This document shows positions 1 through 64,000 of a stretch of 64,000 bases of DNA, one piece after another; positions within the stretch are counted from its first letter, which is position 1; each line of letters begins with the position of its first letter. The notes under the pieces are model-generated. The model had not been told where the DNA came from. It ran no database searches and saw nothing but the letters and a program-made list of their open reading frames with translations. Origin of the DNA: Bacteroidetes bacterium ADurb.Bin217 (lineage in GTDB: Bacteria; Bacteroidota; Bacteroidia; Bacteroidales; UBA1715); the NCBI GenBank assembly GCA_002069975.1, contig MWCJ01000001.1, forward strand, positions 62,001 through 126,000, in the 5' to 3' direction. The translations under genes and the position numbers were made by a program.

Positions 1-1058
1 TTTGAGAATCCGGCAATTTCGATGCCTTGTACAGAATCTTTAGTGATATTAGAAAAGCCTGCTATTTGAATTCCTTTACTTGTTCCATTAGTATGGTTAA
101 AGAATCCTGCTATTTGAGCTCCGCGTACATATCCACCTGTAATATTTCCAAATCCGGAAATTTGCAGACCTTTAACATGAGTCCTATTCATATTCAGGAT
201 ACCACCAATTTCACAGCCCGATACTCCATACGAATATCCTGCAATTGCGTTTAACGATACAATGTTTGTAATAGTTCCACTTAATGAATGGTTGGTTCCA
301 ACATATGGTACTAATGAAATTTGAAACGGACGTTCGGTAAAAAAGTCAATATTAGAAGCATGTGTTTGAATTTCTTTTGTTAGAAGTTTCGAAATTATTC
401 CAACTTGTTCAATAGCCTGTTTCGATAGTTGTTTTCCAATTACAAGTATGTTTGTATCTTGTATTGCTTTGGTCGTAAGTGAAATGGTGAGCGTGCTGTC
501 TGTTTGTTGATTAAACACCATAACGGTGTCTACATAGTTTTGATTTTGAATCGCAATTGCAATATCGTCATGAGCATTCATAGTAAGTTCAAAATTTCCT
601 TGAGCATCGGTTAATGTTTGTTGTTTTCCATTAATTGAATATACTGAAGTATTAGAAATTCCTGTTCCAGAAGTAGCTTCTTTAACGGTACCTTTTATTT
701 GTACGGGTTTTTGTTGTTTGGCTGTTGCTACTTGTTTACTAGTTTTTTGTTTTTGTATAATTATGTAATTACCGGTTGTTTTGTATGTATATCGTGTGCC
801 AAATATTTGATGTAAAATAATTTGCACTTCTTTTTGATTTGCATGAATTGAAATAACTGAGTCAAGTGGAATAATATCAGGATTGTACGAGAAATATACT
901 TGAGCTTTCGAGCTAATTTCTGCAAATGCTTTTTCAATAGTTATTTGCGTGTAATGAATATCAATTTTTTTGCTCAACGGATATACTTGTGCATAAGTGC
1001 CTGTTTGTGATGCTATACACATTAGGCATACAATGATGAATGTACATATATTATTCAT
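1..1058 (-). CDS. STN / carboxypeptidase-regulatory-like protein with 16-residue surface repeats (partial, 3' end outside window)
   Basis: The frame is open from an ATG at 1058 to the window edge, giving 352 residues without a stop. Seen: a signal peptide ending near TYAQ, a secretin/TonB short N-terminal (STN) domain at about residues 25-95, a carboxypeptidase-regulatory-like beta-sandwich at about 117-195, and from about residue 281 perfectly phased 16-residue units of the form G-x-[QE]-I-[AS]-G-F-x-N, for example GIQIAGFSNITKDSVQ. These repeats resemble the LA_2272-type surface repeats known from Bacteroidota and Leptospira. The start overlaps the end of the upstream fecR-like gene by 8 bp, so the two are probably translationally coupled. 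A TonB receptor normally follows sigma/FecR, but no plug domain is visible here. Inference: a surface or outer-membrane output or sensor of this signalling locus. The C-terminus is unknown, so a later barrel cannot be excluded. Confidence 0.8.
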   Translation of the reverse strand, partial: MNNICTFIIVCLMCIASQTGTYAQVYPLSKKIDIHYTQITIEKAFAEISSKAQVYFSYNPDIIPLDSVISIHANQKEVQIILHQIFGTRYTYKTTGNYIIIQKQKTSKQVATAKQQKPVQIKGTVKEATSGTGISNTSVYSINGKQQTLTDAQGNFELTMNAHDDIAIAIQNQNYVDTVMVFNQQTDSTLTISLTTKAIQDTNILVIGKQLSKQAIEQVGIISKLLTKEIQTHASNIDFFTERPFQISLVPYVGTNHSLSGTITNIVSLNAIAGYSYGVSGCEIGGILNMNRTHVKGLQISGFGNITGGYVRGAQIAGFFNHTNGTSKGIQIAGFSNITKDSVQGIEIAGFS

Positions 1059-2058
1059 TTGCTTGCAGTACATACGTAGAATCTTGTTTTATACATGTAA
1101 AGTCTAAAGTTGTGCCCATAATCCACAGAATAGTGTCAATAGGTTGGTTTTCGAATGTCGATGTAAATCGCATATTTTCGAGTTCTTTTGATGCTATAGT
1201 AATATTTACAGAATAGTTTTTTTCTAAGAGATGTATAATGTCGATTATTTTTGTTTTTTGAAACAAAAGTGTTTTGTTGTGCCAAAATAAATCTACTCCT
1301 TTTTCGGGTTTAAGTTTTAAAAGCTTTTGTGTTTGTTTGTTATATATGCCTTTGTCTCCGGCTTCTAACGTAACCAATGCTGTGTCTGTGTGGTGTACTG
1401 CAAAAAACAAAACCTTGCCTGATTCTACAATTACCTCAATTTCGGGCTTATTGGCACGCGATATAACATTGAATTTTGTTCCAACAACTTTAATTATTGT
1501 GTTTTCTGTTTTTACTAAAAATGGTTTTTCAGGATTTTTAGTAACTGTAAAAAATACTTCACCTTGCATGGTTATTTCGCGAGTTGGTGCTTCAAAATCA
1601 GAAACTTCTATTTTAGAATCAGGAGCTAATGCAATAGTAGAGCCGTCAGTTAACGTGTCGTGTATTGATGTGTTTTTTGCCGCTATTTGTTGCATTTCGC
1701 TGCGAGGATTCAAAATAACATAAATAGAAATAATAACTAATGGAATTATCACAATTGCTGCAATACGAAAAAGCATGCGGAGATTAAGTTTTTGTACTTT
1801 ACCTTTTTGTTTTTGAGCTTCAAACGAATCAATACGCGAACTCATGTGTTTCCATGCCTGAGCAACATCTACATCAACGGGTTTCGGTAATAGTATTCCG
1901 GATTGTTCCCATACTTGTTTGCATTGTTCAATGTACTCGGCATGTTCGGGCTTTGATTGTATCCATGCTTCGATAATTGACGCATCGGCGGTGCTTATAT
2001 CTTGCGTGATATATGCCAGTAACAATTCGGGTGCTATATGTTCATCTATATGACTCAT
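1051..2058 (-). CDS. FecR-family anti-sigma factor
   Basis: A protein of 335 residues with the Bacteroidota FecR architecture. It has a cytoplasmic N-terminal anti-sigma region of about 90 residues, one membrane helix at about residues 93-116 (rich in I, V and L), a periplasmic FecR domain at about 120-240, and a C-terminal DUF4974 domain at about 255-335. In this family the cytoplasmic part binds the partner ECF sigma factor, and the periplasmic part receives a signal from the STN domain of an outer-membrane protein. The gene starts 3 bp after the ECF sigma gene ends and overlaps the next gene, which has an STN domain, so the three look like one signalling unit. Confidence 0.93.
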   Translation of the reverse strand: MSHIDEHIAPELLLAYITQDISTADASIIEAWIQSKPEHAEYIEQCKQVWEQSGILLPKPVDVDVAQAWKHMSSRIDSFEAQKQKGKVQKLNLRMLFRIAAIVIIPLVIISIYVILNPRSEMQQIAAKNTSIHDTLTDGSTIALAPDSKIEVSDFEAPTREITMQGEVFFTVTKNPEKPFLVKTENTIIKVVGTKFNVISRANKPEIEVIVESGKVLFFAVHHTDTALVTLEAGDKGIYNKQTQKLLKLKPEKGVDLFWHNKTLLFQKTKIIDIIHLLEKNYSVNITIASKELENMRFTSTFENQPIDTILWIMGTTLDFTCIKQDSTYVLQANE

Positions 2059-2061
2059 GTA

Positions 2062-2679
2062 CTAACTACAATTTGATGTATTAAAAACCCCTATTATAAA
2101 TGAAAAAAATTTCACAAGTAGTAACCCAATCATAAGCATACTGGTTGGTAAATGTGATTGCATATAATTACGTAAAAATTGCAATGCCTTTCCTATTTGA
2201 TTTTCAACTGTTTTTACAGATATATCTAGGCGTTCGGCAATTTCTTTATACGATAGTTCATCGTATCGTTGCATTATAAATATTTTCTTACGCTCGGGTG
2301 GTAGCATGTCTATTCCTTTGCGTAAAACTTCGTGTAATGTTGTAGATTCCGAAATATGTTGCTCATACATAATATTTTGCGGTTGATTTAACACGCTTTC
2401 AGAATATTTTTCTTCTACTTTTTTATGTTTTATATGATTTAAACATTTGTTTTGAACCGATTTGAATAACAGAGCACGTGGCGGAATATCTATGGGTAAT
2501 TGTTCTTTTATTTCCCACAAATGAAATAATACATCTTGAACAATATCTTGCGATGCATCTAAATCATTTACAAAGTGGTTTGCATAAGCACACAAGACAC
2601 TAAAGTTTTCGGTAAACAATTGTTCGAAAGCTGCTTTATTGCCTTGTTGAATTCTATGTAACACCTCATTGCCCGACAT
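2062..2679 (-). CDS. ECF RNA polymerase sigma factor (Bacteroidota FecI-like), with hydrophobic C-terminal tail
   Basis: A protein of 205 residues. Region 2 is visible as the DASQDIVQDVLFHLW segment, and region 4 as a helix-turn-helix around LSYKEIAERLDISVKTVENQ. After region 4 there is a strongly hydrophobic stretch at about residues 180-198 (MLMIGLLLVKFFSFIIGVF), long enough to contact or span a membrane. The gene starts only 9 bp after hemE and is followed 3 bp later by the fecR-like gene. ECF factors of this group are held by FecR and released on an envelope signal. The targets probably include its own downstream genes; that is inference. Confidence 0.93.
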   Translation of the reverse strand: MSGNEVLHRIQQGNKAAFEQLFTENFSVLCAYANHFVNDLDASQDIVQDVLFHLWEIKEQLPIDIPPRALLFKSVQNKCLNHIKHKKVEEKYSESVLNQPQNIMYEQHISESTTLHEVLRKGIDMLPPERKKIFIMQRYDELSYKEIAERLDISVKTVENQIGKALQFLRNYMQSHLPTSMLMIGLLLVKFFSFIIGVFNTSNCS

Positions 2680-2688
2680 CCTAAATAA

Positions 2689-3729
2689 TTATGAACGTTG
2701 CCAATCAAAATTTTTAAGTGTCGACACCATATGTTTTGCTTTGTTGTAATCTAAACCAGGCATAAACCCGTGACCGAGATTACATATCCAATTACTGTGT
2801 AATCTTCCAAATGCTTTGAAGTAGGAGAGATGTTCAGTAATTTCTTCTTGAGAAGCATGTAATATTCGCGGGTCAATATTTCCTTGTAATCCTATAGATG
2901 TGTGAACAAGATTTCGTGCTGTGTGTAAAGGAGTTTGCCAATCGATACTTAAAACATCGCAATATTCGGGAGATATTTTTGAAATTCCAACACCAATTCC
3001 TTTAGGAAAATAAATAAACGGAGTATGTAATTCTCGAGCTGCTTTGCACATTGTTGTAACATGAGGAAGAATTAATGATTCATACAATTCAAAAGGAATT
3101 AAACCGGCATGAGTGTCGAATAATTGAAAAACATCAATTCCATGTTTTATTTGTTCTCGCATATATTCTACCGATAATTCGGTAATATGTTGTAGAAGTT
3201 TTTTTACAATAGGAGTATTACTATATATATATTGTATTGCGTCGGGAAATTCCGATTTGCCGTGTAATCCCTGTAACATATATAACAATACGGTAAAAGG
3301 AGAACCACAAAAACCGATGAGAGGAATATGTGTAGGTTTTGTTTTTACAATTTCGTCAATTACATCATATATATAGTGTAATTTCTCGGGTTGCGAATTA
3401 AGAAAAGATACAGGATTATTCTGTTTCATCAAAGGATTTGAAAATATTGGTCCCGAATCGGGGAAGTGTAGATCCATACCCATAGCTTGCGGAATTACCA
3501 ATATGTCTGAAAATAATATAGCAGCATCAACATCTAGGTCATCAATAGGCATAAGTGTTACCTGTGCTGCCAATACGGGTTGTTCCATTAATTCTTTGAA
3601 CGAATATTGTTGTTTAAGGGCGTTGTATCGAGGTAGAATTCTGCCTGCTTGACGCATAAACCAAATAGGAGGACGGCTTGTTTGTTCCCCACGTAAAATT
3701 TGTAATAATAGAGCATTTGAATCGGTCAT
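2689..3729 (-). CDS. hemE: Uroporphyrinogen decarboxylase
   Basis: A cytoplasmic heme-pathway enzyme that decarboxylates the four acetate side chains of uroporphyrinogen III to give coproporphyrinogen III. At 346 residues it has the normal family length. The N-terminal signature RPPIWFMRQAGR is intact, as is the later GFCGSPFT segment. It follows hemL with a 2-bp gap and precedes the ECF sigma gene by 9 bp, so it sits in the middle of a minus-strand run from purN to the surface-repeat protein. Confidence 0.97.
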   Translation of the reverse strand: MTDSNALLLQILRGEQTSRPPIWFMRQAGRILPRYNALKQQYSFKELMEQPVLAAQVTLMPIDDLDVDAAILFSDILVIPQAMGMDLHFPDSGPIFSNPLMKQNNPVSFLNSQPEKLHYIYDVIDEIVKTKPTHIPLIGFCGSPFTVLLYMLQGLHGKSEFPDAIQYIYSNTPIVKKLLQHITELSVEYMREQIKHGIDVFQLFDTHAGLIPFELYESLILPHVTTMCKAARELHTPFIYFPKGIGVGISKISPEYCDVLSIDWQTPLHTARNLVHTSIGLQGNIDPRILHASQEEITEHLSYFKAFGRLHSNWICNLGHGFMPGLDYNKAKHMVSTLKNFDWQRS

Positions 3730-3731
3730 GC

Positions 3732-5033
3732 TTACAGATTTTTTAAATACATAAGGGCATTATAGTTAGCTTCAATTGTTCGTTCAATGTCTTGAGTAGA
3801 GTGAGCAATTGAAATAAAAGCAGCTTCGAATTGCGAAGGAGCTAAATATATACCGTTGTCGCGTGAGAATGAATAAAATGCCGCATATTTTTTAGTGTCA
3901 CACGTGCAAACATCTTGATATGTTTTGATTTCAGAAGAATCTGTAAAAAATAAGGTAAACATAGAACCTACCCGATTGCAAACAGCCGCTACTCCTGTTT
4001 TTTTTATATTTTCCCTAATGCCTTCAACAAGCAGTATAGATTTTTCTTCTAATTCGGTATAAAAATGAGGATTATTTTTAATCGTAGATAATGTAGTATA
4101 TCCAGCCGTCATTGCTAAAGGGTTGCCGGAAAGAGTTCCGGCTTGGTAAATTGGACCTTGAGGCGACAAGTTATCCATTAAATGTTTTTTTCCACCATAG
4201 GCACCAACAGGTAATCCACCTCCAATAATTTTACCTAATGTTGTAATATCGGGTACAATATCATACAATTCCTGTGCACCACCTTGAGCTACACGAAAGC
4301 CTGTCATAACTTCATCAAAAATTAATAAAGCTTCGTAAATATCACAAATTTCGCGTAATTGTTGTAAAAATTTACGATTGGGTACCACTACCCCCATATT
4401 ACCGGGGATAGGTTCTACAATAATAGCAGCTATATCTTCACCATATAATCTAAATGCATTGTGTACCGATTCAAAATCGTTGAATTGAGCCACAATAGTG
4501 TCTTTTGCAGTAGAAGCTGTAACACCCGGAGAATTTGGTGTGCTTAACGTAAGAGCACCTGACCCTGCTTGGATAAGAAAACTATCGTGATGGCCGTGGT
4601 AACAGCCTTCGAATTTAATAACTTTATCGCGTTTGGTATATCCACGAGCGAGTCGTAATGCACTCATGGTAGCTTCGGTACCGGAATTAACCATTCGAAC
4701 CGATTCTATATGTGGCATCATACTACAGATTAACTCAGCCATTTGAGTTTCCCAAAGAGTTGGTGCACCAAAACTAGTACCTTGTTGAGCACAATTACAT
4801 AACGCTTCAATTACTTTTGGGTGAGTGTGCCCTAAAATCATAGGACCCCACGAGCCGACATAATCAATATAGGAATTACCATCAATATCGTTTATGTATG
4901 CCCCATGTGCCGAAGCAATAAACACGGGGTTTTCACCAACACTTTTGCACGAACGTACCGGTGAATTTACACCGCCTGGAATAACTTCTATTGCACGAGA
5001 GAAAGCTTCGATACTTTTAGAATAAGAATTCAT
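3732..5033 (-). CDS. hemL: Glutamate-1-semialdehyde 2,1-aminomutase
   Basis: A PLP enzyme of the C5 pathway that converts glutamate-1-semialdehyde to 5-aminolevulinate, the first dedicated tetrapyrrole precursor. At 433 residues it has the usual length. The PLP-binding lysine is expected at K268 in [18 protein letters not shown], and the cofactor-binding FDEVMTGFR motif lies near residue 240. Its presence implies ALA synthesis from glutamyl-tRNA. It lies 14 bp downstream of purN and 2 bp upstream of hemE. Confidence 0.97.
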
Positions 5034-5047
5034 GAGCTATAGTTTAT

Positions 5048-5620
5048 CTATTTTTGCAAACTTACAATGTATTCTTGAATTACGCGAGGAAAATGTTCAT
5101 ATTCTAATGCATGAACTTTATCGGCAACTATTTCGGGTGTATCAGCAGGTAGTACGTCGCACGTAGCTTGAAATAAAATAGTACCGTTGTCATATATTTC
5201 ATCAACCAAGTGAATAGTAATACCGGTTTTAGATTCTTTGTTTTGCACTACAGCTCTGTGTACATGCATTCCATACATACCTTTGCCTCCATAATTGGGG
5301 AGGAGAGCAGGGTGGATATTAATAATTCGTTGTTGGTATGCTTTAATAATATTGGTTGGCATAAGGAGTAAAAAGCCCGCCAAAACTATATATTCGACAT
5401 CATCTGCTTGAAGTTGATTGAGTATCGAAATAGATTCATATAAGTCTGTTTTTGAAAACACACAAACCGGAATTGAGTATTCGTTAGCAATAGAAATAAC
5501 TCCCGCTTGGGCGTTATTTGTATAAATTCGCACAATTGTAACGTTTGTATGCGTATAATGTTGTAGTAAATTTTTAGCATTTGTACCCGAACCCGAGGCG
5601 AAAATTGCAATTTTTGTCAT
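5048..5620 (-). CDS. purN: Phosphoribosylglycinamide formyltransferase (GART)
   Basis: A purine biosynthesis enzyme that transfers the formyl group of 10-formyl-THF to GAR. It has 190 residues. Conserved features are the N-terminal FASGSGTN phosphate-binding loop and the catalytic triad N101, H103 (in IINIHPALLP) and D144. It is the first gene of the minus-strand run that continues into hemL and hemE. A good -7 promoter element lies just upstream at 5657-5664. Confidence 0.96.
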   Translation of the reverse strand: MTKIAIFASGSGTNAKNLLQHYTHTNVTIVRIYTNNAQAGVISIANEYSIPVCVFSKTDLYESISILNQLQADDVEYIVLAGFLLLMPTNIIKAYQQRIINIHPALLPNYGGKGMYGMHVHRAVVQNKESKTGITIHLVDEIYDNGTILFQATCDVLPADTPEIVADKVHALEYEHFPRVIQEYIVSLQK

Positions 5621-5656
5621 GTAATAATGAATAACTTGTTAATAACTTCGAAAGTG

Positions 5657-5664
5657 CAAAAATA
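5657..5664 (-). promoter_or_regulatory. -7 promoter element for purN-hemL-hemE
   Basis: Read on the minus strand this is TATTTTTG, an exact match to the Bacteroidota -7 consensus TAnnTTTG, about 37 bp upstream of the purN start. I see no convincing -33 TTTG at the standard distance. Because the following genes are nearly gapless, this may drive the whole run down to the FecR locus. Confidence 0.5.
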
Positions 5665-5801
5665 TAAATAATTGATTATCAGAAAACAGAAAAAATAAAT
5701 AAAAAAAATTTATTAGTTTTTTCTTTTTTGAATAAAAAAAAATATAGTTATTTGCAGCATAAAATTAATTTAAATTATTATTAACTAAAAATTTAAAAAC
5801 T

Positions 5802-6038
5802 ATGTCAGAAATTGCATCAAAAGTACAAGCAATCATTGTAGACAAGTTAGGTGTTGACGCTAGCGAAGTAACTCCTGAGGCTAATTTTACAAACGATTTA
5901 GGAGCGGACTCATTAGACACTGTAGAATTAATTATGGAATTCGAAAAAGAATTCAACATTGCTATCCCAGATGAGCAAGCCGAAGGTATTGCAACAGTAG
6001 GTGACGCAATTTCTTACATCGAGAAAAACTCGAAGTAA
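5802..6038 (+). CDS. acpP: Acyl carrier protein
   Basis: A protein of 78 residues that carries growing acyl chains on a 4'-phosphopantetheine arm in type II fatty acid synthesis. The attachment serine is S37 in the classic [16 protein letters not shown] motif. It is followed 25 bp later by fabF, the common acpP-fabF pairing. Confidence 0.98.
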
Positions 6039-6063
6039 TCAGTATTTACTTTATTTTCAATTT

Positions 6064-7317
6064 ATGGAATTAAAAAGAGTAGTGGTAACCGGAATCGGTG
6101 CTTTCACTCCTATTGGAAATACGGTAGAAGAAATTTTTAAAAATCTCAAAAATGGAGTAAGTGGTAGTGCACCTATCACTTACTTCAATACTGAGAAATT
6201 TAAAACAAAATTTGCCTGTGAGGTTAAAAATTTTGATATTTCTCTCTACGTAGACCGTAAGGAAGCCCGAAAAATGGATCCATACGCACACTTTGCTATG
6301 GCTGCCGCGGCGGAATGCCTACAAGATTCAAAATTACAATTAGACACAATAGACCTTGATAGTATTGGTGTTATTTGGGGTTCGGGAATAGGTGGATTAA
6401 CTACCTTCCAAACTGAAGTTACAGCATTTGCACAAGGAGATGGGACACCACGTTTTAATCCATTCTTTATCCCAAAAATGATTTCTAATATAGCTGCCGG
6501 CTATATTTCAATCCGATACGGACTTCGTGGTGCAAGTTATGCAACAACATCTGCTTGTGCATCATCGACGCATGCTATGATAGATGCCTTTAACTATATA
6601 AGATTAGGTAAAGCGAAAGCATATATTACGGGTGGTTCAGAAGCAACAATCAACGAAAGTGGAGTTGGTGGTTTCAATGCCATGAAAGCATTATCTGAAA
6701 ACAACGATGAAATGGTAAGTGCGTCTCGTCCTTTTGATGGAACTCGTGATGGGTTTGTTATGGGTGAAGGTGGCGTTGCCTTATTATTTGAAGAATACGA
6801 ACATGCTATTGCACGTGGTGCAAAAATTTATGCAGAGGTAGCCGGAGGAGGCATGAGTTCTGATGCTCACCATTTAACAGCTCCACATCCTGAAGGTTTA
6901 GGTGCTGGAAATGTAATGAAATGGGCAATTGAAGATGCCGGTATTAAATTAACCGATATCGATTATATAAATGTTCATGGTACTGCAACTCCACTAGGTG
7001 ATATTGCAGAGACCAATGCAATTATAAAATTGTTTGGTGATCATGCCTATAAATTAAATATTAGTTCTACTAAATCTATGACCGGTCACTTACTTGGTGC
7101 TGCCGGTGCTATGGAAACAGTAGCTTCTATATTTGCTTTGCAAACAGGTATTGTCCCTCCAACTATCAATTTCAAAGAGGCTGATCCTAATATTGACAGT
7201 AAATTAAATTTAACACTTAATGAGGCTCAACAGCGTAACGTAGAGTATGCATTAAGCAATACATTTGGTTTTGGTGGTCACAACGGATCAATAATATTGA
7301 AAAAATATAAAGGATAA
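6064..7317 (+). CDS. fabF: 3-oxoacyl-[ACP] synthase II
   Basis: The elongating condensing enzyme of fatty acid synthesis, with 417 residues from the ATG at 6064 (MELKRVVVTGIGAFTPIG). An upstream in-frame start at 6001 lies inside acpP and is rejected because the KAS family begins with the RVVVTG strand. The catalytic triad is C165 (in TTSACASS), H305 (in VHGTATPLGD) and H342 (in TKSMTGHLLGAAG). It lies between acpP and rnc, and its likely terminator is the hairpin at 7353-7391 inside the beginning of rnc. Confidence 0.97.
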   Translation: MELKRVVVTGIGAFTPIGNTVEEIFKNLKNGVSGSAPITYFNTEKFKTKFACEVKNFDISLYVDRKEARKMDPYAHFAMAAAAECLQDSKLQLDTIDLDSIGVIWGSGIGGLTTFQTEVTAFAQGDGTPRFNPFFIPKMISNIAAGYISIRYGLRGASYATTSACASSTHAMIDAFNYIRLGKAKAYITGGSEATINESGVGGFNAMKALSENNDEMVSASRPFDGTRDGFVMGEGGVALLFEEYEHAIARGAKIYAEVAGGGMSSDAHHLTAPHPEGLGAGNVMKWAIEDAGIKLTDIDYINVHGTATPLGDIAETNAIIKLFGDHAYKLNISSTKSMTGHLLGAAGAMETVASIFALQTGIVPPTINFKEADPNIDSKLNLTLNEAQQRNVEYALSNTFGFGGHNGSIILKKYKG

Positions 7318-7329
7318 TTCATTTTTTTT

Positions 7330-8055
7330 GTGCGTATCCTAAAATACATAAGACTCCTTTTTTGTAAGCCTACAGAAAAGGAGTTTTTTTTGCAATTATG
7401 TTATTTGCTCGGTTATATGCCGAAAAATATTAAGTATTACCGTAAAGCATTTACTCACAAATCGTCGGTAACATCGTCTGATAAACATAAGCAATACAAT
7501 GAACGATTGGAATTTCTTGGCGATTGCATTATTGATGCTATTATTGCCGATTATTTGTTCCAAAAATATCCCAATGAATCTGAAGGATTTCTCACAAAAA
7601 TGAAATCTAAAATTGTAAACAGAAAATCACTCAATCAAATAGCTGTGCAATTACATTTAGATTCGTATTTGCAATCTAATATAGCTAATGTAAAAGAAAA
7701 TGACGCGTTAGGTAATGCTTTTGAAGCTCTTATTGGAGCAATGTATCTCGATAAAGGGTTTGACTTTACCAAACAGTATTTTATTTCTAAAATAATAGAA
7801 CGATTTTTTGATATTAGCTTTTTGGAGGCTAATGATACAAATTACAAAAGTCAACTTTTAGAAATAGTTCAAAAAAAGAAACAAACAATAGTGTTTGATT
7901 CAGAAGGTGTAGAGCCGGGACCCGAAAATTCATCGCAATTTGTGTCTATTATTAAAATTGATAATGTTGCAGTTGCTACAGCCAAAGCGTCAACAAAAAA
8001 AGAGGCAGAACAGCGGGCTTCAAAAATTGTGATTGAAAGTATGAATATTCATTAG
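7330..8055 (+). CDS. rnc: Ribonuclease III
   Basis: A double-strand-specific endoribonuclease that processes rRNA and structured mRNAs. It has 241 residues from a GTG at 7330, 12 bp after fabF. The catalytic signature ERLEFLGDCIIDAI and the acidic FEALIGAMYLD segment are intact, and a C-terminal dsRNA-binding domain covers about residues 165-238. I keep the GTG start because the N-terminal extension (RLLFCKPTEKEF before LGYMPKNI) looks like the extension I recall in other Bacteroidota RNase III proteins. The next in-frame start is an ATG at 7417 (M30). This matters because a strong terminator hairpin occupies codons 8-20 of the longer reading. Confidence 0.92.
   Translation: MRILKYIRLLFCKPTEKEFFLQLCYLLGYMPKNIKYYRKAFTHKSSVTSSDKHKQYNERLEFLGDCIIDAIIADYLFQKYPNESEGFLTKMKSKIVNRKSLNQIAVQLHLDSYLQSNIANVKENDALGNAFEALIGAMYLDKGFDFTKQYFISKIIERFFDISFLEANDTNYKSQLLEIVQKKKQTIVFDSEGVEPGPENSSQFVSIIKIDNVAVATAKASTKKEAEQRASKIVIESMNIH
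7353..7391 (+). terminator. Intrinsic terminator inside the 5' end of rnc (downstream of fabF)
   Basis: The arms 7353-7366 and 7371-7384 form a 14-bp stem with one G-U wobble and the tetraloop AGCC, followed directly by a run of T residues (7384-7391). This is a textbook rho-independent terminator on the plus strand, 36 bp after the fabF stop. It lies in frame within rnc if the GTG at 7330 is the start. Confidence 0.85.
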
Positions 8056-8133
8056 GAATTTGTTTCCCAAAAACAATAAACTTTTTGAAAATAAGTATTA
8101 ATTGCTGCTATTAAATCTGACTATTTTTATAAG

Positions 8134-8205
8134 TAGTCTCGCCGGGAATCGAACCCGAATTTAAAGTTTAGGAAACTTTCGTTCTATCCATTGAACTACA
8201 AGACC
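8134..8205 (-). tRNA. tRNA-Arg (anticodon CCU)
   Basis: A cloverleaf can be folded on the minus strand. The acceptor is GGTCTTG with CGAGACT (including G-U pairs), the D stem is GTTC/GAAC, the anticodon stem is AAAGT/ACTTT with loop TTCCTAA (anticodon CCT), and the T arm carries GGGTTCGATTCCC. The length is 72 nt with discriminator A and no encoded CCA. It should read AGG codons. It stands alone between rnc and the phosphatase gene. Confidence 0.93.
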
Positions 8206-8221
8206 ATTTTTTAATTCCATG

Positions 8222-8229
8222 CAAAAATA
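8222..8229 (-). promoter_or_regulatory. -7 promoter element for tRNA-Arg
   Basis: The minus-strand sequence is TATTTTTG, an exact TAnnTTTG match 17 bp upstream of the tRNA 5' end. It is back to back with the plus-strand element at 8264-8271. Confidence 0.5.
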
Positions 8230-8263
8230 CATATTTGTTGCGTATTCATATTGTGTTTTTTTG

Positions 8264-8271
8264 TACTTTTG
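8264..8271 (+). promoter_or_regulatory. -7 promoter element for the alkaline phosphatase gene
   Basis: TACTTTTG matches TAnnTTTG. TTG trinucleotides lie upstream, at slightly wide spacing. It implies a leader of about 130 nt before the ATG at 8409. I see no recognisable riboswitch in the leader. Confidence 0.4.
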
Positions 8272-8408
8272 TGTATCAATTCCGAAAATTATTTTACATA
8301 TGAAGCTCTCATACTTTTTTTTATAAATTATTTTATTATAATTACTTATAAAAAGTTCATGGCTACTTGTAATGAGGGTTGATGTTAAACCTATAAAAAA
8401 CTTATTAA

Positions 8409-11400
8409 ATGAAACGTTTTTGTATTATTTTATTTTTATGTGCTTGTGCCATTGGTGTTCAAGCTCAATCTAATCCCAAAAATATAATTATTGTAATGGC
8501 TCATGGCATGGGCTATAATCATGTAAATGCTCTTGAATTATCCAATGGTAGCCAACAGCCTTTACTTTGGCAAACCTATCCGGTAAAGTATGGTGTTACA
8601 AATTATCCAGCATATTGGGCTTCAATAACAGAAGCTAAAGATGTTTCGAAGTATAAAGGTGATTATCATATTCGGAGAATTTGGAGTGATTTTACCTATA
8701 CTAATGCTATGGTAGTAGACCCTGCTGCCGTTGGTACCGCAATAGCAACCGGTAAAAAGTCTGCATATAAAGCTGTTGGGGTCGATATAGATAGTACACA
8801 TTTGGAAACTGTGTTAGAGCGAGCTTTTTCACTTGGAAAGGCAACGGGTATTGTTACCGATATGGCGTTATCTACCTCTGCTGCTGCATCGTTTGCAGCT
8901 CACTATCCTACATGCGATAGCTCACGTACCGTATTTAATCAATTGTTGGGTTCATCGTTATATGTAATGATTGGTGCCGGAAATCCTCAATTTGAAAATA
9001 ATGGAACAACACGTACTATTCCCGAATACTCATATATATCATCTGTCGATTGGGATGCTTTAGTACAAGGTGCATCTTTATACGATAATGCAACTCAAGC
9101 TCAAGATATTGATAATGATAATGTGCCCGATGCATGGACATTAGTGCAATCTAAAGAAGATATTTTGAATTCTCAAGCAAAACGAATTATTGCTATTCCT
9201 CAAACATTTGATGCATTGCAATATAAACGAGCTTCGTCTGCGTTAGTACAAAATGTGCCACTATTGTCTGAGCTAACTCAAAAAAGTTTAAGTGTGTTGC
9301 AATCCCATACACAAGGATTTGTGTTGGTTGTAGAATCCGGAGCTGTTGACTATGCTTCGAGAATGGGCCAAAATGCTGCTATTGTTGAAAATATGCAAGA
9401 GCTTGATGCAACTATTACAGCCATAAATAATTGGGTAGAAATAAACAGTTCATGGGAAGAATCATTAGTTATTGTTGTAGGTACATACGAAAGCGGTTTC
9501 CTGTCGGGTATGGATTTTTCAAGTAGTGCCGGACACCCCGATTTTTACACGAAAACTATACACGTTACGCAAGGAGAAACCGGTGAAATACCAAGTATGA
9601 AATGTAATAGTACACAACCAACGAATTTGCTTACCCCATTATTTGCAAAAGGTGTCGGTAGTGAATTATTTTCGCACTATACCGATGAGGAAGATTTTGT
9701 ATATGGAAAGTATATAAATAATAGTGAAATAGGACAAATATGTATGCGATTATTGCCAACTCCGGCAACAACCCCCAAAACACCTAAAAATATTATTCTT
9801 ATGATTAACGATGGTGTAGGATTGAATCAAATACGAGCCGCAAATTATTATACAGGTAAAAATCAACAATACGAACAATTTCCGGTAACTTTATTTCATA
9901 GTACGTATCCATTAGTAAGTAGCGAAACTGTTAATTTTGGAGGATATAATAATTCGTATGAATCTACTTTAGCTTGGACAAATGGATTGTATTTGCGAAA
10001 TAGAACAAATGCAACATGCTCAGGAGCTTCGGGTACGGCTATAGCGTCGGGAACTAAAACATATTATTATGGTTTAGGTGTTGATATTAATAAAAATGCC
10101 GTGCAAACAATAGCTCGACATGCTAAATCTATGGGGAAATCTGTTGGGGTTGCAACAAATATACCCGTGTCTGATGCTACACCTGCTGTGTTTTTTGCAA
10201 ATAATGTAAGTCGTAATAATGCTCCCGAAATTATGCGACAATTAATTATAGAATCTAAAGCTGATGTAATTATTGGCGGTGGACATCCTGAATATGATAA
10301 TCATGGTATTTTGCTTACGAATCCCGATTATAAATCAATAGGGGGGCAAGAATTTTGGGAAGATATTAAAGCGGGTGCAACTCAATACCGAACGCCTTCA
10401 AATTCGGGGTGGACAGAAGTTCAAGATATAGATAATGATGGCACTCCCGATCCTTGGACGTTAATAGAAGATAGTATAGATTTTGCAAAATATGCATATG
10501 AACCAACACCTAAAAGAGTTTTGGGTATAGCAAAAGTAGAAAGTTCAATGCAATTTTATAGAACCGGTATTGATAAACAATCAGTACATTTTGATGATCT
10601 AAATTCTACTATGCCTGCTTTATGGCAAATAGCTCGAGTAGGTTTGCAAACTGTAAATAATAATCCAAACGGATTCTTTTTAATGATTGAGGGTGATGCA
10701 GCCGATAATGCCGGACATCAAAATTATAAAGGAAGATTAATTGAAGAAATGATTTCGTTTAATACTGCTGTAGATACTGTAATAGCTTGGATTGAACAAC
10801 ATGGTGGTTGGGACGAAAATTTACTTATTATTACTTCCGATCACGAAACCGGTTTGCTTGCTCATCCCGATCTTGACACCGATTCAAGTATGCTTACCCA
10901 TTATGATATTATTGATAATGGAGTAGGTGTAATGCCGGGTATGAAATTTTATGCAACACATCATTCTAATCAGTTAGTACCTATATATGCAAAAGGTGCT
11001 GGAGCTGAATTGCTGTGGAACTATGCTGATGAACATGATGTAATACGTGGCAAATTTTTAAATAATAGTGAAATTGGACAAGCTATGTTTACCTTGTGGA
11101 ATGGAACTCCTTGTTCTGTAGTTAATAATAGGGTAATGATAGTTAAACAAATCCCAACTGTTGAGTTATTGGTTGGAAGAGATACAGCATTTTCAATTAT
11201 AAATGATTTTTATGATGATATTGAAGATTCTGAATTACAGTTTAAAATAACTACTCGACCATCGTGGTTGCAATATGATTTGACTGATTTTTCGTTTTCG
11301 GGAACTCCTCTATCTGCAGGTTTGTTTACTGTAAAAATAATAATTTCCGATGGGAAAACATCTGGAGCTTCTATAGCTTCGGAAACAACGTTTACTATTA

Positions 11401-11666
11401 TTGTTAGAGATGTAAGTTCCATACAAGATGTAGCAAATACAAAAGCATATGCATATCCTGTTCCTTCGAGTATAGTGTTGCATGTGCAAAATGTTGAGGC
11501 ACAAAGTACACTCCGTTTATACAATACAATGGGAGTGTGTATGTATTCTAAACACATTGAGGCTACGTCAGAATCAATTGATATAAGCTCTTTTGCTCCC
11601 GGAAATTATACTTTAGAAGTACGAAATGCCAATCAAACAATAACGCAACCTATAGTAATTAAATAA
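8409..11666 (+). CDS. Secreted double alkaline phosphatase-domain protein, N-terminal domain degenerate, T9SS tail
   Basis: A protein of 1085 residues: a signal peptide (to about A19), alkaline phosphatase-like domain 1 (about 24-450), domain 2 (about 460-900), a putative Ig-like domain (about 915-1000) and a type IX secretion sorting domain (about 1012-1085). Domain 2 keeps the family residues: metal ligand D468, nucleophile candidate S538 in CSGASGTA, E761/D763/D766/H770, D811-H812 and a His at 851-852. At the matching sites domain 1 has H32 instead of Asp, P105 instead of the nucleophilic Ser (VDPAAVGTA), T359-Y360 instead of Asp-His, and no final His. Both domains contain a D-I-D-N-D-x-x-P-D-x-W-T-L segment at matching places, so they arose by duplication. 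Expected activity is hydrolysis of phosphate monoesters at the cell surface by domain 2. Nearly touching the next gene, it is probably co-transcribed with it. Confidence 0.9.
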   Translation: MKRFCIILFLCACAIGVQAQSNPKNIIIVMAHGMGYNHVNALELSNGSQQPLLWQTYPVKYGVTNYPAYWASITEAKDVSKYKGDYHIRRIWSDFTYTNAMVVDPAAVGTAIATGKKSAYKAVGVDIDSTHLETVLERAFSLGKATGIVTDMALSTSAAASFAAHYPTCDSSRTVFNQLLGSSLYVMIGAGNPQFENNGTTRTIPEYSYISSVDWDALVQGASLYDNATQAQDIDNDNVPDAWTLVQSKEDILNSQAKRIIAIPQTFDALQYKRASSALVQNVPLLSELTQKSLSVLQSHTQGFVLVVESGAVDYASRMGQNAAIVENMQELDATITAINNWVEINSSWEESLVIVVGTYESGFLSGMDFSSSAGHPDFYTKTIHVTQGETGEIPSMKCNSTQPTNLLTPLFAKGVGSELFSHYTDEEDFVYGKYINNSEIGQICMRLLPTPATTPKTPKNIILMINDGVGLNQIRAANYYTGKNQQYEQFPVTLFHSTYPLVSSETVNFGGYNNSYESTLAWTNGLYLRNRTNATCSGASGTAIASGTKTYYYGLGVDINKNAVQTIARHAKSMGKSVGVATNIPVSDATPAVFFANNVSRNNAPEIMRQLIIESKADVIIGGGHPEYDNHGILLTNPDYKSIGGQEFWEDIKAGATQYRTPSNSGWTEVQDIDNDGTPDPWTLIEDSIDFAKYAYEPTPKRVLGIAKVESSMQFYRTGIDKQSVHFDDLNSTMPALWQIARVGLQTVNNNPNGFFLMIEGDAADNAGHQNYKGRLIEEMISFNTAVDTVIAWIEQHGGWDENLLIITSDHETGLLAHPDLDTDSSMLTHYDIIDNGVGVMPGMKFYATHHSNQLVPIYAKGAGAELLWNYADEHDVIRGKFLNNSEIGQAMFTLWNGTPCSVVNNRVMIVKQIPTVELLVGRDTAFSIINDFYDDIEDSELQFKITTRPSWLQYDLTDFSFSGTPLSAGLFTVKIIISDGKTSGASIASETTFTIIVRDVSSIQDVANTKAYAYPVPSSIVLHVQNVEAQSTLRLYNTMGVCMYSKHIEATSESIDISSFAPGNYTLEVRNANQTITQPIVIK

Positions 11667-11667
11667 T

Positions 11668-14172
11668 ATGAGTGCGATGCGAGTAGTAGATGTTTGGAAA
11701 TATATAGTAATTGTTGGGGTATGTATAAGCGGAGCAATTCAAACTCAGGCTCAAATTCAGTTTAAAGGAAAAATTATTGATATTGATACAAAAGAGCCTA
11801 TTGGTTTTGCAAATATTTGGATTAAAAACACACAAATAGGCTGTATTTCCCAACTCGACGGTACATTTGTGCTCGATGTTCGAAAGCCGACCGATACAGT
11901 TATGGTAACAGCTTTAGGGTATAAAGATTTTTCGATAATTGGCAGAAATATTCCGAAAGATACCTTGATTATACGAATGGTACAGGCTGCATATGAACTT
12001 GATGTTTTAGTAATAAAACCCGGAAAAAATCCGGCAATACCTATAGTGAAAACAGCTATAGATAATAGACGTTCAAACAAGCCTGGTAGTATTAAAAATA
12101 TAGACTTTATAGAATATAATAAACTAAATCTGAGTATTAGTAATTTAGATAGCAATTTATATGCAACAAAGTTTGTTCAAAAAAATCCTGAGATACTTAT
12201 AAAAATTAATGATTATGACGAACATTGGAGTATTCCATTATATTTTTCGGAACGATTAACACACGAAAAACGTCGCGAGAATGCATATCCTGAAGTTACT
12301 GAAATAGTTCAAAACCAATACGGGAGTAGTTTTATAAATAGTGATATTACTACTAAATATATCAACAGTTTAAATGCTGATATGACATTTTACGGAAATC
12401 TTAGGTTTTTGATGAAAGATTTTATTAGCCCTATTTCAACTCAAGCTCAAGTGTATTATAAATATATATTACTTGATTCGTTACAACAAGATGGTTCAAC
12501 ATATTATCGTATTAGGTTTCGCCCCCGAAATTCGCAAGATTTAGCATTCTACGGACATATGATAATTGAGAAGAATACCGGTGTTTTGGCTGAAATTGAT
12601 GCAACATTACAGCAGTCTGCTAATTTAAATTATGTTAAAAATATTAGGTTATACGAAAAACTTCAAAAATTACCCGATGGATCGTGGTTTTTTAAACAAC
12701 ATAAAATGCAAGTGGAATTTACTCCCCAATTGTCACAAGATACTACCAATAATTTGCTTAATACTCCAATTTTTGCCATAAAATCTACTACATTTATTAC
12801 CGATACAGCACAAGTAAACGAATATTTGAAAAATAAAACGGTTCCTTCTCGTTTTAATTTAGCTCGTAAGCAAATACAACAAGATACATCCTTGTTGAAT
12901 CAATTACGTCCCGATACATTAACAAGTTTGGATATAATAACTCGCCAAGCTATTGAAGTAACAAATGAGATTCCTACAATTAAGGCTACTAATAAAATGC
13001 TTGATATGTTTTTGTACGGGTATTATCAGATAGGTGTGATTGATTTAGGACCGTATTTGTATTTTGTGCAAGCAAATGAAATAGAAAAAATACGATTTAA
13101 TTTGGCTGCTCGCACCTCTCCAAAATTTAGTAAAAATATGTTGATAGGCGGATATGTTGGCTATGGCATTCGCGATAGAGCATATAAATATGGGGCTAAA
13201 TATTCGCTTAAAATGCCAACACGTTTTTATGGAGCATTGCATGCCTCGTATGATCAAAATATATATAGAATAGGTGATTTTAAGCAAAATCTAGATTTTA
13301 TTCGCGAAAACGTGTTGGTGCAATCCGACGATAATTTATTTACTGCTTTGCTTACTCGTGAGCCCAATAAAGCCGTTTATTTAGTTAAAAAATCTGTATT
13401 AGCGTATGAACAACAAATTACACCTAATATTATAATAAAACCTTCATACGGTTTTTCGCAGCATTATAATCCTCCCTATTTTAATTTCGATGCTGTTCAG
13501 ACAGAGTCATTTTCGTTGCACGAAATAGGTGCTCACGTTCGTATTTCTTTTAAAGAAGAAATGTCTAATAATCATTTTCGAAAAATATATATTGATTCCC
13601 GCTATCCAATTTTTCATGTAAATGTGGTTCAGGGTAAATATGTGTTGCCATATACTCAGGGATGGTTTACACAATTACGTTTTGTAACACGACAAGATAT
13701 ATTAATAGGCGTGGGGCGAATGAGATATGTTGTGGAAGCAGGTATTACCAATAAACCTGTACCGTTTCCTTTGCTCGAATTTCATAGAGGAAATGAAACA
13801 GGCGGAAGCGGTGAGTACTATTTTAATCATATGAAATATTTAGAATTTGCAAGTGATAGATTTGTAAATGTATATGCTGAATATGGTATGAATGGGTTTA
13901 TTTTTAATAAAATATGGCTTGTAAAAAAACTAAATTTACGTGAATTGTTAACATTCAAAGCTTGTTGGGGGCAATTGTCGCAAAATCATGCATCAATTTT
14001 CGATTTACCTGCACAAACATATGAACTTACTGTGCCGTATATGGAAGCAGGTGTGGGAATTACTAATTTTCTAAAGGTTGTTCGACTTGAATATATTTGG
14101 AGAATTAATTATCACGAGCATCCCGATGTGCGAACCGGAGGATTCTTTTTCCGATTCCAATTTGAGTTTTAG
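11668..14172 (+). CDS. DUF5686 outer-membrane protein with carboxypeptidase-regulatory-like N-terminus
   Basis: A protein of 834 residues. After a signal peptide ending near QTQAQ there is a carboxypeptidase-regulatory-like domain (about 31-105, with the typical G-K-I-I-D...P-I-G-F-A-N...D-G-T-F pattern) and then a long region matching the DUF5686 family as I recall it. The C-terminal half is rich in alternating strands and ends in FRFQFEF, a beta-barrel-like terminus. It begins 1 bp after the phosphatase stop, which implies co-transcription. An alternative ATG at 11677 is possible. The family function is unknown to me; an outer-membrane location is inferred. Confidence 0.85.
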   Translation: MSAMRVVDVWKYIVIVGVCISGAIQTQAQIQFKGKIIDIDTKEPIGFANIWIKNTQIGCISQLDGTFVLDVRKPTDTVMVTALGYKDFSIIGRNIPKDTLIIRMVQAAYELDVLVIKPGKNPAIPIVKTAIDNRRSNKPGSIKNIDFIEYNKLNLSISNLDSNLYATKFVQKNPEILIKINDYDEHWSIPLYFSERLTHEKRRENAYPEVTEIVQNQYGSSFINSDITTKYINSLNADMTFYGNLRFLMKDFISPISTQAQVYYKYILLDSLQQDGSTYYRIRFRPRNSQDLAFYGHMIIEKNTGVLAEIDATLQQSANLNYVKNIRLYEKLQKLPDGSWFFKQHKMQVEFTPQLSQDTTNNLLNTPIFAIKSTTFITDTAQVNEYLKNKTVPSRFNLARKQIQQDTSLLNQLRPDTLTSLDIITRQAIEVTNEIPTIKATNKMLDMFLYGYYQIGVIDLGPYLYFVQANEIEKIRFNLAARTSPKFSKNMLIGGYVGYGIRDRAYKYGAKYSLKMPTRFYGALHASYDQNIYRIGDFKQNLDFIRENVLVQSDDNLFTALLTREPNKAVYLVKKSVLAYEQQITPNIIIKPSYGFSQHYNPPYFNFDAVQTESFSLHEIGAHVRISFKEEMSNNHFRKIYIDSRYPIFHVNVVQGKYVLPYTQGWFTQLRFVTRQDILIGVGRMRYVVEAGITNKPVPFPLLEFHRGNETGGSGEYYFNHMKYLEFASDRFVNVYAEYGMNGFIFNKIWLVKKLNLRELLTFKACWGQLSQNHASIFDLPAQTYELTVPYMEAGVGITNFLKVVRLEYIWRINYHEHPDVRTGGFFFRFQFEF

Positions 14173-14331
14173 GAGGGGAGCGAAGATATTTATTTTTATA
14201 CATTTATAACCTACCCCGTATAGGCTCAAAACTTGGTTGCCGATATAGGAATACTTATAATATTTATTACATATTTCAAGGGTTTTACACTAAAATAGAC
14301 ATTTTGTTGTATACTTATGGAAATTCCCGAA

Positions 14332-15291
14332 TTAATCAAACGATTGATTTGTTTGTTTTGACATTTGTAATAATTCGTCAAATTCTTTTGGTGTTAAATC
14401 GCTTAAATAATAATTAATTGGGTTAACAGGACTACCATGACGACGAACTTCGTAATGTAAATGCGAACCGGTTGATGTTCCGGTATTACCTACCATTCCA
14501 ATAATATCACCTCGCGAAACTTTTTGTCCGGGGCGAACTACAATTTTACTCATATGCCCATACACAGTTTGAAAACTATATCCGTGATCTATGAGAACCA
14601 TTTTGCCATATCCTTGACTGTATTCAGCATCGCGAACTACTCCATCTCCGGTTGCATATATTTTAGTGCCGGTAGGTGCGGTCAAATCTATACCGGTGTG
14701 CATTCTGTATGTTTTATACACAGGGTGTATTCTATATCCAAATCCCGATGAAAATTTGTAGTTTCTCAAAGGTTGAATAGCCGGAATACGTTTAAGCATT
14801 TCTTTTTTATTTTTTGCTAAGGATATGATAGTGTCGAATGATAACGATTGAATATATATTTTTTTATTCAGAATATCTATTCTGTTAGCAGTTTCAATTA
14901 CCATTTCCATATTAGGCTTCGATTGTAATTCTGCATAACGGTTTACACCGCCAAACCCGGCATTTCTAATTTCTTGAGGTATAGGGTTAGCTTCAAAAAT
15001 TACGCGATAAATATTATTGTCGCGTTCTGCCATGTCATTTAGTAATCCTTCGAGTTTTTGAATTCTATTATCTAAAATGCTATATTGATTTCGTAATTCA
15101 GCATTTTCATCCATTAAAGTGTGTTCGCGAGCCGATGGGAAAAAATGTAACCAGGTAAACATGAAAATAAAACCAACTGTTACAAAACCTACAAGATAGG
15201 TTACACCTATCATTACAATTTTTTTTGTAGAATGTTCAATTTTTTCGTATGTCAACGATTCGGCATTAAATCTATATTTTCCTTTTGCCAT
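14332..15291 (-). CDS. M23 family peptidoglycan endopeptidase, membrane-anchored
   Basis: A protein of 319 residues. It has a short cytoplasmic N-terminus, one membrane helix at about 24-48, a coiled-coil stretch at about 58-95, and a C-terminal LytM/M23 domain at about 180-290. The zinc and catalytic residues expected for the family are present: H198 and D202 in MHTGID, H246 in YGHM, and H279 in GSHLHYE. The arrangement resembles Bacteroidota cell-wall hydrolases that cleave peptide cross-links. It is convergent with the DUF5686 gene and divergent from alaS. Confidence 0.93.
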   Translation of the reverse strand: MAKGKYRFNAESLTYEKIEHSTKKIVMIGVTYLVGFVTVGFIFMFTWLHFFPSAREHTLMDENAELRNQYSILDNRIQKLEGLLNDMAERDNNIYRVIFEANPIPQEIRNAGFGGVNRYAELQSKPNMEMVIETANRIDILNKKIYIQSLSFDTIISLAKNKKEMLKRIPAIQPLRNYKFSSGFGYRIHPVYKTYRMHTGIDLTAPTGTKIYATGDGVVRDAEYSQGYGKMVLIDHGYSFQTVYGHMSKIVVRPGQKVSRGDIIGMVGNTGTSTGSHLHYEVRRHGSPVNPINYYLSDLTPKEFDELLQMSKQTNQSFD

Positions 15292-15390
15292 ACTGATTAT
15301 TTTACATGAGCGTTATACATTCAATTGTATTTCTTTTACACAATTTGAATACATGTGTGTATTCGCTGTTTCATTTTTTATAATAAGATG

Positions 15391-15398
15391 CAAAAATA
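15391..15398 (-). promoter_or_regulatory. -7 promoter element for the M23 peptidase gene
   Basis: The minus-strand sequence is TATTTTTG, an exact TAnnTTTG. It lies only 13 bp from the plus-strand element of alaS, so the two promoters are divergent and their polymerase footprints must overlap. Confidence 0.5.
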
Positions 15399-15411
15399 CA
15401 TAAAAAAAATA

Positions 15412-15419
15412 TACTTTTG
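15412..15419 (+). promoter_or_regulatory. -7 promoter element for alaS
   Basis: TACTTTTG matches TAnnTTTG, 54 bp upstream of the alaS ATG. The overlap with the opposite-strand element at 15391-15398 suggests the two genes may compete for polymerase. Confidence 0.5.
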
Positions 15420-15473
15420 CAGCAATAGTTTTAATAAGTAGTATCCAATTTATATAAGTATTTCAAAATCAGT

Positions 15474-18095
15474 ATGAACGCTCAGGAATTACGTCAATCA
15501 TTTTTAGATTTTTTTGCTTCGAAGCAACATGTTATTGTGCCATCTGCACCTATGGTAGTAAAAGGAGATCCAACCTTAATGTTTACCAATGCGGGAATGA
15601 ATCAGTTTAAGGATATTTTTTTAGGAAATTCTCCAATTGTAGCTCCTCGTATTGCCGATTCTCAAAAATGTTTACGCGTTTCGGGTAAACATAATGATTT
15701 GGAAGAAGTTGGACATGATACGTATCATCATACTATGTTTGAAATGCTTGGTAACTGGTCGTTTGGCGATTATTTCAAAGCAGAAGCTATAGAATGGGCG
15801 TGGGAATATTTAACCGGGGTATTAGGTATTTCGCCCGATTGTTTGTACGCTACTGTTTTTGAGGGAGATGTGGCAGATGGAACAGAATTCGATAAAGAAG
15901 CATATGATATTTGGAAGCAATATTTACCCGACGAGCGTATTTTAATGGGTAATAAAAAAGATAATTTTTGGGAAATGGGAGATACAGGTCCATGTGGTCC
16001 ATGTTCCGAAATTCATGTGGATATTAGAAATGCCAATGAAAAAGCTATAATTCCCGGATATGAATTAGTGAACAAAGATCATCCGCAAGTTATTGAAATT
16101 TGGAACAATGTATTTATTCAATATAATAGAAAAGCAAACGGTAGTTTGGAAGTTCTTCCTGCAAAACATGTAGATACAGGTATGGGATTCGAACGGTTAG
16201 CTATGGTTGTGCAAGGTAAACAATCAAACTACGATACCGATGTTTTTCAGCCTCTTATAAAAGAAATTGCTTCGATTTCTTTAACAACATATGGCACCAA
16301 CGATAAGCAAGATATTGCAATGCGTGTAATTGCCGATCATATTCGTACAATTTCTTTTGCTATAGCCGATGGCCAATTACCTTCAAATATTAAAGCCGGC
16401 TATGTAATTCGTAGAATTTTGCGACGAGCTGTTCGTTATGGGTATACATTTTTGAATATGCACGAACCGTTCTTATATCGATTGCTCCCTGCTCTTATTG
16501 GTTCTATGGGTAAAGCATATCCGGAATTGCCTGCACAAGAAAAGTTAATTTCAAAAGTTATTTACGAAGAAGAAAAATCGTTTTTGCGAACACTTTCTAC
16601 AGGTATTCAGTTGTTACAAACTATTATTGATAAAACAAAACAAGCCGGTAAAACTGAAATTTCGGGTACCGATGCGTTTACCTTATACGATACGTATGGA
16701 TTTCCGTATGATTTAACTACCTTGATAGCCAAAGAAAATGGTGTACGTGTAGATCAAGATGGATTTACCGTAGAATTAGAAAAACAAAAAGAACGTGCTC
16801 GTCAAGCAACTAACGTTTCTACCGGCGATTGGGTTGATATTCACCCAGGTAATGGTAATGTATTTATTGGGTATGACACTGTTAGTGCTACAGTAAGTAT
16901 TGTAAAATATCGTAAGGTGCAATCTAAAAATAAAGATTTGTATCACATTGTATTAGATCAAACACCTTTTTATGCTGAATCGGGTGGGCAAGTTGGAGAC
17001 AGTGGTTATTTAGAGGCTGATGGAAAGAAAGTACAAATACTCGATACACAAAAAGAAAATAATTTAATAATTCATATTGTTGAAACCATTCCTGACGATT
17101 GTCATGCTGAATTTACGGCTGTTGTGAATTGCAAAAATAGAGAATTGACAGCAAATAATCACTCGGCAACTCATTTGTTGCATTTGGCTTTACAACAAGT
17201 TTTGGGGACACACGTAGAACAAAAAGGTTCGTTAGTAAATCCCGAACGTTTACGATTTGATTTTGCCCATTTTCAAAAAATGACTGCCGAAGAAATTCGT
17301 TCCGTTGAAATTTTGGTTAACGAAGCTATTCGTTCAAATATACACTTGCAAGAATATCGCGAAACGCCAATAGAAGCAGCCAAAGATATGGGGGCAAAAG
17401 CATTATTTGGCGAAAAATATGGCGACACTGTGCGTGTAATACAATTTGGCGAATCGGTTGAATTATGTGGTGGAACTCATACTCACGCAACAGGAACTAT
17501 TGGTTTTTTTAAAATAATAACAGAAGGAGCTATTGCTGCCGGTATACGAAGAATTGAAGCTGTTACTGCCGATAGAGCACAAACATTTATTTTTGAAACA
17601 TTAGATACGGTTGCCGGAATTAAAGAAGTGTTAAAAAATCCTTCACATTTATTGGCAAGTGTAGAGCAATTGGCACAAGAAAATATGCAACTCAAAAAAC
17701 AAATTGAAGTGTTTGAAAAACAACAAGCACTTTCGGTTGCTCAAAGCCTTTTAGCTGATGCTATAATAAAGTCCGATACATGTTTTATAATTAAAGAAAT
17801 ATCGGTATCGAATGCAGCTGCCTTAAAAGATATTGTATTTGGATTAAAAGAAAAAGTATCGTCGCATATAGTTGTGTTGGCTGCTGCTATCGATGGTAAA
17901 GCTCATATAGCTGCTGCTACTTCAAAAGATGTAATTGAAACAAGACAAATATCGGCACAAGATATTATTAAATCTGCTTCGAAACATATTGAAGGCGGTG
18001 GTGGCGGACAAGCTTTTTTTGCAACTGCAGGAGGTAAAAATCCACAAGGAATTTCTAAAGCGTTGCATGAATTACAACTTCAATTTGAGTTGTAA
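15474..18095 (+). CDS. alaS: Alanine--tRNA ligase
   Basis: A cytoplasmic class II synthetase that charges tRNA-Ala. Its 873 residues match the full family length. Visible parts are the N-terminal catalytic core (start [17 protein letters not shown], then the [14 protein letters not shown] and [13 protein letters not shown] segments), the editing domain with the zinc-binding HSATH and [10 protein letters not shown] motifs, and the C-terminal DHHA1 oligomerisation domain with a glycine-rich [14 protein letters not shown] stretch. All appear intact. Confidence 0.98.
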
Positions 18096-18139
18096 TTATA
18101 TTAAACGGCTGAAATTTGAAGCAAAATAAACAATGTGAT

Positions 18140-18715
18140 ATGAATATTAGGATTATAATAGCGGCAATTTTTATCAGTTTTTTTGTTGTAAGTTGTAAAT
18201 CGACTAAGCAAGCACAGGCTTTACGCGATTGTAACTATTCGTTTGCTTCTATTTCAGATCTTACCGTTGGAAATGTTGTAATTCAAGGTAAACAGAGTTT
18301 TAGAGATTTATCGTTACAAGAAACTACCGGAATTTCGCAATTGCTTATGGCTCGCAAATTACCTATTTCTCTTACCGCTCATATAGCTATTCAAAATCCA
18401 AACAATAAAACAGCTGCAATAGATGCATTGGAGTGGATTCTAGAAGTTAGAAATAAGGAGGTAGCGAAAGGATCTATTCAACAAAGAATTGAGGTAAAAT
18501 CCGGACAAACAATTCAAATTCCTATTCCGGTTTCAACAGATGTGGGGTCTATTCTTAAAGCGTTTTCAATGAAAGAAATAACCGAAGTAATGTTTAACTT
18601 AAGCGATGCGTCGGGAATACCTGTAGAAGCTAAATTAAAAATTAAGCCAAGTATTCGAGTTGGTAAAAAGCAAATTCAAGCACCTTCGTATTTTGTTATC
18701 GATGTTTTGAAGTAA
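18140..18715 (+). CDS. LEA14-like lipoprotein, function unknown
   Basis: A lipoprotein of 191 residues from the ATG at 18140, with a hydrophobic leader ending in the lipobox VVSC. An upstream TTG at 18116 is possible but would add a charged extension ahead of the signal sequence. The mature part has the pattern of water-stress/LEA14-type immunoglobulin-like domains (…ISLTAHIAIQNPNNKTAAIDALEW…), which occur in Bacteroidota lipoproteins of unknown role. It lies 44 bp after alaS. Confidence 0.75.
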   Translation: MNIRIIIAAIFISFFVVSCKSTKQAQALRDCNYSFASISDLTVGNVVIQGKQSFRDLSLQETTGISQLLMARKLPISLTAHIAIQNPNNKTAAIDALEWILEVRNKEVAKGSIQQRIEVKSGQTIQIPIPVSTDVGSILKAFSMKEITEVMFNLSDASGIPVEAKLKIKPSIRVGKKQIQAPSYFVIDVLK

Positions 18716-18835
18716 TGCAAGTTGTTGAATAACAATAATCAATACTTTTTTTTGTTTTTTATTTTGTGTAGAAACAAAATAAAAGTATCTTCGTATTAAT
18801 AATCAAATAAGCAGTTTTTTTTTATTCAACGAAGT

Positions 18836-20743
18836 ATGAATGTTTCTGTACAATTTTTTGCATATTTTTCATTATTTGCGTTCGTTGTTTCGCTTATTAT
18901 TGGGATATATATATTTACTCGATTTCCCCGAATTGCTATAACTCGAATATTTTTTAATATATGCTTATTGTTGGCAGGTATTAATTTTGTTGAGTTTCAA
19001 ATGCGTCTTGCACCTACGGTTCAGCAGGCTCAGTTATGGGCACATTTGTATGCAATTTGGCCGTTTATATTAGCTACAACGTTTCATTTTTTGTTACTTT
19101 TTAGAGGTTCAATACAAAAACCTCTACTTACGTATAGTTTAGTTTATCTACCTGCAATTATTATATTTTATATAGAACTTACAACTAATTTTATATCAAT
19201 AAAGCCTATACAAACAAATTGGGGGTATACTACAGAGCCGGCAGAAGGAGATTGGTTTATATTTTCATCGTTGTGGACAATAAGTGTTTTGGGAGCAATA
19301 TTGTTTGTGTCGTATCAAAATTTTTCGTTAGCCATAGGTATAAAAAAACGACAAGCTTTCTTTATTTTTATAGGGCTAGTAATTAATTTTTTAATTGGAA
19401 TTTTAACAGATTTTTTGTTTAAAATTGTACATGTTAATACACCGGCAGTAGGATATTCGTATAGTATTATTTCTTTTGGGTTAATAGCCTTTGCCATAAG
19501 TAAATATCATTTATTTGAACTTACTCCCGAATCGGTAGCCGGAAAGATTATTTCAACTATTTCTGAAATGGTGTTTTTAGTAAATTCTAAAAAACAAATT
19601 GTTGAAATTAATCCGGCAGCTTTACATGTGTTAAAATATTCTAAAGAAGAATTAATTGGAAAGCCAATAGATTCAATTGTACATAATTCAGATGATTTAT
19701 GTGCTACCTGTTGTAATATCATATCAACTAAAAAATCAGTCGATTATGATGCTTATCTCTTAACAGCAGAATCTAAAAAAATTCAAGTGTCGTTATCATG
19801 TAATCCTATATTTTTAGATAATAAAAATGATTTTGGAATAGTGTTTATAGGGCGTGATAGTACCGAACGTAAAAAAGTGGAAGCCCGATTGCGTAACGAA
19901 AATATTAAATTAGAAGATTTAGTATCAAAACGAACCGAAAATTTATCGAAAATTAATTCTCAATTGTTAGTTGAAATTAGTAAATACGAACGTACCGAGA
20001 GTAAGCTCTTGCAAACAATTCAACAATTAGAACAAAACGAACGGAACAAAATTGCGTTTTTCGATAATCTTGCTCACGAAATTAGTACGCCGGTAAATGC
20101 TATTATTGGTTTTACCGATTTGCTCCGCGATGAGAATAATACACAACAAGATATTCAAAAATATACAACAATTATTCAAAACAGTTCTATACAACTTCAA
20201 GGAATTGTGAAAAATGTGGTTAGTATGGCAACTCTTAATAATAATAAAGAGGTGGTAAATATAGAGGAGGTAAATTGTAATTATATTCTTAATGGATTAC
20301 AATTGTTGTTTAAACCCAAAGCAGATAAGAAAAAAATTGAATTTACTTGTTTTAAAAAATTACGCGACGAAGAAGCTGTAATTATTACTGACCAAATAAA
20401 ATTAACGCAAATTTTGTCAAATTTATTAACGAATGCATTTAAGTTTACCACCGAGGGCTATATTCATTTTGGATATAGTGTTTCAACCGATAAAATTACT
20501 TTTTTTGTACGTGATACCGGTATTGGAATTCCTGAAGAAAGTAAACACAAAATATTTGAGCGGTATTCACAGGGGAATCCTACAATTGCAGAGTTGTTCG
20601 GAGGCTCGGGCTTGGGGCTGTCTATAGCAAAAACCTACGTAGAATTATTAGGTGGAGAAATTTCAATAGAATCGAATACTGCAAAAGGAAGTAATTTTAA
20701 TTTTTGGCTTCCGTATTCCTATCAAATCGAAAAAATTCATTAA
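18836..20743 (+). CDS. 7TM-PAS sensor histidine kinase
   Basis: A protein of 635 residues: an N-terminal 7TM histidine-kinase sensor region (about 1-225), a PAS domain (about 232-345), a coiled coil (about 350-405), a HisKA dimerisation domain with the phospho-acceptor H414 in NLAHEISTPVNAIIGF, and an HATPase domain with the N-box (SNLLTNAFKFT), the DTGIGIP G1 box and GGSGLGLSIAK G2 box. There is no receiver domain and no response regulator gene beside it, so it is an orphan kinase. The PAS domain contains a C-x-x-C-C cluster at residues 289-293, which could bind a metal or sense redox state; that is speculation. Confidence 0.93.
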   Translation: MNVSVQFFAYFSLFAFVVSLIIGIYIFTRFPRIAITRIFFNICLLLAGINFVEFQMRLAPTVQQAQLWAHLYAIWPFILATTFHFLLLFRGSIQKPLLTYSLVYLPAIIIFYIELTTNFISIKPIQTNWGYTTEPAEGDWFIFSSLWTISVLGAILFVSYQNFSLAIGIKKRQAFFIFIGLVINFLIGILTDFLFKIVHVNTPAVGYSYSIISFGLIAFAISKYHLFELTPESVAGKIISTISEMVFLVNSKKQIVEINPAALHVLKYSKEELIGKPIDSIVHNSDDLCATCCNIISTKKSVDYDAYLLTAESKKIQVSLSCNPIFLDNKNDFGIVFIGRDSTERKKVEARLRNENIKLEDLVSKRTENLSKINSQLLVEISKYERTESKLLQTIQQLEQNERNKIAFFDNLAHEISTPVNAIIGFTDLLRDENNTQQDIQKYTTIIQNSSIQLQGIVKNVVSMATLNNNKEVVNIEEVNCNYILNGLQLLFKPKADKKKIEFTCFKKLRDEEAVIITDQIKLTQILSNLLTNAFKFTTEGYIHFGYSVSTDKITFFVRDTGIGIPEESKHKIFERYSQGNPTIAELFGGSGLGLSIAKTYVELLGGEISIESNTAKGSNFNFWLPYSYQIEKIH

Positions 20744-20820
20744 GAAACAGTTTCTTATTGTAGGAAACTTAAAATGGAACTTTAAACTTTTTCGTGTAAA
20801 AAATTGCTTGTATCATCCAG

Positions 20821-20930
20821 CTCCATAGGAGTGGTAGTAAAAATTCACGCCAAATAATGTCGCCTCTCTGAGGCTTTTTTTTAATGCATATATTCTACTA
20901 CCATACTATCGCCTCTCCGAGGCTGAAATG
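20821..20930. repeat. Hairpin-rich intergenic repeat-like element
   Basis: Three short hairpins occur in about 100 bp: CTCC-ATA-GGAG (20821-20831), GCCTC-TCT-GAGGC followed by eight T residues (20862-20882), and GCCTC-TCC-GAGGC (20911-20923). An 8-bp inverted repeat, TGGTAGTA (20832-20839) with TACTACCA (20896-20903), encloses the middle hairpin. The middle hairpin could also end the kinase transcript. The pattern suggests a dispersed palindromic repeat. Confidence 0.5.
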
Positions 20931-21051
20931 GAAGCATCAAATAATTATTGTGCTTTTAAAATTTAAGTTTCTATTGGTTGTTATGCAAAATTACTGTTTC
21001 TAAGTTTTTTCGCCAGCCTCTTCATATTTACATTAGTAAATAAAAAAAATG

Positions 21052-21059
21052 TATATTTG
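21052..21059 (+). promoter_or_regulatory. -7 promoter element for the second ECF sigma locus
   Basis: TATATTTG is an exact TAnnTTTG match, 21 bp upstream of the presumed TTG start at 21081, leaving a leader of about 15 nt. Confidence 0.5.
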
Positions 21060-21080
21060 TATCATACAAATTGAACGAAT

Positions 21081-21671
21081 TTGAATACAACATTACCTTT
21101 ACATACAGTTTCAACCATAAGTGGTTACGAAGCATTGTTTAAGCAATATTATAAGTCATTGTGTATTTTTGCTACACGTATTATACACGACGACGATGCC
21201 GCTGAAGATATTGTTCATGAGGTATTTGTGCGATTGTGGGAAAAACGTGAAACCATCGATACTCAACTTTCGATTAAATCGTATTTGTTTACATCGGTAC
21301 ATAATCGTTGTTTGAATTATATTCGCGATAATAAAAAATTTACCCAACGCGACGATTATTTTGTACATGCTTCTATTCCTGATGTTGAAACTAAAGCTGT
21401 AGAAGAAAGTGAATTGCAAGCAAAAATAATGATTGCTATAGAGAAATTGCCCGAAAAATGCAGAGAAGTATTTGAACTCTGTAAATTACAAGAAATGAAA
21501 TATGCCGAGGTTGCACAGCAGTTAGGTATTTCTATAAAAACAGTTGAAAATCAGATGGGTAAAGCTCTTAAAATGCTTCGTGATGATTTGGGTGGATTAT
21601 TTTTGTTGGTTTGTGTTATACTTTTTGCAAATGGCATAGGGGTATATGATATGGTAATGTGTAGTATATAA
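21081..21671 (+). CDS. ECF RNA polymerase sigma factor (FecI-like), with hydrophobic C-terminal tail
   Basis: A protein of 196 residues. Region 2 is visible as DDDAAEDIVHEVFVRLWEK, and region 4 as MKYAEVAQQLGISIKTVENQMGKA. No ATG precedes the conserved region in this frame, so the start is probably the TTG at 21081, 22 bp after a -7 element. After region 4 the protein ends in a hydrophobic stretch (GGLFLLVCVILFANGIGVY), like the other ECF factor at 2062-2679. The fecR-like gene follows 11 bp later. Confidence 0.92.
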   Translation: MNTTLPLHTVSTISGYEALFKQYYKSLCIFATRIIHDDDAAEDIVHEVFVRLWEKRETIDTQLSIKSYLFTSVHNRCLNYIRDNKKFTQRDDYFVHASIPDVETKAVEESELQAKIMIAIEKLPEKCREVFELCKLQEMKYAEVAQQLGISIKTVENQMGKALKMLRDDLGGLFLLVCVILFANGIGVYDMVMCSI

Positions 21672-21682
21672 AAAAAGGTAGT

Positions 21683-22660
21683 ATGCAAAATTATTCAGGA
21701 AATATTGAATTTTTTACTCGCAAATTAGCCGGCGAGTTGCACAGTGAAGAGCTTCAAAGCTTTGCTGAATGGCTTGCTGCTTCACCTGAAAATGCCGCAG
21801 AATTTGCAGAATTTGAATCAATATGGAATGGGGTAGATTCAATAAAACATGTTACACGTTTTGATACTGAAGTTGCTTGGTATCGATTACAAAAAGAAAT
21901 ATCAGAACAAAAAACTGTAAAAAAATCATTCAGACCGTTGTTGGCTGCTGCGGCAATAATTGGAGTATTGTGTATGTCGTGGTTTTCATATAAACTATTT
22001 TTTACAAAATCGGCTGAACTTATCACAGTAACTACAGCTATGCATAATACCACCGATGTTGTATTACCCGATAGTTCAATGGTTTCGTTGTATCAAAATT
22101 CTTCTGTTTCATATCAACCAACATTTGAAACCGAACGAAGAATTCAATTACAAGGAAATGCTTTTTTTGATGTTACACATAATCCTCAGAAGCCTTTTGT
22201 TGTGGAAATTAATCAAGTACGTGTTCAAGTATTGGGTACATCGTTTTATATTTCTCACGATACTATTTCCGGACTTATATCTATAATTGTAAAAACAGGT
22301 AAGGTGGCCGTGTTTACCTATGGTAAAGCCGATACTGCATATGTAACTGCCGGAGAACGTGTTGATGTTTTACAAGCAAAAAAACTGACAAAATCTGTAA
22401 ATACACAGGTCAATTATATGTCGTGGAAAACTAAAGTGTTTGACTTTAAAGATGTGCCGCTTAAAACTATAGTAGCCGAAATAAATGCAGCATATTTTAC
22501 AAATATTCAAATTCAAGGCGACGAATTGAAAAATTGTAAAATACATGTGTCGTTTCAAAATAAAACTATTGACGAAATTCTTGAAATTTTACAAGTTACA
22601 CTTGATATTACAATACACAAATCGACTGATGTAATAGTAATTAGCGGAAATGGCTGTTAG
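21683..22660 (+). CDS. FecR-family anti-sigma factor
   Basis: A protein of 325 residues with a cytoplasmic anti-sigma region (1-85), a membrane helix at about 91-113, a periplasmic FecR domain (about 120-230) and a C-terminal DUF4974 domain (about 245-322). It lies between the ECF sigma gene and a TonB receptor that has an STN domain, the standard order of a transmembrane signalling locus. It would hold the sigma factor until the receptor signals substrate binding. Confidence 0.94.
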   Translation: MQNYSGNIEFFTRKLAGELHSEELQSFAEWLAASPENAAEFAEFESIWNGVDSIKHVTRFDTEVAWYRLQKEISEQKTVKKSFRPLLAAAAIIGVLCMSWFSYKLFFTKSAELITVTTAMHNTTDVVLPDSSMVSLYQNSSVSYQPTFETERRIQLQGNAFFDVTHNPQKPFVVEINQVRVQVLGTSFYISHDTISGLISIIVKTGKVAVFTYGKADTAYVTAGERVDVLQAKKLTKSVNTQVNYMSWKTKVFDFKDVPLKTIVAEINAAYFTNIQIQGDELKNCKIHVSFQNKTIDEILEILQVTLDITIHKSTDVIVISGNGC

Positions 22661-22672
22661 TAGAGTAGGAGT

Positions 22673-25354
22673 ATGAAAATAAAGAGTTTGTGTATATGGT
22701 TGCTGTGTGTAATAAGTGTACAAACTTTTTCGCAACAAGCAATTTTACAAACTTCAATACCTATTTCTAAAGGAACATATTCATCTGTTGAATTAATTCA
22801 AAATATACAACGTTCGTCGGGTATTCAATTCTCTTATAAATCAAAACTACTACTGGAACACGAAAAAAAAGTGTCGGTTTCTTCTCTTGTGCTCCAAGAT
22901 ATTTTGCTTGCTATAACCGATGGTAATGATATGGATTTTGTTGTTATAAATGGTGTGGTAGTTATAAAAACGAAAAAAGAAATTCAAAAAATTATTCAAA
23001 AAACATACAATGCCAATCCTTCGGCACAGATAGAATATGTAAAAAAAATACAAGAAAAAAAAGTTGTAGAACCTGAGTATATTATACTTTCGGGTAAAAT
23101 TAAGCAGGCGGTTAGCGGAGAATTAGTATCGGGAGCATTGGTAATTATTGATTCGCTCAATATTCAGATTCAAAGTAATGAATATGGTTTTTTTTCATGT
23201 AAAATACCGCAAGGAAGTCATGTGCTTCGAGTTGTGCATCCTTCGAATTATATGCACGAAATTTCTATAGAAACTAACAAACAAAATTTTGTAGAAATTG
23301 AAACAACATCAAAACAAACAGAATTAACTTCGGCGAAAGCTGCGGTTCAGGTTCCTTCATTAAGTAATAAAACCATATTGCATGAGGTGAAATTGCAACC
23401 AACAATGAAAATTCCGCAAAGTATTTCGTTGCAAGATCCTTTAAAAGAGATGGGGAAAGTTCCTGGAATTCAGTTTATTAATGATTTGTCGTCTAATGTT
23501 TTGGTTCGCGGGGGTACTACATATCAAAATTTGGTGTTAATTGACGATGCTCCGTTGTTTAATCCCACACATTTATTTGGTTTATATAGCACGTGTATTC
23601 CATATAGTGTTAAAGATGTTACTATATACAAAGGAGATGCTCCCGCACAATTTGGAGGAAGAGTTTCGTCGGTTATTGATATTAGACTGCGAGAAGCAAA
23701 CGAACAGAATATAGGAGGGTATATTGAATATAGTCCCGTGGTTACTACGGTAGCCTTAGAAACGCCAATTGTAAAACAAAAAGCAGCACTGGTTGGGTAT
23801 ATTCGTAAATCAAATTTACGTTGGCTTATGAAAGATAATGCCGGAAAAGCATTGTATTCATTTTATGATGCACAATTAAAATTTCATATGCATACAGCCA
23901 AAAGACATCATGTGTATTATTCATTCTATAGCGGAAACGATGTGTACAATGTTTCGGCTCAAAAACTAGATGAATTTGGAATAACATGGGGGAATATAGC
24001 TCATGCTGTTCGGTGGAATTATATTATAAGTCCACGTGTTTTTAGTAATCTTACTCTCTATTCGGGTACCTATAATTATTATTTGTATGTACCTCATAAC
24101 ACTATAGATTATTGGAATTCGCACATTATTTCAAATGGTATAAAACAAGATTTTACTATTTTTGCAGGTGTAGATAATACTGTTCGATTTGGTTTCGAAT
24201 TATCCGGAATGCAAAGTGATCCGGGAAATTTGCATTATAGTGATTCAAGTGCTGTAATATCTCAGTTATATACTAATCCTGTAGCGTTAGGAATGGCAGT
24301 ATTGTATGCATCGCACGAGTTGAAAGTTTTACAAAAAGTGTCGCTTGTGTATGGACTTCGTGTACCCATGTCGCGAAACAACGGTCCTGCAGTGCAATAT
24401 GTGTTTGAACAATCTGCAGTTACAGATACTTTAACTTTTAGTGAAAATCAAACATACAATCCTCGTATACATATTGAACCTAAATTTCAATTGCAATATT
24501 CTCATACTCCATATGTAATGTTCTATTGTAAGGGTATGCAAACTACCCAATTTGTGCATGGTTTATCTAATTCCGAAACGAATATTACATCACTCGATAT
24601 TTGGATGCCTACAACGGTAAATTTACATCCTCAAAAGTCGCGATTATATAGTGTGGGGTTTAATTATACCGGGTTTGCTCCTACTATTATGATACAATCG
24701 GAATTGTATTATAAACGAATGTTGTACCAATGGTATCCAAATGACCATGCTCGGATGTTGCTAAATCCGTTTATCGAAGGGCAAATGATTGACACTCGTG
24801 TTATAAACAAAGGAATAGAAACTATGATACAGCACAAAGGCGAAAAGCTTTCGACATGGCTATCGTACACATATACTCAGAGTAAACGATTGTTTAATAA
24901 TCAATCTATTTCTACCGCAGCAGATCGTCCGCATGATATTTCTATAGGTACTTCATGGAAATTAGTGCCTAAAATAATGCTCGAAATAGAATGGAATTAT
25001 ATGTCGGGGCTTCTGCAAACTATTCCAAATGCCTATTATACAGCAAATGGTATACAAGTGCCGTATTATGAATCAAAATATAATTCTCGCTTACCTTCGT
25101 ATCATACACTCGATGTCTCTGCCCAATTTCATTTATACAAACAAGTACAATCGCCATGGAAACATATAATAACATTGCAGATATATAATGTGTATGCTCG
25201 TAAAAATGCGTTTAGTTATACCTATAATAAAATAGAAGAAAATAATGAATATGTAATACCTACAAATGTTAGTACTAATGCCCAGTATATTTCAACAATG
25301 CTGTATGCGGGAACTGTAATACCTATGATATCGTATGCGATTAAATTTAAGTAA
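22673..25354 (+). CDS. TonB-dependent receptor with STN signalling domain
   Basis: A protein of 893 residues: a signal peptide (…VQTFSQQ), an STN domain (about 30-105, the part that touches FecR), a linker, a carboxypeptidase-regulatory-like domain (about 140-215), a plug (about 240-345, with VLVRGGTTYQNLVLIDDAPLF-type segments) and an outer-membrane barrel to a C-terminal IKFK. It imports an unknown ligand with TonB energy and reports to the FecR-sigma pair upstream. It overlaps the DUF4249 gene by 20 bp, so the two products are likely partners. The ligand cannot be deduced. Confidence 0.94.
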   Translation: MKIKSLCIWLLCVISVQTFSQQAILQTSIPISKGTYSSVELIQNIQRSSGIQFSYKSKLLLEHEKKVSVSSLVLQDILLAITDGNDMDFVVINGVVVIKTKKEIQKIIQKTYNANPSAQIEYVKKIQEKKVVEPEYIILSGKIKQAVSGELVSGALVIIDSLNIQIQSNEYGFFSCKIPQGSHVLRVVHPSNYMHEISIETNKQNFVEIETTSKQTELTSAKAAVQVPSLSNKTILHEVKLQPTMKIPQSISLQDPLKEMGKVPGIQFINDLSSNVLVRGGTTYQNLVLIDDAPLFNPTHLFGLYSTCIPYSVKDVTIYKGDAPAQFGGRVSSVIDIRLREANEQNIGGYIEYSPVVTTVALETPIVKQKAALVGYIRKSNLRWLMKDNAGKALYSFYDAQLKFHMHTAKRHHVYYSFYSGNDVYNVSAQKLDEFGITWGNIAHAVRWNYIISPRVFSNLTLYSGTYNYYLYVPHNTIDYWNSHIISNGIKQDFTIFAGVDNTVRFGFELSGMQSDPGNLHYSDSSAVISQLYTNPVALGMAVLYASHELKVLQKVSLVYGLRVPMSRNNGPAVQYVFEQSAVTDTLTFSENQTYNPRIHIEPKFQLQYSHTPYVMFYCKGMQTTQFVHGLSNSETNITSLDIWMPTTVNLHPQKSRLYSVGFNYTGFAPTIMIQSELYYKRMLYQWYPNDHARMLLNPFIEGQMIDTRVINKGIETMIQHKGEKLSTWLSYTYTQSKRLFNNQSISTAADRPHDISIGTSWKLVPKIMLEIEWNYMSGLLQTIPNAYYTANGIQVPYYESKYNSRLPSYHTLDVSAQFHLYKQVQSPWKHIITLQIYNVYARKNAFSYTYNKIEENNEYVIPTNVSTNAQYISTMLYAGTVIPMISYAIKFK

Positions 25355-26156
25355 CATAGTAGTTTTGCTTTTAATCTTTGTTTCGTGCGAAGATGTTATT
25401 GACTTGAAATTGCCTCCAATGAAGCAAGATGTATATGTTGTTTCCGGATTGATAACAAATGAGTTAGATTTTGTAACAGTGAGTGTTACGCAAATTTCGA
25501 AACATACCGGGGTAAATGTACCCGTTTCGCATGCTATCGTATTTATTGAATCAGAATCTATGGGGAATGGTGAAGGCGTGATGCAGCGAATTGATTTTGT
25601 AGAGGATTCTTTGAATCCGGGCATGTATGTGTCTGATAGAAGAGTGCGTGCGGTTATCAATAGAAATTATACCTTGAATGTACATATAGACACTATGCAT
25701 ATTACTGCATCCGCATATATGGAGCCTATTACCAACATGTTGCCCGTATCGTACTATAAAGTTGCATCTGAGGAAGGGATATTTGCACTTTCAGATGAAC
25801 AATGGTCAGAAGAACAAGCCATGTGGAAATTTTCGCTTAATTGGGATTTTAATCATACATGCGATACATGTAAGGCTCAAATGTTTGCTTATTCGCTACA
25901 AAGTGTAGATGTAGCACAATTATTATCAACTAAAAAACAAAAGGTTGTATTTCCACTTTCTACTCAAATTATTCGAGAGAAATATTCACTTACAAAAGAA
26001 CATGCAGAATATGTTCGAGGATTGTTGCTCGAGACTCAGTGGAATGGGGGCTATTTTGATGAACAACCGGCAAATGTGCCAAGCAATTTTTCGCATGGAG
26101 TATTAGGATATTGGGGAGCATGTATGGTTTTACGCGATACTTCGGTAGTTCAATAA
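25335..26156 (+). CDS. DUF4249 surface lipoprotein
   Basis: A protein of 273 residues with a short leader and lipobox (VVLLLIFVSC), then a DUF4249-type body with the ..VVSGLITNE.. opening and the ..VTQISKHTGVNVPVSHAIVFIE.. strand pattern. In Bacteroidota this family is typically found directly behind TonB receptors with STN or carboxypeptidase-regulatory-like domains, probably as an outer-leaflet partner. Here the gene begins inside the 3' end of the receptor gene. Confidence 0.85.
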   Translation: MRLNLSNIVVLLLIFVSCEDVIDLKLPPMKQDVYVVSGLITNELDFVTVSVTQISKHTGVNVPVSHAIVFIESESMGNGEGVMQRIDFVEDSLNPGMYVSDRRVRAVINRNYTLNVHIDTMHITASAYMEPITNMLPVSYYKVASEEGIFALSDEQWSEEQAMWKFSLNWDFNHTCDTCKAQMFAYSLQSVDVAQLLSTKKQKVVFPLSTQIIREKYSLTKEHAEYVRGLLLETQWNGGYFDEQPANVPSNFSHGVLGYWGACMVLRDTSVVQ

Positions 26157-26233
26157 ATGTAGGTATATTATTGTTGCATTTTTAAATTAGGATAAAAATT
26201 ATCAAATTATATTTTTATTTATAAAAAAAAGTA

Positions 26234-26241
26234 TAATTTTG
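26234..26241 (+). promoter_or_regulatory. -7 promoter element for tRNA-Leu
   Basis: TAATTTTG matches TAnnTTTG, 17 bp upstream of the tRNA 5' end, the same spacing as for the tRNA-Arg gene. Confidence 0.55.
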
Positions 26242-26258
26242 CAGCTCCTAATTCAAAA

Positions 26259-26340
26259 GCGGATGTGGTGAAATTGGTAGACACGCTAGACTTAGGATCT
26301 AGTGCCGTGAGGTGTGTGGGTTCGAGTCCCCCCATCCGCA
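26259..26340 (+). tRNA. tRNA-Leu (anticodon UAG)
   Basis: An 82-nt class II tRNA. The acceptor is GCGGATG/CATCCGC, the anticodon stem is CTAGA/TCTAG with loop CTTAGGA (anticodon TAG), there is a long variable arm, and the T arm contains GGGTTCGAGTCCC. Discriminator A, with no encoded CCA. Confidence 0.96.
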
Positions 26341-26347
26341 CAAAATG

Positions 26348-26386
26348 AACCGCTATTTTCTTACCAAAGATGTAGCGGTTTTTTTT
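26348..26386 (+). terminator. Terminator after tRNA-Leu
   Basis: An 8-bp stem AACCGCTA/TAGCGGTT (26348-26355 with 26373-26380) followed by a T run to 26386. It separates the tRNA from tig, although the tig start is only 25 bp away. Confidence 0.8.
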
Positions 26387-26411
26387 AAATTTTTAAAAAT
26401 AATACACGCGA

Positions 26412-27758
26412 ATGAACATTATTCAAGAAGGAAACGGACTAACGCAAGTTCTAAAAATTCAAGTTTCGGCTGCAGACTACGCCGACAAAGTAGAAGCTAC
26501 TTTAAAAGATTACCGTAAAAAGGCTAAGTTTGACGGTTTTAGACCGGGTACAGTTCCAATGGGAATTGTAAAAAAAATGTATGGTAAATATGTGCTTGTT
26601 GAAGAAGTAAACAAATTACTTTCTGATGCTTTGTCAAATCATATTGCCGAAAATAAATTACCGGTATTGGGTGAGCCACTTCCTAATATGGAACAACAAC
26701 AATCTATAAATTGGGATACCGATACAGAATTCGAATTCTGTTTTGATATTGCTATTGCACCCGAAGTTTCTGTAGAATTATCGAAAAAAAATAAATTCGA
26801 TTATTATAAAATAGTTGCAGATGATGCTATTATTCAAGAGCAAATAGACCATTTAACTGCACGTTTTGGTTCTCAACAATCTGTTGATACTATTGAAGGA
26901 ACTGAATTGGTTCGTGGTAATTTTACACAAGTAGGTGTAGAGAATCCATACAAACGCGAAGGTGGAACACTTTTGTTGTCGAAAGTTGCAACCGAAAGCG
27001 AATTGCAAGTATTTAAAAATGCTAAAATTGGCGATACTGTAGAATTCAATCCTAAAAAAGCATTCGAAAATGATACCGAATTGTCATCAATGCTTGCTGC
27101 AGATAAAGACCAAACTGATGTTTTATATGCTGATTACCAATTTGAAATTACTGAAATTTTACGTTTCGCAAAATCTGACGTTGACCAAAGTTTGTTTGAT
27201 AAAGCATTTGGTGAAGGTGTAGTTTCAAGCGAAGCAGAATTTAAAGATAAAATTCGTGCTGATTTCGAAGAACGAGTTGGTCCAAACAGCGACTACAAAT
27301 TATTACTTGATATTAAAAAGAAATTAGTAGAATCAGCTAAATTTGATTTGCCCGAAGAATTCCTTAAACGTTGGTTGTTAGAGTCAAATAAAGACAATGA
27401 TAAAGTAACTCCGGAACAAATTGAAACAGAATTCCCATTATTCTTAGAAGATTTGCGTTGGCAACTTATAAGCGGTAAAATCATTAAAGACAATGGAATC
27501 CAAATTACCGAAGAAGATATCCGCAATGGAGCAAAAGAATATACTCGTATGCAATTTGCTCAATTTGGTATGATGAATCCAAGCGACGAAGATTTAGAGC
27601 ATTGGAGCAAAGAAATTATTAAAAATCGCGATCAAGTAAACCGTATTGTAGAATCAGAACAAGACAAAAAATTGATAGCGTATTTTAAAGAAGTAGTTAA
27701 ATTGAACGAAGTTGAAAAAACTATTGAGCAATTTAATGCAATGTTTGAGAAAAATTAA
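26412..27758 (+). CDS. tig: Trigger factor
   Basis: A ribosome-associated chaperone and peptidyl-prolyl isomerase. Its 448 residues fit the family. The N-terminal ribosome-binding domain has the signature FDGFRPGTVPMGIVKKMYG near residues 37-57. It is followed by the PPIase region and a C-terminal helical domain. It is encoded just upstream of clpP, as in many bacteria. A strong terminator closes it at 27784-27814. Confidence 0.96.
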   Translation: MNIIQEGNGLTQVLKIQVSAADYADKVEATLKDYRKKAKFDGFRPGTVPMGIVKKMYGKYVLVEEVNKLLSDALSNHIAENKLPVLGEPLPNMEQQQSINWDTDTEFEFCFDIAIAPEVSVELSKKNKFDYYKIVADDAIIQEQIDHLTARFGSQQSVDTIEGTELVRGNFTQVGVENPYKREGGTLLLSKVATESELQVFKNAKIGDTVEFNPKKAFENDTELSSMLAADKDQTDVLYADYQFEITEILRFAKSDVDQSLFDKAFGEGVVSSEAEFKDKIRADFEERVGPNSDYKLLLDIKKKLVESAKFDLPEEFLKRWLLESNKDNDKVTPEQIETEFPLFLEDLRWQLISGKIIKDNGIQITEEDIRNGAKEYTRMQFAQFGMMNPSDEDLEHWSKEIIKNRDQVNRIVESEQDKKLIAYFKEVVKLNEVEKTIEQFNAMFEKN

Positions 27759-27783
27759 TTACCGAACTCATTGATAATACAAG

Positions 27784-27814
27784 GGGATAAAATTTATTTT
27801 TATCCCTTTTTTTT
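27784..27814 (+). terminator. Terminator after tig
   Basis: The stem GGGATAAAA/TTTTATCCC (27784-27792 with 27798-27806) has a 5-nt loop and eight T residues, on the plus strand directly after tig. Confidence 0.88.
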
Positions 27815-27846
27815 GTCTAATACATCGAGCATTTACCAAAAATTAG

Positions 27847-27854
27847 TATTTTTG
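27847..27854 (+). promoter_or_regulatory. -7 promoter element for clpP
   Basis: TATTTTTG is an exact TAnnTTTG match, 22 bp upstream of the clpP ATG and just after the tig terminator, so clpP has its own promoter. Confidence 0.55.
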
Positions 27855-27876
27855 AATGAATTAAAAAAACATATAT

Positions 27877-28539
27877 ATGAACGATTTTAGAAAATATGCG
27901 ACCAAACACTTAGGAATTAGTAGTGTGTCGCTCGATAAATACACATCGGTATTAAACAATTATATTTCACCTACAATTATTGAAGAACGCCAATTGAATA
28001 TAGCTTCAATGGATATCTTCTCTCGATTGATGATGGATAGAATTATTTTCCTTGGATTACCTATCGACGACTATGTTGCAAATATTGTTCAAGGACAGTT
28101 ATTGTATTTAGAATCATCGGATTCTACCCGCGATATACAAATTTATATCAATTCTCCCGGAGGCTCCGTATATGCAGGACTTGGAATATACGATACTATG
28201 CAATATATTCAAGCCGATGTGTCTACTATTTGTACCGGAATGGCAGCATCTATGGCAGCAGTATTACTTGCAGGAGGAACTAAGGGTAAACGATTGGCAT
28301 TGAATCATTCACGAGTAATGATTCACCAACCACTTGGAGGAGCACAAGGTCAAGCTACTGATATAGAAATTACAACACGCGAAATTTTGAAATTGAAACG
28401 TGAATTGTACGAAATTATAGCTCATCATTCAGGACATGAATATGAGAAAATTGAAAAAGATTCTGATCGCGACTATTGGATGACATCGCATGAAGCCAAA
28501 GAATATGGCATGATAGACGATGTGATGATGCGAAAATAA
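27877..28539 (+). CDS. clpP: ATP-dependent Clp protease proteolytic subunit
   Basis: A serine protease that forms the tetradecameric chamber of ClpXP or ClpAP. It has 220 residues with catalytic S125 (in [12 protein letters not shown]), H150 (in [12 protein letters not shown]) and D199 (in SDRDYWM). The usual partner gene clpX is not next to it; queH follows after 27 bp. Confidence 0.97.
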
Positions 28540-28566
28540 TTTCACATTTCTTCCCTGTTAGGAAGC

Positions 28567-29094
28567 ATGAAACAAATTTTGGTACATACATGCTGCGCAC
28601 CCTGTGCTTCGGCTTCGGTAGAGCGACTGATAGCAGATGGTTGGCAGCCTGTATTGTATTTTTATATGCCCAACATTTTTCCGTTCGAAGAGTTTGAAAA
28701 ACGGTTGTTTTACGTTCAAAAACTTGCCGATTATTTTAACATACAATTGATAGTAGGCGATTACAATCACAGCAACTGGCTGGGAGCAATCAAAGGAACA
28801 GAATCGGCACCCGAAGGCGGAGCTCGTTGTGAGCTTTGCTACAAAACCTTGCTCGAAGCCACATCCCATAAAGCCCAAGAATTAGGAATTCCACATTTTT
28901 GCACTACGCTTACCATAAGCCCACACAAAAATTCAAAAAAAATAGAAGAAATAGGTTCGCAATATAAAGGTTATACACACTACGATTTCAAAAAACAAGA
29001 CGGATATAAACGAAGCATTGAACTAAGCAAAGAATTAGATTTGTATCGCCAATGTTATTGTGCCTGCGAGTTTAGCATCAGAAAAGAGGAGTGA
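28567..29094 (+). CDS. queH: Epoxyqueuosine reductase QueH
   Basis: Reduces epoxyqueuosine to queuosine in tRNA anticodon position 34 and is the non-orthologous alternative to QueG. It has 175 residues. It starts with the family hallmark HTCCAPC (residues 7-13), and further Cys residues in CELC and CYCAC supply the remaining iron-sulfur and metal ligands. It lies 27 bp after clpP and is possibly co-transcribed with it. Confidence 0.93.
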   Translation: MKQILVHTCCAPCASASVERLIADGWQPVLYFYMPNIFPFEEFEKRLFYVQKLADYFNIQLIVGDYNHSNWLGAIKGTESAPEGGARCELCYKTLLEATSHKAQELGIPHFCTTLTISPHKNSKKIEEIGSQYKGYTHYDFKKQDGYKRSIELSKELDLYRQCYCACEFSIRKEE

Positions 29095-29101
29095 AGCCTT
29101 T

Positions 29102-29308
29102 AACCCAAATTCCGCAATAGAAATTGCGTAATCGATTAACATTTTGTATTTTAATTCACTTTGTTCATTAAGCTCACTTCGTTCGGTTCAGTATTTTTCA
29201 AATACTTCAAACAAAATTTATCAGCCTGTCCCGATGTGTCGGGAGGGGTACCCTCATAGAATCAATAGTTTGACTTTTTCAAAGTTTTCTATTGATTATT
29301 TCGGGTTT
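29102..29308. repeat. Candidate MITE-like element with terminal inverted repeats
   Basis: A 207-bp non-coding block. Its left end, AACCCAAATTCCGCAATAGA (29102-29121), is an imperfect inverted copy of its right end (29286-29308), with about 17 of 22 positions matching. Inside are the hairpins TCCCGA-tgtg-TCGGGA (29229-29244) and AATCAATAG/CTATTGATT (29260-29268 with 29289-29297). Both ends and an internal segment recur elsewhere in the window, at 31736-31771, 32803-32823 and 60382-60414. There is no transposase. It lies between queH and the porin gene. Confidence 0.55.
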
Positions 29309-29313
29309 AATAA

Positions 29314-30582
29314 TCAAAACGAATATATTGTTGAAAGTAACAAACGAATATTGTTTATTTCGTTAGTGTTAGCAGGTACGTAGTTGGTATTATATTTTTC
29401 ACCATAAAGCGCTGAGGTATATTCAACTTCGGCACCTACACTAAATTTATTTATTTTATAAATAACACGAGGCGAAACTCTATACATGCTTGCAATATTG
29501 GTAGCCAAACCATATACTGCATTTGATGCATCGCTCATAGTTTCTTTGGTACCGGTATTTGTATAAATTCCTCCAAAAACACCTATTTCCCAATTCTTGC
29601 CATTGGTATGGATTTCGCCCCAGTACGACATGCTTTTAAGTGGTGTATATGCACATTCGCCTGTAATTGTATCAATTACTTCTTTTACTGCAAAACCACC
29701 GGGAGCTGTAACATCGGGAATGTTTTCGCCATAGCGTACATGTAGTTTTAAGGTTATAGGTTCGGTTGTGATTTTTGTAAATCCTATTGCCGAAAGTCCA
29801 CCAACTTCTTCTTCAACTTTGTAAACCTTTCCGAGATTGGTGCTACTTACCCGTGGTTCTATGGTTTTGAAACCTACGCCACCACCCAATAAAAACGCTG
29901 TTTTGAGTGAATCATTTTTTGTTTCAAATTGTATTTGTGCATGAAATTCAGGAATTTCGGCATTGCGCAAATACGAAGTTCCTGCTGTGCTTCCAATACC
30001 ACGTGATGTATTGTCTACTTGTGAAAGACCGGCAAACATAATCGATATTTTGTCGATTTTGTGAGTTAACCGTACTTGCGGATTGCGAGCAAACGAATTA
30101 AATGGTGTTCCGGTATTGAACGAAAGCGTTCCCGGAAAGCATGATGTTACAAAAAATGGGTGCCAATATTGTCCCGATATAATTTCGGTATTGTCCCAAT
30201 TTAATTTTGCAAACGCATGACGCAATCTGAAGCTATTTATAGTAGTATTTGAATTGCCAAAAAAGTCGCCTTCCATAAGTCCGCTTACTTTTGCTCCCAA
30301 TACATCGGGTCCGGCAAATTTGTATGTTATTCTACTTTGAATGGCAAGAATATTAAAGCTTTCAATGTCATTTATATCGTGACCTGTCGAATCTAATAAT
30401 GCAGGGGCAGGCCAGAGTAAAAAGTGTCCATCGCGTGCGTTTACTGTTTCACGAGTGTCTTTATACATGTCGTTTTTTACAAATCCTGAAACACTTTGAG
30501 TAAAAGGTTTTGCAGGTTTTTCTTGAGCAATAAGTTGTATTGATATACCAATAATTGCAACTGTAAGTAAAGTTTTTTTCAT
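29314..30582 (-). CDS. Outer-membrane porin-like protein
   Basis: A protein of 422 residues with a signal peptide ending in LIAQ. The body consists of alternating amphipathic strands with many aromatic residues and a C-terminal Phe (LLLSTIYSF), typical of an outer-membrane barrel. The segment FRLRHAFAKLNWDNTEIISGQYWHPFF is porin-like (a strand ending at the lumen wall). It is probably a general or substrate-specific porin; no substrate can be assigned. It is a single gene with its own promoter and a hairpin in its leader. Confidence 0.75.
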   Translation of the reverse strand: MKKTLLTVAIIGISIQLIAQEKPAKPFTQSVSGFVKNDMYKDTRETVNARDGHFLLWPAPALLDSTGHDINDIESFNILAIQSRITYKFAGPDVLGAKVSGLMEGDFFGNSNTTINSFRLRHAFAKLNWDNTEIISGQYWHPFFVTSCFPGTLSFNTGTPFNSFARNPQVRLTHKIDKISIMFAGLSQVDNTSRGIGSTAGTSYLRNAEIPEFHAQIQFETKNDSLKTAFLLGGGVGFKTIEPRVSSTNLGKVYKVEEEVGGLSAIGFTKITTEPITLKLHVRYGENIPDVTAPGGFAVKEVIDTITGECAYTPLKSMSYWGEIHTNGKNWEIGVFGGIYTNTGTKETMSDASNAVYGLATNIASMYRVSPRVIYKINKFSVGAEVEYTSALYGEKYNTNYVPANTNEINNIRLLLSTIYSF

Positions 30583-30627
30583 ACGCTTTTTTATTAATAT
30601 TCACTATTGTCCGACAAAAATTTTGAG

Positions 30628-30655
30628 AAGGAAGATGTTCGTCTTCCTTTCTTTT
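30628..30655 (-). promoter_or_regulatory. Hairpin in the porin leader
   Basis: An inverted repeat of AAGGAAGA with TCTTCCTT separated by 6 nt lies about 46-73 bp upstream of the porin ATG. Read on the plus strand it is followed by a T run, but no plus-strand gene lies upstream. On the transcribed minus strand it would be a leader hairpin without a T run. The function is unknown. Confidence 0.4.
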
Positions 30656-30698
30656 TTTTAGTAGATTTGGTTCAGCAAAAAGACTAATCTACATTGGA

Positions 30699-30706
30699 CA
30701 AAACTA
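30699..30706 (-). promoter_or_regulatory. -7 promoter element for the porin gene
   Basis: The minus-strand sequence is TAGTTTTG, matching TAnnTTTG, about 117 bp upstream of the ATG. It places the hairpin at 30628-30655 inside the transcript leader. Confidence 0.45.
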
Positions 30707-30814
30707 CATTTTTTTTTAGTAATTCCGTTTTCGTTCAGCTGATTTCTTTAATTGACTCAAAATTCATAGTGTCATATGTAAAATCATATAATTCAAATAA
30801 ATTTGTTAATAAAA

Positions 30815-30834
30815 TAACGTGAGTTTGACGTAAT
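30815..30834. repeat. Short dispersed repeat, copy 1
   Basis: This 20-bp sequence (TAACGTGAGTTTGACGTAAT) recurs at 63032-63051 with 18 of 20 identical bases. In both places it is followed by a GTTCAGA-like segment. Its role is unknown. Confidence 0.5.
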
Positions 30835-31012
30835 TTTTTGTTCAGACCGCTTAGAGATAGTTAGATTCAATTGATACACACGCAAAAAAAATATCTTAAG
30901 TGATACAAAGCAAAGGGGAGATGCTGAAGTGTTTGGAATAATATACAATAAATTATATGTTAAATATGGATATATTTCAAACCATTTTCCCAAAACAATT
31001 CATAAATGAAAT

Positions 31013-31399
31013 CTATTTGTAAAGTTTATTAATTGTTTCAATAAATAATTCTATGTTTACTGGTTTGTGTAGGTATGTTATAATTCCTAATTGTTTGCAA
31101 AGCTCTATTTCTTTATCATTATTATTGGCAGAAATAATTATAACAGGTATATCTTTTGTTGTGATATTCGATTTTAATTGTTCTAGAATGTCAATGCCAG
31201 AAATATTGTTCGGCATTTTAATATCTAAAATTATAGTGCTTAAGAGTTCTGATTTTATAAATTTTAAAGATTCTTTCCCATTATGAACAGTAATAATATT
31301 GGTAAACCCTTCTGACTCTAAAATACCTTTTATTAAAATGCTATTGGTAACAGAATCGTCGGCAATCAAAATTGTTGCTTTTTTTTTGTCTATCATCAT
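31013..31399 (-). CDS. Single-domain response regulator (CheY-like)
   Basis: A protein of 128 residues consisting only of a receiver domain. The acidic pair D14-D15, the phospho-acceptor D59 (in IILDIKMPNN), and K112 (in YLHKPVN) are in place. With no output domain it would act through protein contacts, as in a phosphorelay. No histidine kinase is adjacent; the orphan kinase at 18.8-20.7 kb is one possible partner, without evidence. The start could also be the second Met. Confidence 0.92.
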   Translation of the reverse strand: MMIDKKKATILIADDSVTNSILIKGILESEGFTNIITVHNGKESLKFIKSELLSTIILDIKMPNNISGIDILEQLKSNITTKDIPVIIISANNNDKEIELCKQLGIITYLHKPVNIELFIETINKLYK

Positions 31400-31735
31400 T
31401 TTTTAGGTTTAAAGAATTATACCAAAATTGCAAATTTATAGTTCGTATACGGGTAAATCAAAGAGATGTTAGTGATATGGTGTGGTATATTTGATGATTT
31501 ATATCATTTATTATATTGAAACCTTATTTGATTGCTTTGACTAAAATATAGATATTTTCGTTAAATTTTATCATGATACCTCAATTTTATTTACTATATC
31601 ACCTTAATTTTCAATGTTTTTCTTTAATTTGAAACTGAAAATTTACGTTGATTTTGTATGTCTGTTTTTTTTTTTTAATACTTCAAATTTTTTATTGTAA
31701 GTCAGAATTAAATAATGAAATTTATACAGTTTATG

Positions 31736-31771
31736 AATCAATTACGGAATATCTATTGCGGAATTTGGGTT
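31736..31771 (-). repeat. Dispersed copy of the MITE-like left end
   Basis: Reverse complement of the same motif as 29102-29137 (AACCCAAATTCCGCAATAGA, followed by ATTxCGTAAT), with few mismatches over about 36 bp. It is in the opposite orientation. No matching right end lies nearby. Confidence 0.6.
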
Positions 31772-31965
31772 TAATTGACGCACATTCATTTCTGTCATTG
31801 TTCTTTAAGTTTATTTGAGATTTATTTTTTTTTCACCTTAGCTTTTTTATTTAAAAAATAGATAAGGTTGGTCACATGTAAAAAAAAAAAATAAATATAT
31901 TTTTGTTATTGGCAATAGTGATATATATCATTGACTATGAGTTGTATTTGTATTTATATAACTAT

Positions 31966-31973
31966 TACTTTTG
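31966..31973 (+). promoter_or_regulatory. -7 promoter element for the Crp/Fnr regulator gene
   Basis: TACTTTTG matches TAnnTTTG, and TTG at 31942-31944 lies 21 bp upstream as a possible -33 element. The leader is about 33 nt to the ATG at 32013. Confidence 0.55.
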
Positions 31974-32012
31974 TAAGAATACTGTAATATACAAGTATAA
32001 GGGATTGGGATT

Positions 32013-32693
32013 ATGAAAGAATTAGAAAAAAATATTCAATTATTGTTACAAGTTTTTCCTATGTTAACCGAAACTGAAAAGGAATTATTGTTACATAATT
32101 GCCATGTAGTTGAGTTTAATCAAGGAGAAACAATATTTAAAGAAGGCACAATAACATCACATATTTATTTTATAAATCATGGATTAATAAAACTAGTTCG
32201 TGAACATAAAAATAATAGAACTATAGTTTTAGATATAGTTCCCGATGCTAAATTTTTTGGATTTGTATCATTACTAGGTGCAAAACAATATGATGTAACA
32301 GCTAAAGCTATTGAGCAAAGCTCTATTCTTACAATATATTTTGATGCTTTTAAAGAAATAATGCTTTCAAATCCTCAATTTACTCTTCAAATAATGACAG
32401 TATTAAGTAAACAAAATTTACTTATAGTTAATCATTTAATTTGTATTTCACAAAAGCAATTACCGGGAAGGGTGGCAGATGTGTTATTGTTTTTTTATAA
32501 ATTATATGAAACAACAGAATTTGCATTTCCAATTGGTCGTAGAGAATTAGCTGAATTTGCGGGAACTTCCAAAGAAAGTTTTATTCGTACACTGTCTGAA
32601 TTTAAAACAGATAAAATTATAGATATACTCGATTCGCGTAGTATTCAAATACATAGTATTGAAATTTTAGAAAAATTGAGCATATATGGATAA
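32013..32693 (+). CDS. Crp/Fnr family transcriptional regulator
   Basis: A protein of 226 residues with an N-terminal cyclic-nucleotide-binding-type beta-roll (about 15-125), a dimerisation helix, and a C-terminal winged helix-turn-helix around GRRELAEFAGTSKESFIRTL (about 172-192). There are no N-terminal Cys residues arranged like an Fnr iron-sulfur cluster. It stands 390 bp upstream of the SusC-like gene in the same direction. Control of that locus is possible but unproven. Confidence 0.9.
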   Translation: MKELEKNIQLLLQVFPMLTETEKELLLHNCHVVEFNQGETIFKEGTITSHIYFINHGLIKLVREHKNNRTIVLDIVPDAKFFGFVSLLGAKQYDVTAKAIEQSSILTIYFDAFKEIMLSNPQFTLQIMTVLSKQNLLIVNHLICISQKQLPGRVADVLLFFYKLYETTEFAFPIGRRELAEFAGTSKESFIRTLSEFKTDKIIDILDSRSIQIHSIEILEKLSIYG

Positions 32694-32802
32694 TCTATTG
32701 ATTCAAATTAACGCTGATCAAAACATCAAAAAAAAGTTAATGAATCAAATATGTTTTTCTGATTAATCTGTATCCAATTCTCAAGTATATAAGATATTGT
32801 TT

Positions 32803-32823
32803 AACCCGAATTAATCAATAGAA
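32803..32823 (+). repeat. Dispersed copy of the MITE-like right end
   Basis: AACCCGAATTAATCAATAGA matches the reverse complement of the right end of the 29.1-kb element with one mismatch over about 21 bp. It is isolated, with no partner end nearby. Confidence 0.55.
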
Positions 32824-33016
32824 GACTTCCAAACAGTTTTTAATATCCCTTTTTGTGTATAACTTGTATATAAGTTTTTTAAGTAAAAAAACTTTAGATT
32901 ATAATATACATACAAATACCTATTATATTATATTGTTCAAGGCATATTGTACAAAATACAGTTGTATTTTCTTTTAAAAAAAAAATAAATAATACATATA
33001 GATTAATTAATTTTTA

Positions 33017-33024
33017 TAATTTTG
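33017..33024 (+). promoter_or_regulatory. -7 promoter element for the SusC/SusD operon
   Basis: TAATTTTG matches TAnnTTTG, about 60 bp upstream of the SusC-like ATG. A clear -33 element is not visible. Confidence 0.45.
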
Positions 33025-33085
33025 TAAAATGGTATTATAATTAAAGTAACAAAATAAATTGTTTAATTAAAAAAGTAAATTATTC

Positions 33086-36000
33086 ATGAAACAACTCAAC
33101 AAACTCACAAAACGCCTGCTAATTGTTTCGCTTGCGTTTTTCTCGTTTGGATTTGTACATGCACAAATCCAAGTTTCAGGTAAACTTACCGATTCTAAAG
33201 GTGAGGCTTTGGTTGCTGCTTCGGTAGCCGAGGTTGGAACAAATAACGGAACGTTTACCGAATATGACGGTACATGGACGTTAACAGTGAAAAGTCCGGA
33301 ATCTGTTTTGGAATTTTCGTATGTTGGTCTTAAAACACAAACACAAAAAGTTGGAACTAAACGCGTGTTTAATGTAGCGTTACAAGCTGATGCTATAGTA
33401 ATTGCTCCAGTTGTGAAAATTGGTTATGCAAGTGCGAAACCGGAAGATGTAACAGGTGGTATTGTGCAATTAAAAGGCGAAGAAGTTGCTAAAGCTCCTG
33501 TGCTTGGTGTAGATCAGGCATTGCAAGGTAAAGCTGCCGGTGTGCAAGTTCGTTCAAACTCAGGAACTCCTGGTGGTGGAATGGATATAGTTGTACGTGG
33601 TCGCGGTACTACAGGAGATGCTCGTCCTTTATATGTTGTAGATGGAGTACCTGTAGGTTTAGAGTGGAAAGGTGATCCAAATAATATTGAAAGTATATCG
33701 ATTCTTAAAGATGCTTCGTCTTGTGCTATTTATGGTGCTCGAGGTGCGAATGGTGTAGTTCTTATTACAACCAAAGGTGGTAATGAAGTAACAGCTCAAG
33801 AAGAATTTTTGAATGTGAGTTTCGATGGGTATAGAGGTGTTCAACAACGTTGGAAAAAATTTGATGTAATGTCTGGCGATGAATATGCTGAATATTATGG
33901 ATTAGAAAATACAGATGGAGTAAATACCGATTGGCAAGATGAGGTGTTTCAAAATGCTCCAATTCAAAAATATAAAATTACCTTAGATGGTGGTTCTCCT
34001 AAAAGTTCTTGGAGTGCATCGGGTGGGTATACAAATCAAGATGGTATTATTAAAAGTACAGCGTATGAAAAATACGATTTTGGTTATAAAGGAATGTATC
34101 AAGTAAATAAAAAAATTGATGTAGGCTTTAGTACCGGATTCAGCATTACTACGCAAGATAAAGTATACGAAGGTGATATCGAGAATTCAATTATTGGTAA
34201 TGCTCTTATTGCAGCTCCAATGAGTCCAATATATGATTCTGCAGGAAATTATAGTCCAATGGAAAATGTTCAAATTGCAAAAAATCCACTTGCAATGATT
34301 GAGTATGGAAACTATTCAACTCCTAATTTAAGTGAAGAAGGATATGGTTTAGGAACTAACATTTGGGCAAGTTATGACATTGTTAAAAATTTAGAATTCC
34401 GTTCTATCTATAATTATGGTAAATGGGGTAAAAAGGAATCATTCTATATTCCAGAATATTTTATAGCTGCGAATCAAAATAATGGTATTCCGGTATTAAA
34501 TTATGTAGTACGCGAAGGAAATAATTGGGGAACAACCAATACTTTACTATATACATATGATATCAAAGATAAATATGATAGTACTCGTGTAAAACATGCT
34601 ATTAAAGTATTGGCAGGTCACGAAGCGTTATATGAATTCCAAGAAACATATAGAAATGAAGTTGAAAATGTGCCCAACGATCCAAATATGCGCTATGTGA
34701 TTGCTGGTGTGTCGGGAACTAAAGGTGTGTGGGCTGAAACATATGATGCTCCTAATGAGCATTCAATGATTTCGTATATTGGTCGTTTAGAATATGGATT
34801 AAGTGATAAATATAATGTGAATGCTACGTTACGTCGCGATGGATCTTCTCGCTTTGGTTCAGATTATAAATATGGAAACTTCCCATCAGTAGGTGTAGCT
34901 TGGAAAGTTAATAAAGAGTCATTCTTCTACAATAATAAAGTTTTAACTGATTCTCTTGGAATAACTATGTTTAAAATACGTGGTGGTTGGGGTAAAATCG
35001 GTAACGAAAATGTAGGAAATTATATGTATACAGGAACTATTATTGGAGATACTGAAGCCGGATATAGTTTTGGTGGAACTCCTGTAAGTGGTACTGTTCC
35101 TGAAAAAGTGTCTAATGAAAATATTCACTGGGAAGAAGCTACGAGCTGGAATGTTGGAACCGATATCAACGTGTTTAAAAATAAAATTATGTTTAATTAT
35201 GACTATTTTATTAAAACAAACTATGATAACTTAATTAGCATTGACGTTCCTGCTATTTCACAAGCAAAAACTCGTCCGACTGTAAATGCCGGTATTATTA
35301 GAAATGCTGGACATGAAGTTTCATTGTTGTATAGAAATCAATTCAAAACTGATTCTATGAAACATGCAATAAAATATGATGTAAGTGTGAACTTTACAAA
35401 AATCAATAATGAAGTTGTTGATATGCAAGGTGGTGAGTTAAAAGGTGGAATGCCATTTGGTGATGCTCGTCTCCCAACATTTGTATGTAATACTACCGAA
35501 GGGTATCCAATTGCAGCATTTTTTGGATACAAAGCAGATGGAATATATCAATCGTGGGAAGAAGTAAACGAAGGTTCGCAACCAACTGCTCGCCCAGGTG
35601 ATTATAAAATTGTTGATATCAATGGTGATGGAGTTATAGATGGAAACGATATAACTATGATAGGAAGTCCACATCCGGATTTTACGTATGGTGTTAATGC
35701 AAATGTTGGATATGCAGGATTCGATTTTGGTTTTTCATTCCAAGGAGTACAAGGCAACGAAATATTTAATGCTACGAAATACTATCTTGATGGAGGAGGT
35801 TCAGGTAATTCAAATTTATCAACTCGTCGGTTAGATATATGGAGTGAAGATAATGCTGGTTCAGAAAATCCAACAAGTGGTGATTGGTATACCGGTACTG
35901 GTGTAGGAGCAAATTTATTCCCACATTCCGGTTATATTGAAGATGGTTCGTATTTACGTTTGAAAAATATTACGTTAGGATATACATTGCCTGAGCGAAT

Positions 36001-36199
36001 TACAGACAAAATAAAAATCAATAGATTACGATTGTATGTACAATCTCAAAACTTACTAACATTTACTAAATATAGTGGTTTCGATCCTGAAATTGGTACT
36101 AATACTACATTGAATTGGAGAGGTCCTGAATTTGGAATTGACCGTGGTGTGTATCCACAAGCTCGCACATATGTATTTGGTGTTAATATAGAGTTTTAA
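33086..36199 (+). CDS. SusC/RagA family TonB-linked outer-membrane transporter
   Basis: A protein of 1037 residues with a signal peptide ending near FVHAQ, a carboxypeptidase-regulatory-like domain (about 28-105), a plug (about 112-230, with the SusC hallmark segments VVRGRGTTGDARPLYVVDGVPV and GARGANGVVLITTKGG) and a large outer-membrane barrel ending in GVNIEF. It forms the import channel of a SusCD pair, energised by TonB. There is no STN domain, so no sigma/FecR signalling is expected. The substrate is unknown. Confidence 0.97.
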   Translation: MKQLNKLTKRLLIVSLAFFSFGFVHAQIQVSGKLTDSKGEALVAASVAEVGTNNGTFTEYDGTWTLTVKSPESVLEFSYVGLKTQTQKVGTKRVFNVALQADAIVIAPVVKIGYASAKPEDVTGGIVQLKGEEVAKAPVLGVDQALQGKAAGVQVRSNSGTPGGGMDIVVRGRGTTGDARPLYVVDGVPVGLEWKGDPNNIESISILKDASSCAIYGARGANGVVLITTKGGNEVTAQEEFLNVSFDGYRGVQQRWKKFDVMSGDEYAEYYGLENTDGVNTDWQDEVFQNAPIQKYKITLDGGSPKSSWSASGGYTNQDGIIKSTAYEKYDFGYKGMYQVNKKIDVGFSTGFSITTQDKVYEGDIENSIIGNALIAAPMSPIYDSAGNYSPMENVQIAKNPLAMIEYGNYSTPNLSEEGYGLGTNIWASYDIVKNLEFRSIYNYGKWGKKESFYIPEYFIAANQNNGIPVLNYVVREGNNWGTTNTLLYTYDIKDKYDSTRVKHAIKVLAGHEALYEFQETYRNEVENVPNDPNMRYVIAGVSGTKGVWAETYDAPNEHSMISYIGRLEYGLSDKYNVNATLRRDGSSRFGSDYKYGNFPSVGVAWKVNKESFFYNNKVLTDSLGITMFKIRGGWGKIGNENVGNYMYTGTIIGDTEAGYSFGGTPVSGTVPEKVSNENIHWEEATSWNVGTDINVFKNKIMFNYDYFIKTNYDNLISIDVPAISQAKTRPTVNAGIIRNAGHEVSLLYRNQFKTDSMKHAIKYDVSVNFTKINNEVVDMQGGELKGGMPFGDARLPTFVCNTTEGYPIAAFFGYKADGIYQSWEEVNEGSQPTARPGDYKIVDINGDGVIDGNDITMIGSPHPDFTYGVNANVGYAGFDFGFSFQGVQGNEIFNATKYYLDGGGSGNSNLSTRRLDIWSEDNAGSENPTSGDWYTGTGVGANLFPHSGYIEDGSYLRLKNITLGYTLPERITDKIKINRLRLYVQSQNLLTFTKYSGFDPEIGTNTTLNWRGPEFGIDRGVYPQARTYVFGVNIEF

Positions 36200-36217
36200 T
36201 AATAAAAAAATAATGAT

Positions 36218-37876
36218 ATGAAAAAAATATTAATGTATATAACACTATCGTTAGCATTATTTGCATGTAACGATGATTTTATAACCAAAGAACCACTCGG
36301 GGTTTCTAGTGATGCTACCTATTATGAAGATCCCGATAACTGTAGATTAGCTGTAAATGCTATGTACGATCCTCTTGGCTGGCAAGCTTTATATGTTCGT
36401 AATTATATGATGTTTGATATGATGTCTGATGATTGTGAAAAAGGAGGAGATATGTTAAATTACGATTCAGATCAGCCTGATGTGCATCAAATAATGTTAT
36501 TTAATGCAAATTCATTAAACCCTCGCGTAGCTGAATTATGGACAACATATTACACCATTATAACTCGTGCGTGTGCTATGCTTGATAAAGCTCCTGAAAC
36601 AGATCCTGATATTTTAAAAATGCGTGCCGAAGCTCGATTTTTGCGTGCATTTGCATATTTTGAATTAGTTAAAATATTTGGTCCAGTACCTCTTGTTACA
36701 AATGTAGTTTCACCAGATGAGGCTAAAAATATAGGAAACAGAGCTGAAGGTGATGATAAAGCTAAAGGTACAGAGCAAATAAAAGCTATTTATGAGTTTG
36801 TAATTTCTGAACTTGATGCTATTAAAGGTGATTTACCTGCAACATACCCATCAAGTGATTTTGGTAAAGTTACTAGCGTAGCTGTAAAAGCTTTGTTAGC
36901 AAAAGCATATTTGTTTAATGAAGATTATGCAAATGCATATGCTGTATCGCAAGAATTAATAGGTGCAGACCCAATGGCAAACTTAGAACCTGTATATCAT
37001 AATATTTTCAATTTCGAAGGTACGAATGAACAAAGTTCAGAAGTTATTTTTTCGGTTCAAATGATTCCTAGTTCGGGATATGATAAACAAGGTGATGGTT
37101 CTATTAAAACACTTGATATGGGACCACGTGCTTTTGTTAAAAACAATCAAGTAAAACTTGAACTAGCTTTTGGATATGGATTAAATATACCAAGCCAAAC
37201 ACTAGTAAATGCGTTTCCTGCAGGTGATCCTCGTTTAGATTTAATTGCAAAAGCAAATATCGATAGTTTATATTTACCTATTTATAATACTAGCACACCG
37301 GAATGGACGATGATTGGAAAACATCCCAAAAATACAGGTTATTATTCATTAAAACCATATTTAAGTTACGCAGCACGTACTGGTAATGGTGGAACAAACC
37401 AAGCTCAAGGTAAAGATATTATTTTAATTCGTTGGGCTGAAGTATTATTAAACGGTGCAGAAGCTGCGTTCCGTTCAGGTAATACTGCCGATGCATTAGC
37501 ATGGACTAATGCGGTGAGAACGCGTGCTCGTCAAAGTCAACGTGTAACAAATAATGTTGATATGAATTTATGTACGTACACTACCGGAACTGTTCCTGCA
37601 AATTTAGGAAGTATTACTATTACCGATATTAAAAAAGAAAAACAACTTGAATTGCATTGTGAAAATGGTACGCGTTATTTCGATTTACTTCGTTGGAACA
37701 AAACCACAACTGATGGTGATGAAATTAATGCGAATAAAATTTGTGGAGATTTTAAAACAGATTTAGTTGGAAAAACTCGTAGTTGGGATGATTCTAAATT
37801 AGGTCGTTTACCGGTACCAATGACACAACTTATTCTTCATTCAGGAGGTAATTTAATTCAGAACCCAGGTTATTAA
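36218..37876 (+). CDS. SusD/RagB family substrate-binding lipoprotein
   Basis: A lipoprotein of 552 residues (lipobox LFAC, lipid Cys at 17) with the SusD pattern: an N-terminal helical TPR-like part (…MRAEARFLRAFAYFELVKIFGPVPLV…) and a C-terminal ELHCENGTRYFDLLRW-type segment. It forms the lid of the SusC channel and binds the ligand at the cell surface. It follows the SusC gene by 18 bp. Confidence 0.97.
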   Translation: MKKILMYITLSLALFACNDDFITKEPLGVSSDATYYEDPDNCRLAVNAMYDPLGWQALYVRNYMMFDMMSDDCEKGGDMLNYDSDQPDVHQIMLFNANSLNPRVAELWTTYYTIITRACAMLDKAPETDPDILKMRAEARFLRAFAYFELVKIFGPVPLVTNVVSPDEAKNIGNRAEGDDKAKGTEQIKAIYEFVISELDAIKGDLPATYPSSDFGKVTSVAVKALLAKAYLFNEDYANAYAVSQELIGADPMANLEPVYHNIFNFEGTNEQSSEVIFSVQMIPSSGYDKQGDGSIKTLDMGPRAFVKNNQVKLELAFGYGLNIPSQTLVNAFPAGDPRLDLIAKANIDSLYLPIYNTSTPEWTMIGKHPKNTGYYSLKPYLSYAARTGNGGTNQAQGKDIILIRWAEVLLNGAEAAFRSGNTADALAWTNAVRTRARQSQRVTNNVDMNLCTYTTGTVPANLGSITITDIKKEKQLELHCENGTRYFDLLRWNKTTTDGDEINANKICGDFKTDLVGKTRSWDDSKLGRLPVPMTQLILHSGGNLIQNPGY

Positions 37877-37894
37877 TTTATAAACAAAGAATAT

Positions 37895-39241
37895 ATGAAA
37901 AAGATTTTATTTATACTTACATGTGCCGCTATATTTGCAGTATCGTGTAAACAACATGAAGAACCTACTGGAGGGTTTGTAATATACGATGAAGCTGATT
38001 ATGCTCTTAATCAAGTTGATTTGTCTAAAGCTACTGATTTAACCGTAGAAAAGAAATTGAGTGTTGGTCAAACAATAGTTTTTGTTGCCGAAAACTCGGA
38101 TGCTGATTATTATGCTGTGTATCCGGGTGAAAAAGGAAATAATTACTATAATAGAAATTTACCTGATACAATTCCGAATGATACCAATTATGTATCAATG
38201 AAAAAAAATGGCTATCCTTTAACTAAATCAAATAATAGATTTGTATTTACGTATGGTGGGTATTCATTGCCGGGTGAATATACTATCGTATTTGTTTCTC
38301 GTAATGTTTACGAAGATGGTACCATAATTAAAGAAACTATTGATTCTTTAAAAGTAACTGTAGAAGATCTTCAAACTGATTTGTTTGGTACTAATGCTTC
38401 AAATTATAAATTTATTGTTGTAAAACCAAAAGGTTCTACATATGAATATGATGGTGATGCAACTGTAACCGTAACAGTTCCATATGGTTCGAATTTAGCT
38501 GATGCTCAAATAAATTTAAAAGCATACAATGGTATTATTACATTTGATGAATCTACATCGCTTACTGTAAATGATTTAGGTTTATATAGTTGGAAGGGAT
38601 CGTTATCCAAAACGGATCCTCGTATTATAACTGTTACTTCATTGAATGGTGTATCAAAAGATTATACTGTAAATGTTGTTGAAACTCCGGCTACAACAGA
38701 TAAAGATTTGTTAACCTATAAAGTTGATTCGTATGTTGGAACTTTAAGCGGCAGTACATATACTGTAGCAGTACCTGCAGAGATTTCATTAGTTGATGTA
38801 AAACCTGAATTTACTATTTCTGCAAATGCAAAAGCATTTATTGGTTCAACAGAACAAACTTCAAAAGAGACAGTTGTTGATTTAAGCTCTGGTGCTACAT
38901 ATAAAATAGTTGCTCAAGATAATTCAGAAAAAAATTATACAATTGCAATTGATAAACAGGTATCTTCAATTACAGCATTATCATTTAATGAATTAAATCC
39001 ACTACGTGTTGGTACTCTTGATCAAGGTGCTAAAACTATTGATGTATCATTTTTTAGTGGTACTGATTTAGAAACATTAGTTCCTACATTTACATTGAGT
39101 AATTCATTTGTAAAATTGTATATTGGTTCAACTCAAATAGTAAGTGGTGAAACAGAAATTGATTTAACTTCTGGTACTGCTACCTTAGATTTGAAAGTTG
39201 GAAGTATTATTGTTGCAACGTATACTTTAACAGTGCAATAA
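37895..39241 (+). CDS. Surface lipoprotein with repeated DUF5018-like domains
   Basis: A protein of 448 residues with the lipobox VSCK (Cys 18). After an N-terminal domain of about 150 residues there are three related beta-sandwich units of roughly 90 residues (from about 165, 265 and 355), each with a segment like DLSSGATYKIVAQDNSEKNYTI. The pattern resembles DUF5018-type domains found in SusE/SusF-like accessory binding proteins. As third gene of the SusCD unit it probably adds ligand binding at the surface. A strong terminator follows. Confidence 0.8.
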   Translation: MKKILFILTCAAIFAVSCKQHEEPTGGFVIYDEADYALNQVDLSKATDLTVEKKLSVGQTIVFVAENSDADYYAVYPGEKGNNYYNRNLPDTIPNDTNYVSMKKNGYPLTKSNNRFVFTYGGYSLPGEYTIVFVSRNVYEDGTIIKETIDSLKVTVEDLQTDLFGTNASNYKFIVVKPKGSTYEYDGDATVTVTVPYGSNLADAQINLKAYNGIITFDESTSLTVNDLGLYSWKGSLSKTDPRIITVTSLNGVSKDYTVNVVETPATTDKDLLTYKVDSYVGTLSGSTYTVAVPAEISLVDVKPEFTISANAKAFIGSTEQTSKETVVDLSSGATYKIVAQDNSEKNYTIAIDKQVSSITALSFNELNPLRVGTLDQGAKTIDVSFFSGTDLETLVPTFTLSNSFVKLYIGSTQIVSGETEIDLTSGTATLDLKVGSIIVATYTLTVQ

Positions 39242-39258
39242 TTAAAATATTATATATA

Positions 39259-39290
39259 AAAAAAAAGCTGCCATTGGCAGCTTTTTTTTT
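39259..39290 (+). terminator. Terminator of the SusC/SusD operon
   Basis: An A-tract, the stem GCTGCC/GGCAGC with loop ATT (39267-39281), and a run of nine T residues, 25 bp after the last operon stop. Confidence 0.92.
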
Positions 39291-39403
39291 ATACCATACT
39301 TACATACTGATTTATTTTGCCAGATGTTTTCTATATGAGATTAATATATATATTTGCCTTGTAAAATATTTTGCATAGTATAAAAAAAACAATTACATTT
39401 TCC

Positions 39404-40096
39404 ATGAAAAAAAAAGAAAATCAATTTATCAGTCTTATTTTTAACATTATAGTTCCTGTTTTTATTATGACTAAAATGAGTGGCACCGAAGGTTCTTTTG
39501 CTCTGGGACCAACGTATAGTCTACTTATAGCTGTTTCTTTTCCTTTAGGATACGGATTGTATCATTTTATACGGGTTAAAAAATTGAATTTCATTTCGGT
39601 CTTAGGATTTGTAAGTGTTTTGTTGACCGGTATTATGGGAATGCTTACGTTTATTACTCCTTTTTGGTTTGCAGTAAAAGAAGCTTCAGTTCCTGCTATT
39701 ATTGCTATAGTTGTATTTGCTTCTATATATTTTAAACATAATGTTGTACAAAAACTATTGTTCAACGATGATATAATGGATATGGAGCGCGTTCATAAAG
39801 AATTGGAAGAACAACATAAAACAGAATTATTTAACCAAACAATTATATATGCATCATATTGGGTTGCAATTTCATTTGTTATTTCAGCTATATTAAATTT
39901 TGTTTTAGCTCGTGTTATTTTAACGGCTCAACCCGGAACGTCAGAGTATATTGAACAAATTGGAACTATGAATGGACTTAGTTTTCCGGTTATAGCTGTT
40001 CCTTGTACTATTATTCTAGTTGTTGTAATGTTTCGTGTATTCAAAAAAATTAAAGAATATACGGGCTTGCAACTCGAGGATATTATAAAAAAATAA
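39404..40096 (+). CDS. VC0807-family inner-membrane protein
   Basis: A protein of 230 residues from the ATG at 39404 (MKKKENQFISL). An upstream TTG would add 11 residues and is less likely. About six hydrophobic helices can be seen, with the conserved GPTYSLLIAVSFPLGYGLYHF segment and the FVSVLLTGIMGMLTF...PFWFAVKEASVPAIIAI block that I associate with the VC0807 family. The function is not established. It is a single gene between the SusCD terminator and the OmpA gene. Confidence 0.8.
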   Translation: MKKKENQFISLIFNIIVPVFIMTKMSGTEGSFALGPTYSLLIAVSFPLGYGLYHFIRVKKLNFISVLGFVSVLLTGIMGMLTFITPFWFAVKEASVPAIIAIVVFASIYFKHNVVQKLLFNDDIMDMERVHKELEEQHKTELFNQTIIYASYWVAISFVISAILNFVLARVILTAQPGTSEYIEQIGTMNGLSFPVIAVPCTIILVVVMFRVFKKIKEYTGLQLEDIIKK

Positions 40097-40179
40097 GAAT
40101 TCTTTGTATCGTATCTTTATTGTTTTACAACTTGAATAAAGAAAAGGTGTTTGTATTTTTTTCTTTGTCGGAATTTACT

Positions 40180-40187
40180 TATTTTTG
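40180..40187 (+). promoter_or_regulatory. -7 promoter element for the OmpA-family gene
   Basis: TATTTTTG matches TAnnTTTG. It overlaps the upstream TTG codon of the reading frame, so translation must begin at the ATG at 40212. Confidence 0.5.
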
Positions 40188-40211
40188 ATTAAATTTTTTA
40201 AATATAGAAGT

Positions 40212-41834
40212 ATGAAACGTTTATTTATTAGTATATCATGTATTCTTAGCTGTGGATTGTTCTCTGTTCACGCTCAAACCGATTCGGTTAAACAATGTGT
40301 AAGTTCTGAAAAAGAATATGTAGTAACTCCTTTTGATATTTGGATGCGTTCAAATTGGGGGTTTAGTATGACAGGCGGAACAAATTATTTTTTAGGTGAT
40401 ATTTCGTCAAATGAAAATTTGAATTTACAATCAAATTTTGGAATTGGTGTTCAAAAACAATTGAACGATTATATTATGTGGAAAGGAAATTTTATGCAAG
40501 GTCGATTGTCTGGCGAAAAAGCTGAATTTGAATCGGGCAGTGTTGCTAATTTGTATTTTTTTGCAAAAATTACTGAATTAAGTACCGTATTCCAGTTTGA
40601 TGTTTTAAATATGTTGCAAGGACCAGCCGAAAGAAAAGGTGCTATATATGCATATGCAGGTGCGGGAATCGTTGATTTTAGAACACAGCGTAAAGATTTA
40701 ATTACCAAAGCTGTTCAAGAATCATACGGATTTGATGGAATTCATTTAGCTGCTCCAACTCGTGAACTTGTTGTACCTGTAGGTATGATGTTTAGTTATA
40801 ATGTAAATAAAGCTTTAGCATTCAATCTCGATGTGTCTCTTCGAATGGTTAATTCCGACAAGGTTGATGCGTATAAAGCAAATGCAAATAATACCATTTT
40901 TGCCGATATGTATAATTATACCGGCATAGGTTTTTCCTATAAATTTGGATACAAAGACTGTGATTATGACGGAATTCCTAATCGTTTAGATAAATGTCCG
41001 GGAACTCCTTATGGAATGCCGGTAGATGCTACAGGTTGTATTACCGATAAAGATAATGACGGTATTGCCGATAATGATGATGCCTGTCCCGAAATGGCTG
41101 GACCTGCCTTTACTAAGGGCTGTCCCGATACCGATGGCGATGAAATAGCTGATAAAGACGATTCGTGTCCGTTTGATAAAGGTTCAATAGAAATGAAAGG
41201 CTGTCCCGATACTGATAGTGATGGAATTGCAGATAAAGATGATAAATGCCCAAAAGAAAAAGGGAAAATTGAACTTAATGGTTGTCCCGATTCGGATAAT
41301 GACGGGTTAGCTGATTTTGAAGATAGATGTCCTGAATTATTCGGTCCGGTAGTCCTAAATGGGTGCCCCGATACTGATGGCGATGGTATAGCCGATATCG
41401 ACGATAAATGTCCCAAAGAAGCAGGATTGTCTAAAAATTTAGGTTGTCCGGAAGTTAAAAAAGAAGTTTTAAAAATATTTGAACGAGCATTAACAGGTAT
41501 ACAATTCGAAACAGGAAAAGATGTGATTTTAAAAACGTCGTTCCCTATTCTTGATCAAGTGGTTAAGGTGATGAAAGAAAATCCAAGTTATAATTTAGAA
41601 ATTAATGGTCATACCGATAATGTAGGTAATGCTCAAAAAAATATGGAACTTTCGAATAAGCGAGCTATTGCCGTTCAAAACTATATGGTTTCTAAAGGTG
41701 TAGAAGCATCGCGAATGAAAGCTCAAGGTTTTGGTGATACTATGCCGATAGCCGATAATAAAACAGCTCTAGGAAAAAGTAAAAACCGACGAGTTGAATT
41801 TAAAGTCGTATTTCAGACTATTACCGTAGAATAA
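40212..41834 (+). CDS. OmpA-family protein: outer-membrane barrel, thrombospondin type-3 repeats, OmpA peptidoglycan-binding domain
   Basis: A protein of 540 residues with a signal peptide ending in VHAQ, an N-terminal outer-membrane barrel (about 40-240), about seven Asp-rich thrombospondin type-3 calcium-binding repeats (about 247-400, units like DTDGDGIADIDDKCP), and a C-terminal OmpA domain (about 415-540, with INGHTDNVGNAQKNMELSNKRA and the final SKNRRVEFKV) that binds peptidoglycan. It links the outer membrane to the wall. The barrel is related to that of the next gene. It is followed by a very strong terminator. Confidence 0.93.
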   Translation: MKRLFISISCILSCGLFSVHAQTDSVKQCVSSEKEYVVTPFDIWMRSNWGFSMTGGTNYFLGDISSNENLNLQSNFGIGVQKQLNDYIMWKGNFMQGRLSGEKAEFESGSVANLYFFAKITELSTVFQFDVLNMLQGPAERKGAIYAYAGAGIVDFRTQRKDLITKAVQESYGFDGIHLAAPTRELVVPVGMMFSYNVNKALAFNLDVSLRMVNSDKVDAYKANANNTIFADMYNYTGIGFSYKFGYKDCDYDGIPNRLDKCPGTPYGMPVDATGCITDKDNDGIADNDDACPEMAGPAFTKGCPDTDGDEIADKDDSCPFDKGSIEMKGCPDTDSDGIADKDDKCPKEKGKIELNGCPDSDNDGLADFEDRCPELFGPVVLNGCPDTDGDGIADIDDKCPKEAGLSKNLGCPEVKKEVLKIFERALTGIQFETGKDVILKTSFPILDQVVKVMKENPSYNLEINGHTDNVGNAQKNMELSNKRAIAVQNYMVSKGVEASRMKAQGFGDTMPIADNKTALGKSKNRRVEFKVVFQTITVE

Positions 41835-41856
41835 CTATTTGTCATTCATATTTGTA

Positions 41857-41892
41857 AAATAGCACAAACAGGGCGTTTGTGCTATTTTTTTT
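41857..41892 (+). terminator. Terminator after the OmpA-family gene
   Basis: A 13-bp perfect stem (41857-41869 with 41875-41887), a 5-nt loop and a T run. Confidence 0.92.
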
Positions 41893-41958
41893 ATTATTTA
41901 TTACAAATAAATTAATTTATATAGTATATTAGCATAATAATTTATTAACTCGTATTTT

Positions 41959-43710
41959 ATGAAATATTCCATTCTTAAAACATTAGCAGTATGTTTTTCA
42001 ATTAGTTTATATGTATCGAATACAATTTCAGCACAAGAAGATTTAGATTTTGATTTGCCGGATATTTCAATTTTTGATAGTATTCCCGCATCTCCTTCGC
42101 AAGAAACTCAAATTGCACCGGAACAACCTCAAGTGCAACAAACACAAACAATAACTCCTGCTCCTGAAGTACCTACTCAGCAGGCAGATGTTGTTCCTTC
42201 ACAAACAGTACCTTCAAATTCTCAAGTTGTTGAGCAACCTGTAAATCAACAAGAATCCGTAGTGTTACCTCCTGTTGACGAAGTGTTACCTGCGGTAGAA
42301 TCTGTTCAGGAACAATCAAATATGCAATCGTCAGAGCCTCAAATTCAGTCTGTTGCTCCTGAGGCAACAGTTCAGCAAGTTGCTCCAGTTGAGCCTGTAG
42401 CTTCAACTCAAACTAGTTCTTCATATCCAAGTATATCTAAACAACCATGGATATCAAGTGGTTGGGGATTAGGATTAGGTGGTGGACCAAATTTATTTTA
42501 TGGCGATTTAGGTATTGCTAATACCTTACCATCTGATTATTCAAATGAATTAAATTGGGCAGGAACATTTTTGTTGCAAAAACAATTAATCTCATATGTT
42601 GATATGCGTGGTCAATTGCTTTATGGAACATTGTCGGGATATAAAGAATTAGATAATTCCGGATCAAATGTAAATTTGCGTTTTGATGCAACTGTCTTAG
42701 AATATAATATGAATTTTAAAATACATGTTACGAATGCTATTTTAGGTCGCGTTGCACCAGTGTCGTTATATACATATGTAGGTATTGGATTTTCTACTTT
42801 CCGTTCATATTCTACAAATACTATGTTTAATACGGTAGTTAGTTATTATGGATATGACGGAACAACTAAATACGACCCAACTATTGAAACAATGGTGCCG
42901 GTAGGTTTAGGTTTAGAATTTAAACTTTCTGATAATTTATTTTTGAATACCGATGTTTCAATGAGATTTGTAAATTCCGACAAACTTGATGCGCATGTTG
43001 GAACTACAAATGATTTCTTACAAGATATGTATAGTTTTTCATCTGTTGGTATTTCATATACTTTCGGTTCTAAATCTAAATATGTTCCTCCAATTGACGA
43101 ACCAAGTGTAGTTGTTCCTGAGGTTACGAAAGTAGAAGAAAAGGTTGATTCGGTTCCTCAAATAGATTCAGTTTCAAATGCTGTTGTTTCTAATTCTGAT
43201 TCTACAATGGTAAATGATGCTGAAAATCAATCTCAAATAGTTGATCCTAATGCTCCAATAACTTCATTAAACGAAACTGATATATTTAAAGGGCAAGATT
43301 CAATTGTGTCGCCAGATGCAATTGAAAATCAAGCAACTCAAGTTGTGGATCCGGTTCAACCAATTGCAGAAGTTCAGGAAGTTGTTAAGGTTACGAGTGT
43401 TGGTCAAGTTGAAACACCTACTCAAGCTGTGCAAGGTTTAGTGTATAGAATTCAAATACTAGCAGTGCAAAACCAGCAAAATGCTAAATTACAAGAGTTT
43501 AAAAGACGATATGGTATTACGGAACAAGTATATGAAGAGAAAATAGATACGTGGTATAAATTTACACTTGGTAATTTTGCTACAATTCAAGAAGCAAGTA
43601 ATTATAGACAAACATTAGTAAATAAAGGAATTCAAGGTGCATTTGTTGTTCCTTATTACAATGGTAATAGAATTACATTACAACAAGCTCGCGAAATGCA
43701 AGCGAAATAA
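41959..43710 (+). CDS. Outer-membrane barrel with Gln/Pro/Val-rich N-terminal linker and C-terminal SPOR domain
   Basis: A protein of 583 residues with a signal peptide (to about ISAQ), a low-complexity Q/P/V-rich stretch (about 33-155), a barrel (about 165-375), a second flexible V/S/D/Q-rich stretch (about 380-495), and a SPOR domain (about 498-570, VYRIQILAVQNQQNAKLQEF) that binds septal, denuded glycan. The barrel matches the previous protein in order and motif (GPNLFYGDLG with GTNYFLGDIS; VDMRGQLLYGTLSG with IMWKGNFMQGRLSG; NTDVSMRFVNSDKLDAH with NLDVSLRMVNSDKVDAY), so they are paralogues. It sits behind its own intergenic gap after the terminator, so it is probably transcribed separately. 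Confidence 0.85.
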   Translation: MKYSILKTLAVCFSISLYVSNTISAQEDLDFDLPDISIFDSIPASPSQETQIAPEQPQVQQTQTITPAPEVPTQQADVVPSQTVPSNSQVVEQPVNQQESVVLPPVDEVLPAVESVQEQSNMQSSEPQIQSVAPEATVQQVAPVEPVASTQTSSSYPSISKQPWISSGWGLGLGGGPNLFYGDLGIANTLPSDYSNELNWAGTFLLQKQLISYVDMRGQLLYGTLSGYKELDNSGSNVNLRFDATVLEYNMNFKIHVTNAILGRVAPVSLYTYVGIGFSTFRSYSTNTMFNTVVSYYGYDGTTKYDPTIETMVPVGLGLEFKLSDNLFLNTDVSMRFVNSDKLDAHVGTTNDFLQDMYSFSSVGISYTFGSKSKYVPPIDEPSVVVPEVTKVEEKVDSVPQIDSVSNAVVSNSDSTMVNDAENQSQIVDPNAPITSLNETDIFKGQDSIVSPDAIENQATQVVDPVQPIAEVQEVVKVTSVGQVETPTQAVQGLVYRIQILAVQNQQNAKLQEFKRRYGITEQVYEEKIDTWYKFTLGNFATIQEASNYRQTLVNKGIQGAFVVPYYNGNRITLQQAREMQAK

Positions 43711-43736
43711 AGAATTTATGGTTGTTTTATTGTAAT

Positions 43737-43781
43737 AAAATGTTGTGGCGTTTGAAATATAATGTTCACAACATTTTTTTT
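43737..43781 (+). terminator. Terminator after the SPOR-barrel gene
   Basis: An 11-bp perfect stem AAAATGTTGTG/CACAACATTTT (43737-43747 with 43767-43777), a 19-nt loop and a T run. Confidence 0.85.
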
Positions 43782-43786
43782 GATTT

Positions 43787-44545
43787 ATGAGTATGACACA
43801 AGGAAACGGAAAAGCAATGATATTTGCGGCAGGCATGGGGTCGCGATTAAAACCTATTACAAATACTAAACCTAAAGCGTTGGTCGAATTTAACGGACGT
43901 ACATTGTTGGAATATGCTATATTGAAACTTAAATATTATGGCGTTTCTGATATTATAATAAATGTTCATCATTTTTCAGAACAAATTATATCATATGTAA
44001 ATAGTCACGATTTTGGAGTGCGTATTACAATTTCCGACGAATCAGATGAATTGCTTGATACCGGTGGGGGATTGCTAAAAGCTAAAGATTTTTTTAAAGA
44101 TACCGATTCATTTATAGTGTATAATGTAGATGTTATAAGTACTATTAATCTTATGGATCTATATAATTTTCATATAACAAATAATGCATTAGTATCATTA
44201 GCAGTGTGCAAACGACATACTTCACGATATTTATTGTTTGATGATTCGCAGCAATTGTGTGCATGGGAAAATACACAATCGCACGAAATGAAAGTTATAC
44301 ACAAGCGCGAAGACTATTTGCAATTAGCTTTTAGTGGAATTCAAATAATAAGTACTAAAATTTTTGAATATATTTCAGAAGAAGGTGCATTTCCTATCAT
44401 GAATTTATATTTGCGTTTAGCTGAACAACATAAAATATTGGCATATAATCATACTCAAGATTTTTGGCTCGATGTGGGTAAATTTAATTTATTGCAAGAT
44501 GTCGAAACTCAATTAGCAAATCAGGCATTAGAATATCTTTCATGA
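43787..44545 (+). CDS. Sugar-1-phosphate nucleotidyltransferase (MurU-like)
   Basis: A protein of 252 residues with the nucleotidyltransferase signature MIFAAGMGSRLKPITNTKPKALVEF at the N-terminus and the metal-binding VYNVDVIST segment near residue 110. The family attaches a nucleotide to a sugar phosphate. The length and pattern resemble MurNAc-1-phosphate uridylyltransferase, but the substrate is not determined. It overlaps recJ by 4 bp (ATGA). Confidence 0.85.
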   Translation: MSMTQGNGKAMIFAAGMGSRLKPITNTKPKALVEFNGRTLLEYAILKLKYYGVSDIIINVHHFSEQIISYVNSHDFGVRITISDESDELLDTGGGLLKAKDFFKDTDSFIVYNVDVISTINLMDLYNFHITNNALVSLAVCKRHTSRYLLFDDSQQLCAWENTQSHEMKVIHKREDYLQLAFSGIQIISTKIFEYISEEGAFPIMNLYLRLAEQHKILAYNHTQDFWLDVGKFNLLQDVETQLANQALEYLS

Positions 44546-46269
44546 AACATTATAATTGGGTAGAACCTTCTCGTATTGATGATTCTGATACTGTAGCAAT
44601 GTGGAGTGAAACATTTAGTATTCACTCTAAATTGGTTCCTTTACTTTGGCAGAGAGGTATTGTAACTATAGAATCTGCAGAACATTTTTTCAAGCCTTCG
44701 GTTACTAAATTGCATAATCCATTTCTCATGGCCGATATGCAAAAGGCTGTTGATAGAATTGTATTAGCTCTCGATTCAAATCAAAAAATTTTAGTTTATG
44801 GCGACTACGATGTAGATGGGACTACCGCTGTGGCAATGGTATATTCTTTTTTGAAACAATGTAATGCTTCCGTTCTTTTTTATGTTCCCGATCGTTATGC
44901 CGAAGGATATGGTGTATCGCTCAAAGGAATGGAGTATGCAATTTCAGAACGATGTAGTCTTATTATTACTCTTGATTGTGGAATTAAAGCTCATGAGACA
45001 ATAGAATATGTTACACAAAAAGGAATTGATGTTATAGTGTGTGATCATCATGAGCCTGCCGAAACTTTACCGCTCGCATTTGCTGTGTTAGACCCTAAAC
45101 GTGCAGATTGTAAGTATCCTTTCAAAGAACTTTCGGGCTGCGGTGTTGGATATAAATTGTTGTATGCATTGTGTAAACAACGTTCAATTTCAATTAAAGA
45201 TAATTTGAATTGTTATTTAGATTTATTGGCAGTGAGCATTGCTTCTGATATTGTTCCAATAGTTGACGAAAATCGTGTTTTGATGCATTTTGGATTACTT
45301 AAAATAATGCATAAACCACATTTAGGAATTAAGGCTATGAAAGAAACATCGGGTATGTTTGGCAAAATTACAGTGAGTGATGTGGTGTTTAAAATAGGAC
45401 CTCGAATCAATGCTGCGGGACGAATGTATAATGCAAAAACGGTTATAGAATTATTGATTTCCGATAATTATGATATTGCCGTAGATATTTGTAAACAAAT
45501 AAATGAATATAATATTTCGCGACGTGCTGTAGATAAATCTATTACCGAACAAGCTTTGGCTTTGTTGAATAACGATAAGCATACAGCCTCAAAAAAAACA
45601 AATGTTTTGTATAATCCATTGTGGCACAAAGGGGTAATAGGGATAGTCGCTTCGCGTGTATTAGAACAGTATTATAAACCTACCATAATATTTTGTGGCG
45701 AAGGCGATATGATATCTGCTTCGGCTCGTTCTGTTGCCGATTTTGATTTATATAAAGCTTTGGAACAATGTTCTGATTTGCTTGCAAATTATGGCGGTCA
45801 TACCTATGCAGCAGGTATGACATTAGAAAAAACATTGTTACCTACCTTTATCGAAAGATTTGAATCAGTTGTATCAGAAACCATTACAGATGAAGCTTTA
45901 GTGCCTAAGATTACAATAGATGCAGAACTCGAAATTGAAGATATAACTCAGGATTTCTATACCCAAATGTTGAAATTTGCACCATTTGGTCCAAAAAATA
46001 TGACTCCGGTTTTTATGATTAAAGAATTAAGTGATACCGGGTATTCAAAAACTATGGGGGCAGACAGCAGTCACATAAAGCTCATTTTGTGTAAACCGCA
46101 CATTTCGAATAAAAGTATAGAAGCAATTGGATTTGGCTTAGCACATAAATGGGGACAATTGCAAGCATTACATGTTCCTGTAGATATTTGCTTTACAATT
46201 AGGGAACATGAATTTAGAAATCAAAAATCAATTCAATTAGAACTTCGTGATATTCGAGCATCTGTGTAA
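44542..46269 (+). CDS. recJ: Single-stranded-DNA-specific 5'-3' exonuclease RecJ
   Basis: A protein of 575 residues. The DHH-family phosphoesterase motifs are intact: YGDYDVDGTTAVAMVYSF, DCGIK, CDHHEPAE and the DHHA1 glycine-rich GGHTYAAGM. There is a C-terminal OB-like region. It acts in recombinational and base excision repair. Translation is coupled to the preceding gene by the 4-bp overlap. It is convergent with the small lipoprotein gene. Confidence 0.96.
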   Translation: MKHYNWVEPSRIDDSDTVAMWSETFSIHSKLVPLLWQRGIVTIESAEHFFKPSVTKLHNPFLMADMQKAVDRIVLALDSNQKILVYGDYDVDGTTAVAMVYSFLKQCNASVLFYVPDRYAEGYGVSLKGMEYAISERCSLIITLDCGIKAHETIEYVTQKGIDVIVCDHHEPAETLPLAFAVLDPKRADCKYPFKELSGCGVGYKLLYALCKQRSISIKDNLNCYLDLLAVSIASDIVPIVDENRVLMHFGLLKIMHKPHLGIKAMKETSGMFGKITVSDVVFKIGPRINAAGRMYNAKTVIELLISDNYDIAVDICKQINEYNISRRAVDKSITEQALALLNNDKHTASKKTNVLYNPLWHKGVIGIVASRVLEQYYKPTIIFCGEGDMISASARSVADFDLYKALEQCSDLLANYGGHTYAAGMTLEKTLLPTFIERFESVVSETITDEALVPKITIDAELEIEDITQDFYTQMLKFAPFGPKNMTPVFMIKELSDTGYSKTMGADSSHIKLILCKPHISNKSIEAIGFGLAHKWGQLQALHVPVDICFTIREHEFRNQKSIQLELRDIRASV

Positions 46270-46274
46270 CCCCT

Positions 46275-46502
46275 TTACTCACAGGTGTAGTAATACTTGT
46301 AATCGTCTAAATATTCCGGTTGCAACGATTCTAAACTATCCAATTCAGTTCCGCATTTTGTGCCTTCCGATGTTTTGTCTTCAATTGAACCGTTGGTGGT
46401 ATTTTCTTTTACACTATAGCATGTAGCACATTCATTTGCAGGGTCTACACATGATACCATGCTTAGTATTGCAAGACTAAGTATTACTGAAATTTTTCTC
46501 AT
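46275..46502 (-). CDS. Small Cys-containing lipoprotein, function unknown
   Basis: A protein of 75 residues with a leader and lipobox (LSMVSC). The mature part is about 57 residues with four further Cys (C-A-T-C, then two isolated), enough for two disulfides or a metal site. I recall similar short lipoproteins in other Bacteroidota but no assigned role. It lies convergent to recJ and divergent from rfbB. Confidence 0.7.
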   Translation of the reverse strand: MRKISVILSLAILSMVSCVDPANECATCYSVKENTTNGSIEDKTSEGTKCGTELDSLESLQPEYLDDYKYYYTCE

Positions 46503-46628
46503 TATTATAGAATTTTGTGTTGTAAAAGTAGTAAAATCATGTAAAAAAATCTCATTTTTGCAAAAAAAAAATTCGATGAACTCCTCACGTTATTTAAAAA
46601 ATATAAGTATTACATGTGGGGTCTATTA

Positions 46629-46636
46629 TACCTTTG
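46629..46636 (+). promoter_or_regulatory. -7 promoter element for rfbB
   Basis: TACCTTTG matches TAnnTTTG, 18 bp upstream of the rfbB ATG. Confidence 0.5.
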
Positions 46637-46654
46637 AATATTAAATAATTTATT

Positions 46655-47713
46655 ATGATTAAAAAAACTATTTTAATTACCGGTGGTGCAGGTTTTATAG
46701 GTTCACATGTGGTGCGTAGATTTGTAACCGAATATCCTAACTACACTATTGTAAATCTTGATTTACTTACCTATGCCGGCAATCTCGAAAATTTAAAAGA
46801 TATTGAACATAAACCAAATTATATATTCGAACGTGGCGATATTGCTGATATAGATTTTGTGCATCAATTGTTTCAAAAATATGCGTTCGATGGTGTAATT
46901 CATCTTGCAGCTGAATCTCATGTAGATCGCTCTATTACCGACCCGTTTTCGTTTGTTCGCACCAATGTATATGGCACTGTAGTGTTGCTCAACGAGGCTA
47001 AAAATGCATGGAAGGGTAAGTATGAAGGTAAACGGTTTTATCATGTTTCTACCGATGAAGTGTATGGGTCGTTGCACGATGGTGGCTTTTTTGTGGAAAC
47101 TACACCGTATGACCCGCAAAGCCCATATTCTGCTGCAAAAGCTAGTTCCGATCATTTTGTAAGAGCGTATGCAAATACCTACAAATTGCCGATTGTTATA
47201 AGTAATTGTTCAAATAATTATGGTCCAAATCATTTTCCCGAAAAATTAATACCTCTGTGTATCAATAATATAATGAACAAAAAACCGCTTCCGATTTATG
47301 GTAAAGGAGAAAATGTTCGCGATTGGTTATATGTGGTTGACCACGCACGTGCAATTGATGTAATTTATCATAATGCTGAACTAGGCGAAACATATAATAT
47401 TGGAGGCAATAACGAGTGGACTAACCTAAATTTAGTGAAAAAATTATGTGAAATCATGGATTCTAAATTAGGTCGTGCTCCCGGAGAATCGGCACAGCTT
47501 ATAACGTTTGTAACCGACAGAGCCGGTCATGATTTGCGATACGCAATAGATTCTACTAAACTTATGTCAAAACTTGGATGGAAACCTTCAGTTACATTTG
47601 AACAAGGACTCGATATTACTGTTGATTGGTATTTGCAAAACCAAGAATGGTTACAAAACGTGGTTTCGGGTAATTATGAAATGTATTATGAAACTATGTA
47701 TAAACAACGATAG
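46655..47713 (+). CDS. rfbB: dTDP-glucose 4,6-dehydratase
   Basis: An NAD-dependent short-chain dehydrogenase/reductase of sugar nucleotide (dTDP-rhamnose) synthesis. It has 352 residues with the N-terminal GGAGFIGSHVVRRF dinucleotide loop, the catalytic HVSTDEVYGSL and Y-x-x-x-K (PYSAAKASSDH) motifs and an RDWLYVVDHARA segment. The other rhamnose genes are not in the window. The FKBP lipoprotein gene follows 2 bp later. Confidence 0.95.
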   Translation: MIKKTILITGGAGFIGSHVVRRFVTEYPNYTIVNLDLLTYAGNLENLKDIEHKPNYIFERGDIADIDFVHQLFQKYAFDGVIHLAAESHVDRSITDPFSFVRTNVYGTVVLLNEAKNAWKGKYEGKRFYHVSTDEVYGSLHDGGFFVETTPYDPQSPYSAAKASSDHFVRAYANTYKLPIVISNCSNNYGPNHFPEKLIPLCINNIMNKKPLPIYGKGENVRDWLYVVDHARAIDVIYHNAELGETYNIGGNNEWTNLNLVKKLCEIMDSKLGRAPGESAQLITFVTDRAGHDLRYAIDSTKLMSKLGWKPSVTFEQGLDITVDWYLQNQEWLQNVVSGNYEMYYETMYKQR

Positions 47714-47715
47714 AT

Positions 47716-48585
47716 ATGAAGCATTGGATTTTTTATAGCTTGATTATAGTATTTTTTGCGGCATGTTCGTCAGAAACAGCTACAAAATATGAATCGACCG
47801 AGCATGGATTAGAATATAAATATTGTGTAAATTCCAATTCAGATACATTACCACAAACAGGCGATAAATTATTATTAAAAGTTAGGTTTTTCAACGAAAA
47901 AGATACGTTGTTGTGGGATTCTCGCGAAATTTCCTCGCGGTTTATTATGGATTTTATACAACCTTCGAAGCCTGGTGCTACAATTAACGATGCTTATGCT
48001 ATGATGCACGAAGGCGATAGTATGAGTTTTTTAATTAATGCTCGTCAATTTTATTCAGCTGCAGATCCTCAATCTCCAATGATACAGAAATTTCGGGAAG
48101 ATGAAAAATTGCGATTTCAAGTTAAATTAGAAAAAATTTATTCGCAAAAAGAATTTGAAGAAGAGGCAAAGCAAGTAATTAAACCACTCTGCGAAGAAGA
48201 AAATATGTTGCTTGTTGATTATATTGAAAAGCAATATCCCGATGCTAAACCTACGAAAACGGGATTGTATATTATTCATACTAAAAAGGGTAATGGTATA
48301 TCTGTAAACGATACTGCAGAAGTGGCTATTCATTATAGAGCTACCTATATCAATGGTGAGTTGATATATACAAGTTATGCGAAAGCCGATCCTTTGATTT
48401 TTAAAGTAAACGATCCGTTTGTATGGCCGTGTTTAGCCGAAGTAGTAAAAACTATGAAAAAAGGTGGAAAAGCAGTGTGTGTATCTCCGTCAAGCATGGC
48501 GGCAGGTGAATATGGCGACAAAAAATTACGAATTCCGCCCTGTAAATCTATTATTTTTGAAGTAGAATTGGTTGTTGTGAAGTAA
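47716..48585 (+). CDS. FKBP-type peptidyl-prolyl isomerase lipoprotein
   Basis: A protein of 289 residues with a lipobox (FFAAC). It carries two FKBP-like units, at about 50-145 (degenerate, with an insertion) and 190-289, with the pattern of an FKBP fold (NDTAEVAIHYRATYINGELIYTSY). The canonical acidic and aromatic active-site residues are incompletely kept, so isomerase activity is uncertain. Its role is probably folding of envelope proteins. It lies 2 bp after rfbB, so it is likely in the same transcript. Confidence 0.8.
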   Translation: MKHWIFYSLIIVFFAACSSETATKYESTEHGLEYKYCVNSNSDTLPQTGDKLLLKVRFFNEKDTLLWDSREISSRFIMDFIQPSKPGATINDAYAMMHEGDSMSFLINARQFYSAADPQSPMIQKFREDEKLRFQVKLEKIYSQKEFEEEAKQVIKPLCEEENMLLVDYIEKQYPDAKPTKTGLYIIHTKKGNGISVNDTAEVAIHYRATYINGELIYTSYAKADPLIFKVNDPFVWPCLAEVVKTMKKGGKAVCVSPSSMAAGEYGDKKLRIPPCKSIIFEVELVVVK

Positions 48586-48598
48586 CAGGTATTCTTCT

Positions 48599-49306
48599 TT
48601 ATTCAAAATGTTTTACATACACACTGTGAACTGCAGCAATGGCAGCAGTTTCGGTACGTAAACGACTTGTTCCTAAATGTACTTCTGTCCAATTGTTTTG
48701 CTGTGCAAGTGCAATCTCGTTTGGGCTAAAATCGCCTTCGGGACCTATGAGGATTGTAGTTGATATTCCTTTGGTTATGAGGGGAAATAAACTTTTTTTA
48801 TGTTCACTGTCGCTACAATGTGCTATGCAACAAACTCCTTCGTATTTGTTCGTAAGTATGGTGCTGCATTTTTGAATAGGAGCAATGAATGGTTTCTGTG
48901 CTTTGTATGATTGTTTCATTGCCGAAATACAAATACGTTCCAATCGTTCGTGTTTAATAATAGTGCGTTCAGAATTGTCGCATTGTAAAGGAATAATCTC
49001 ATTTACGCCCATTTCTACAGCTTTTTCAAGGAAAAATTCAAATCGGTCTATGTTTTTTGTGGGAGCTACGCACATACGTAAAAAATAGGGGTGAACGCCA
49101 AAATTATTATGTGCAGCTTTAATTGAGCAAAGAGTTTGTTTTTTGTGAATTTCTATTATTTCAGCATCGTACAGAGTTCCTTTTCCATCAACTATCTGTA
49201 TGGAGTGACCAATGCTATGTCGCAATACTTTGGTACAATGCACGCTTTCTTCTTCGGGTAAAAGAATCGTGGTAGGTGAAATATGTTCGGAATAGAATAA
49301 TTGCAT
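48599..49306 (-). CDS. rsmE: 16S rRNA (uracil1498-N3)-methyltransferase
   Basis: A SPOUT-class enzyme of 235 residues from the ATG at 49306 (MQLFYSEHISPT). A longer start at 49333 is rejected because the promoter -7 element lies at 49323-49330. The C-terminal LIGPEGDFSPNEIALA and LGTSRLRTETAAIAAV motifs are the SAM-binding knot signatures. Confidence 0.94.
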   Translation of the reverse strand: MQLFYSEHISPTTILLPEEESVHCTKVLRHSIGHSIQIVDGKGTLYDAEIIEIHKKQTLCSIKAAHNNFGVHPYFLRMCVAPTKNIDRFEFFLEKAVEMGVNEIIPLQCDNSERTIIKHERLERICISAMKQSYKAQKPFIAPIQKCSTILTNKYEGVCCIAHCSDSEHKKSLFPLITKGISTTILIGPEGDFSPNEIALAQQNNWTEVHLGTSRLRTETAAIAAVHSVYVKHFE

Positions 49307-49322
49307 GTAATTAAAATGATTA

Positions 49323-49330
49323 CAAAGATA
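49323..49330 (-). promoter_or_regulatory. -7 promoter element for rsmE
   Basis: The minus-strand sequence is TATCTTTG, matching TAnnTTTG, 17 bp upstream of the ATG chosen for rsmE. It decides between the two possible starts. Confidence 0.55.
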
Positions 49331-49452
49331 CATATATTAGGAACAATGCGTATTATTTTTTTTTACAGATTTCTTTATCGATTTTACTTTTCAGATATTG
49401 GACAAACCATTAAAAATTCACAATTAACAATTCACAATTAAAAATTAAAATC

Positions 49453-49460
49453 TATTTTTG
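49453..49460 (+). promoter_or_regulatory. -7 promoter element for miaB
   Basis: TATTTTTG matches TAnnTTTG, 17 bp upstream of the miaB ATG. A direct repeat of AATTCACAATTA (49415-49426 and 49429-49440) lies just upstream. Confidence 0.55.
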
Positions 49461-49477
49461 CCCTCAAAATTACTACT

Positions 49478-50806
49478 ATGTCTCAAAAATATCTCTATAT
49501 AGAAACCTATGGCTGCCAGATGAACTTTAACGACAGCGAGGTGGTTGCCGCTGTTCTCGAACAACATGGATATGCCTACACCGAAGAAATTAAGCAAGCT
49601 TCGCTTATTCTCTTAAATACCTGTTCTATTCGCGAACATGCCGAAAATAGAGTGTTTCAACGTTTGAATGTGATAAAAAAAATGCGCAAACAAAACCCCG
49701 AACTTCTCATAGGTGTAATTGGGTGTATGGCAGAGCGACTTCGCGACCAATTGTTCGACAATGATGTGTTGGCAGATATTGTAGCAGGTCCCGATTCGTA
49801 TCGAAATTTACCCGAGTTGGTTCGGATAGCTTCGCAAAGTAAACACGCTATAGATGTGCATTTGAGCGAAAGCGAGACATATAATGATATTACGCCGTAT
49901 CGAGTTGGAAATAATAGAATTTCTGCGTTTGTTTCGATTATGCGTGGTTGTAATAATTTTTGCACCTATTGTATTGTCCCTTATACTCGTGGGCGTGAAC
50001 GCAGTCGCGAAATTGAATCTATCATTAACGAAGTCCGTGATTTAGATGCACATGGATACAAAGAAATTACTTTATTGGGGCAAAATGTAAATTCCTATGC
50101 ATATACTGCTGATGGAATTCTATATGATTTTCCGAAACTTTTGGAATTAGTTGCGACTACGGTTCCACACATGAGAATTCGATTTACTACTTCGCATCCC
50201 AAAGATATGAGTGATGACGTGTTACATGTTATAGCACAAAACAATAATATTGGGAAATGGATTCATTTACCGGTTCAGAGCGGAAGTACAACAGTTTTGC
50301 AACGTATGAATCGTAAATATACACGTGAATGGTATTTGAATAGGGTAGAGGCTATTAAACGAATTGTTCCCGAAGCATCTATTACAACCGATATTTTATG
50401 TGGTTTTTCGGGCGAAACAGATGAAGAACATTCCGAAACACTCGACGTAATGCGTCAAGTAGAATACGATATGGCGTATATGTTTAAATATTCTGAACGT
50501 CCCGGTACTACAGCTTCCAAAACTTTGCCCGATAACATTTCGGAAGAAGTTAAGATAGCTCGATTAAACGAAATTATCGCATTACAAAATTCGCTTTCGA
50601 AAAAACGGAATCACGCAGATGTTGGCAAAATATTCGAGGTGCTTGTTGAAGGGAGAAGCAAAAAGACCGACGATGAGTATAAAGGGCGAAATTCTCAAAA
50701 TAAAACGATAGTGTTTCCTCGTGCCAATACCAAAGTCGGTGATTTTGTAAAGGTTCGTGTAGTGTCGGCAAGTTCTGCTACGTTAAAAGGCGAGGTTGTA
50801 GAATAG
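49478..50806 (+). CDS. miaB: tRNA-2-methylthio-N6-dimethylallyladenosine synthase
   Basis: A radical-SAM methylthiotransferase that modifies A37 of tRNAs reading UNN codons. It has 442 residues. The N-terminal domain has the three cluster Cys in YGCQMNFNDSE, NTCSIREHAENR and IGCMAERL; the radical SAM motif CNNFCTYC is intact; and a C-terminal TRAM domain is present (…VLVEGRSKK…). It converges with the POT transporter gene with a 1-bp gap. Confidence 0.96.
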   Translation: MSQKYLYIETYGCQMNFNDSEVVAAVLEQHGYAYTEEIKQASLILLNTCSIREHAENRVFQRLNVIKKMRKQNPELLIGVIGCMAERLRDQLFDNDVLADIVAGPDSYRNLPELVRIASQSKHAIDVHLSESETYNDITPYRVGNNRISAFVSIMRGCNNFCTYCIVPYTRGRERSREIESIINEVRDLDAHGYKEITLLGQNVNSYAYTADGILYDFPKLLELVATTVPHMRIRFTTSHPKDMSDDVLHVIAQNNNIGKWIHLPVQSGSTTVLQRMNRKYTREWYLNRVEAIKRIVPEASITTDILCGFSGETDEEHSETLDVMRQVEYDMAYMFKYSERPGTTASKTLPDNISEEVKIARLNEIIALQNSLSKKRNHADVGKIFEVLVEGRSKKTDDEYKGRNSQNKTIVFPRANTKVGDFVKVRVVSASSATLKGEVVE

Positions 50807-50807
50807 C

Positions 50808-52769
50808 TTACCCTACACCGTGCATCATGCGTTTTATTATAGGCGAAAGTAAAAACAGTAGTAGCGAGGCTGCCAATGCTATTAATCCTACAGCCAAAAA
50901 TACTTTGGCATATTGTAATAGATTAGATAAGGAATAGCGAGTTGTTATTGAATATTCATCTGCAGCTTGTGTATCAATATAGTCTTTGTTTACGGCATAC
51001 GTTACAGCATGCGTGCCCGATTCTTTCATATGCTCTATTCCTTTGACCACAGCATTGTGGAGCGATGCTCGAAATAACGAATCGTTGCTGATGTGAGCAT
51101 TCATATGCTGTGTATTGCATACGGCAAGTATAGAATCAACAATTATAGTCGTATTAAAATCATCCGGAGTTGCTGTAGATTGTAATGAATTACCTTGTTG
51201 TTGAATCACGTCAAATCCGCGATTGAAACCGCTTGATAGAACACCTTTATATGTTTTGTGAAATTCTTCGGGACTTATGGTAATGGCATTTTTAGGAATT
51301 TGGGCAGAAAATGAGTCGTGCATTACTTCTATGCTTGTTTGTTGTTCTGCGGTAGCTTTTGCAATAAACCCTGCCAAATGGTGAGCCATAGCCGACGATA
51401 AAAACCACGCACCTAATACCATTCCCACTATGCGTGGCGAAGCTAATTTGGTAACCATAGACAATCCTATAGGCGATAAACACAATTCTCCTAATGTTTG
51501 CAATAAATAGCTGATAATAAGTATGCTCATTGGAACTGCTGCCGCTTGTATAAGCCATGAAATGCCTCCTTGTTCAATATGTAATGATGTTTGTGCAACA
51601 AACATTGGTGCTATGGCAAGAATTAAAAATCCTAAACTTAGGAGCAAAATTCCCCATGCAAATTTTATGGGAGTTGATGGTTCTTTTTTCTTTGATGCCA
51701 ACCATAACCATAAAATGGTAAATGGACTTGCAAATATGATAATAAATAATGGATTAACCGATTGAAATAACGATGCGGGGATTTGCCACGACAAGAAATT
51801 TCTGTCGATATTTTCGTTCGCAAATAACGTGAGCGAAGAACCTGCTTGTTCGAAAAATGCCCAAAATAAGGTTGTAAAAAGGAGTAAGATTAAGATTACA
51901 AACAGTCGTTCGCGTTCTACTTTTGAACTGCGTAATGCAACTACGATGATGATACCGAATACCGCAAGTGAAAATGGTGTAAGAACATACGTCATAAGTT
52001 CGTAATGCTTCACCATAAGAGCAAATAGAGCTACCGAAGCAAAACTGAGTATGTAAATAAGATATTCTGCTGTAATGCCTAAAAATATTGATTTTTTCAA
52101 TTTATCAGGCGATGGTGGTTCGCCTATGTGTTTCAATTCTTGTGTTACGGTATACGAAGTTTCTGTTTCTATTACTGTATCGTGAATATTGAGCCAATGT
52201 TTCCATTTCATAAATATAAATAAGCCCGCTATCATTCCAAAGCCTGCTATACCGAAGCCATATTTCCATCCATACAATTCACCTATAGTTCCACATACAA
52301 GGGGCGATAGAAATGCACCTAAATTTACCCCCATGTAAAATATGGTAAACCCACCATCGCGTCTGGGGTCGTTTTGTTCGTACAATTCGCCTACAATTGA
52401 TGAAATATTTGGTTTGAAAAACCCATTGCCAAGAATAAGGAATGAAAGAGCAATATAGAGCCAAAATTCGGTTTCTATCGCCATTACAAAATGACCAATT
52501 GCCATGAGAATTGCACCCCAGATTACCGCTTTTTTGTGTCCCAAAAATTTATCGGCAAGCAGACCGCCCAAAAATGGAGTGGCATACACCAACGCTCCAT
52601 ACGCGGCATATATACCAAACGCAGTTGCTTTTTTGTCGGGTTCTTGCAGGTGTTTAAATAATTCCAGCGTTAAGTATAAGGTAAGTAACGCCCGCATGCC
52701 GTAGAAACTGAATCGTTCCCACATTTCGGTAAAAAATAGAATGACTAAGGCTTTGGGGTGCTTATACAT
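50808..52769 (-). CDS. POT-family proton-coupled peptide transporter, with large extracytoplasmic insertion
   Basis: A protein of 653 residues with about 14 membrane helices. The first helix starts with the family E-x-x-E-R-F/Y signature seen as FFTEMWERFSFYGMRALL, and GNGFFKPNISSIVGELY is the conserved second signature. Between the penultimate and last helices there is a soluble insertion of about 130 residues (about 495-620). The family takes up di- and tripeptides with protons. It starts 11 bp after argG, so it is probably co-transcribed. Confidence 0.93.
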   Translation of the reverse strand: MYKHPKALVILFFTEMWERFSFYGMRALLTLYLTLELFKHLQEPDKKATAFGIYAAYGALVYATPFLGGLLADKFLGHKKAVIWGAILMAIGHFVMAIETEFWLYIALSFLILGNGFFKPNISSIVGELYEQNDPRRDGGFTIFYMGVNLGAFLSPLVCGTIGELYGWKYGFGIAGFGMIAGLFIFMKWKHWLNIHDTVIETETSYTVTQELKHIGEPPSPDKLKKSIFLGITAEYLIYILSFASVALFALMVKHYELMTYVLTPFSLAVFGIIIVVALRSSKVERERLFVILILLLFTTLFWAFFEQAGSSLTLFANENIDRNFLSWQIPASLFQSVNPLFIIIFASPFTILWLWLASKKKEPSTPIKFAWGILLLSLGFLILAIAPMFVAQTSLHIEQGGISWLIQAAAVPMSILIISYLLQTLGELCLSPIGLSMVTKLASPRIVGMVLGAWFLSSAMAHHLAGFIAKATAEQQTSIEVMHDSFSAQIPKNAITISPEEFHKTYKGVLSSGFNRGFDVIQQQGNSLQSTATPDDFNTTIIVDSILAVCNTQHMNAHISNDSLFRASLHNAVVKGIEHMKESGTHAVTYAVNKDYIDTQAADEYSITTRYSLSNLLQYAKVFLAVGLIALAASLLLFLLSPIIKRMMHGVG

Positions 52770-52780
52770 AGATTATGCTG

Positions 52781-53968
52781 TTAGTCTTCTACAGAATTAT
52801 ATAATTTTATTTGGTTCGATAAAATTTTAGTAAATCCTTTAACATCTTCGCCCGAAAAGGCTGTATTCATTTCGCCGTACTGTGCAAATTTTGCTTGCAT
52901 CATATCATATTTAGAGTCTATACCTATTACGTCAAAATTGTATGGGTAAAGTTTTATAAATACTTTACCACAAATATGAGTTTGGGTATCTTCCAAAAAT
53001 TTCTCAATATTACGCATTACCGGCTCTTGATATTGTGCTTCGTGGAGCAACATGCCATACCAGTTGGCAAGTTGTTCTTTCCAATACAATTGCCATTTGG
53101 TTAAATTATGTTTTTCGAGTTGGTGGTGTGCTTTAATTATAATCATAGGTCCGGCAGCTTCGAATGCTACACGACCTTTTATACCAATTATGGTGTCGCC
53201 CACATGCATGCCTCGTCCAATTGCATATTTTGAAGCTATTGCATTAAGTTCTTGAATTACATCGAGCGGGTCTTTGTAGATTACCCCTTGTAAAGCTATT
53301 ACTTCGCCTTTGTCAAATTCCAATTCTATAGTCATTGGTTCTGTAGCCTCCAATTGCGAAGGATATGCGGATTCAGGAATAGTGAGTGCTGATTTTAATG
53401 TTTCTTTACCTCCTATGCTTGTTCCCCATAATCCTTGATTGATAGAGTATTCAGCTTTTTTGAAGTCGAATTCAATGCCATTATCTTTTAAATATTGAAT
53501 TTCGTATTCGCGTGTCAATTTTTCATCGCGTACAGGAGTCAATATTTCAATATCGGGACAAATAACTTGAAATGCCAAATCAAAACGTACTTGATCATTA
53601 CCGGCACCGGTGCTACCATGTATTATGAAGCCTGCATCAACATCACGTGCATATTTTGCCAATGCCATAGCTTGAAAAATTCGTTCGGAACTTACCGAAA
53701 GGGGATATGTGTTATTTTTTAGAATATTACCATATATCATGTATCGAATACATTTTTTGTAATATTCGAGCGAAATATCTATACATACGTGTTTTGAAAC
53801 ACCTAGTGCATGAGCACGTTTTTCGATTTCTTTTAATTCTTGTTCCGAAAAACCACCGGTGTTTATAATAACTGAATGAATATTCAATCCTTTTTCTTTG
53901 CTGTAATATTTTGCACAATACGAAGTATCTAAACCTCCGCTAAATGCTAACACTGCTATTTTTGACAT
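52781..53968 (-). CDS. argG: Argininosuccinate synthase
   Basis: Condenses citrulline and aspartate with ATP in arginine synthesis. It has 395 residues. The N-terminal ATP-PPase loop AFSGGLDTSYCAKY and the GSTGAGNDQVRFD segment are intact. It has its own promoter and is followed by the peptide transporter. The remaining arginine genes are not in the window. Confidence 0.95.
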   Translation of the reverse strand: MSKIAVLAFSGGLDTSYCAKYYSKEKGLNIHSVIINTGGFSEQELKEIEKRAHALGVSKHVCIDISLEYYKKCIRYMIYGNILKNNTYPLSVSSERIFQAMALAKYARDVDAGFIIHGSTGAGNDQVRFDLAFQVICPDIEILTPVRDEKLTREYEIQYLKDNGIEFDFKKAEYSINQGLWGTSIGGKETLKSALTIPESAYPSQLEATEPMTIELEFDKGEVIALQGVIYKDPLDVIQELNAIASKYAIGRGMHVGDTIIGIKGRVAFEAAGPMIIIKAHHQLEKHNLTKWQLYWKEQLANWYGMLLHEAQYQEPVMRNIEKFLEDTQTHICGKVFIKLYPYNFDVIGIDSKYDMMQAKFAQYGEMNTAFSGEDVKGFTKILSNQIKLYNSVED

Positions 53969-53996
53969 TGTAATAATTGTATATAATTTTGTAAGG

Positions 53997-54004
53997 CAAA
54001 TATA
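53997..54004 (-). promoter_or_regulatory. -7 promoter element for argG
   Basis: The minus-strand sequence is TATATTTG, an exact TAnnTTTG, 29 bp upstream of the argG ATG. Confidence 0.5.
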
Positions 54005-54116
54005 CTTTTTTTGTGATAGTATTTGTGAAATTTACAAATAAAATACTATATGTAATTATGGGTAAACTTATAAACTATTTAAAAAATTTAATTAAAAATA
54101 GAATCTAAACAGGTTT

Positions 54117-54659
54117 TTACTCTTTTTTTTCATCAGGGTCGTAAATCATACCTGTACAGAGACATATTTTTCGCTCCATTCTTTGTAAAATATCGTAGTT
54201 TGCACACGATTCGCAACCTTTCCAAAATGCATCATCGTCGGTTAGTTTTGCATAACTTACCGGGCGATACCCAAGCTCATTATTTATTTTCATTACCGAT
54301 TCACTTGTTGTTAAACCGAATAATTTAGCTTGGGGAAATAAATCGCGTGACAGATTAAAGGCTTCTTGTTTAATTCGTTTTGCTAAACCTGCACCTCTAT
54401 AGTTAGGAGAGACTATTAACCCCGAATTTGCAACAAATTTTCCGTGTTGCCACGTTTCTATATAACAAAATCCGGCAACTTCGCTGCCAGCAAGTGCTAT
54501 TACAGCTTTTCCTTCGCGCATTTTGTTTATTATATAGTTTGGTGCTCGTTGAGCTAAGCCGGCATCTTTGTCTTTAGACGCCTGATAAATTAAGTCTGAA
54601 ATAGCTTGAGCGTATTGTTCGTGTTCAGAAGTAGCTCGTAATACTTGAATGTTTGTCAT
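54117..54659 (-). CDS. GNAT N-acetyltransferase of the type linked to Bacteroidota arginine genes
   Basis: A protein of 180 residues with a GNAT fold: the acetyl-CoA loop is in LIVSPNYRGAGLAKRIKQEA (about residues 81-100), and the ELGYRPVSYAKLTDDDAFWKGC segment follows. The C-terminus carries a Cys-rich tail (GCESC...CLCTG), possibly a metal site. I recall near-identical proteins encoded upstream of argG in Bacteroides, where they are candidates for the acetyl- or succinyl-glutamate synthase step. Here it lies 150 bp upstream of argG in the same direction, which supports an arginine role. Confidence 0.8.
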   Translation of the reverse strand: MTNIQVLRATSEHEQYAQAISDLIYQASKDKDAGLAQRAPNYIINKMREGKAVIALAGSEVAGFCYIETWQHGKFVANSGLIVSPNYRGAGLAKRIKQEAFNLSRDLFPQAKLFGLTTSESVMKINNELGYRPVSYAKLTDDDAFWKGCESCANYDILQRMERKICLCTGMIYDPDEKKE

Positions 54660-55018
54660 AAGCTTTGGAATTTTTTAACAAAAATGAAAAAAAAAAGCTA
54701 TTGTTTTGAATTTTTTTTTAAAATAATCACAGTTGTCCGATAAAAAAATGAAACCTTGTAAAAGTATACTAATTGATGTATCCCGAGTGGAATGCTTTAA
54801 TTGAAGGTTGGGTTATTTTTTTACCGATTTGTAATGCCTAATGGCGGCATCCTACAAATATAAAATATCGGTAGAAAGAATTTTTTACAGCCATACATAT
54901 GTGCCTTATTGAGGTACAACTTTTTTTAACGAACAATAATGAAAAAAATACCCCATGGTACAGCATGGGGTAAAATATGTATAGTCAAGAGTATGAGCGA
55001 AAAAATATGTTCCGTTAT
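54660..55018. other. Intergenic region between DUF4914 and GNAT genes
   Basis: 359 bp without a coding sequence. It holds the terminator at 54942-54972; otherwise AT-rich sequence. Confidence 0.75.
54942..54972 (-). terminator. Terminator after the DUF4914 gene
   Basis: A 9-bp perfect stem TACCCCATG/CATGGGGTA (54949-54957 with 54964-54972), 6-nt loop. On the minus strand it is followed by a T run, about 46 bp after the DUF4914 stop. Confidence 0.85.
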
Positions 55019-56911
55019 TTATCCGTTTGTTGGAATTAGTTGTTCGTAATCTTCAACAGAAGCACCCGATAAGCATGCAGCTATTATTTTTTTACCTAAA
55101 GGTGATAAATCGGGTGAATCATATTTTTGTAATTCTTGGCGGAAAAAATCCATTAAAATTTCAGCTCCGGCATCATATCCTTCAGTTCCCACTTCGGGTT
55201 GTTTGTGTACTTGTAAGAATCGTGAAGGAATTTTTGACCCTTCTAAAGTAAGATAATTGAGTTCGTAACCTAATAATGAACTACGAGCTGCTTGGTATTG
55301 GTCGTTTCTTAATTTTGCATTACCTCGTCGGGTAAGATATTCTCTCATAAGCATTTGAGGTTTAAAACCTACTTTCCAAACGCCAATATGTTGATTGGGA
55401 ACCAAGGTGTATTTCATTCGTGGATTTTTAACTATTTGTTCTAAAAGTAAATTAGCATGTTGAATCATACTACCTGTTGCAAATGGCCAATACGAACCTA
55501 CACCTTCGCTTTCCATTCCGCCTCCGCCCACGATACTCGGATTGGCATGCCCGCGAGGTGAAACCAATCGCCACAACCATGCAAGTGCAGGCGGAAGTAT
55601 ATGAAACATACCTAAAATACCATACGTTGGATGTTCGCGAGAGCATATAGGGGTTCGTACACCAAAGCTGCGAATGTCAACAGTTACAGGCGATGATACA
55701 ATATTGGGGACTATAGCACGAGGTACAATTACTCGTGGATTTGGGCATCGTTTACCAGGACTGTCTTGTGTGTGATTCCATATGAGAGCTGTAGAATTAG
55801 GTATTGATTCTATGTTCAAGAATAGCAATGGGCTTGATGGATGTATGGTTAATTTTTCTAAAAACGGGTCGTCGCCGTAATTTAAAATACTATCAACTCG
55901 AATAAACCAACCATTTTCGGCATCTACTACAGTTAGTTTTCCATTATTTTTTTGTATTGTAGGATGACAAATAGCCATATCGTCGGTTACCGGATTGAAC
56001 GAGCAAAATATTGGAAAATTTATAAGACGACGTTCTCCGCTTAAAGTGTTTTCTCCAATCAATACTTGTCCGTTTTCTTCGCGTACTATATTTTGCAACA
56101 TTTCGCTTTTGCCACCACCACTAGCTCCTTCATGCATAAATGTTGTAATGTTGTCGTATGGGCTTACTACCTGAACAGTAGAACAATGTGTGGTTACCCA
56201 ACCTTCATGTTCTCCTTTTTGGAGTAATGCTCCGTATAGTCCTTTTTTTGCACTTGGTCCGGGATATAAATTGTACGAAAAAATTTCGTGGACCTGTTCG
56301 GTACGATTATGAACAACTACTTGTTTTCCGTTAAAGTGAGTATGTCTAAATGTTGGTGCAACATATATAATAGATTGTATTTCAAAATTTTTAGGTAATT
56401 GAGAAACCGGTATTATTTGTTGCAACATAGAAAGACCTAAAGCGAAAAATCCGGCATTTGCGGGAGCTATTGCTATACCTCCTATACCAATATTATTGTA
56501 TCCGGCAAAGTAAAAAAATACCGCTAATTCTTGATTTTGTAACCAATCAAATGTTTCATTTTTGAGTTTAGAAAATTCATATCCATATTTTTTTGCAAAG
56601 AGTTCTTTGTCGGTTGCATTGTCGTCGCCTATAGCCATAGTATCGGGGTCGCGTCTTCGCATATACGGATCGGTATAATTTGCTGAAATTCCATTTGTTA
56701 CTCTATGAACAACAACTTCTGTAATGGTACCCTTATTTGGTATGTCATACGTTACTTCAAATTGTGAACTTTGTGCTCCCCCTACTGCAGCATCAGCTAA
56801 TTCTTGAACAGTATTATATATAGTGTAGGACTTACATCTGTTTAATAATACAAGAGCTTCGTGCGGTAAATTAATGTTTTGCTTATTCAAAACGGCAGTT
56901 AGATTTTTCAT
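55019..56911 (-). CDS. DUF4914-family P-loop protein (PEP carboxykinase-like)
   Basis: A protein of 630 residues with no signal peptide. A Walker A loop, GASGGGKSE, is at residues 262-270, with an upstream mixed alpha/beta domain and downstream acidic segments such as VVDAENGWFIRVDS. The overall pattern matches the DUF4914 family as I recall it, which resembles the nucleotide-binding half of PEP carboxykinases. It probably binds ATP or GTP; the reaction is not known. It is transcribed away from the MFS gene with a 260-bp gap and ended by a strong terminator. Confidence 0.8.
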   Translation of the reverse strand: MKNLTAVLNKQNINLPHEALVLLNRCKSYTIYNTVQELADAAVGGAQSSQFEVTYDIPNKGTITEVVVHRVTNGISANYTDPYMRRRDPDTMAIGDDNATDKELFAKKYGYEFSKLKNETFDWLQNQELAVFFYFAGYNNIGIGGIAIAPANAGFFALGLSMLQQIIPVSQLPKNFEIQSIIYVAPTFRHTHFNGKQVVVHNRTEQVHEIFSYNLYPGPSAKKGLYGALLQKGEHEGWVTTHCSTVQVVSPYDNITTFMHEGASGGGKSEMLQNIVREENGQVLIGENTLSGERRLINFPIFCSFNPVTDDMAICHPTIQKNNGKLTVVDAENGWFIRVDSILNYGDDPFLEKLTIHPSSPLLFLNIESIPNSTALIWNHTQDSPGKRCPNPRVIVPRAIVPNIVSSPVTVDIRSFGVRTPICSREHPTYGILGMFHILPPALAWLWRLVSPRGHANPSIVGGGGMESEGVGSYWPFATGSMIQHANLLLEQIVKNPRMKYTLVPNQHIGVWKVGFKPQMLMREYLTRRGNAKLRNDQYQAARSSLLGYELNYLTLEGSKIPSRFLQVHKQPEVGTEGYDAGAEILMDFFRQELQKYDSPDLSPLGKKIIAACLSGASVEDYEQLIPTNG

Positions 56912-57171
56912 ATTCTAAATTTTTAGTGCTTATGCAGGTACCTTACAAAAGCGAATTAACAACTACCGTAAATATATGTTCTGCATAATTGCACTTCAAT
57001 ACATTCAATATGTGTATACAATATGAATTTTTAAAATACTGCTTTATAATTTATTATGCTGCGAATCAGAAAATTTACTTATGCATTTGTTGAACTTGTG
57101 TTGTAAAAATAGCTTGTAAGCCTTTGAAATAAGGGTTACTAAGGTGTTTGTGGAAGAGGAGGATTTGTCGC

Positions 57172-58365
57172 TTAATACGAGAACCGGTTAAGAATTTTGT
57201 ATTTTTTTCGAGTACAAATAGTAATAATAATGAGTAACAAAACCATAGCAGCATTTAATTTCATGGCATGTTGTAAGCTCATAAAATCTTTTAAATATCC
57301 GTTTAATATATTGCCTACACTAGTACCTAAACCTAAAAATGTATAAAATAATGTTTGTCCGGTAGACTTGAATGAGGTAGGTACCAAGCGCTGAGTATAT
57401 TCAATTGCAGCTATTAAAAACAAACCAAGTGTAATACCATGAGTGCAACCTATAGCTATTGCAACCCAAGGGTTTGATGTAAGTCCGTATAAAACCATAC
57501 GTACCGCTGCTACAAACATGGTAAATAAAATAATATTTCTTATGCCATATTTTGCAATTATTTTATATCCAAAAAACATAAATGGTAATTCAAATACAGA
57601 CTGTACGGCAAATGCTAAGCCTATATGCGAATTGCTTGCTCCTATTTCGTTGTAATATAGATTTATAAACATTAATGTAGGAGAGTTGAATATATAATAC
57701 AACATGATAAATAAGAAAAACCAAAGTAATTGTTTGTTGTGAATTAAAAATGAATATAATGTTTTAAATCCGGGTTTTATGTCATGTGTAGTTTCTCGTT
57801 TTTTGTTCAATAAGAAAAACGAAATAATCCAGGTAATTGCTAAAATGGTAGATGCAATTGGGAAAATATATGAAATTGTTGTGTATTTTATTAAGTAACC
57901 TGTACCTACTGATGATACTGCCCAACCAACCGAAGCCCATAAACGCATTTTTCCATAGGTTGTTTGAACCAAAGGTTCGTTTGCTTTGCGAAGTGCAAAC
58001 GAATCTATGAGCGAGCCAATAGGATTATGAAGAGCCGAGAAAAATACAATAAATACAAGGTAGTATATAAATCCGCCTTGAGCTAAGAACCCAAAAAGGG
58101 TAAACACCGAAATTCCCAACAAGAGTAAAAAAACTTTACGTTTGCCATATTTGTCGGATATCATTCCCCATAGCGGCAAAAATATGATATTGTTTATTTG
58201 CTGAACAGCTGCAATACTACCAATTTGAACACCTGTTAAATGTCGTTCGTTTTCTAAAAAAACATAAAAATACGACGACCATGCGGCAAAAGCTGCATAT
58301 AACAAAAAGTACATTAACTGAATTATTCCAACAGAATATTTGGAATATGTTGCACGAGTATACAT
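57172..58365 (-). CDS. MFS transporter (MFS_1-like family)
   Basis: A protein of 397 residues with about 12 membrane helices. It has the intracellular loop signature GMISDKYGKRKVFLLLL between helices 2 and 3. The pattern resembles the MFS_1-like/nucleoside-sugar group. The substrate is unknown. It lies 70 bp after ddl in the same direction. Confidence 0.9.
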   Translation of the reverse strand: MYTRATYSKYSVGIIQLMYFLLYAAFAAWSSYFYVFLENERHLTGVQIGSIAAVQQINNIIFLPLWGMISDKYGKRKVFLLLLGISVFTLFGFLAQGGFIYYLVFIVFFSALHNPIGSLIDSFALRKANEPLVQTTYGKMRLWASVGWAVSSVGTGYLIKYTTISYIFPIASTILAITWIISFFLLNKKRETTHDIKPGFKTLYSFLIHNKQLLWFFLFIMLYYIFNSPTLMFINLYYNEIGASNSHIGLAFAVQSVFELPFMFFGYKIIAKYGIRNIILFTMFVAAVRMVLYGLTSNPWVAIAIGCTHGITLGLFLIAAIEYTQRLVPTSFKSTGQTLFYTFLGLGTSVGNILNGYLKDFMSLQHAMKLNAAMVLLLIIITICTRKKYKILNRFSY

Positions 58366-58435
58366 ATTTTGTTTGCAATTATTGCCCTATATAAAATAGA
58401 GGCGGGTAAAAATACAAGTATATTTTGTTATTACA

Positions 58436-59410
58436 TTATTTTTGTATACAATCTGTAATAATAGCAGTAAAAACATCAGACTCTTTCATGCCTGCTGCTC
58501 GAATTTGTTGGGGAATAATACTTGCCTTACTCATTCCGGGTACCGTATTAATTTCGAGCATATATAATTCATTGTCTTGAATAATATAATCAACGCGACA
58601 GATTCCTTTACAATCAAGGTGTTTGTAAATATTTGCAGTTAATGCTTTACATCGTTGTGTTAATTCTTCTGAAATTTCGGCAGGCGTAATTTCAATGCTT
58701 TTGCCCTCGTATTTTGCTTGATAATCAAAGAATTCATTGTCGGTTCGTATCTCAGTGATTGGGAGTACCGTAATTTCATTTCCTACTTTATATACTCCGT
58801 TTGAAATTTCAATACCTTTGATAAAACTTTCAATGATAACTTCAGCATCTTCGTCTAATGCTTTGTGTATTGCAGGTAGTAATTCGGTAGAATGTTTAAC
58901 TTTTGAAACACCAAAACTCGAACCTCCGTTGTTAGGTTTTACAAAACAAGGTAAGCCCAACGTCGCAACTATTGACTCGGTATCTATAGTGTCATGTTTT
59001 CTTACTAAAACAGCTTTAGCACTTGTAATTCCAAATGATGATAGAAAGGTTTTTGTTGCATATTTATTAAATGTAAGAGCCGAAGTAAATACACCACAAC
59101 TAGTATATGGAATTTGTAATAATTCAAAATACGAAGCAAGTCGTCCGTCTTCTCCGGGAGTACCATGTATAGAATTATAAATGCAATCGAATGTTATTTT
59201 TACTCCATTTACAGTAACCGAAAAATTTTCTTTTGCTATAGGGAATTCTTGTCCGTGTAATTGCAGGAACCAACCGTGTGAACTTATAAAAATAGGATAT
59301 AATTCGAATAATGAATTATCCATCATTTCGCATAACTGCTGTGTGCTTTTCATCGATATTCCTGCTTCCGAAGAATAACCTCCTCCAATAATTGCAATTT
59401 TTTTCTTCAT
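58436..59410 (-). CDS. ddl: D-alanine--D-alanine ligase
   Basis: An ATP-grasp enzyme that makes D-Ala-D-Ala for the peptidoglycan precursor. It has 324 residues. The N-terminal IAIIGGGYSSEAGISMKS, the IHGTPGEDG loop, the FVKPNNGGSSFGVSKV ATP-binding segment and the C-terminal LEINTVPGMSKASIIPQQ are all present. It starts 18 bp after the aminotransferase gene. Confidence 0.96.
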   Translation of the reverse strand: MKKKIAIIGGGYSSEAGISMKSTQQLCEMMDNSLFELYPIFISSHGWFLQLHGQEFPIAKENFSVTVNGVKITFDCIYNSIHGTPGEDGRLASYFELLQIPYTSCGVFTSALTFNKYATKTFLSSFGITSAKAVLVRKHDTIDTESIVATLGLPCFVKPNNGGSSFGVSKVKHSTELLPAIHKALDEDAEVIIESFIKGIEISNGVYKVGNEITVLPITEIRTDNEFFDYQAKYEGKSIEITPAEISEELTQRCKALTANIYKHLDCKGICRVDYIIQDNELYMLEINTVPGMSKASIIPQQIRAAGMKESDVFTAIITDCIQK

Positions 59411-59428
59411 ATGTACATATATTATGTT

Positions 59429-60244
59429 TTATAATCGTCGTGAAACATAGGTCTCAATTTCTTCATTATAAATATTTTGAAGTAATTGTAAACAGCTATG
59501 TTGGGTCGAAAAAGTTTTTGTTTGTAAAATTGATGCAATAGGTAAAATTTTAGGTGATGTTCCGGTAAGACATGCAGCATCGAATTGAGCAATGTCGGAA
59601 ACCGGAATTTTTTGTTCAACACATGGTATGTTGTGCTGATTCATGAGTTCGGTAATTTTTTTACGAGTTATACCCACCAAAACATCACATGCAGGTGCTG
59701 TATAAACAGTGTCGTCTTTTATAAAAAAAGCATTTGTTCTACTTCCTTCGGTAATGTTGCCATCAGCATCAACCAATAATACGTCGTATACACCTTGCTC
59801 AGCTATCATGGTATTTGCAATAGAACGTACTTGTAATTCTTGTTTTACATTCGGGTTTTCGCGCATGGCATGTAAAAGAGCTACATCTATACCTTGTTGG
59901 TACATTTGTGGAGTTGGGTATGAGTGTGCAATTTGGTAAACCATATATACCGGCGTTTCGCTTACGTAATACGCACATCGAATATTTCCTTCAATTATTT
60001 GTTCTTTCGAAATTAGAGAATAGATAGATGTTTCGAATACATGACGCATAAATGGTTGCGGCAATTGAGCCAAGGTAAACGATTCGAAAAAACGATTGGC
60101 ATGTAATTCTGCAAAAAGTGGAATTGTATTATACACTCGCAATACATCATACAACACCATACTTGCTTGAGGAATAGTTACGTTATTACTTTCAACTATT
60201 TTACCATTTATGCAAACATATTTTGAAATACAACCGGGAATCAT
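59429..60244 (-). CDS. Class IV PLP aminotransferase
   Basis: A protein of 271 residues of the fold-type IV group that contains branched-chain aminotransferases, D-amino acid aminotransferases and aminodeoxychorismate lyase. Typical segments are DADGNITEGSRTNAFFIKD and LVGITRKKITELM. Being next to ddl, it could be a D-alanine aminotransferase, or alternatively pabC-like; the sequence alone does not decide. Confidence 0.8.
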   Translation of the reverse strand: MIPGCISKYVCINGKIVESNNVTIPQASMVLYDVLRVYNTIPLFAELHANRFFESFTLAQLPQPFMRHVFETSIYSLISKEQIIEGNIRCAYYVSETPVYMVYQIAHSYPTPQMYQQGIDVALLHAMRENPNVKQELQVRSIANTMIAEQGVYDVLLVDADGNITEGSRTNAFFIKDDTVYTAPACDVLVGITRKKITELMNQHNIPCVEQKIPVSDIAQFDAACLTGTSPKILPIASILQTKTFSTQHSCLQLLQNIYNEEIETYVSRRL

Positions 60245-60587
60245 ACCTATTTAAATTTAAATGTAAAAGTATAAAAAACATACTATTTGCAATATGATTC
60301 CAATTTTTTTTTACTGCACATTTCAATAATTGTTAATTATTAATTGTTAATGCTTAATAGGTTTTGGATATTATAGAATTATGAACCGAGCGATAGCGAG
60401 CTCATTGATCAAAGGAAGATAATTTTGAGTTATGAATTATGAGATAAGAATTGAGAGAAATTCTTTCAATCTTTAATCTTTAATATTGCAATATAAAAAG
60501 TTATTCTGTATCATGAAATAAAAATAGTTACATCATATTTTGTATTTTGTGAGTATTTGTTTGTATATTTACGTAAATATTCATACT
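60245..60587. other. Repeat-containing intergenic region upstream of the BNR protein gene
   Basis: 343 bp without a coding sequence, in which simple AT-rich repeats (a TTGTTAATTATTAATTGTTA-like stretch near 60330-60352) precede the dispersed repeat at 60382-60414. Confidence 0.75.
60382..60414 (+). repeat. Dispersed repeat shared with the interior of the 29.1-kb element
   Basis: This segment (TGAACCGAGCGATAGCGAGC, then TCATTGATCAAAG) is a near match, with one indel, to the reverse complement of 29159-29190. It supports a dispersed intergenic repeat family in this genome. Confidence 0.5.
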
Positions 60588-62972
60588 ATGAAGTATTGCG
60601 TTATTTATGTTATTTGCATGTTGTTAGGTAGTTCATTGGCTTTTGGTCAATTGTTGCCTCCTCCTCAACCTCCTCCGCATGTGTATTACGATTTTTTTGT
60701 AACTCCCAATCAGCCAAGCTTAGTTGGGCCCGATCATACATTCGAAGGATCTCTTATTCGAATTTCAGACACAGAAATACTCCATTTATTTAGATTAGAC
60801 CCCGGGTTCGAAGGTAATCATGTTGGGAATAATGGATGCATTGCTAAACGTATGTCTTACAATAACGGTGTTACATGGTCGGAACCGCAGATTGTATATA
60901 ACGATGAATACGATAATAGGTTTTCAACCGCATTTAAGTTAGATAATGGTGATATTGTAGCTTTTTTTAGACGTTATTATTGCTACGATACATGGTCGGG
61001 AGTGAATGTAGACAGCGATATGTTAATAAGTAAGGATAATGGAAATACATGGTCGGAGCGTATATATTTAGAGGATATTGGACCTTCAGGTTGCTTCATG
61101 AATGTTTTTAAAATACACGGAATACCGGGGTATTTTGCTTCTACCTATGCTAATGCATACATTGATTTACGCTATAGCGAAGATGGATACGCATGGGACA
61201 GTGTGTGCTATGTGTGGGATTATAGAGATAGTGCCCATTTGCAAATTAATGAACCATATTTTGCATCGCTTGGCGATGGTAAAGTTATTGGTTTATTTCG
61301 TGCCGAAAATCGACCTATTCATCAAGTTGTGTCGTTTGATTCGGGAAAAACATGGTCGCAACCTACACCTACAAATATTGCCAACGGAGCATTTTGTCCT
61401 TCGCCAACTATTACCTATAGTTCCATATACGATAGGGCTCTTATAGTTGTAACCGATAGGCGAGGTGGGAATTATGATTATATAAATTTTTATTCGGGTA
61501 CATGGTTTTATTTTGCCGAACCTTCGCAAATAATGGAAATGCCATTGGCATATACCCTTTCGGGATTTTTGCAGCGTGGTCAACCTAATGATTTTCGTAT
61601 GTTGGGATATCCATCGGTACTTGAAACTTCAGATACAAGCTTTGTTGTTTTATATAGCGATGCATACAAAAAACATAATTCATTAGAAGATGCTGATTAT
61701 TATCAAACGCATGTTTATATAAATCCGGATATTTATAAGCGTACGCAGCATATAAGTTTTGATATAGTTCAAGAAATGGTGTTTGACGAAAATCCCCTTA
61801 TTTTATATTCAACTTCGAGTTCCGGTTTACCTGTGCGATTTGAATCAACAGATACTTCTGTAGTAACTATTGATAACAACCAATTGGTGTTTACCGGTGT
61901 TGGAGAATGTGACATAGTAGCATACCAAGATGGTAATGAACATTTTTTCAAAGCTAAACCGATAGCAAAAAGAATACAAGTTGCAAAAGCTTCTCAAGAA
62001 TTTGTATTTGAACCATTACCAACAATTCGATACAGCGATAAACAAATTGCTTTACCTTCCAATTCTTCAAAAAATATGAAGTTAAAATATGAAGTAACAA
62101 ATACCAATGTAGCTCAAATTATTGATAGTATTTTATATATAGTAGGTGTGGGGAATACAGACCTTGTGGTAACGCAAGAAGGAAATACCTTATATGAGCC
62201 TTTTTATGCTGTAATACCGATTTCTATAGATAAATCGTATCAAGATATAGAATTGTCGAATATACCTCTGTTGTATTGTGGTGATGTATATACAGAAGTT
62301 CCTCGGTATTCAACAGCTTCGTTACCTCTCACATATACTTCGAGCGATACGTCAATTATTAAAATAGAGAATAAGCAATTTATTGCAGTGGGAGCAGGGC
62401 AGTGCGAAATTATAGTTCAACAATTTGGGTCAGATTTATTTTATCCTGTATCCAAAACAGAAGTCGTAATTGTTGAAAAATTGCATCAATTTATAGAATT
62501 TGAAACATTAAAATATGTATACGGTGATTCTGTAATTATACCAACTGTGTATGCAAGTTCCGGATTGCCCGTGCAATTAGTGTCATCTGATACATCGATT
62601 GCTCAAATAGTGCAAAATTATATTGTATTAAAAAAATCAGGAACTGTAATACTTACAGCTACACAAAATGGTAATAAACAATATTATTCAGCCTCAGCTG
62701 TTTCGCACGAAATTTCTGTAAGTGTAGATGTGGAAACTATAGTTCAGTCTGAAGTTCAGATGTTTCCTAATCCTTCGCAAGGTATAGTATATGTAACGAA
62801 TGCTCAAGGTAAGCGTGTAGAAGTAATTTCTATGTTGGGTGAAGTACTGCTAATGCAAGAAAAATTGTACGATGACTTTATTGATTTATCAGAATTGTCG
62901 AATGGTGTGTATACTATTCGTTTGTATGATGATACTAATTCTGAATCTGTTAACATAGTATTGCATAAATAA
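60588..62972 (+). CDS. T9SS-secreted BNR/sialidase-like protein with Ig-like repeats
   Basis: A protein of 794 residues from the ATG at 60588 (an upstream TTG at 60540 would precede the signal peptide with extra residues). Signal peptide to about LAFGQ. The N-terminal propeller-like half (about 30-395) carries Asp-box motifs of the form S-x-[ND]-x-G-x-T-W at about 90, 148 and 249, plus a degenerate one at about 197, as in sialidases and related glycosidases. Four bacterial Ig-like units of roughly 80 residues follow (about 395-715), then a type IX secretion tail (about 722-794, MFPNPSQGIVYV). A sialidase arginine triad could not be confirmed, so the substrate is open. Confidence 0.82.
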   Translation: MKYCVIYVICMLLGSSLAFGQLLPPPQPPPHVYYDFFVTPNQPSLVGPDHTFEGSLIRISDTEILHLFRLDPGFEGNHVGNNGCIAKRMSYNNGVTWSEPQIVYNDEYDNRFSTAFKLDNGDIVAFFRRYYCYDTWSGVNVDSDMLISKDNGNTWSERIYLEDIGPSGCFMNVFKIHGIPGYFASTYANAYIDLRYSEDGYAWDSVCYVWDYRDSAHLQINEPYFASLGDGKVIGLFRAENRPIHQVVSFDSGKTWSQPTPTNIANGAFCPSPTITYSSIYDRALIVVTDRRGGNYDYINFYSGTWFYFAEPSQIMEMPLAYTLSGFLQRGQPNDFRMLGYPSVLETSDTSFVVLYSDAYKKHNSLEDADYYQTHVYINPDIYKRTQHISFDIVQEMVFDENPLILYSTSSSGLPVRFESTDTSVVTIDNNQLVFTGVGECDIVAYQDGNEHFFKAKPIAKRIQVAKASQEFVFEPLPTIRYSDKQIALPSNSSKNMKLKYEVTNTNVAQIIDSILYIVGVGNTDLVVTQEGNTLYEPFYAVIPISIDKSYQDIELSNIPLLYCGDVYTEVPRYSTASLPLTYTSSDTSIIKIENKQFIAVGAGQCEIIVQQFGSDLFYPVSKTEVVIVEKLHQFIEFETLKYVYGDSVIIPTVYASSGLPVQLVSSDTSIAQIVQNYIVLKKSGTVILTATQNGNKQYYSASAVSHEISVSVDVETIVQSEVQMFPNPSQGIVYVTNAQGKRVEVISMLGEVLLMQEKLYDDFIDLSELSNGVYTIRLYDDTNSESVNIVLHK

Positions 62973-63031
62973 TTTGTGGGTTGCATGTAATATTATTTTT
63001 CTACATTCTTAAATCTTCAAAAAGTATTATT

Positions 63032-63051
63032 TAACGTGAGTTCGATGTAAT
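63032..63051. repeat. Short dispersed repeat, copy 2
   Basis: TAACGTGAGTTCGATGTAAT, 18 of 20 bases identical to 30815-30834, in the gap after the BNR gene. Confidence 0.5.
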
Positions 63052-63173
63052 TATGTGTGTTCAGATTTTATAAGGATTTGATTATCAAGACACGTTAATT
63101 TAAAACAATATCACAAGCAACTATTTTGCATTTTATTTAGTCTTAATCAATATAAATTAAAAAAGAATTTTAT

Positions 63174-64000
63174 ATGAAAAAGACATATTATTACAGCATT
63201 GTAATATCCATGCTATTACTCTCGGTTAGTGTTTTCTCTCAATCGACAATAAAAATTCAACAACGACTCGATTCTTCAAATGTATATACCTATACCTCAA
63301 AGACAGACTCAACATTAGTTTCCAAATGGAAATATGTGTATTATGCTGACGGTTCGGATTCGTTGAAATTAACTACAGGATTTTATTTTTATACAAATAC
63401 TTGGGACACCCTTTCAAAATATACTGTTTTTAAAGATCAACAAGGGCGTGATTCCGCAATTTTTGATTATAAAATAAATGGGATAAAAAATAAAACTGTT
63501 TTAACATACAATGCTCAGAATATTCTTGAAAGTAGAGCTGTTTATTTCTGGAATTCCGGTGATAATGAATGGATAGGAGATTCAAAATTTGAATTTTCAT
63601 TCGATAGTTTAGCAAACGACTCTGTGCAATTTGAAAGAAATTGGAGTTATACAAATAAGAATTGGATTCCTTATAAATTTCATAAAATAAAAACAAACGC
63701 ACAAGGTAAACGAGAGCGTATAACTGATTATTATTCATATGAAAATAGTGATAATGTTATAGCTTTTAAAACTGAGTATTTTTACGATACATACAATCGC
63801 GATACCTGTAATGTATATTGCACATCGCAAAATCATGATTTTTTTTCGTGGTATCACATGAAAAAAGAGCTGCGAAAATACGATGACAAAGGCAATGTTG
63901 TTGATTGGCAAATATTCGGATATAACACACAGTATGATTATTGGTATTTGGCGTCACGCTATACCTATCAGTACAAAGATAATAAGCTTATGGTGGAAAG
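63174..64000 (+). CDS. Secreted protein with YD/RHS-like beta-hairpin units (partial, 3' end outside window)
   Basis: An open reading frame from the ATG at 63174 to the window edge, 275 residues so far. It has a signal peptide (MKKTYYYSIVISMLLLSVSV...FSQ). The rest is rich in Tyr, Trp and Asp, with repeating short strands such as YYADGSDSLKLTTGFYFYTN and KYDDKGNVVDWQIFGYN, similar in style to DUF3836 or YD-repeat proteins of Bacteroidota. No enzyme motif is recognisable. A T9SS tail may lie beyond the window. Confidence 0.6.
   Translation, partial: MKKTYYYSIVISMLLLSVSVFSQSTIKIQQRLDSSNVYTYTSKTDSTLVSKWKYVYYADGSDSLKLTTGFYFYTNTWDTLSKYTVFKDQQGRDSAIFDYKINGIKNKTVLTYNAQNILESRAVYFWNSGDNEWIGDSKFEFSFDSLANDSVQFERNWSYTNKNWIPYKFHKIKTNAQGKRERITDYYSYENSDNVIAFKTEYFYDTYNRDTCNVYCTSQNHDFFSWYHMKKELRKYDDKGNVVDWQIFGYNTQYDYWYLASRYTYQYKDNKLMVE

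Follow-up and report, generated by a model that had tools for sequence, protein, structure and literature searches.

The first codons of rnc at this locus contain a hairpin followed by a run of T residues, i.e. the appearance of an intrinsic terminator inside a coding sequence. The question raised by this arrangement is whether the hairpin terminates transcription behind fabF, whether it is a by-product of the encoded protein, or whether it is an RNA element with a role in the expression of RNase III, the product of the gene in which it lies.

The acpP-fabF-rnc locus and the rnc start codon

The locus was analyzed within a 64-kb window, which is the whole stretch of DNA under consideration. 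Its relevant features are as follows.

5802–6038, plus strand: acpP, acyl carrier protein (Pfam PP-binding)
6064–7317, plus strand: fabF, 3-oxoacyl-ACP synthase II, ATG at 6064 and stop codon at 7315–7317 (Pfam ketoacyl-synt N and C)
6153–6187, plus strand: second hairpin of the operon, within fabF codons 30–42, kept across the family with compensatory changes
7330–8055, plus strand: rnc, RNase III, 241 aa, GTG start (TIGR02191 and Pfam domains; start position conserved in relatives)
7350–7387, plus strand: site A hairpin in rnc (fold, synonymous shuffle, covariation and covariance-model match)
7384–7391, plus strand: T8 run 3' of the site A stem, terminator-like and also Phe-Phe-Leu codons of rnc

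The three genes presumably constitute one operon in which acpP is the first gene and fabF lies upstream of rnc. The rnc product matched TIGR02191 with 181.6 bits (cut-off 166.25) and both the RNase III and dsRNA-binding domains of Pfam, and an NERLEFLGD motif is visible in the translation. On the basis of these two domains, the equivalog match and the motif, rnc is predicted to encode a catalytically complete RNase III. A tRNA-Arg (CCT) gene lies directly downstream of rnc on the minus strand (8133–8205). Positions 8409–11666 encode a protein of the secreted type (1085 aa) that carries a Por secretion tail and matches alkaline phosphatase in Pfam; this protein apparently contains two phosphatase halves within one chain.

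The first-pass annotation of this DNA had left two rnc start codons in play: GTG 7330, which places the hairpin within the open reading frame, and ATG 7417 (M30), in which case a terminator would simply separate the genes. The protein segment preceding M30 is conserved in relatives, as three genera of the window's family share LLFCKxxEKEFF..LLGYxP and other lineages contain IRLLF..KE.Y-type segments before the equivalent position. Moreover, solved RNase III structures match the rnc product from query residue 22 onward. We rejected ATG 7417 because a start at this codon would delete conserved residues that these structures match. Of 39 hairpin loci that were tabulated, most have a candidate start exactly −90 from the P31 codon, which is the place of GTG 7330. 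The best start codon is GTG in 25 of these loci, TTG in 9 and ATG in 5, and it usually lies 1–12 nt behind the fabF stop codon; in nearly all hairpin loci fabF ends ~90–104 nt before the P31 codon. From the conserved upstream segment and the constant start position in relatives we conclude that GTG 7330 is the best candidate for the rnc start. As the start at this position is conserved, the hairpin sits in translated sequence, and the reading in which it merely separates two genes is contradicted. Annotators should therefore not trim the rnc start to ATG 7417, as the apparent terminator is coding sequence. The weak rnc starts close after the fabF stop codon hint at translational coupling. GTG and TTG starts close behind the fabF stop codon predominate in Bacteroidales rnc even without the hairpin (93 of 124 loci).

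A 17-bp hairpin within the first codons of rnc

A 14-bp hairpin with a tetraloop and a T run had been described at 7353–7391 within the rnc codons, and our fold, stem scan and shuffle results agree with both the coordinates and the description. The sequence ACTCCTTTTTTGTA-AGCC-TACAGAAAAGGAGT at 7353–7384 contains 14 pairs, one of them G-U, and the stem runs on into TTTTTTTT (7384–7391). The hairpin from 7353 onward begins 35 nt after the fabF stop codon and, with its T run, spans rnc codons 8–21 counted from GTG 7330. In addition, U7384–7387 are able to pair with 7350–7353, resulting in a 17-bp stem of −19.6 kcal/mol when folded alone. We refer to this structure, with arms at 7350–7366 and 7371–7387 and a loop at 7367–7370 (rnc codons 7–20), as site A.

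Site A is one of only seven stems scoring at least 28 in the stem scan of the window, and three of the other high-scoring stems sit just behind open reading frames, like ordinary terminators. A consensus terminator scan of the window did not detect the site A hairpin, probably as the T run is taken up into the longer stem. A search of positions 5000–9000 with the Rfam 15 covariance models (E threshold up to 5) identified only a tRNA and nothing on the hairpin. When the codons of the window locus were shuffled synonymously, the native fold had a z of −6.25. A covariance model of site A derived from relatives, with the window locus included, gave 49.5 bits (E 5.6e-6) at this locus, the top match in the 3.1-Mb genome. 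Two genomes of the window's genus differ by synonymous changes in the flanks of the hairpin, and no change at an arm position breaks a pair.

Conservation of site A in Bacteroidales

We collected rnc 5' regions from the window's family and from the order Bacteroidales, the genomes often being MAGs. The first-pass annotation had proposed a comparison of the rnc 5' end across relatives; within the family the protein N-terminus proved to be conserved and the hairpin was kept in three of four genera. The remaining genus, g3, has no site A hairpin, though its protein segment is similar. Across the order, a hairpin of ~36–46 nt in the same codons was found in 54 of 175 rnc loci belonging to at least 21 family-level groups, compared to 0 of 875 matched control positions. 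The stem scan likewise located strong stems of many families within one common 40-nt interval, approximately −68 to −29 relative to the P31 codon.

Synonymous shuffling, which holds the protein fixed and for which codon usage was taken from local genes plus a pooled prior, yielded z < −3 at the place of site A in 43 of 163 loci order-wide. In fabF, such values were obtained in only 12 of 1295 windows, and farther down rnc in 14 of 815. The mean z of the site A group was −5.8.

The arms of site A differ greatly between families, e.g. AATAAGGCTCTT, AATAAAACTTCTT, AAATAAGATTTTTGGG and ACTCCTTTTTTG. When 35 distinct hairpins were aligned, changes on both sides were present in 14 of 17 pairs, and 115 double-change cells were observed vs 35 expected from shuffles. 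Shifting the partner by one to three columns reduced pairing from 92% to 49–63%; the loci for these pair counts were picked by stem strength, which inflates the percentage paired, a bias from which the shuffle and control tests are free. Mismatches in the core consisted of 41 G-U and 6 A-C, and this excess of G-U speaks for the sense RNA, and not the DNA, as the relevant molecule. In the window's family, 6 nt are inserted near the loop, and a T run takes the place of the lower stem of the others. We conclude that the site A hairpin is independent of protein constraint and deeply conserved, with compensatory changes on the sense strand. Codons of a conserved enzyme are here under strong selection at the level of the RNA.

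In a covariance-model search of 393 Bacteroidales genomes, the best 30 places were all at rnc. Weaker matches elsewhere lie outside rnc and have the look of terminators, and a few places outside rnc reach ~50 bits with the site A model, which is unspecific at lower scores. None of 28 rnc loci from other orders of the class contained site A. We also considered whether site A is shared throughout the phylum and rejected this possibility, since all matches of at least 40 bits outside Bacteroidales lie outside rnc and look like terminators, and the rnc loci of the other orders of the class are without site A.

A second hairpin site in rnc

A scan of the whole gene identified a second rnc hairpin, site B, in lineages without site A. 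Site B is centered at the P31 codon (−22 to +15), ~48 nt downstream of site A; one example is AAAAAATATTTTCGGG-TTTTAT-CCCGAAAATATTTTTT. It was present in 34 of the 175 Bacteroidales loci (e.g. L038, L064, L107 and L159); two loci carried both sites and 89 neither. The evidence for site B is of the same kind as for site A: z was below −3 in 27 of 32 loci, covariation was found in 8 of 16 pairs (32 double-change cells vs 6), and G-U mismatches outnumbered A-C by 41 to 10. Along the gene, shuffle z fell sharply at two places, A for one group of loci and B for the other; the rest of the profile was flat.

The two sites are nearly exclusive (Fisher p 0.0003, not corrected for phylogeny). In a quick tree from a single FastTree run, site B occurred mainly in one large clade and site A was scattered over the rest. 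Two further families of the class include a few genomes with site B at rnc, and a phylum-wide search with the site B model found nothing. We looked for a shared third hairpin place in rnc of the 89 loci without A or B, and none was found. These distributions, the sequence record of one order, suggest that a putative feedback site has been retained, lost and formed anew elsewhere within rnc.

Candidate functions of the rnc hairpins

The first-pass annotation described the window hairpin as a strong intrinsic terminator. As an intrinsic terminator or attenuator within rnc, the hairpin would end most fabF transcripts and let a fraction through; ribosomes at work on the first rnc codons would keep termination from occurring. 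Such an arrangement fits the normal demand for acpP-fabF products, which are required in greater quantity than that of rnc. The window stem, with four G-C pairs and a T8 run, resembles a Rho-independent terminator, and in the window's family generally a CTCC...GGAG stem is followed by 6–8 T among the 8 bases after GAG, much like the intergenic terminators of the phylum. However, a G-C-containing stem with a direct U tract was found in the window and its family only. Most other hairpin lineages have no free U tract after the stem; the same bases read CCTTATTC, TCTTATTT, TTTTATTT and the like, and pair, the pairing being kept by compensatory changes. Site B loci with a lost T run still keep pairing as well. 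The U tract is thus not conserved together with the stem in orthologues, and most other families keep the duplex alone; unlike a Rho-independent terminator, the window hairpin also lies within codons. As pairing is kept where the T residues are lost, the duplex, not the U tract, is the conserved feature. The T run of the window's family may follow partly from its Phe-Phe codons, and FF codons giving the T run also occur in several genus g3 relatives that have no hairpin. Termination may occur in the window itself, but we consider it unlikely that termination is the conserved function. By these comparisons the hairpin is more than a local terminator, and its terminator-like form is particular to the window's family.

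Control of rnc translation, in which the hairpin would hold up ribosomes shortly after initiation or be bound by an RNA-binding protein other than RNase III, would be in keeping with site A beginning ~22 nt after the conserved start and with start codons that are mostly weak GTG or TTG. Site B lies ~48 nt farther down, so spacing relative to the start is variable; neither of the predicted hairpins involves the start codon in pairing, and no arm sequence is common across families, which argues against a sequence-specific binder. We regard this role as rather improbable. It is highly improbable that the hairpin has no RNA function and reflects only the protein sequence or a DNA palindrome. The LLF and EKE codons are partly complementary by nature, and site B spans NIF...NIF. 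Nevertheless, synonymous shuffles rarely reach the observed stability, which rules out protein constraint alone, and genus g3 encodes a similar protein segment but has no hairpin. The excess of G-U over A-C rules out a DNA palindrome, and the pair of genomes from the window's genus retained every pair amid synonymous flank changes.

The first-pass annotation had also named the hairpin as a possible autoregulatory target of RNase III, and the deep conservation of the duplex favors this proposal. Duplex length is nearly constant (mostly 36–46 nt in all), whereas sequence and position vary, as expected for a dsRNA-specific reader, and the host gene encodes a dsRNA-specific nuclease. Because duplex length is constrained, sequence is free and position is movable, all within the mRNA of such a nuclease, a cis cleavage target is the best explanation, and the ~17-bp hairpin in rnc codons 7–20 probably acts in this way. 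The pattern suggests cleavage by RNase III of its own mRNA within the coding region as the likeliest mechanism, which would limit production of the enzyme. Two points count against this interpretation: neither site occurs in 89 of the 175 loci, among them those of genus g3 in the window's family, and a stem of 17 bp falls short of two helical turns, not every such stem being cut.

According to this model, rnc would be transcribed on an acpP-fabF-rnc mRNA and translated from the weak GTG start just behind the fabF stop codon. A cut in the hairpin would separate the start codon from the remainder of rnc, silencing this gene and sparing acpP-fabF. At times when RNase III is scarce or occupied elsewhere, ribosomes would get through and melt the hairpin. 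In the window's family, where a U tract has replaced the lower stem, the hairpin may double as a leaky terminator.

Comparison with known RNase III feedback sites

RNase III feedback has been described in a small number of model bacteria, with a different site in each. In Staphylococcus aureus, RNase III cuts its own rnc coding sequence, as shown in vitro and in vivo, and the feedback was proposed to act via a stem inside the coding sequence (Lioliou et al. 2012, PMC3386247). The Bacteroidales hairpin, known here from sequence, resembles this target in lying inside rnc codons; the S. aureus site is a long irregular helix near +296–306, in contrast to a regular 17-bp hairpin at nucleotides 21–58, or site B farther down. 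As cited in the same paper, absB (RNase III) of Streptomyces coelicolor is autoregulated via the coding region of its own transcript (Xu et al. 2008); this likeness comes from an unrelated organism. Escherichia coli rncO, also as cited there, provides feedback via a stem-loop in the gene's own mRNA (Matsunaga et al. 1996), although that stem-loop is in the 5' leader and not in codons, whereas rnc here follows fabF and has hardly any separate leader, if one at all.

In the open-access literature on RNase III or rnc in Bacteroides, in Bacteroidetes or with fabF, we found no description of the element, which is weak evidence of novelty. The element offers a directly testable candidate RNase III substrate in Bacteroidota, where we found none described.

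A hairpin inside fabF

The hairpin within fabF (6153–6187, 35 nt) is a strong stem with the sequence GGAGTAAGTGGTAGTGCACCTATCACTTACTTC, and it is a possible further target of RNase III in this operon. A broader proposal, which we put forward as speculative and doubtful, is that Bacteroidales keep a relocatable RNase III feedback element in the acpP-fabF-rnc codons, at A or B in rnc and, in the window's family, at another position in fabF. In that family the rnc element would be both a cleavage site and an intragenic terminator, and production of RNase III would require that ribosomes re-initiate after fabF and melt the hairpin. The fabF hairpin was kept in all 14 genomes of the window's family, including those of genus g3, which are without site A. 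Its arms contain double compensatory changes (e.g. GTAAGTG/CACTTAC, GTGAGTG/CACTCAC and ACGAGTG/CACTCGT), and other members of the order contributed 12 further strong stems that fall within this part of fabF.
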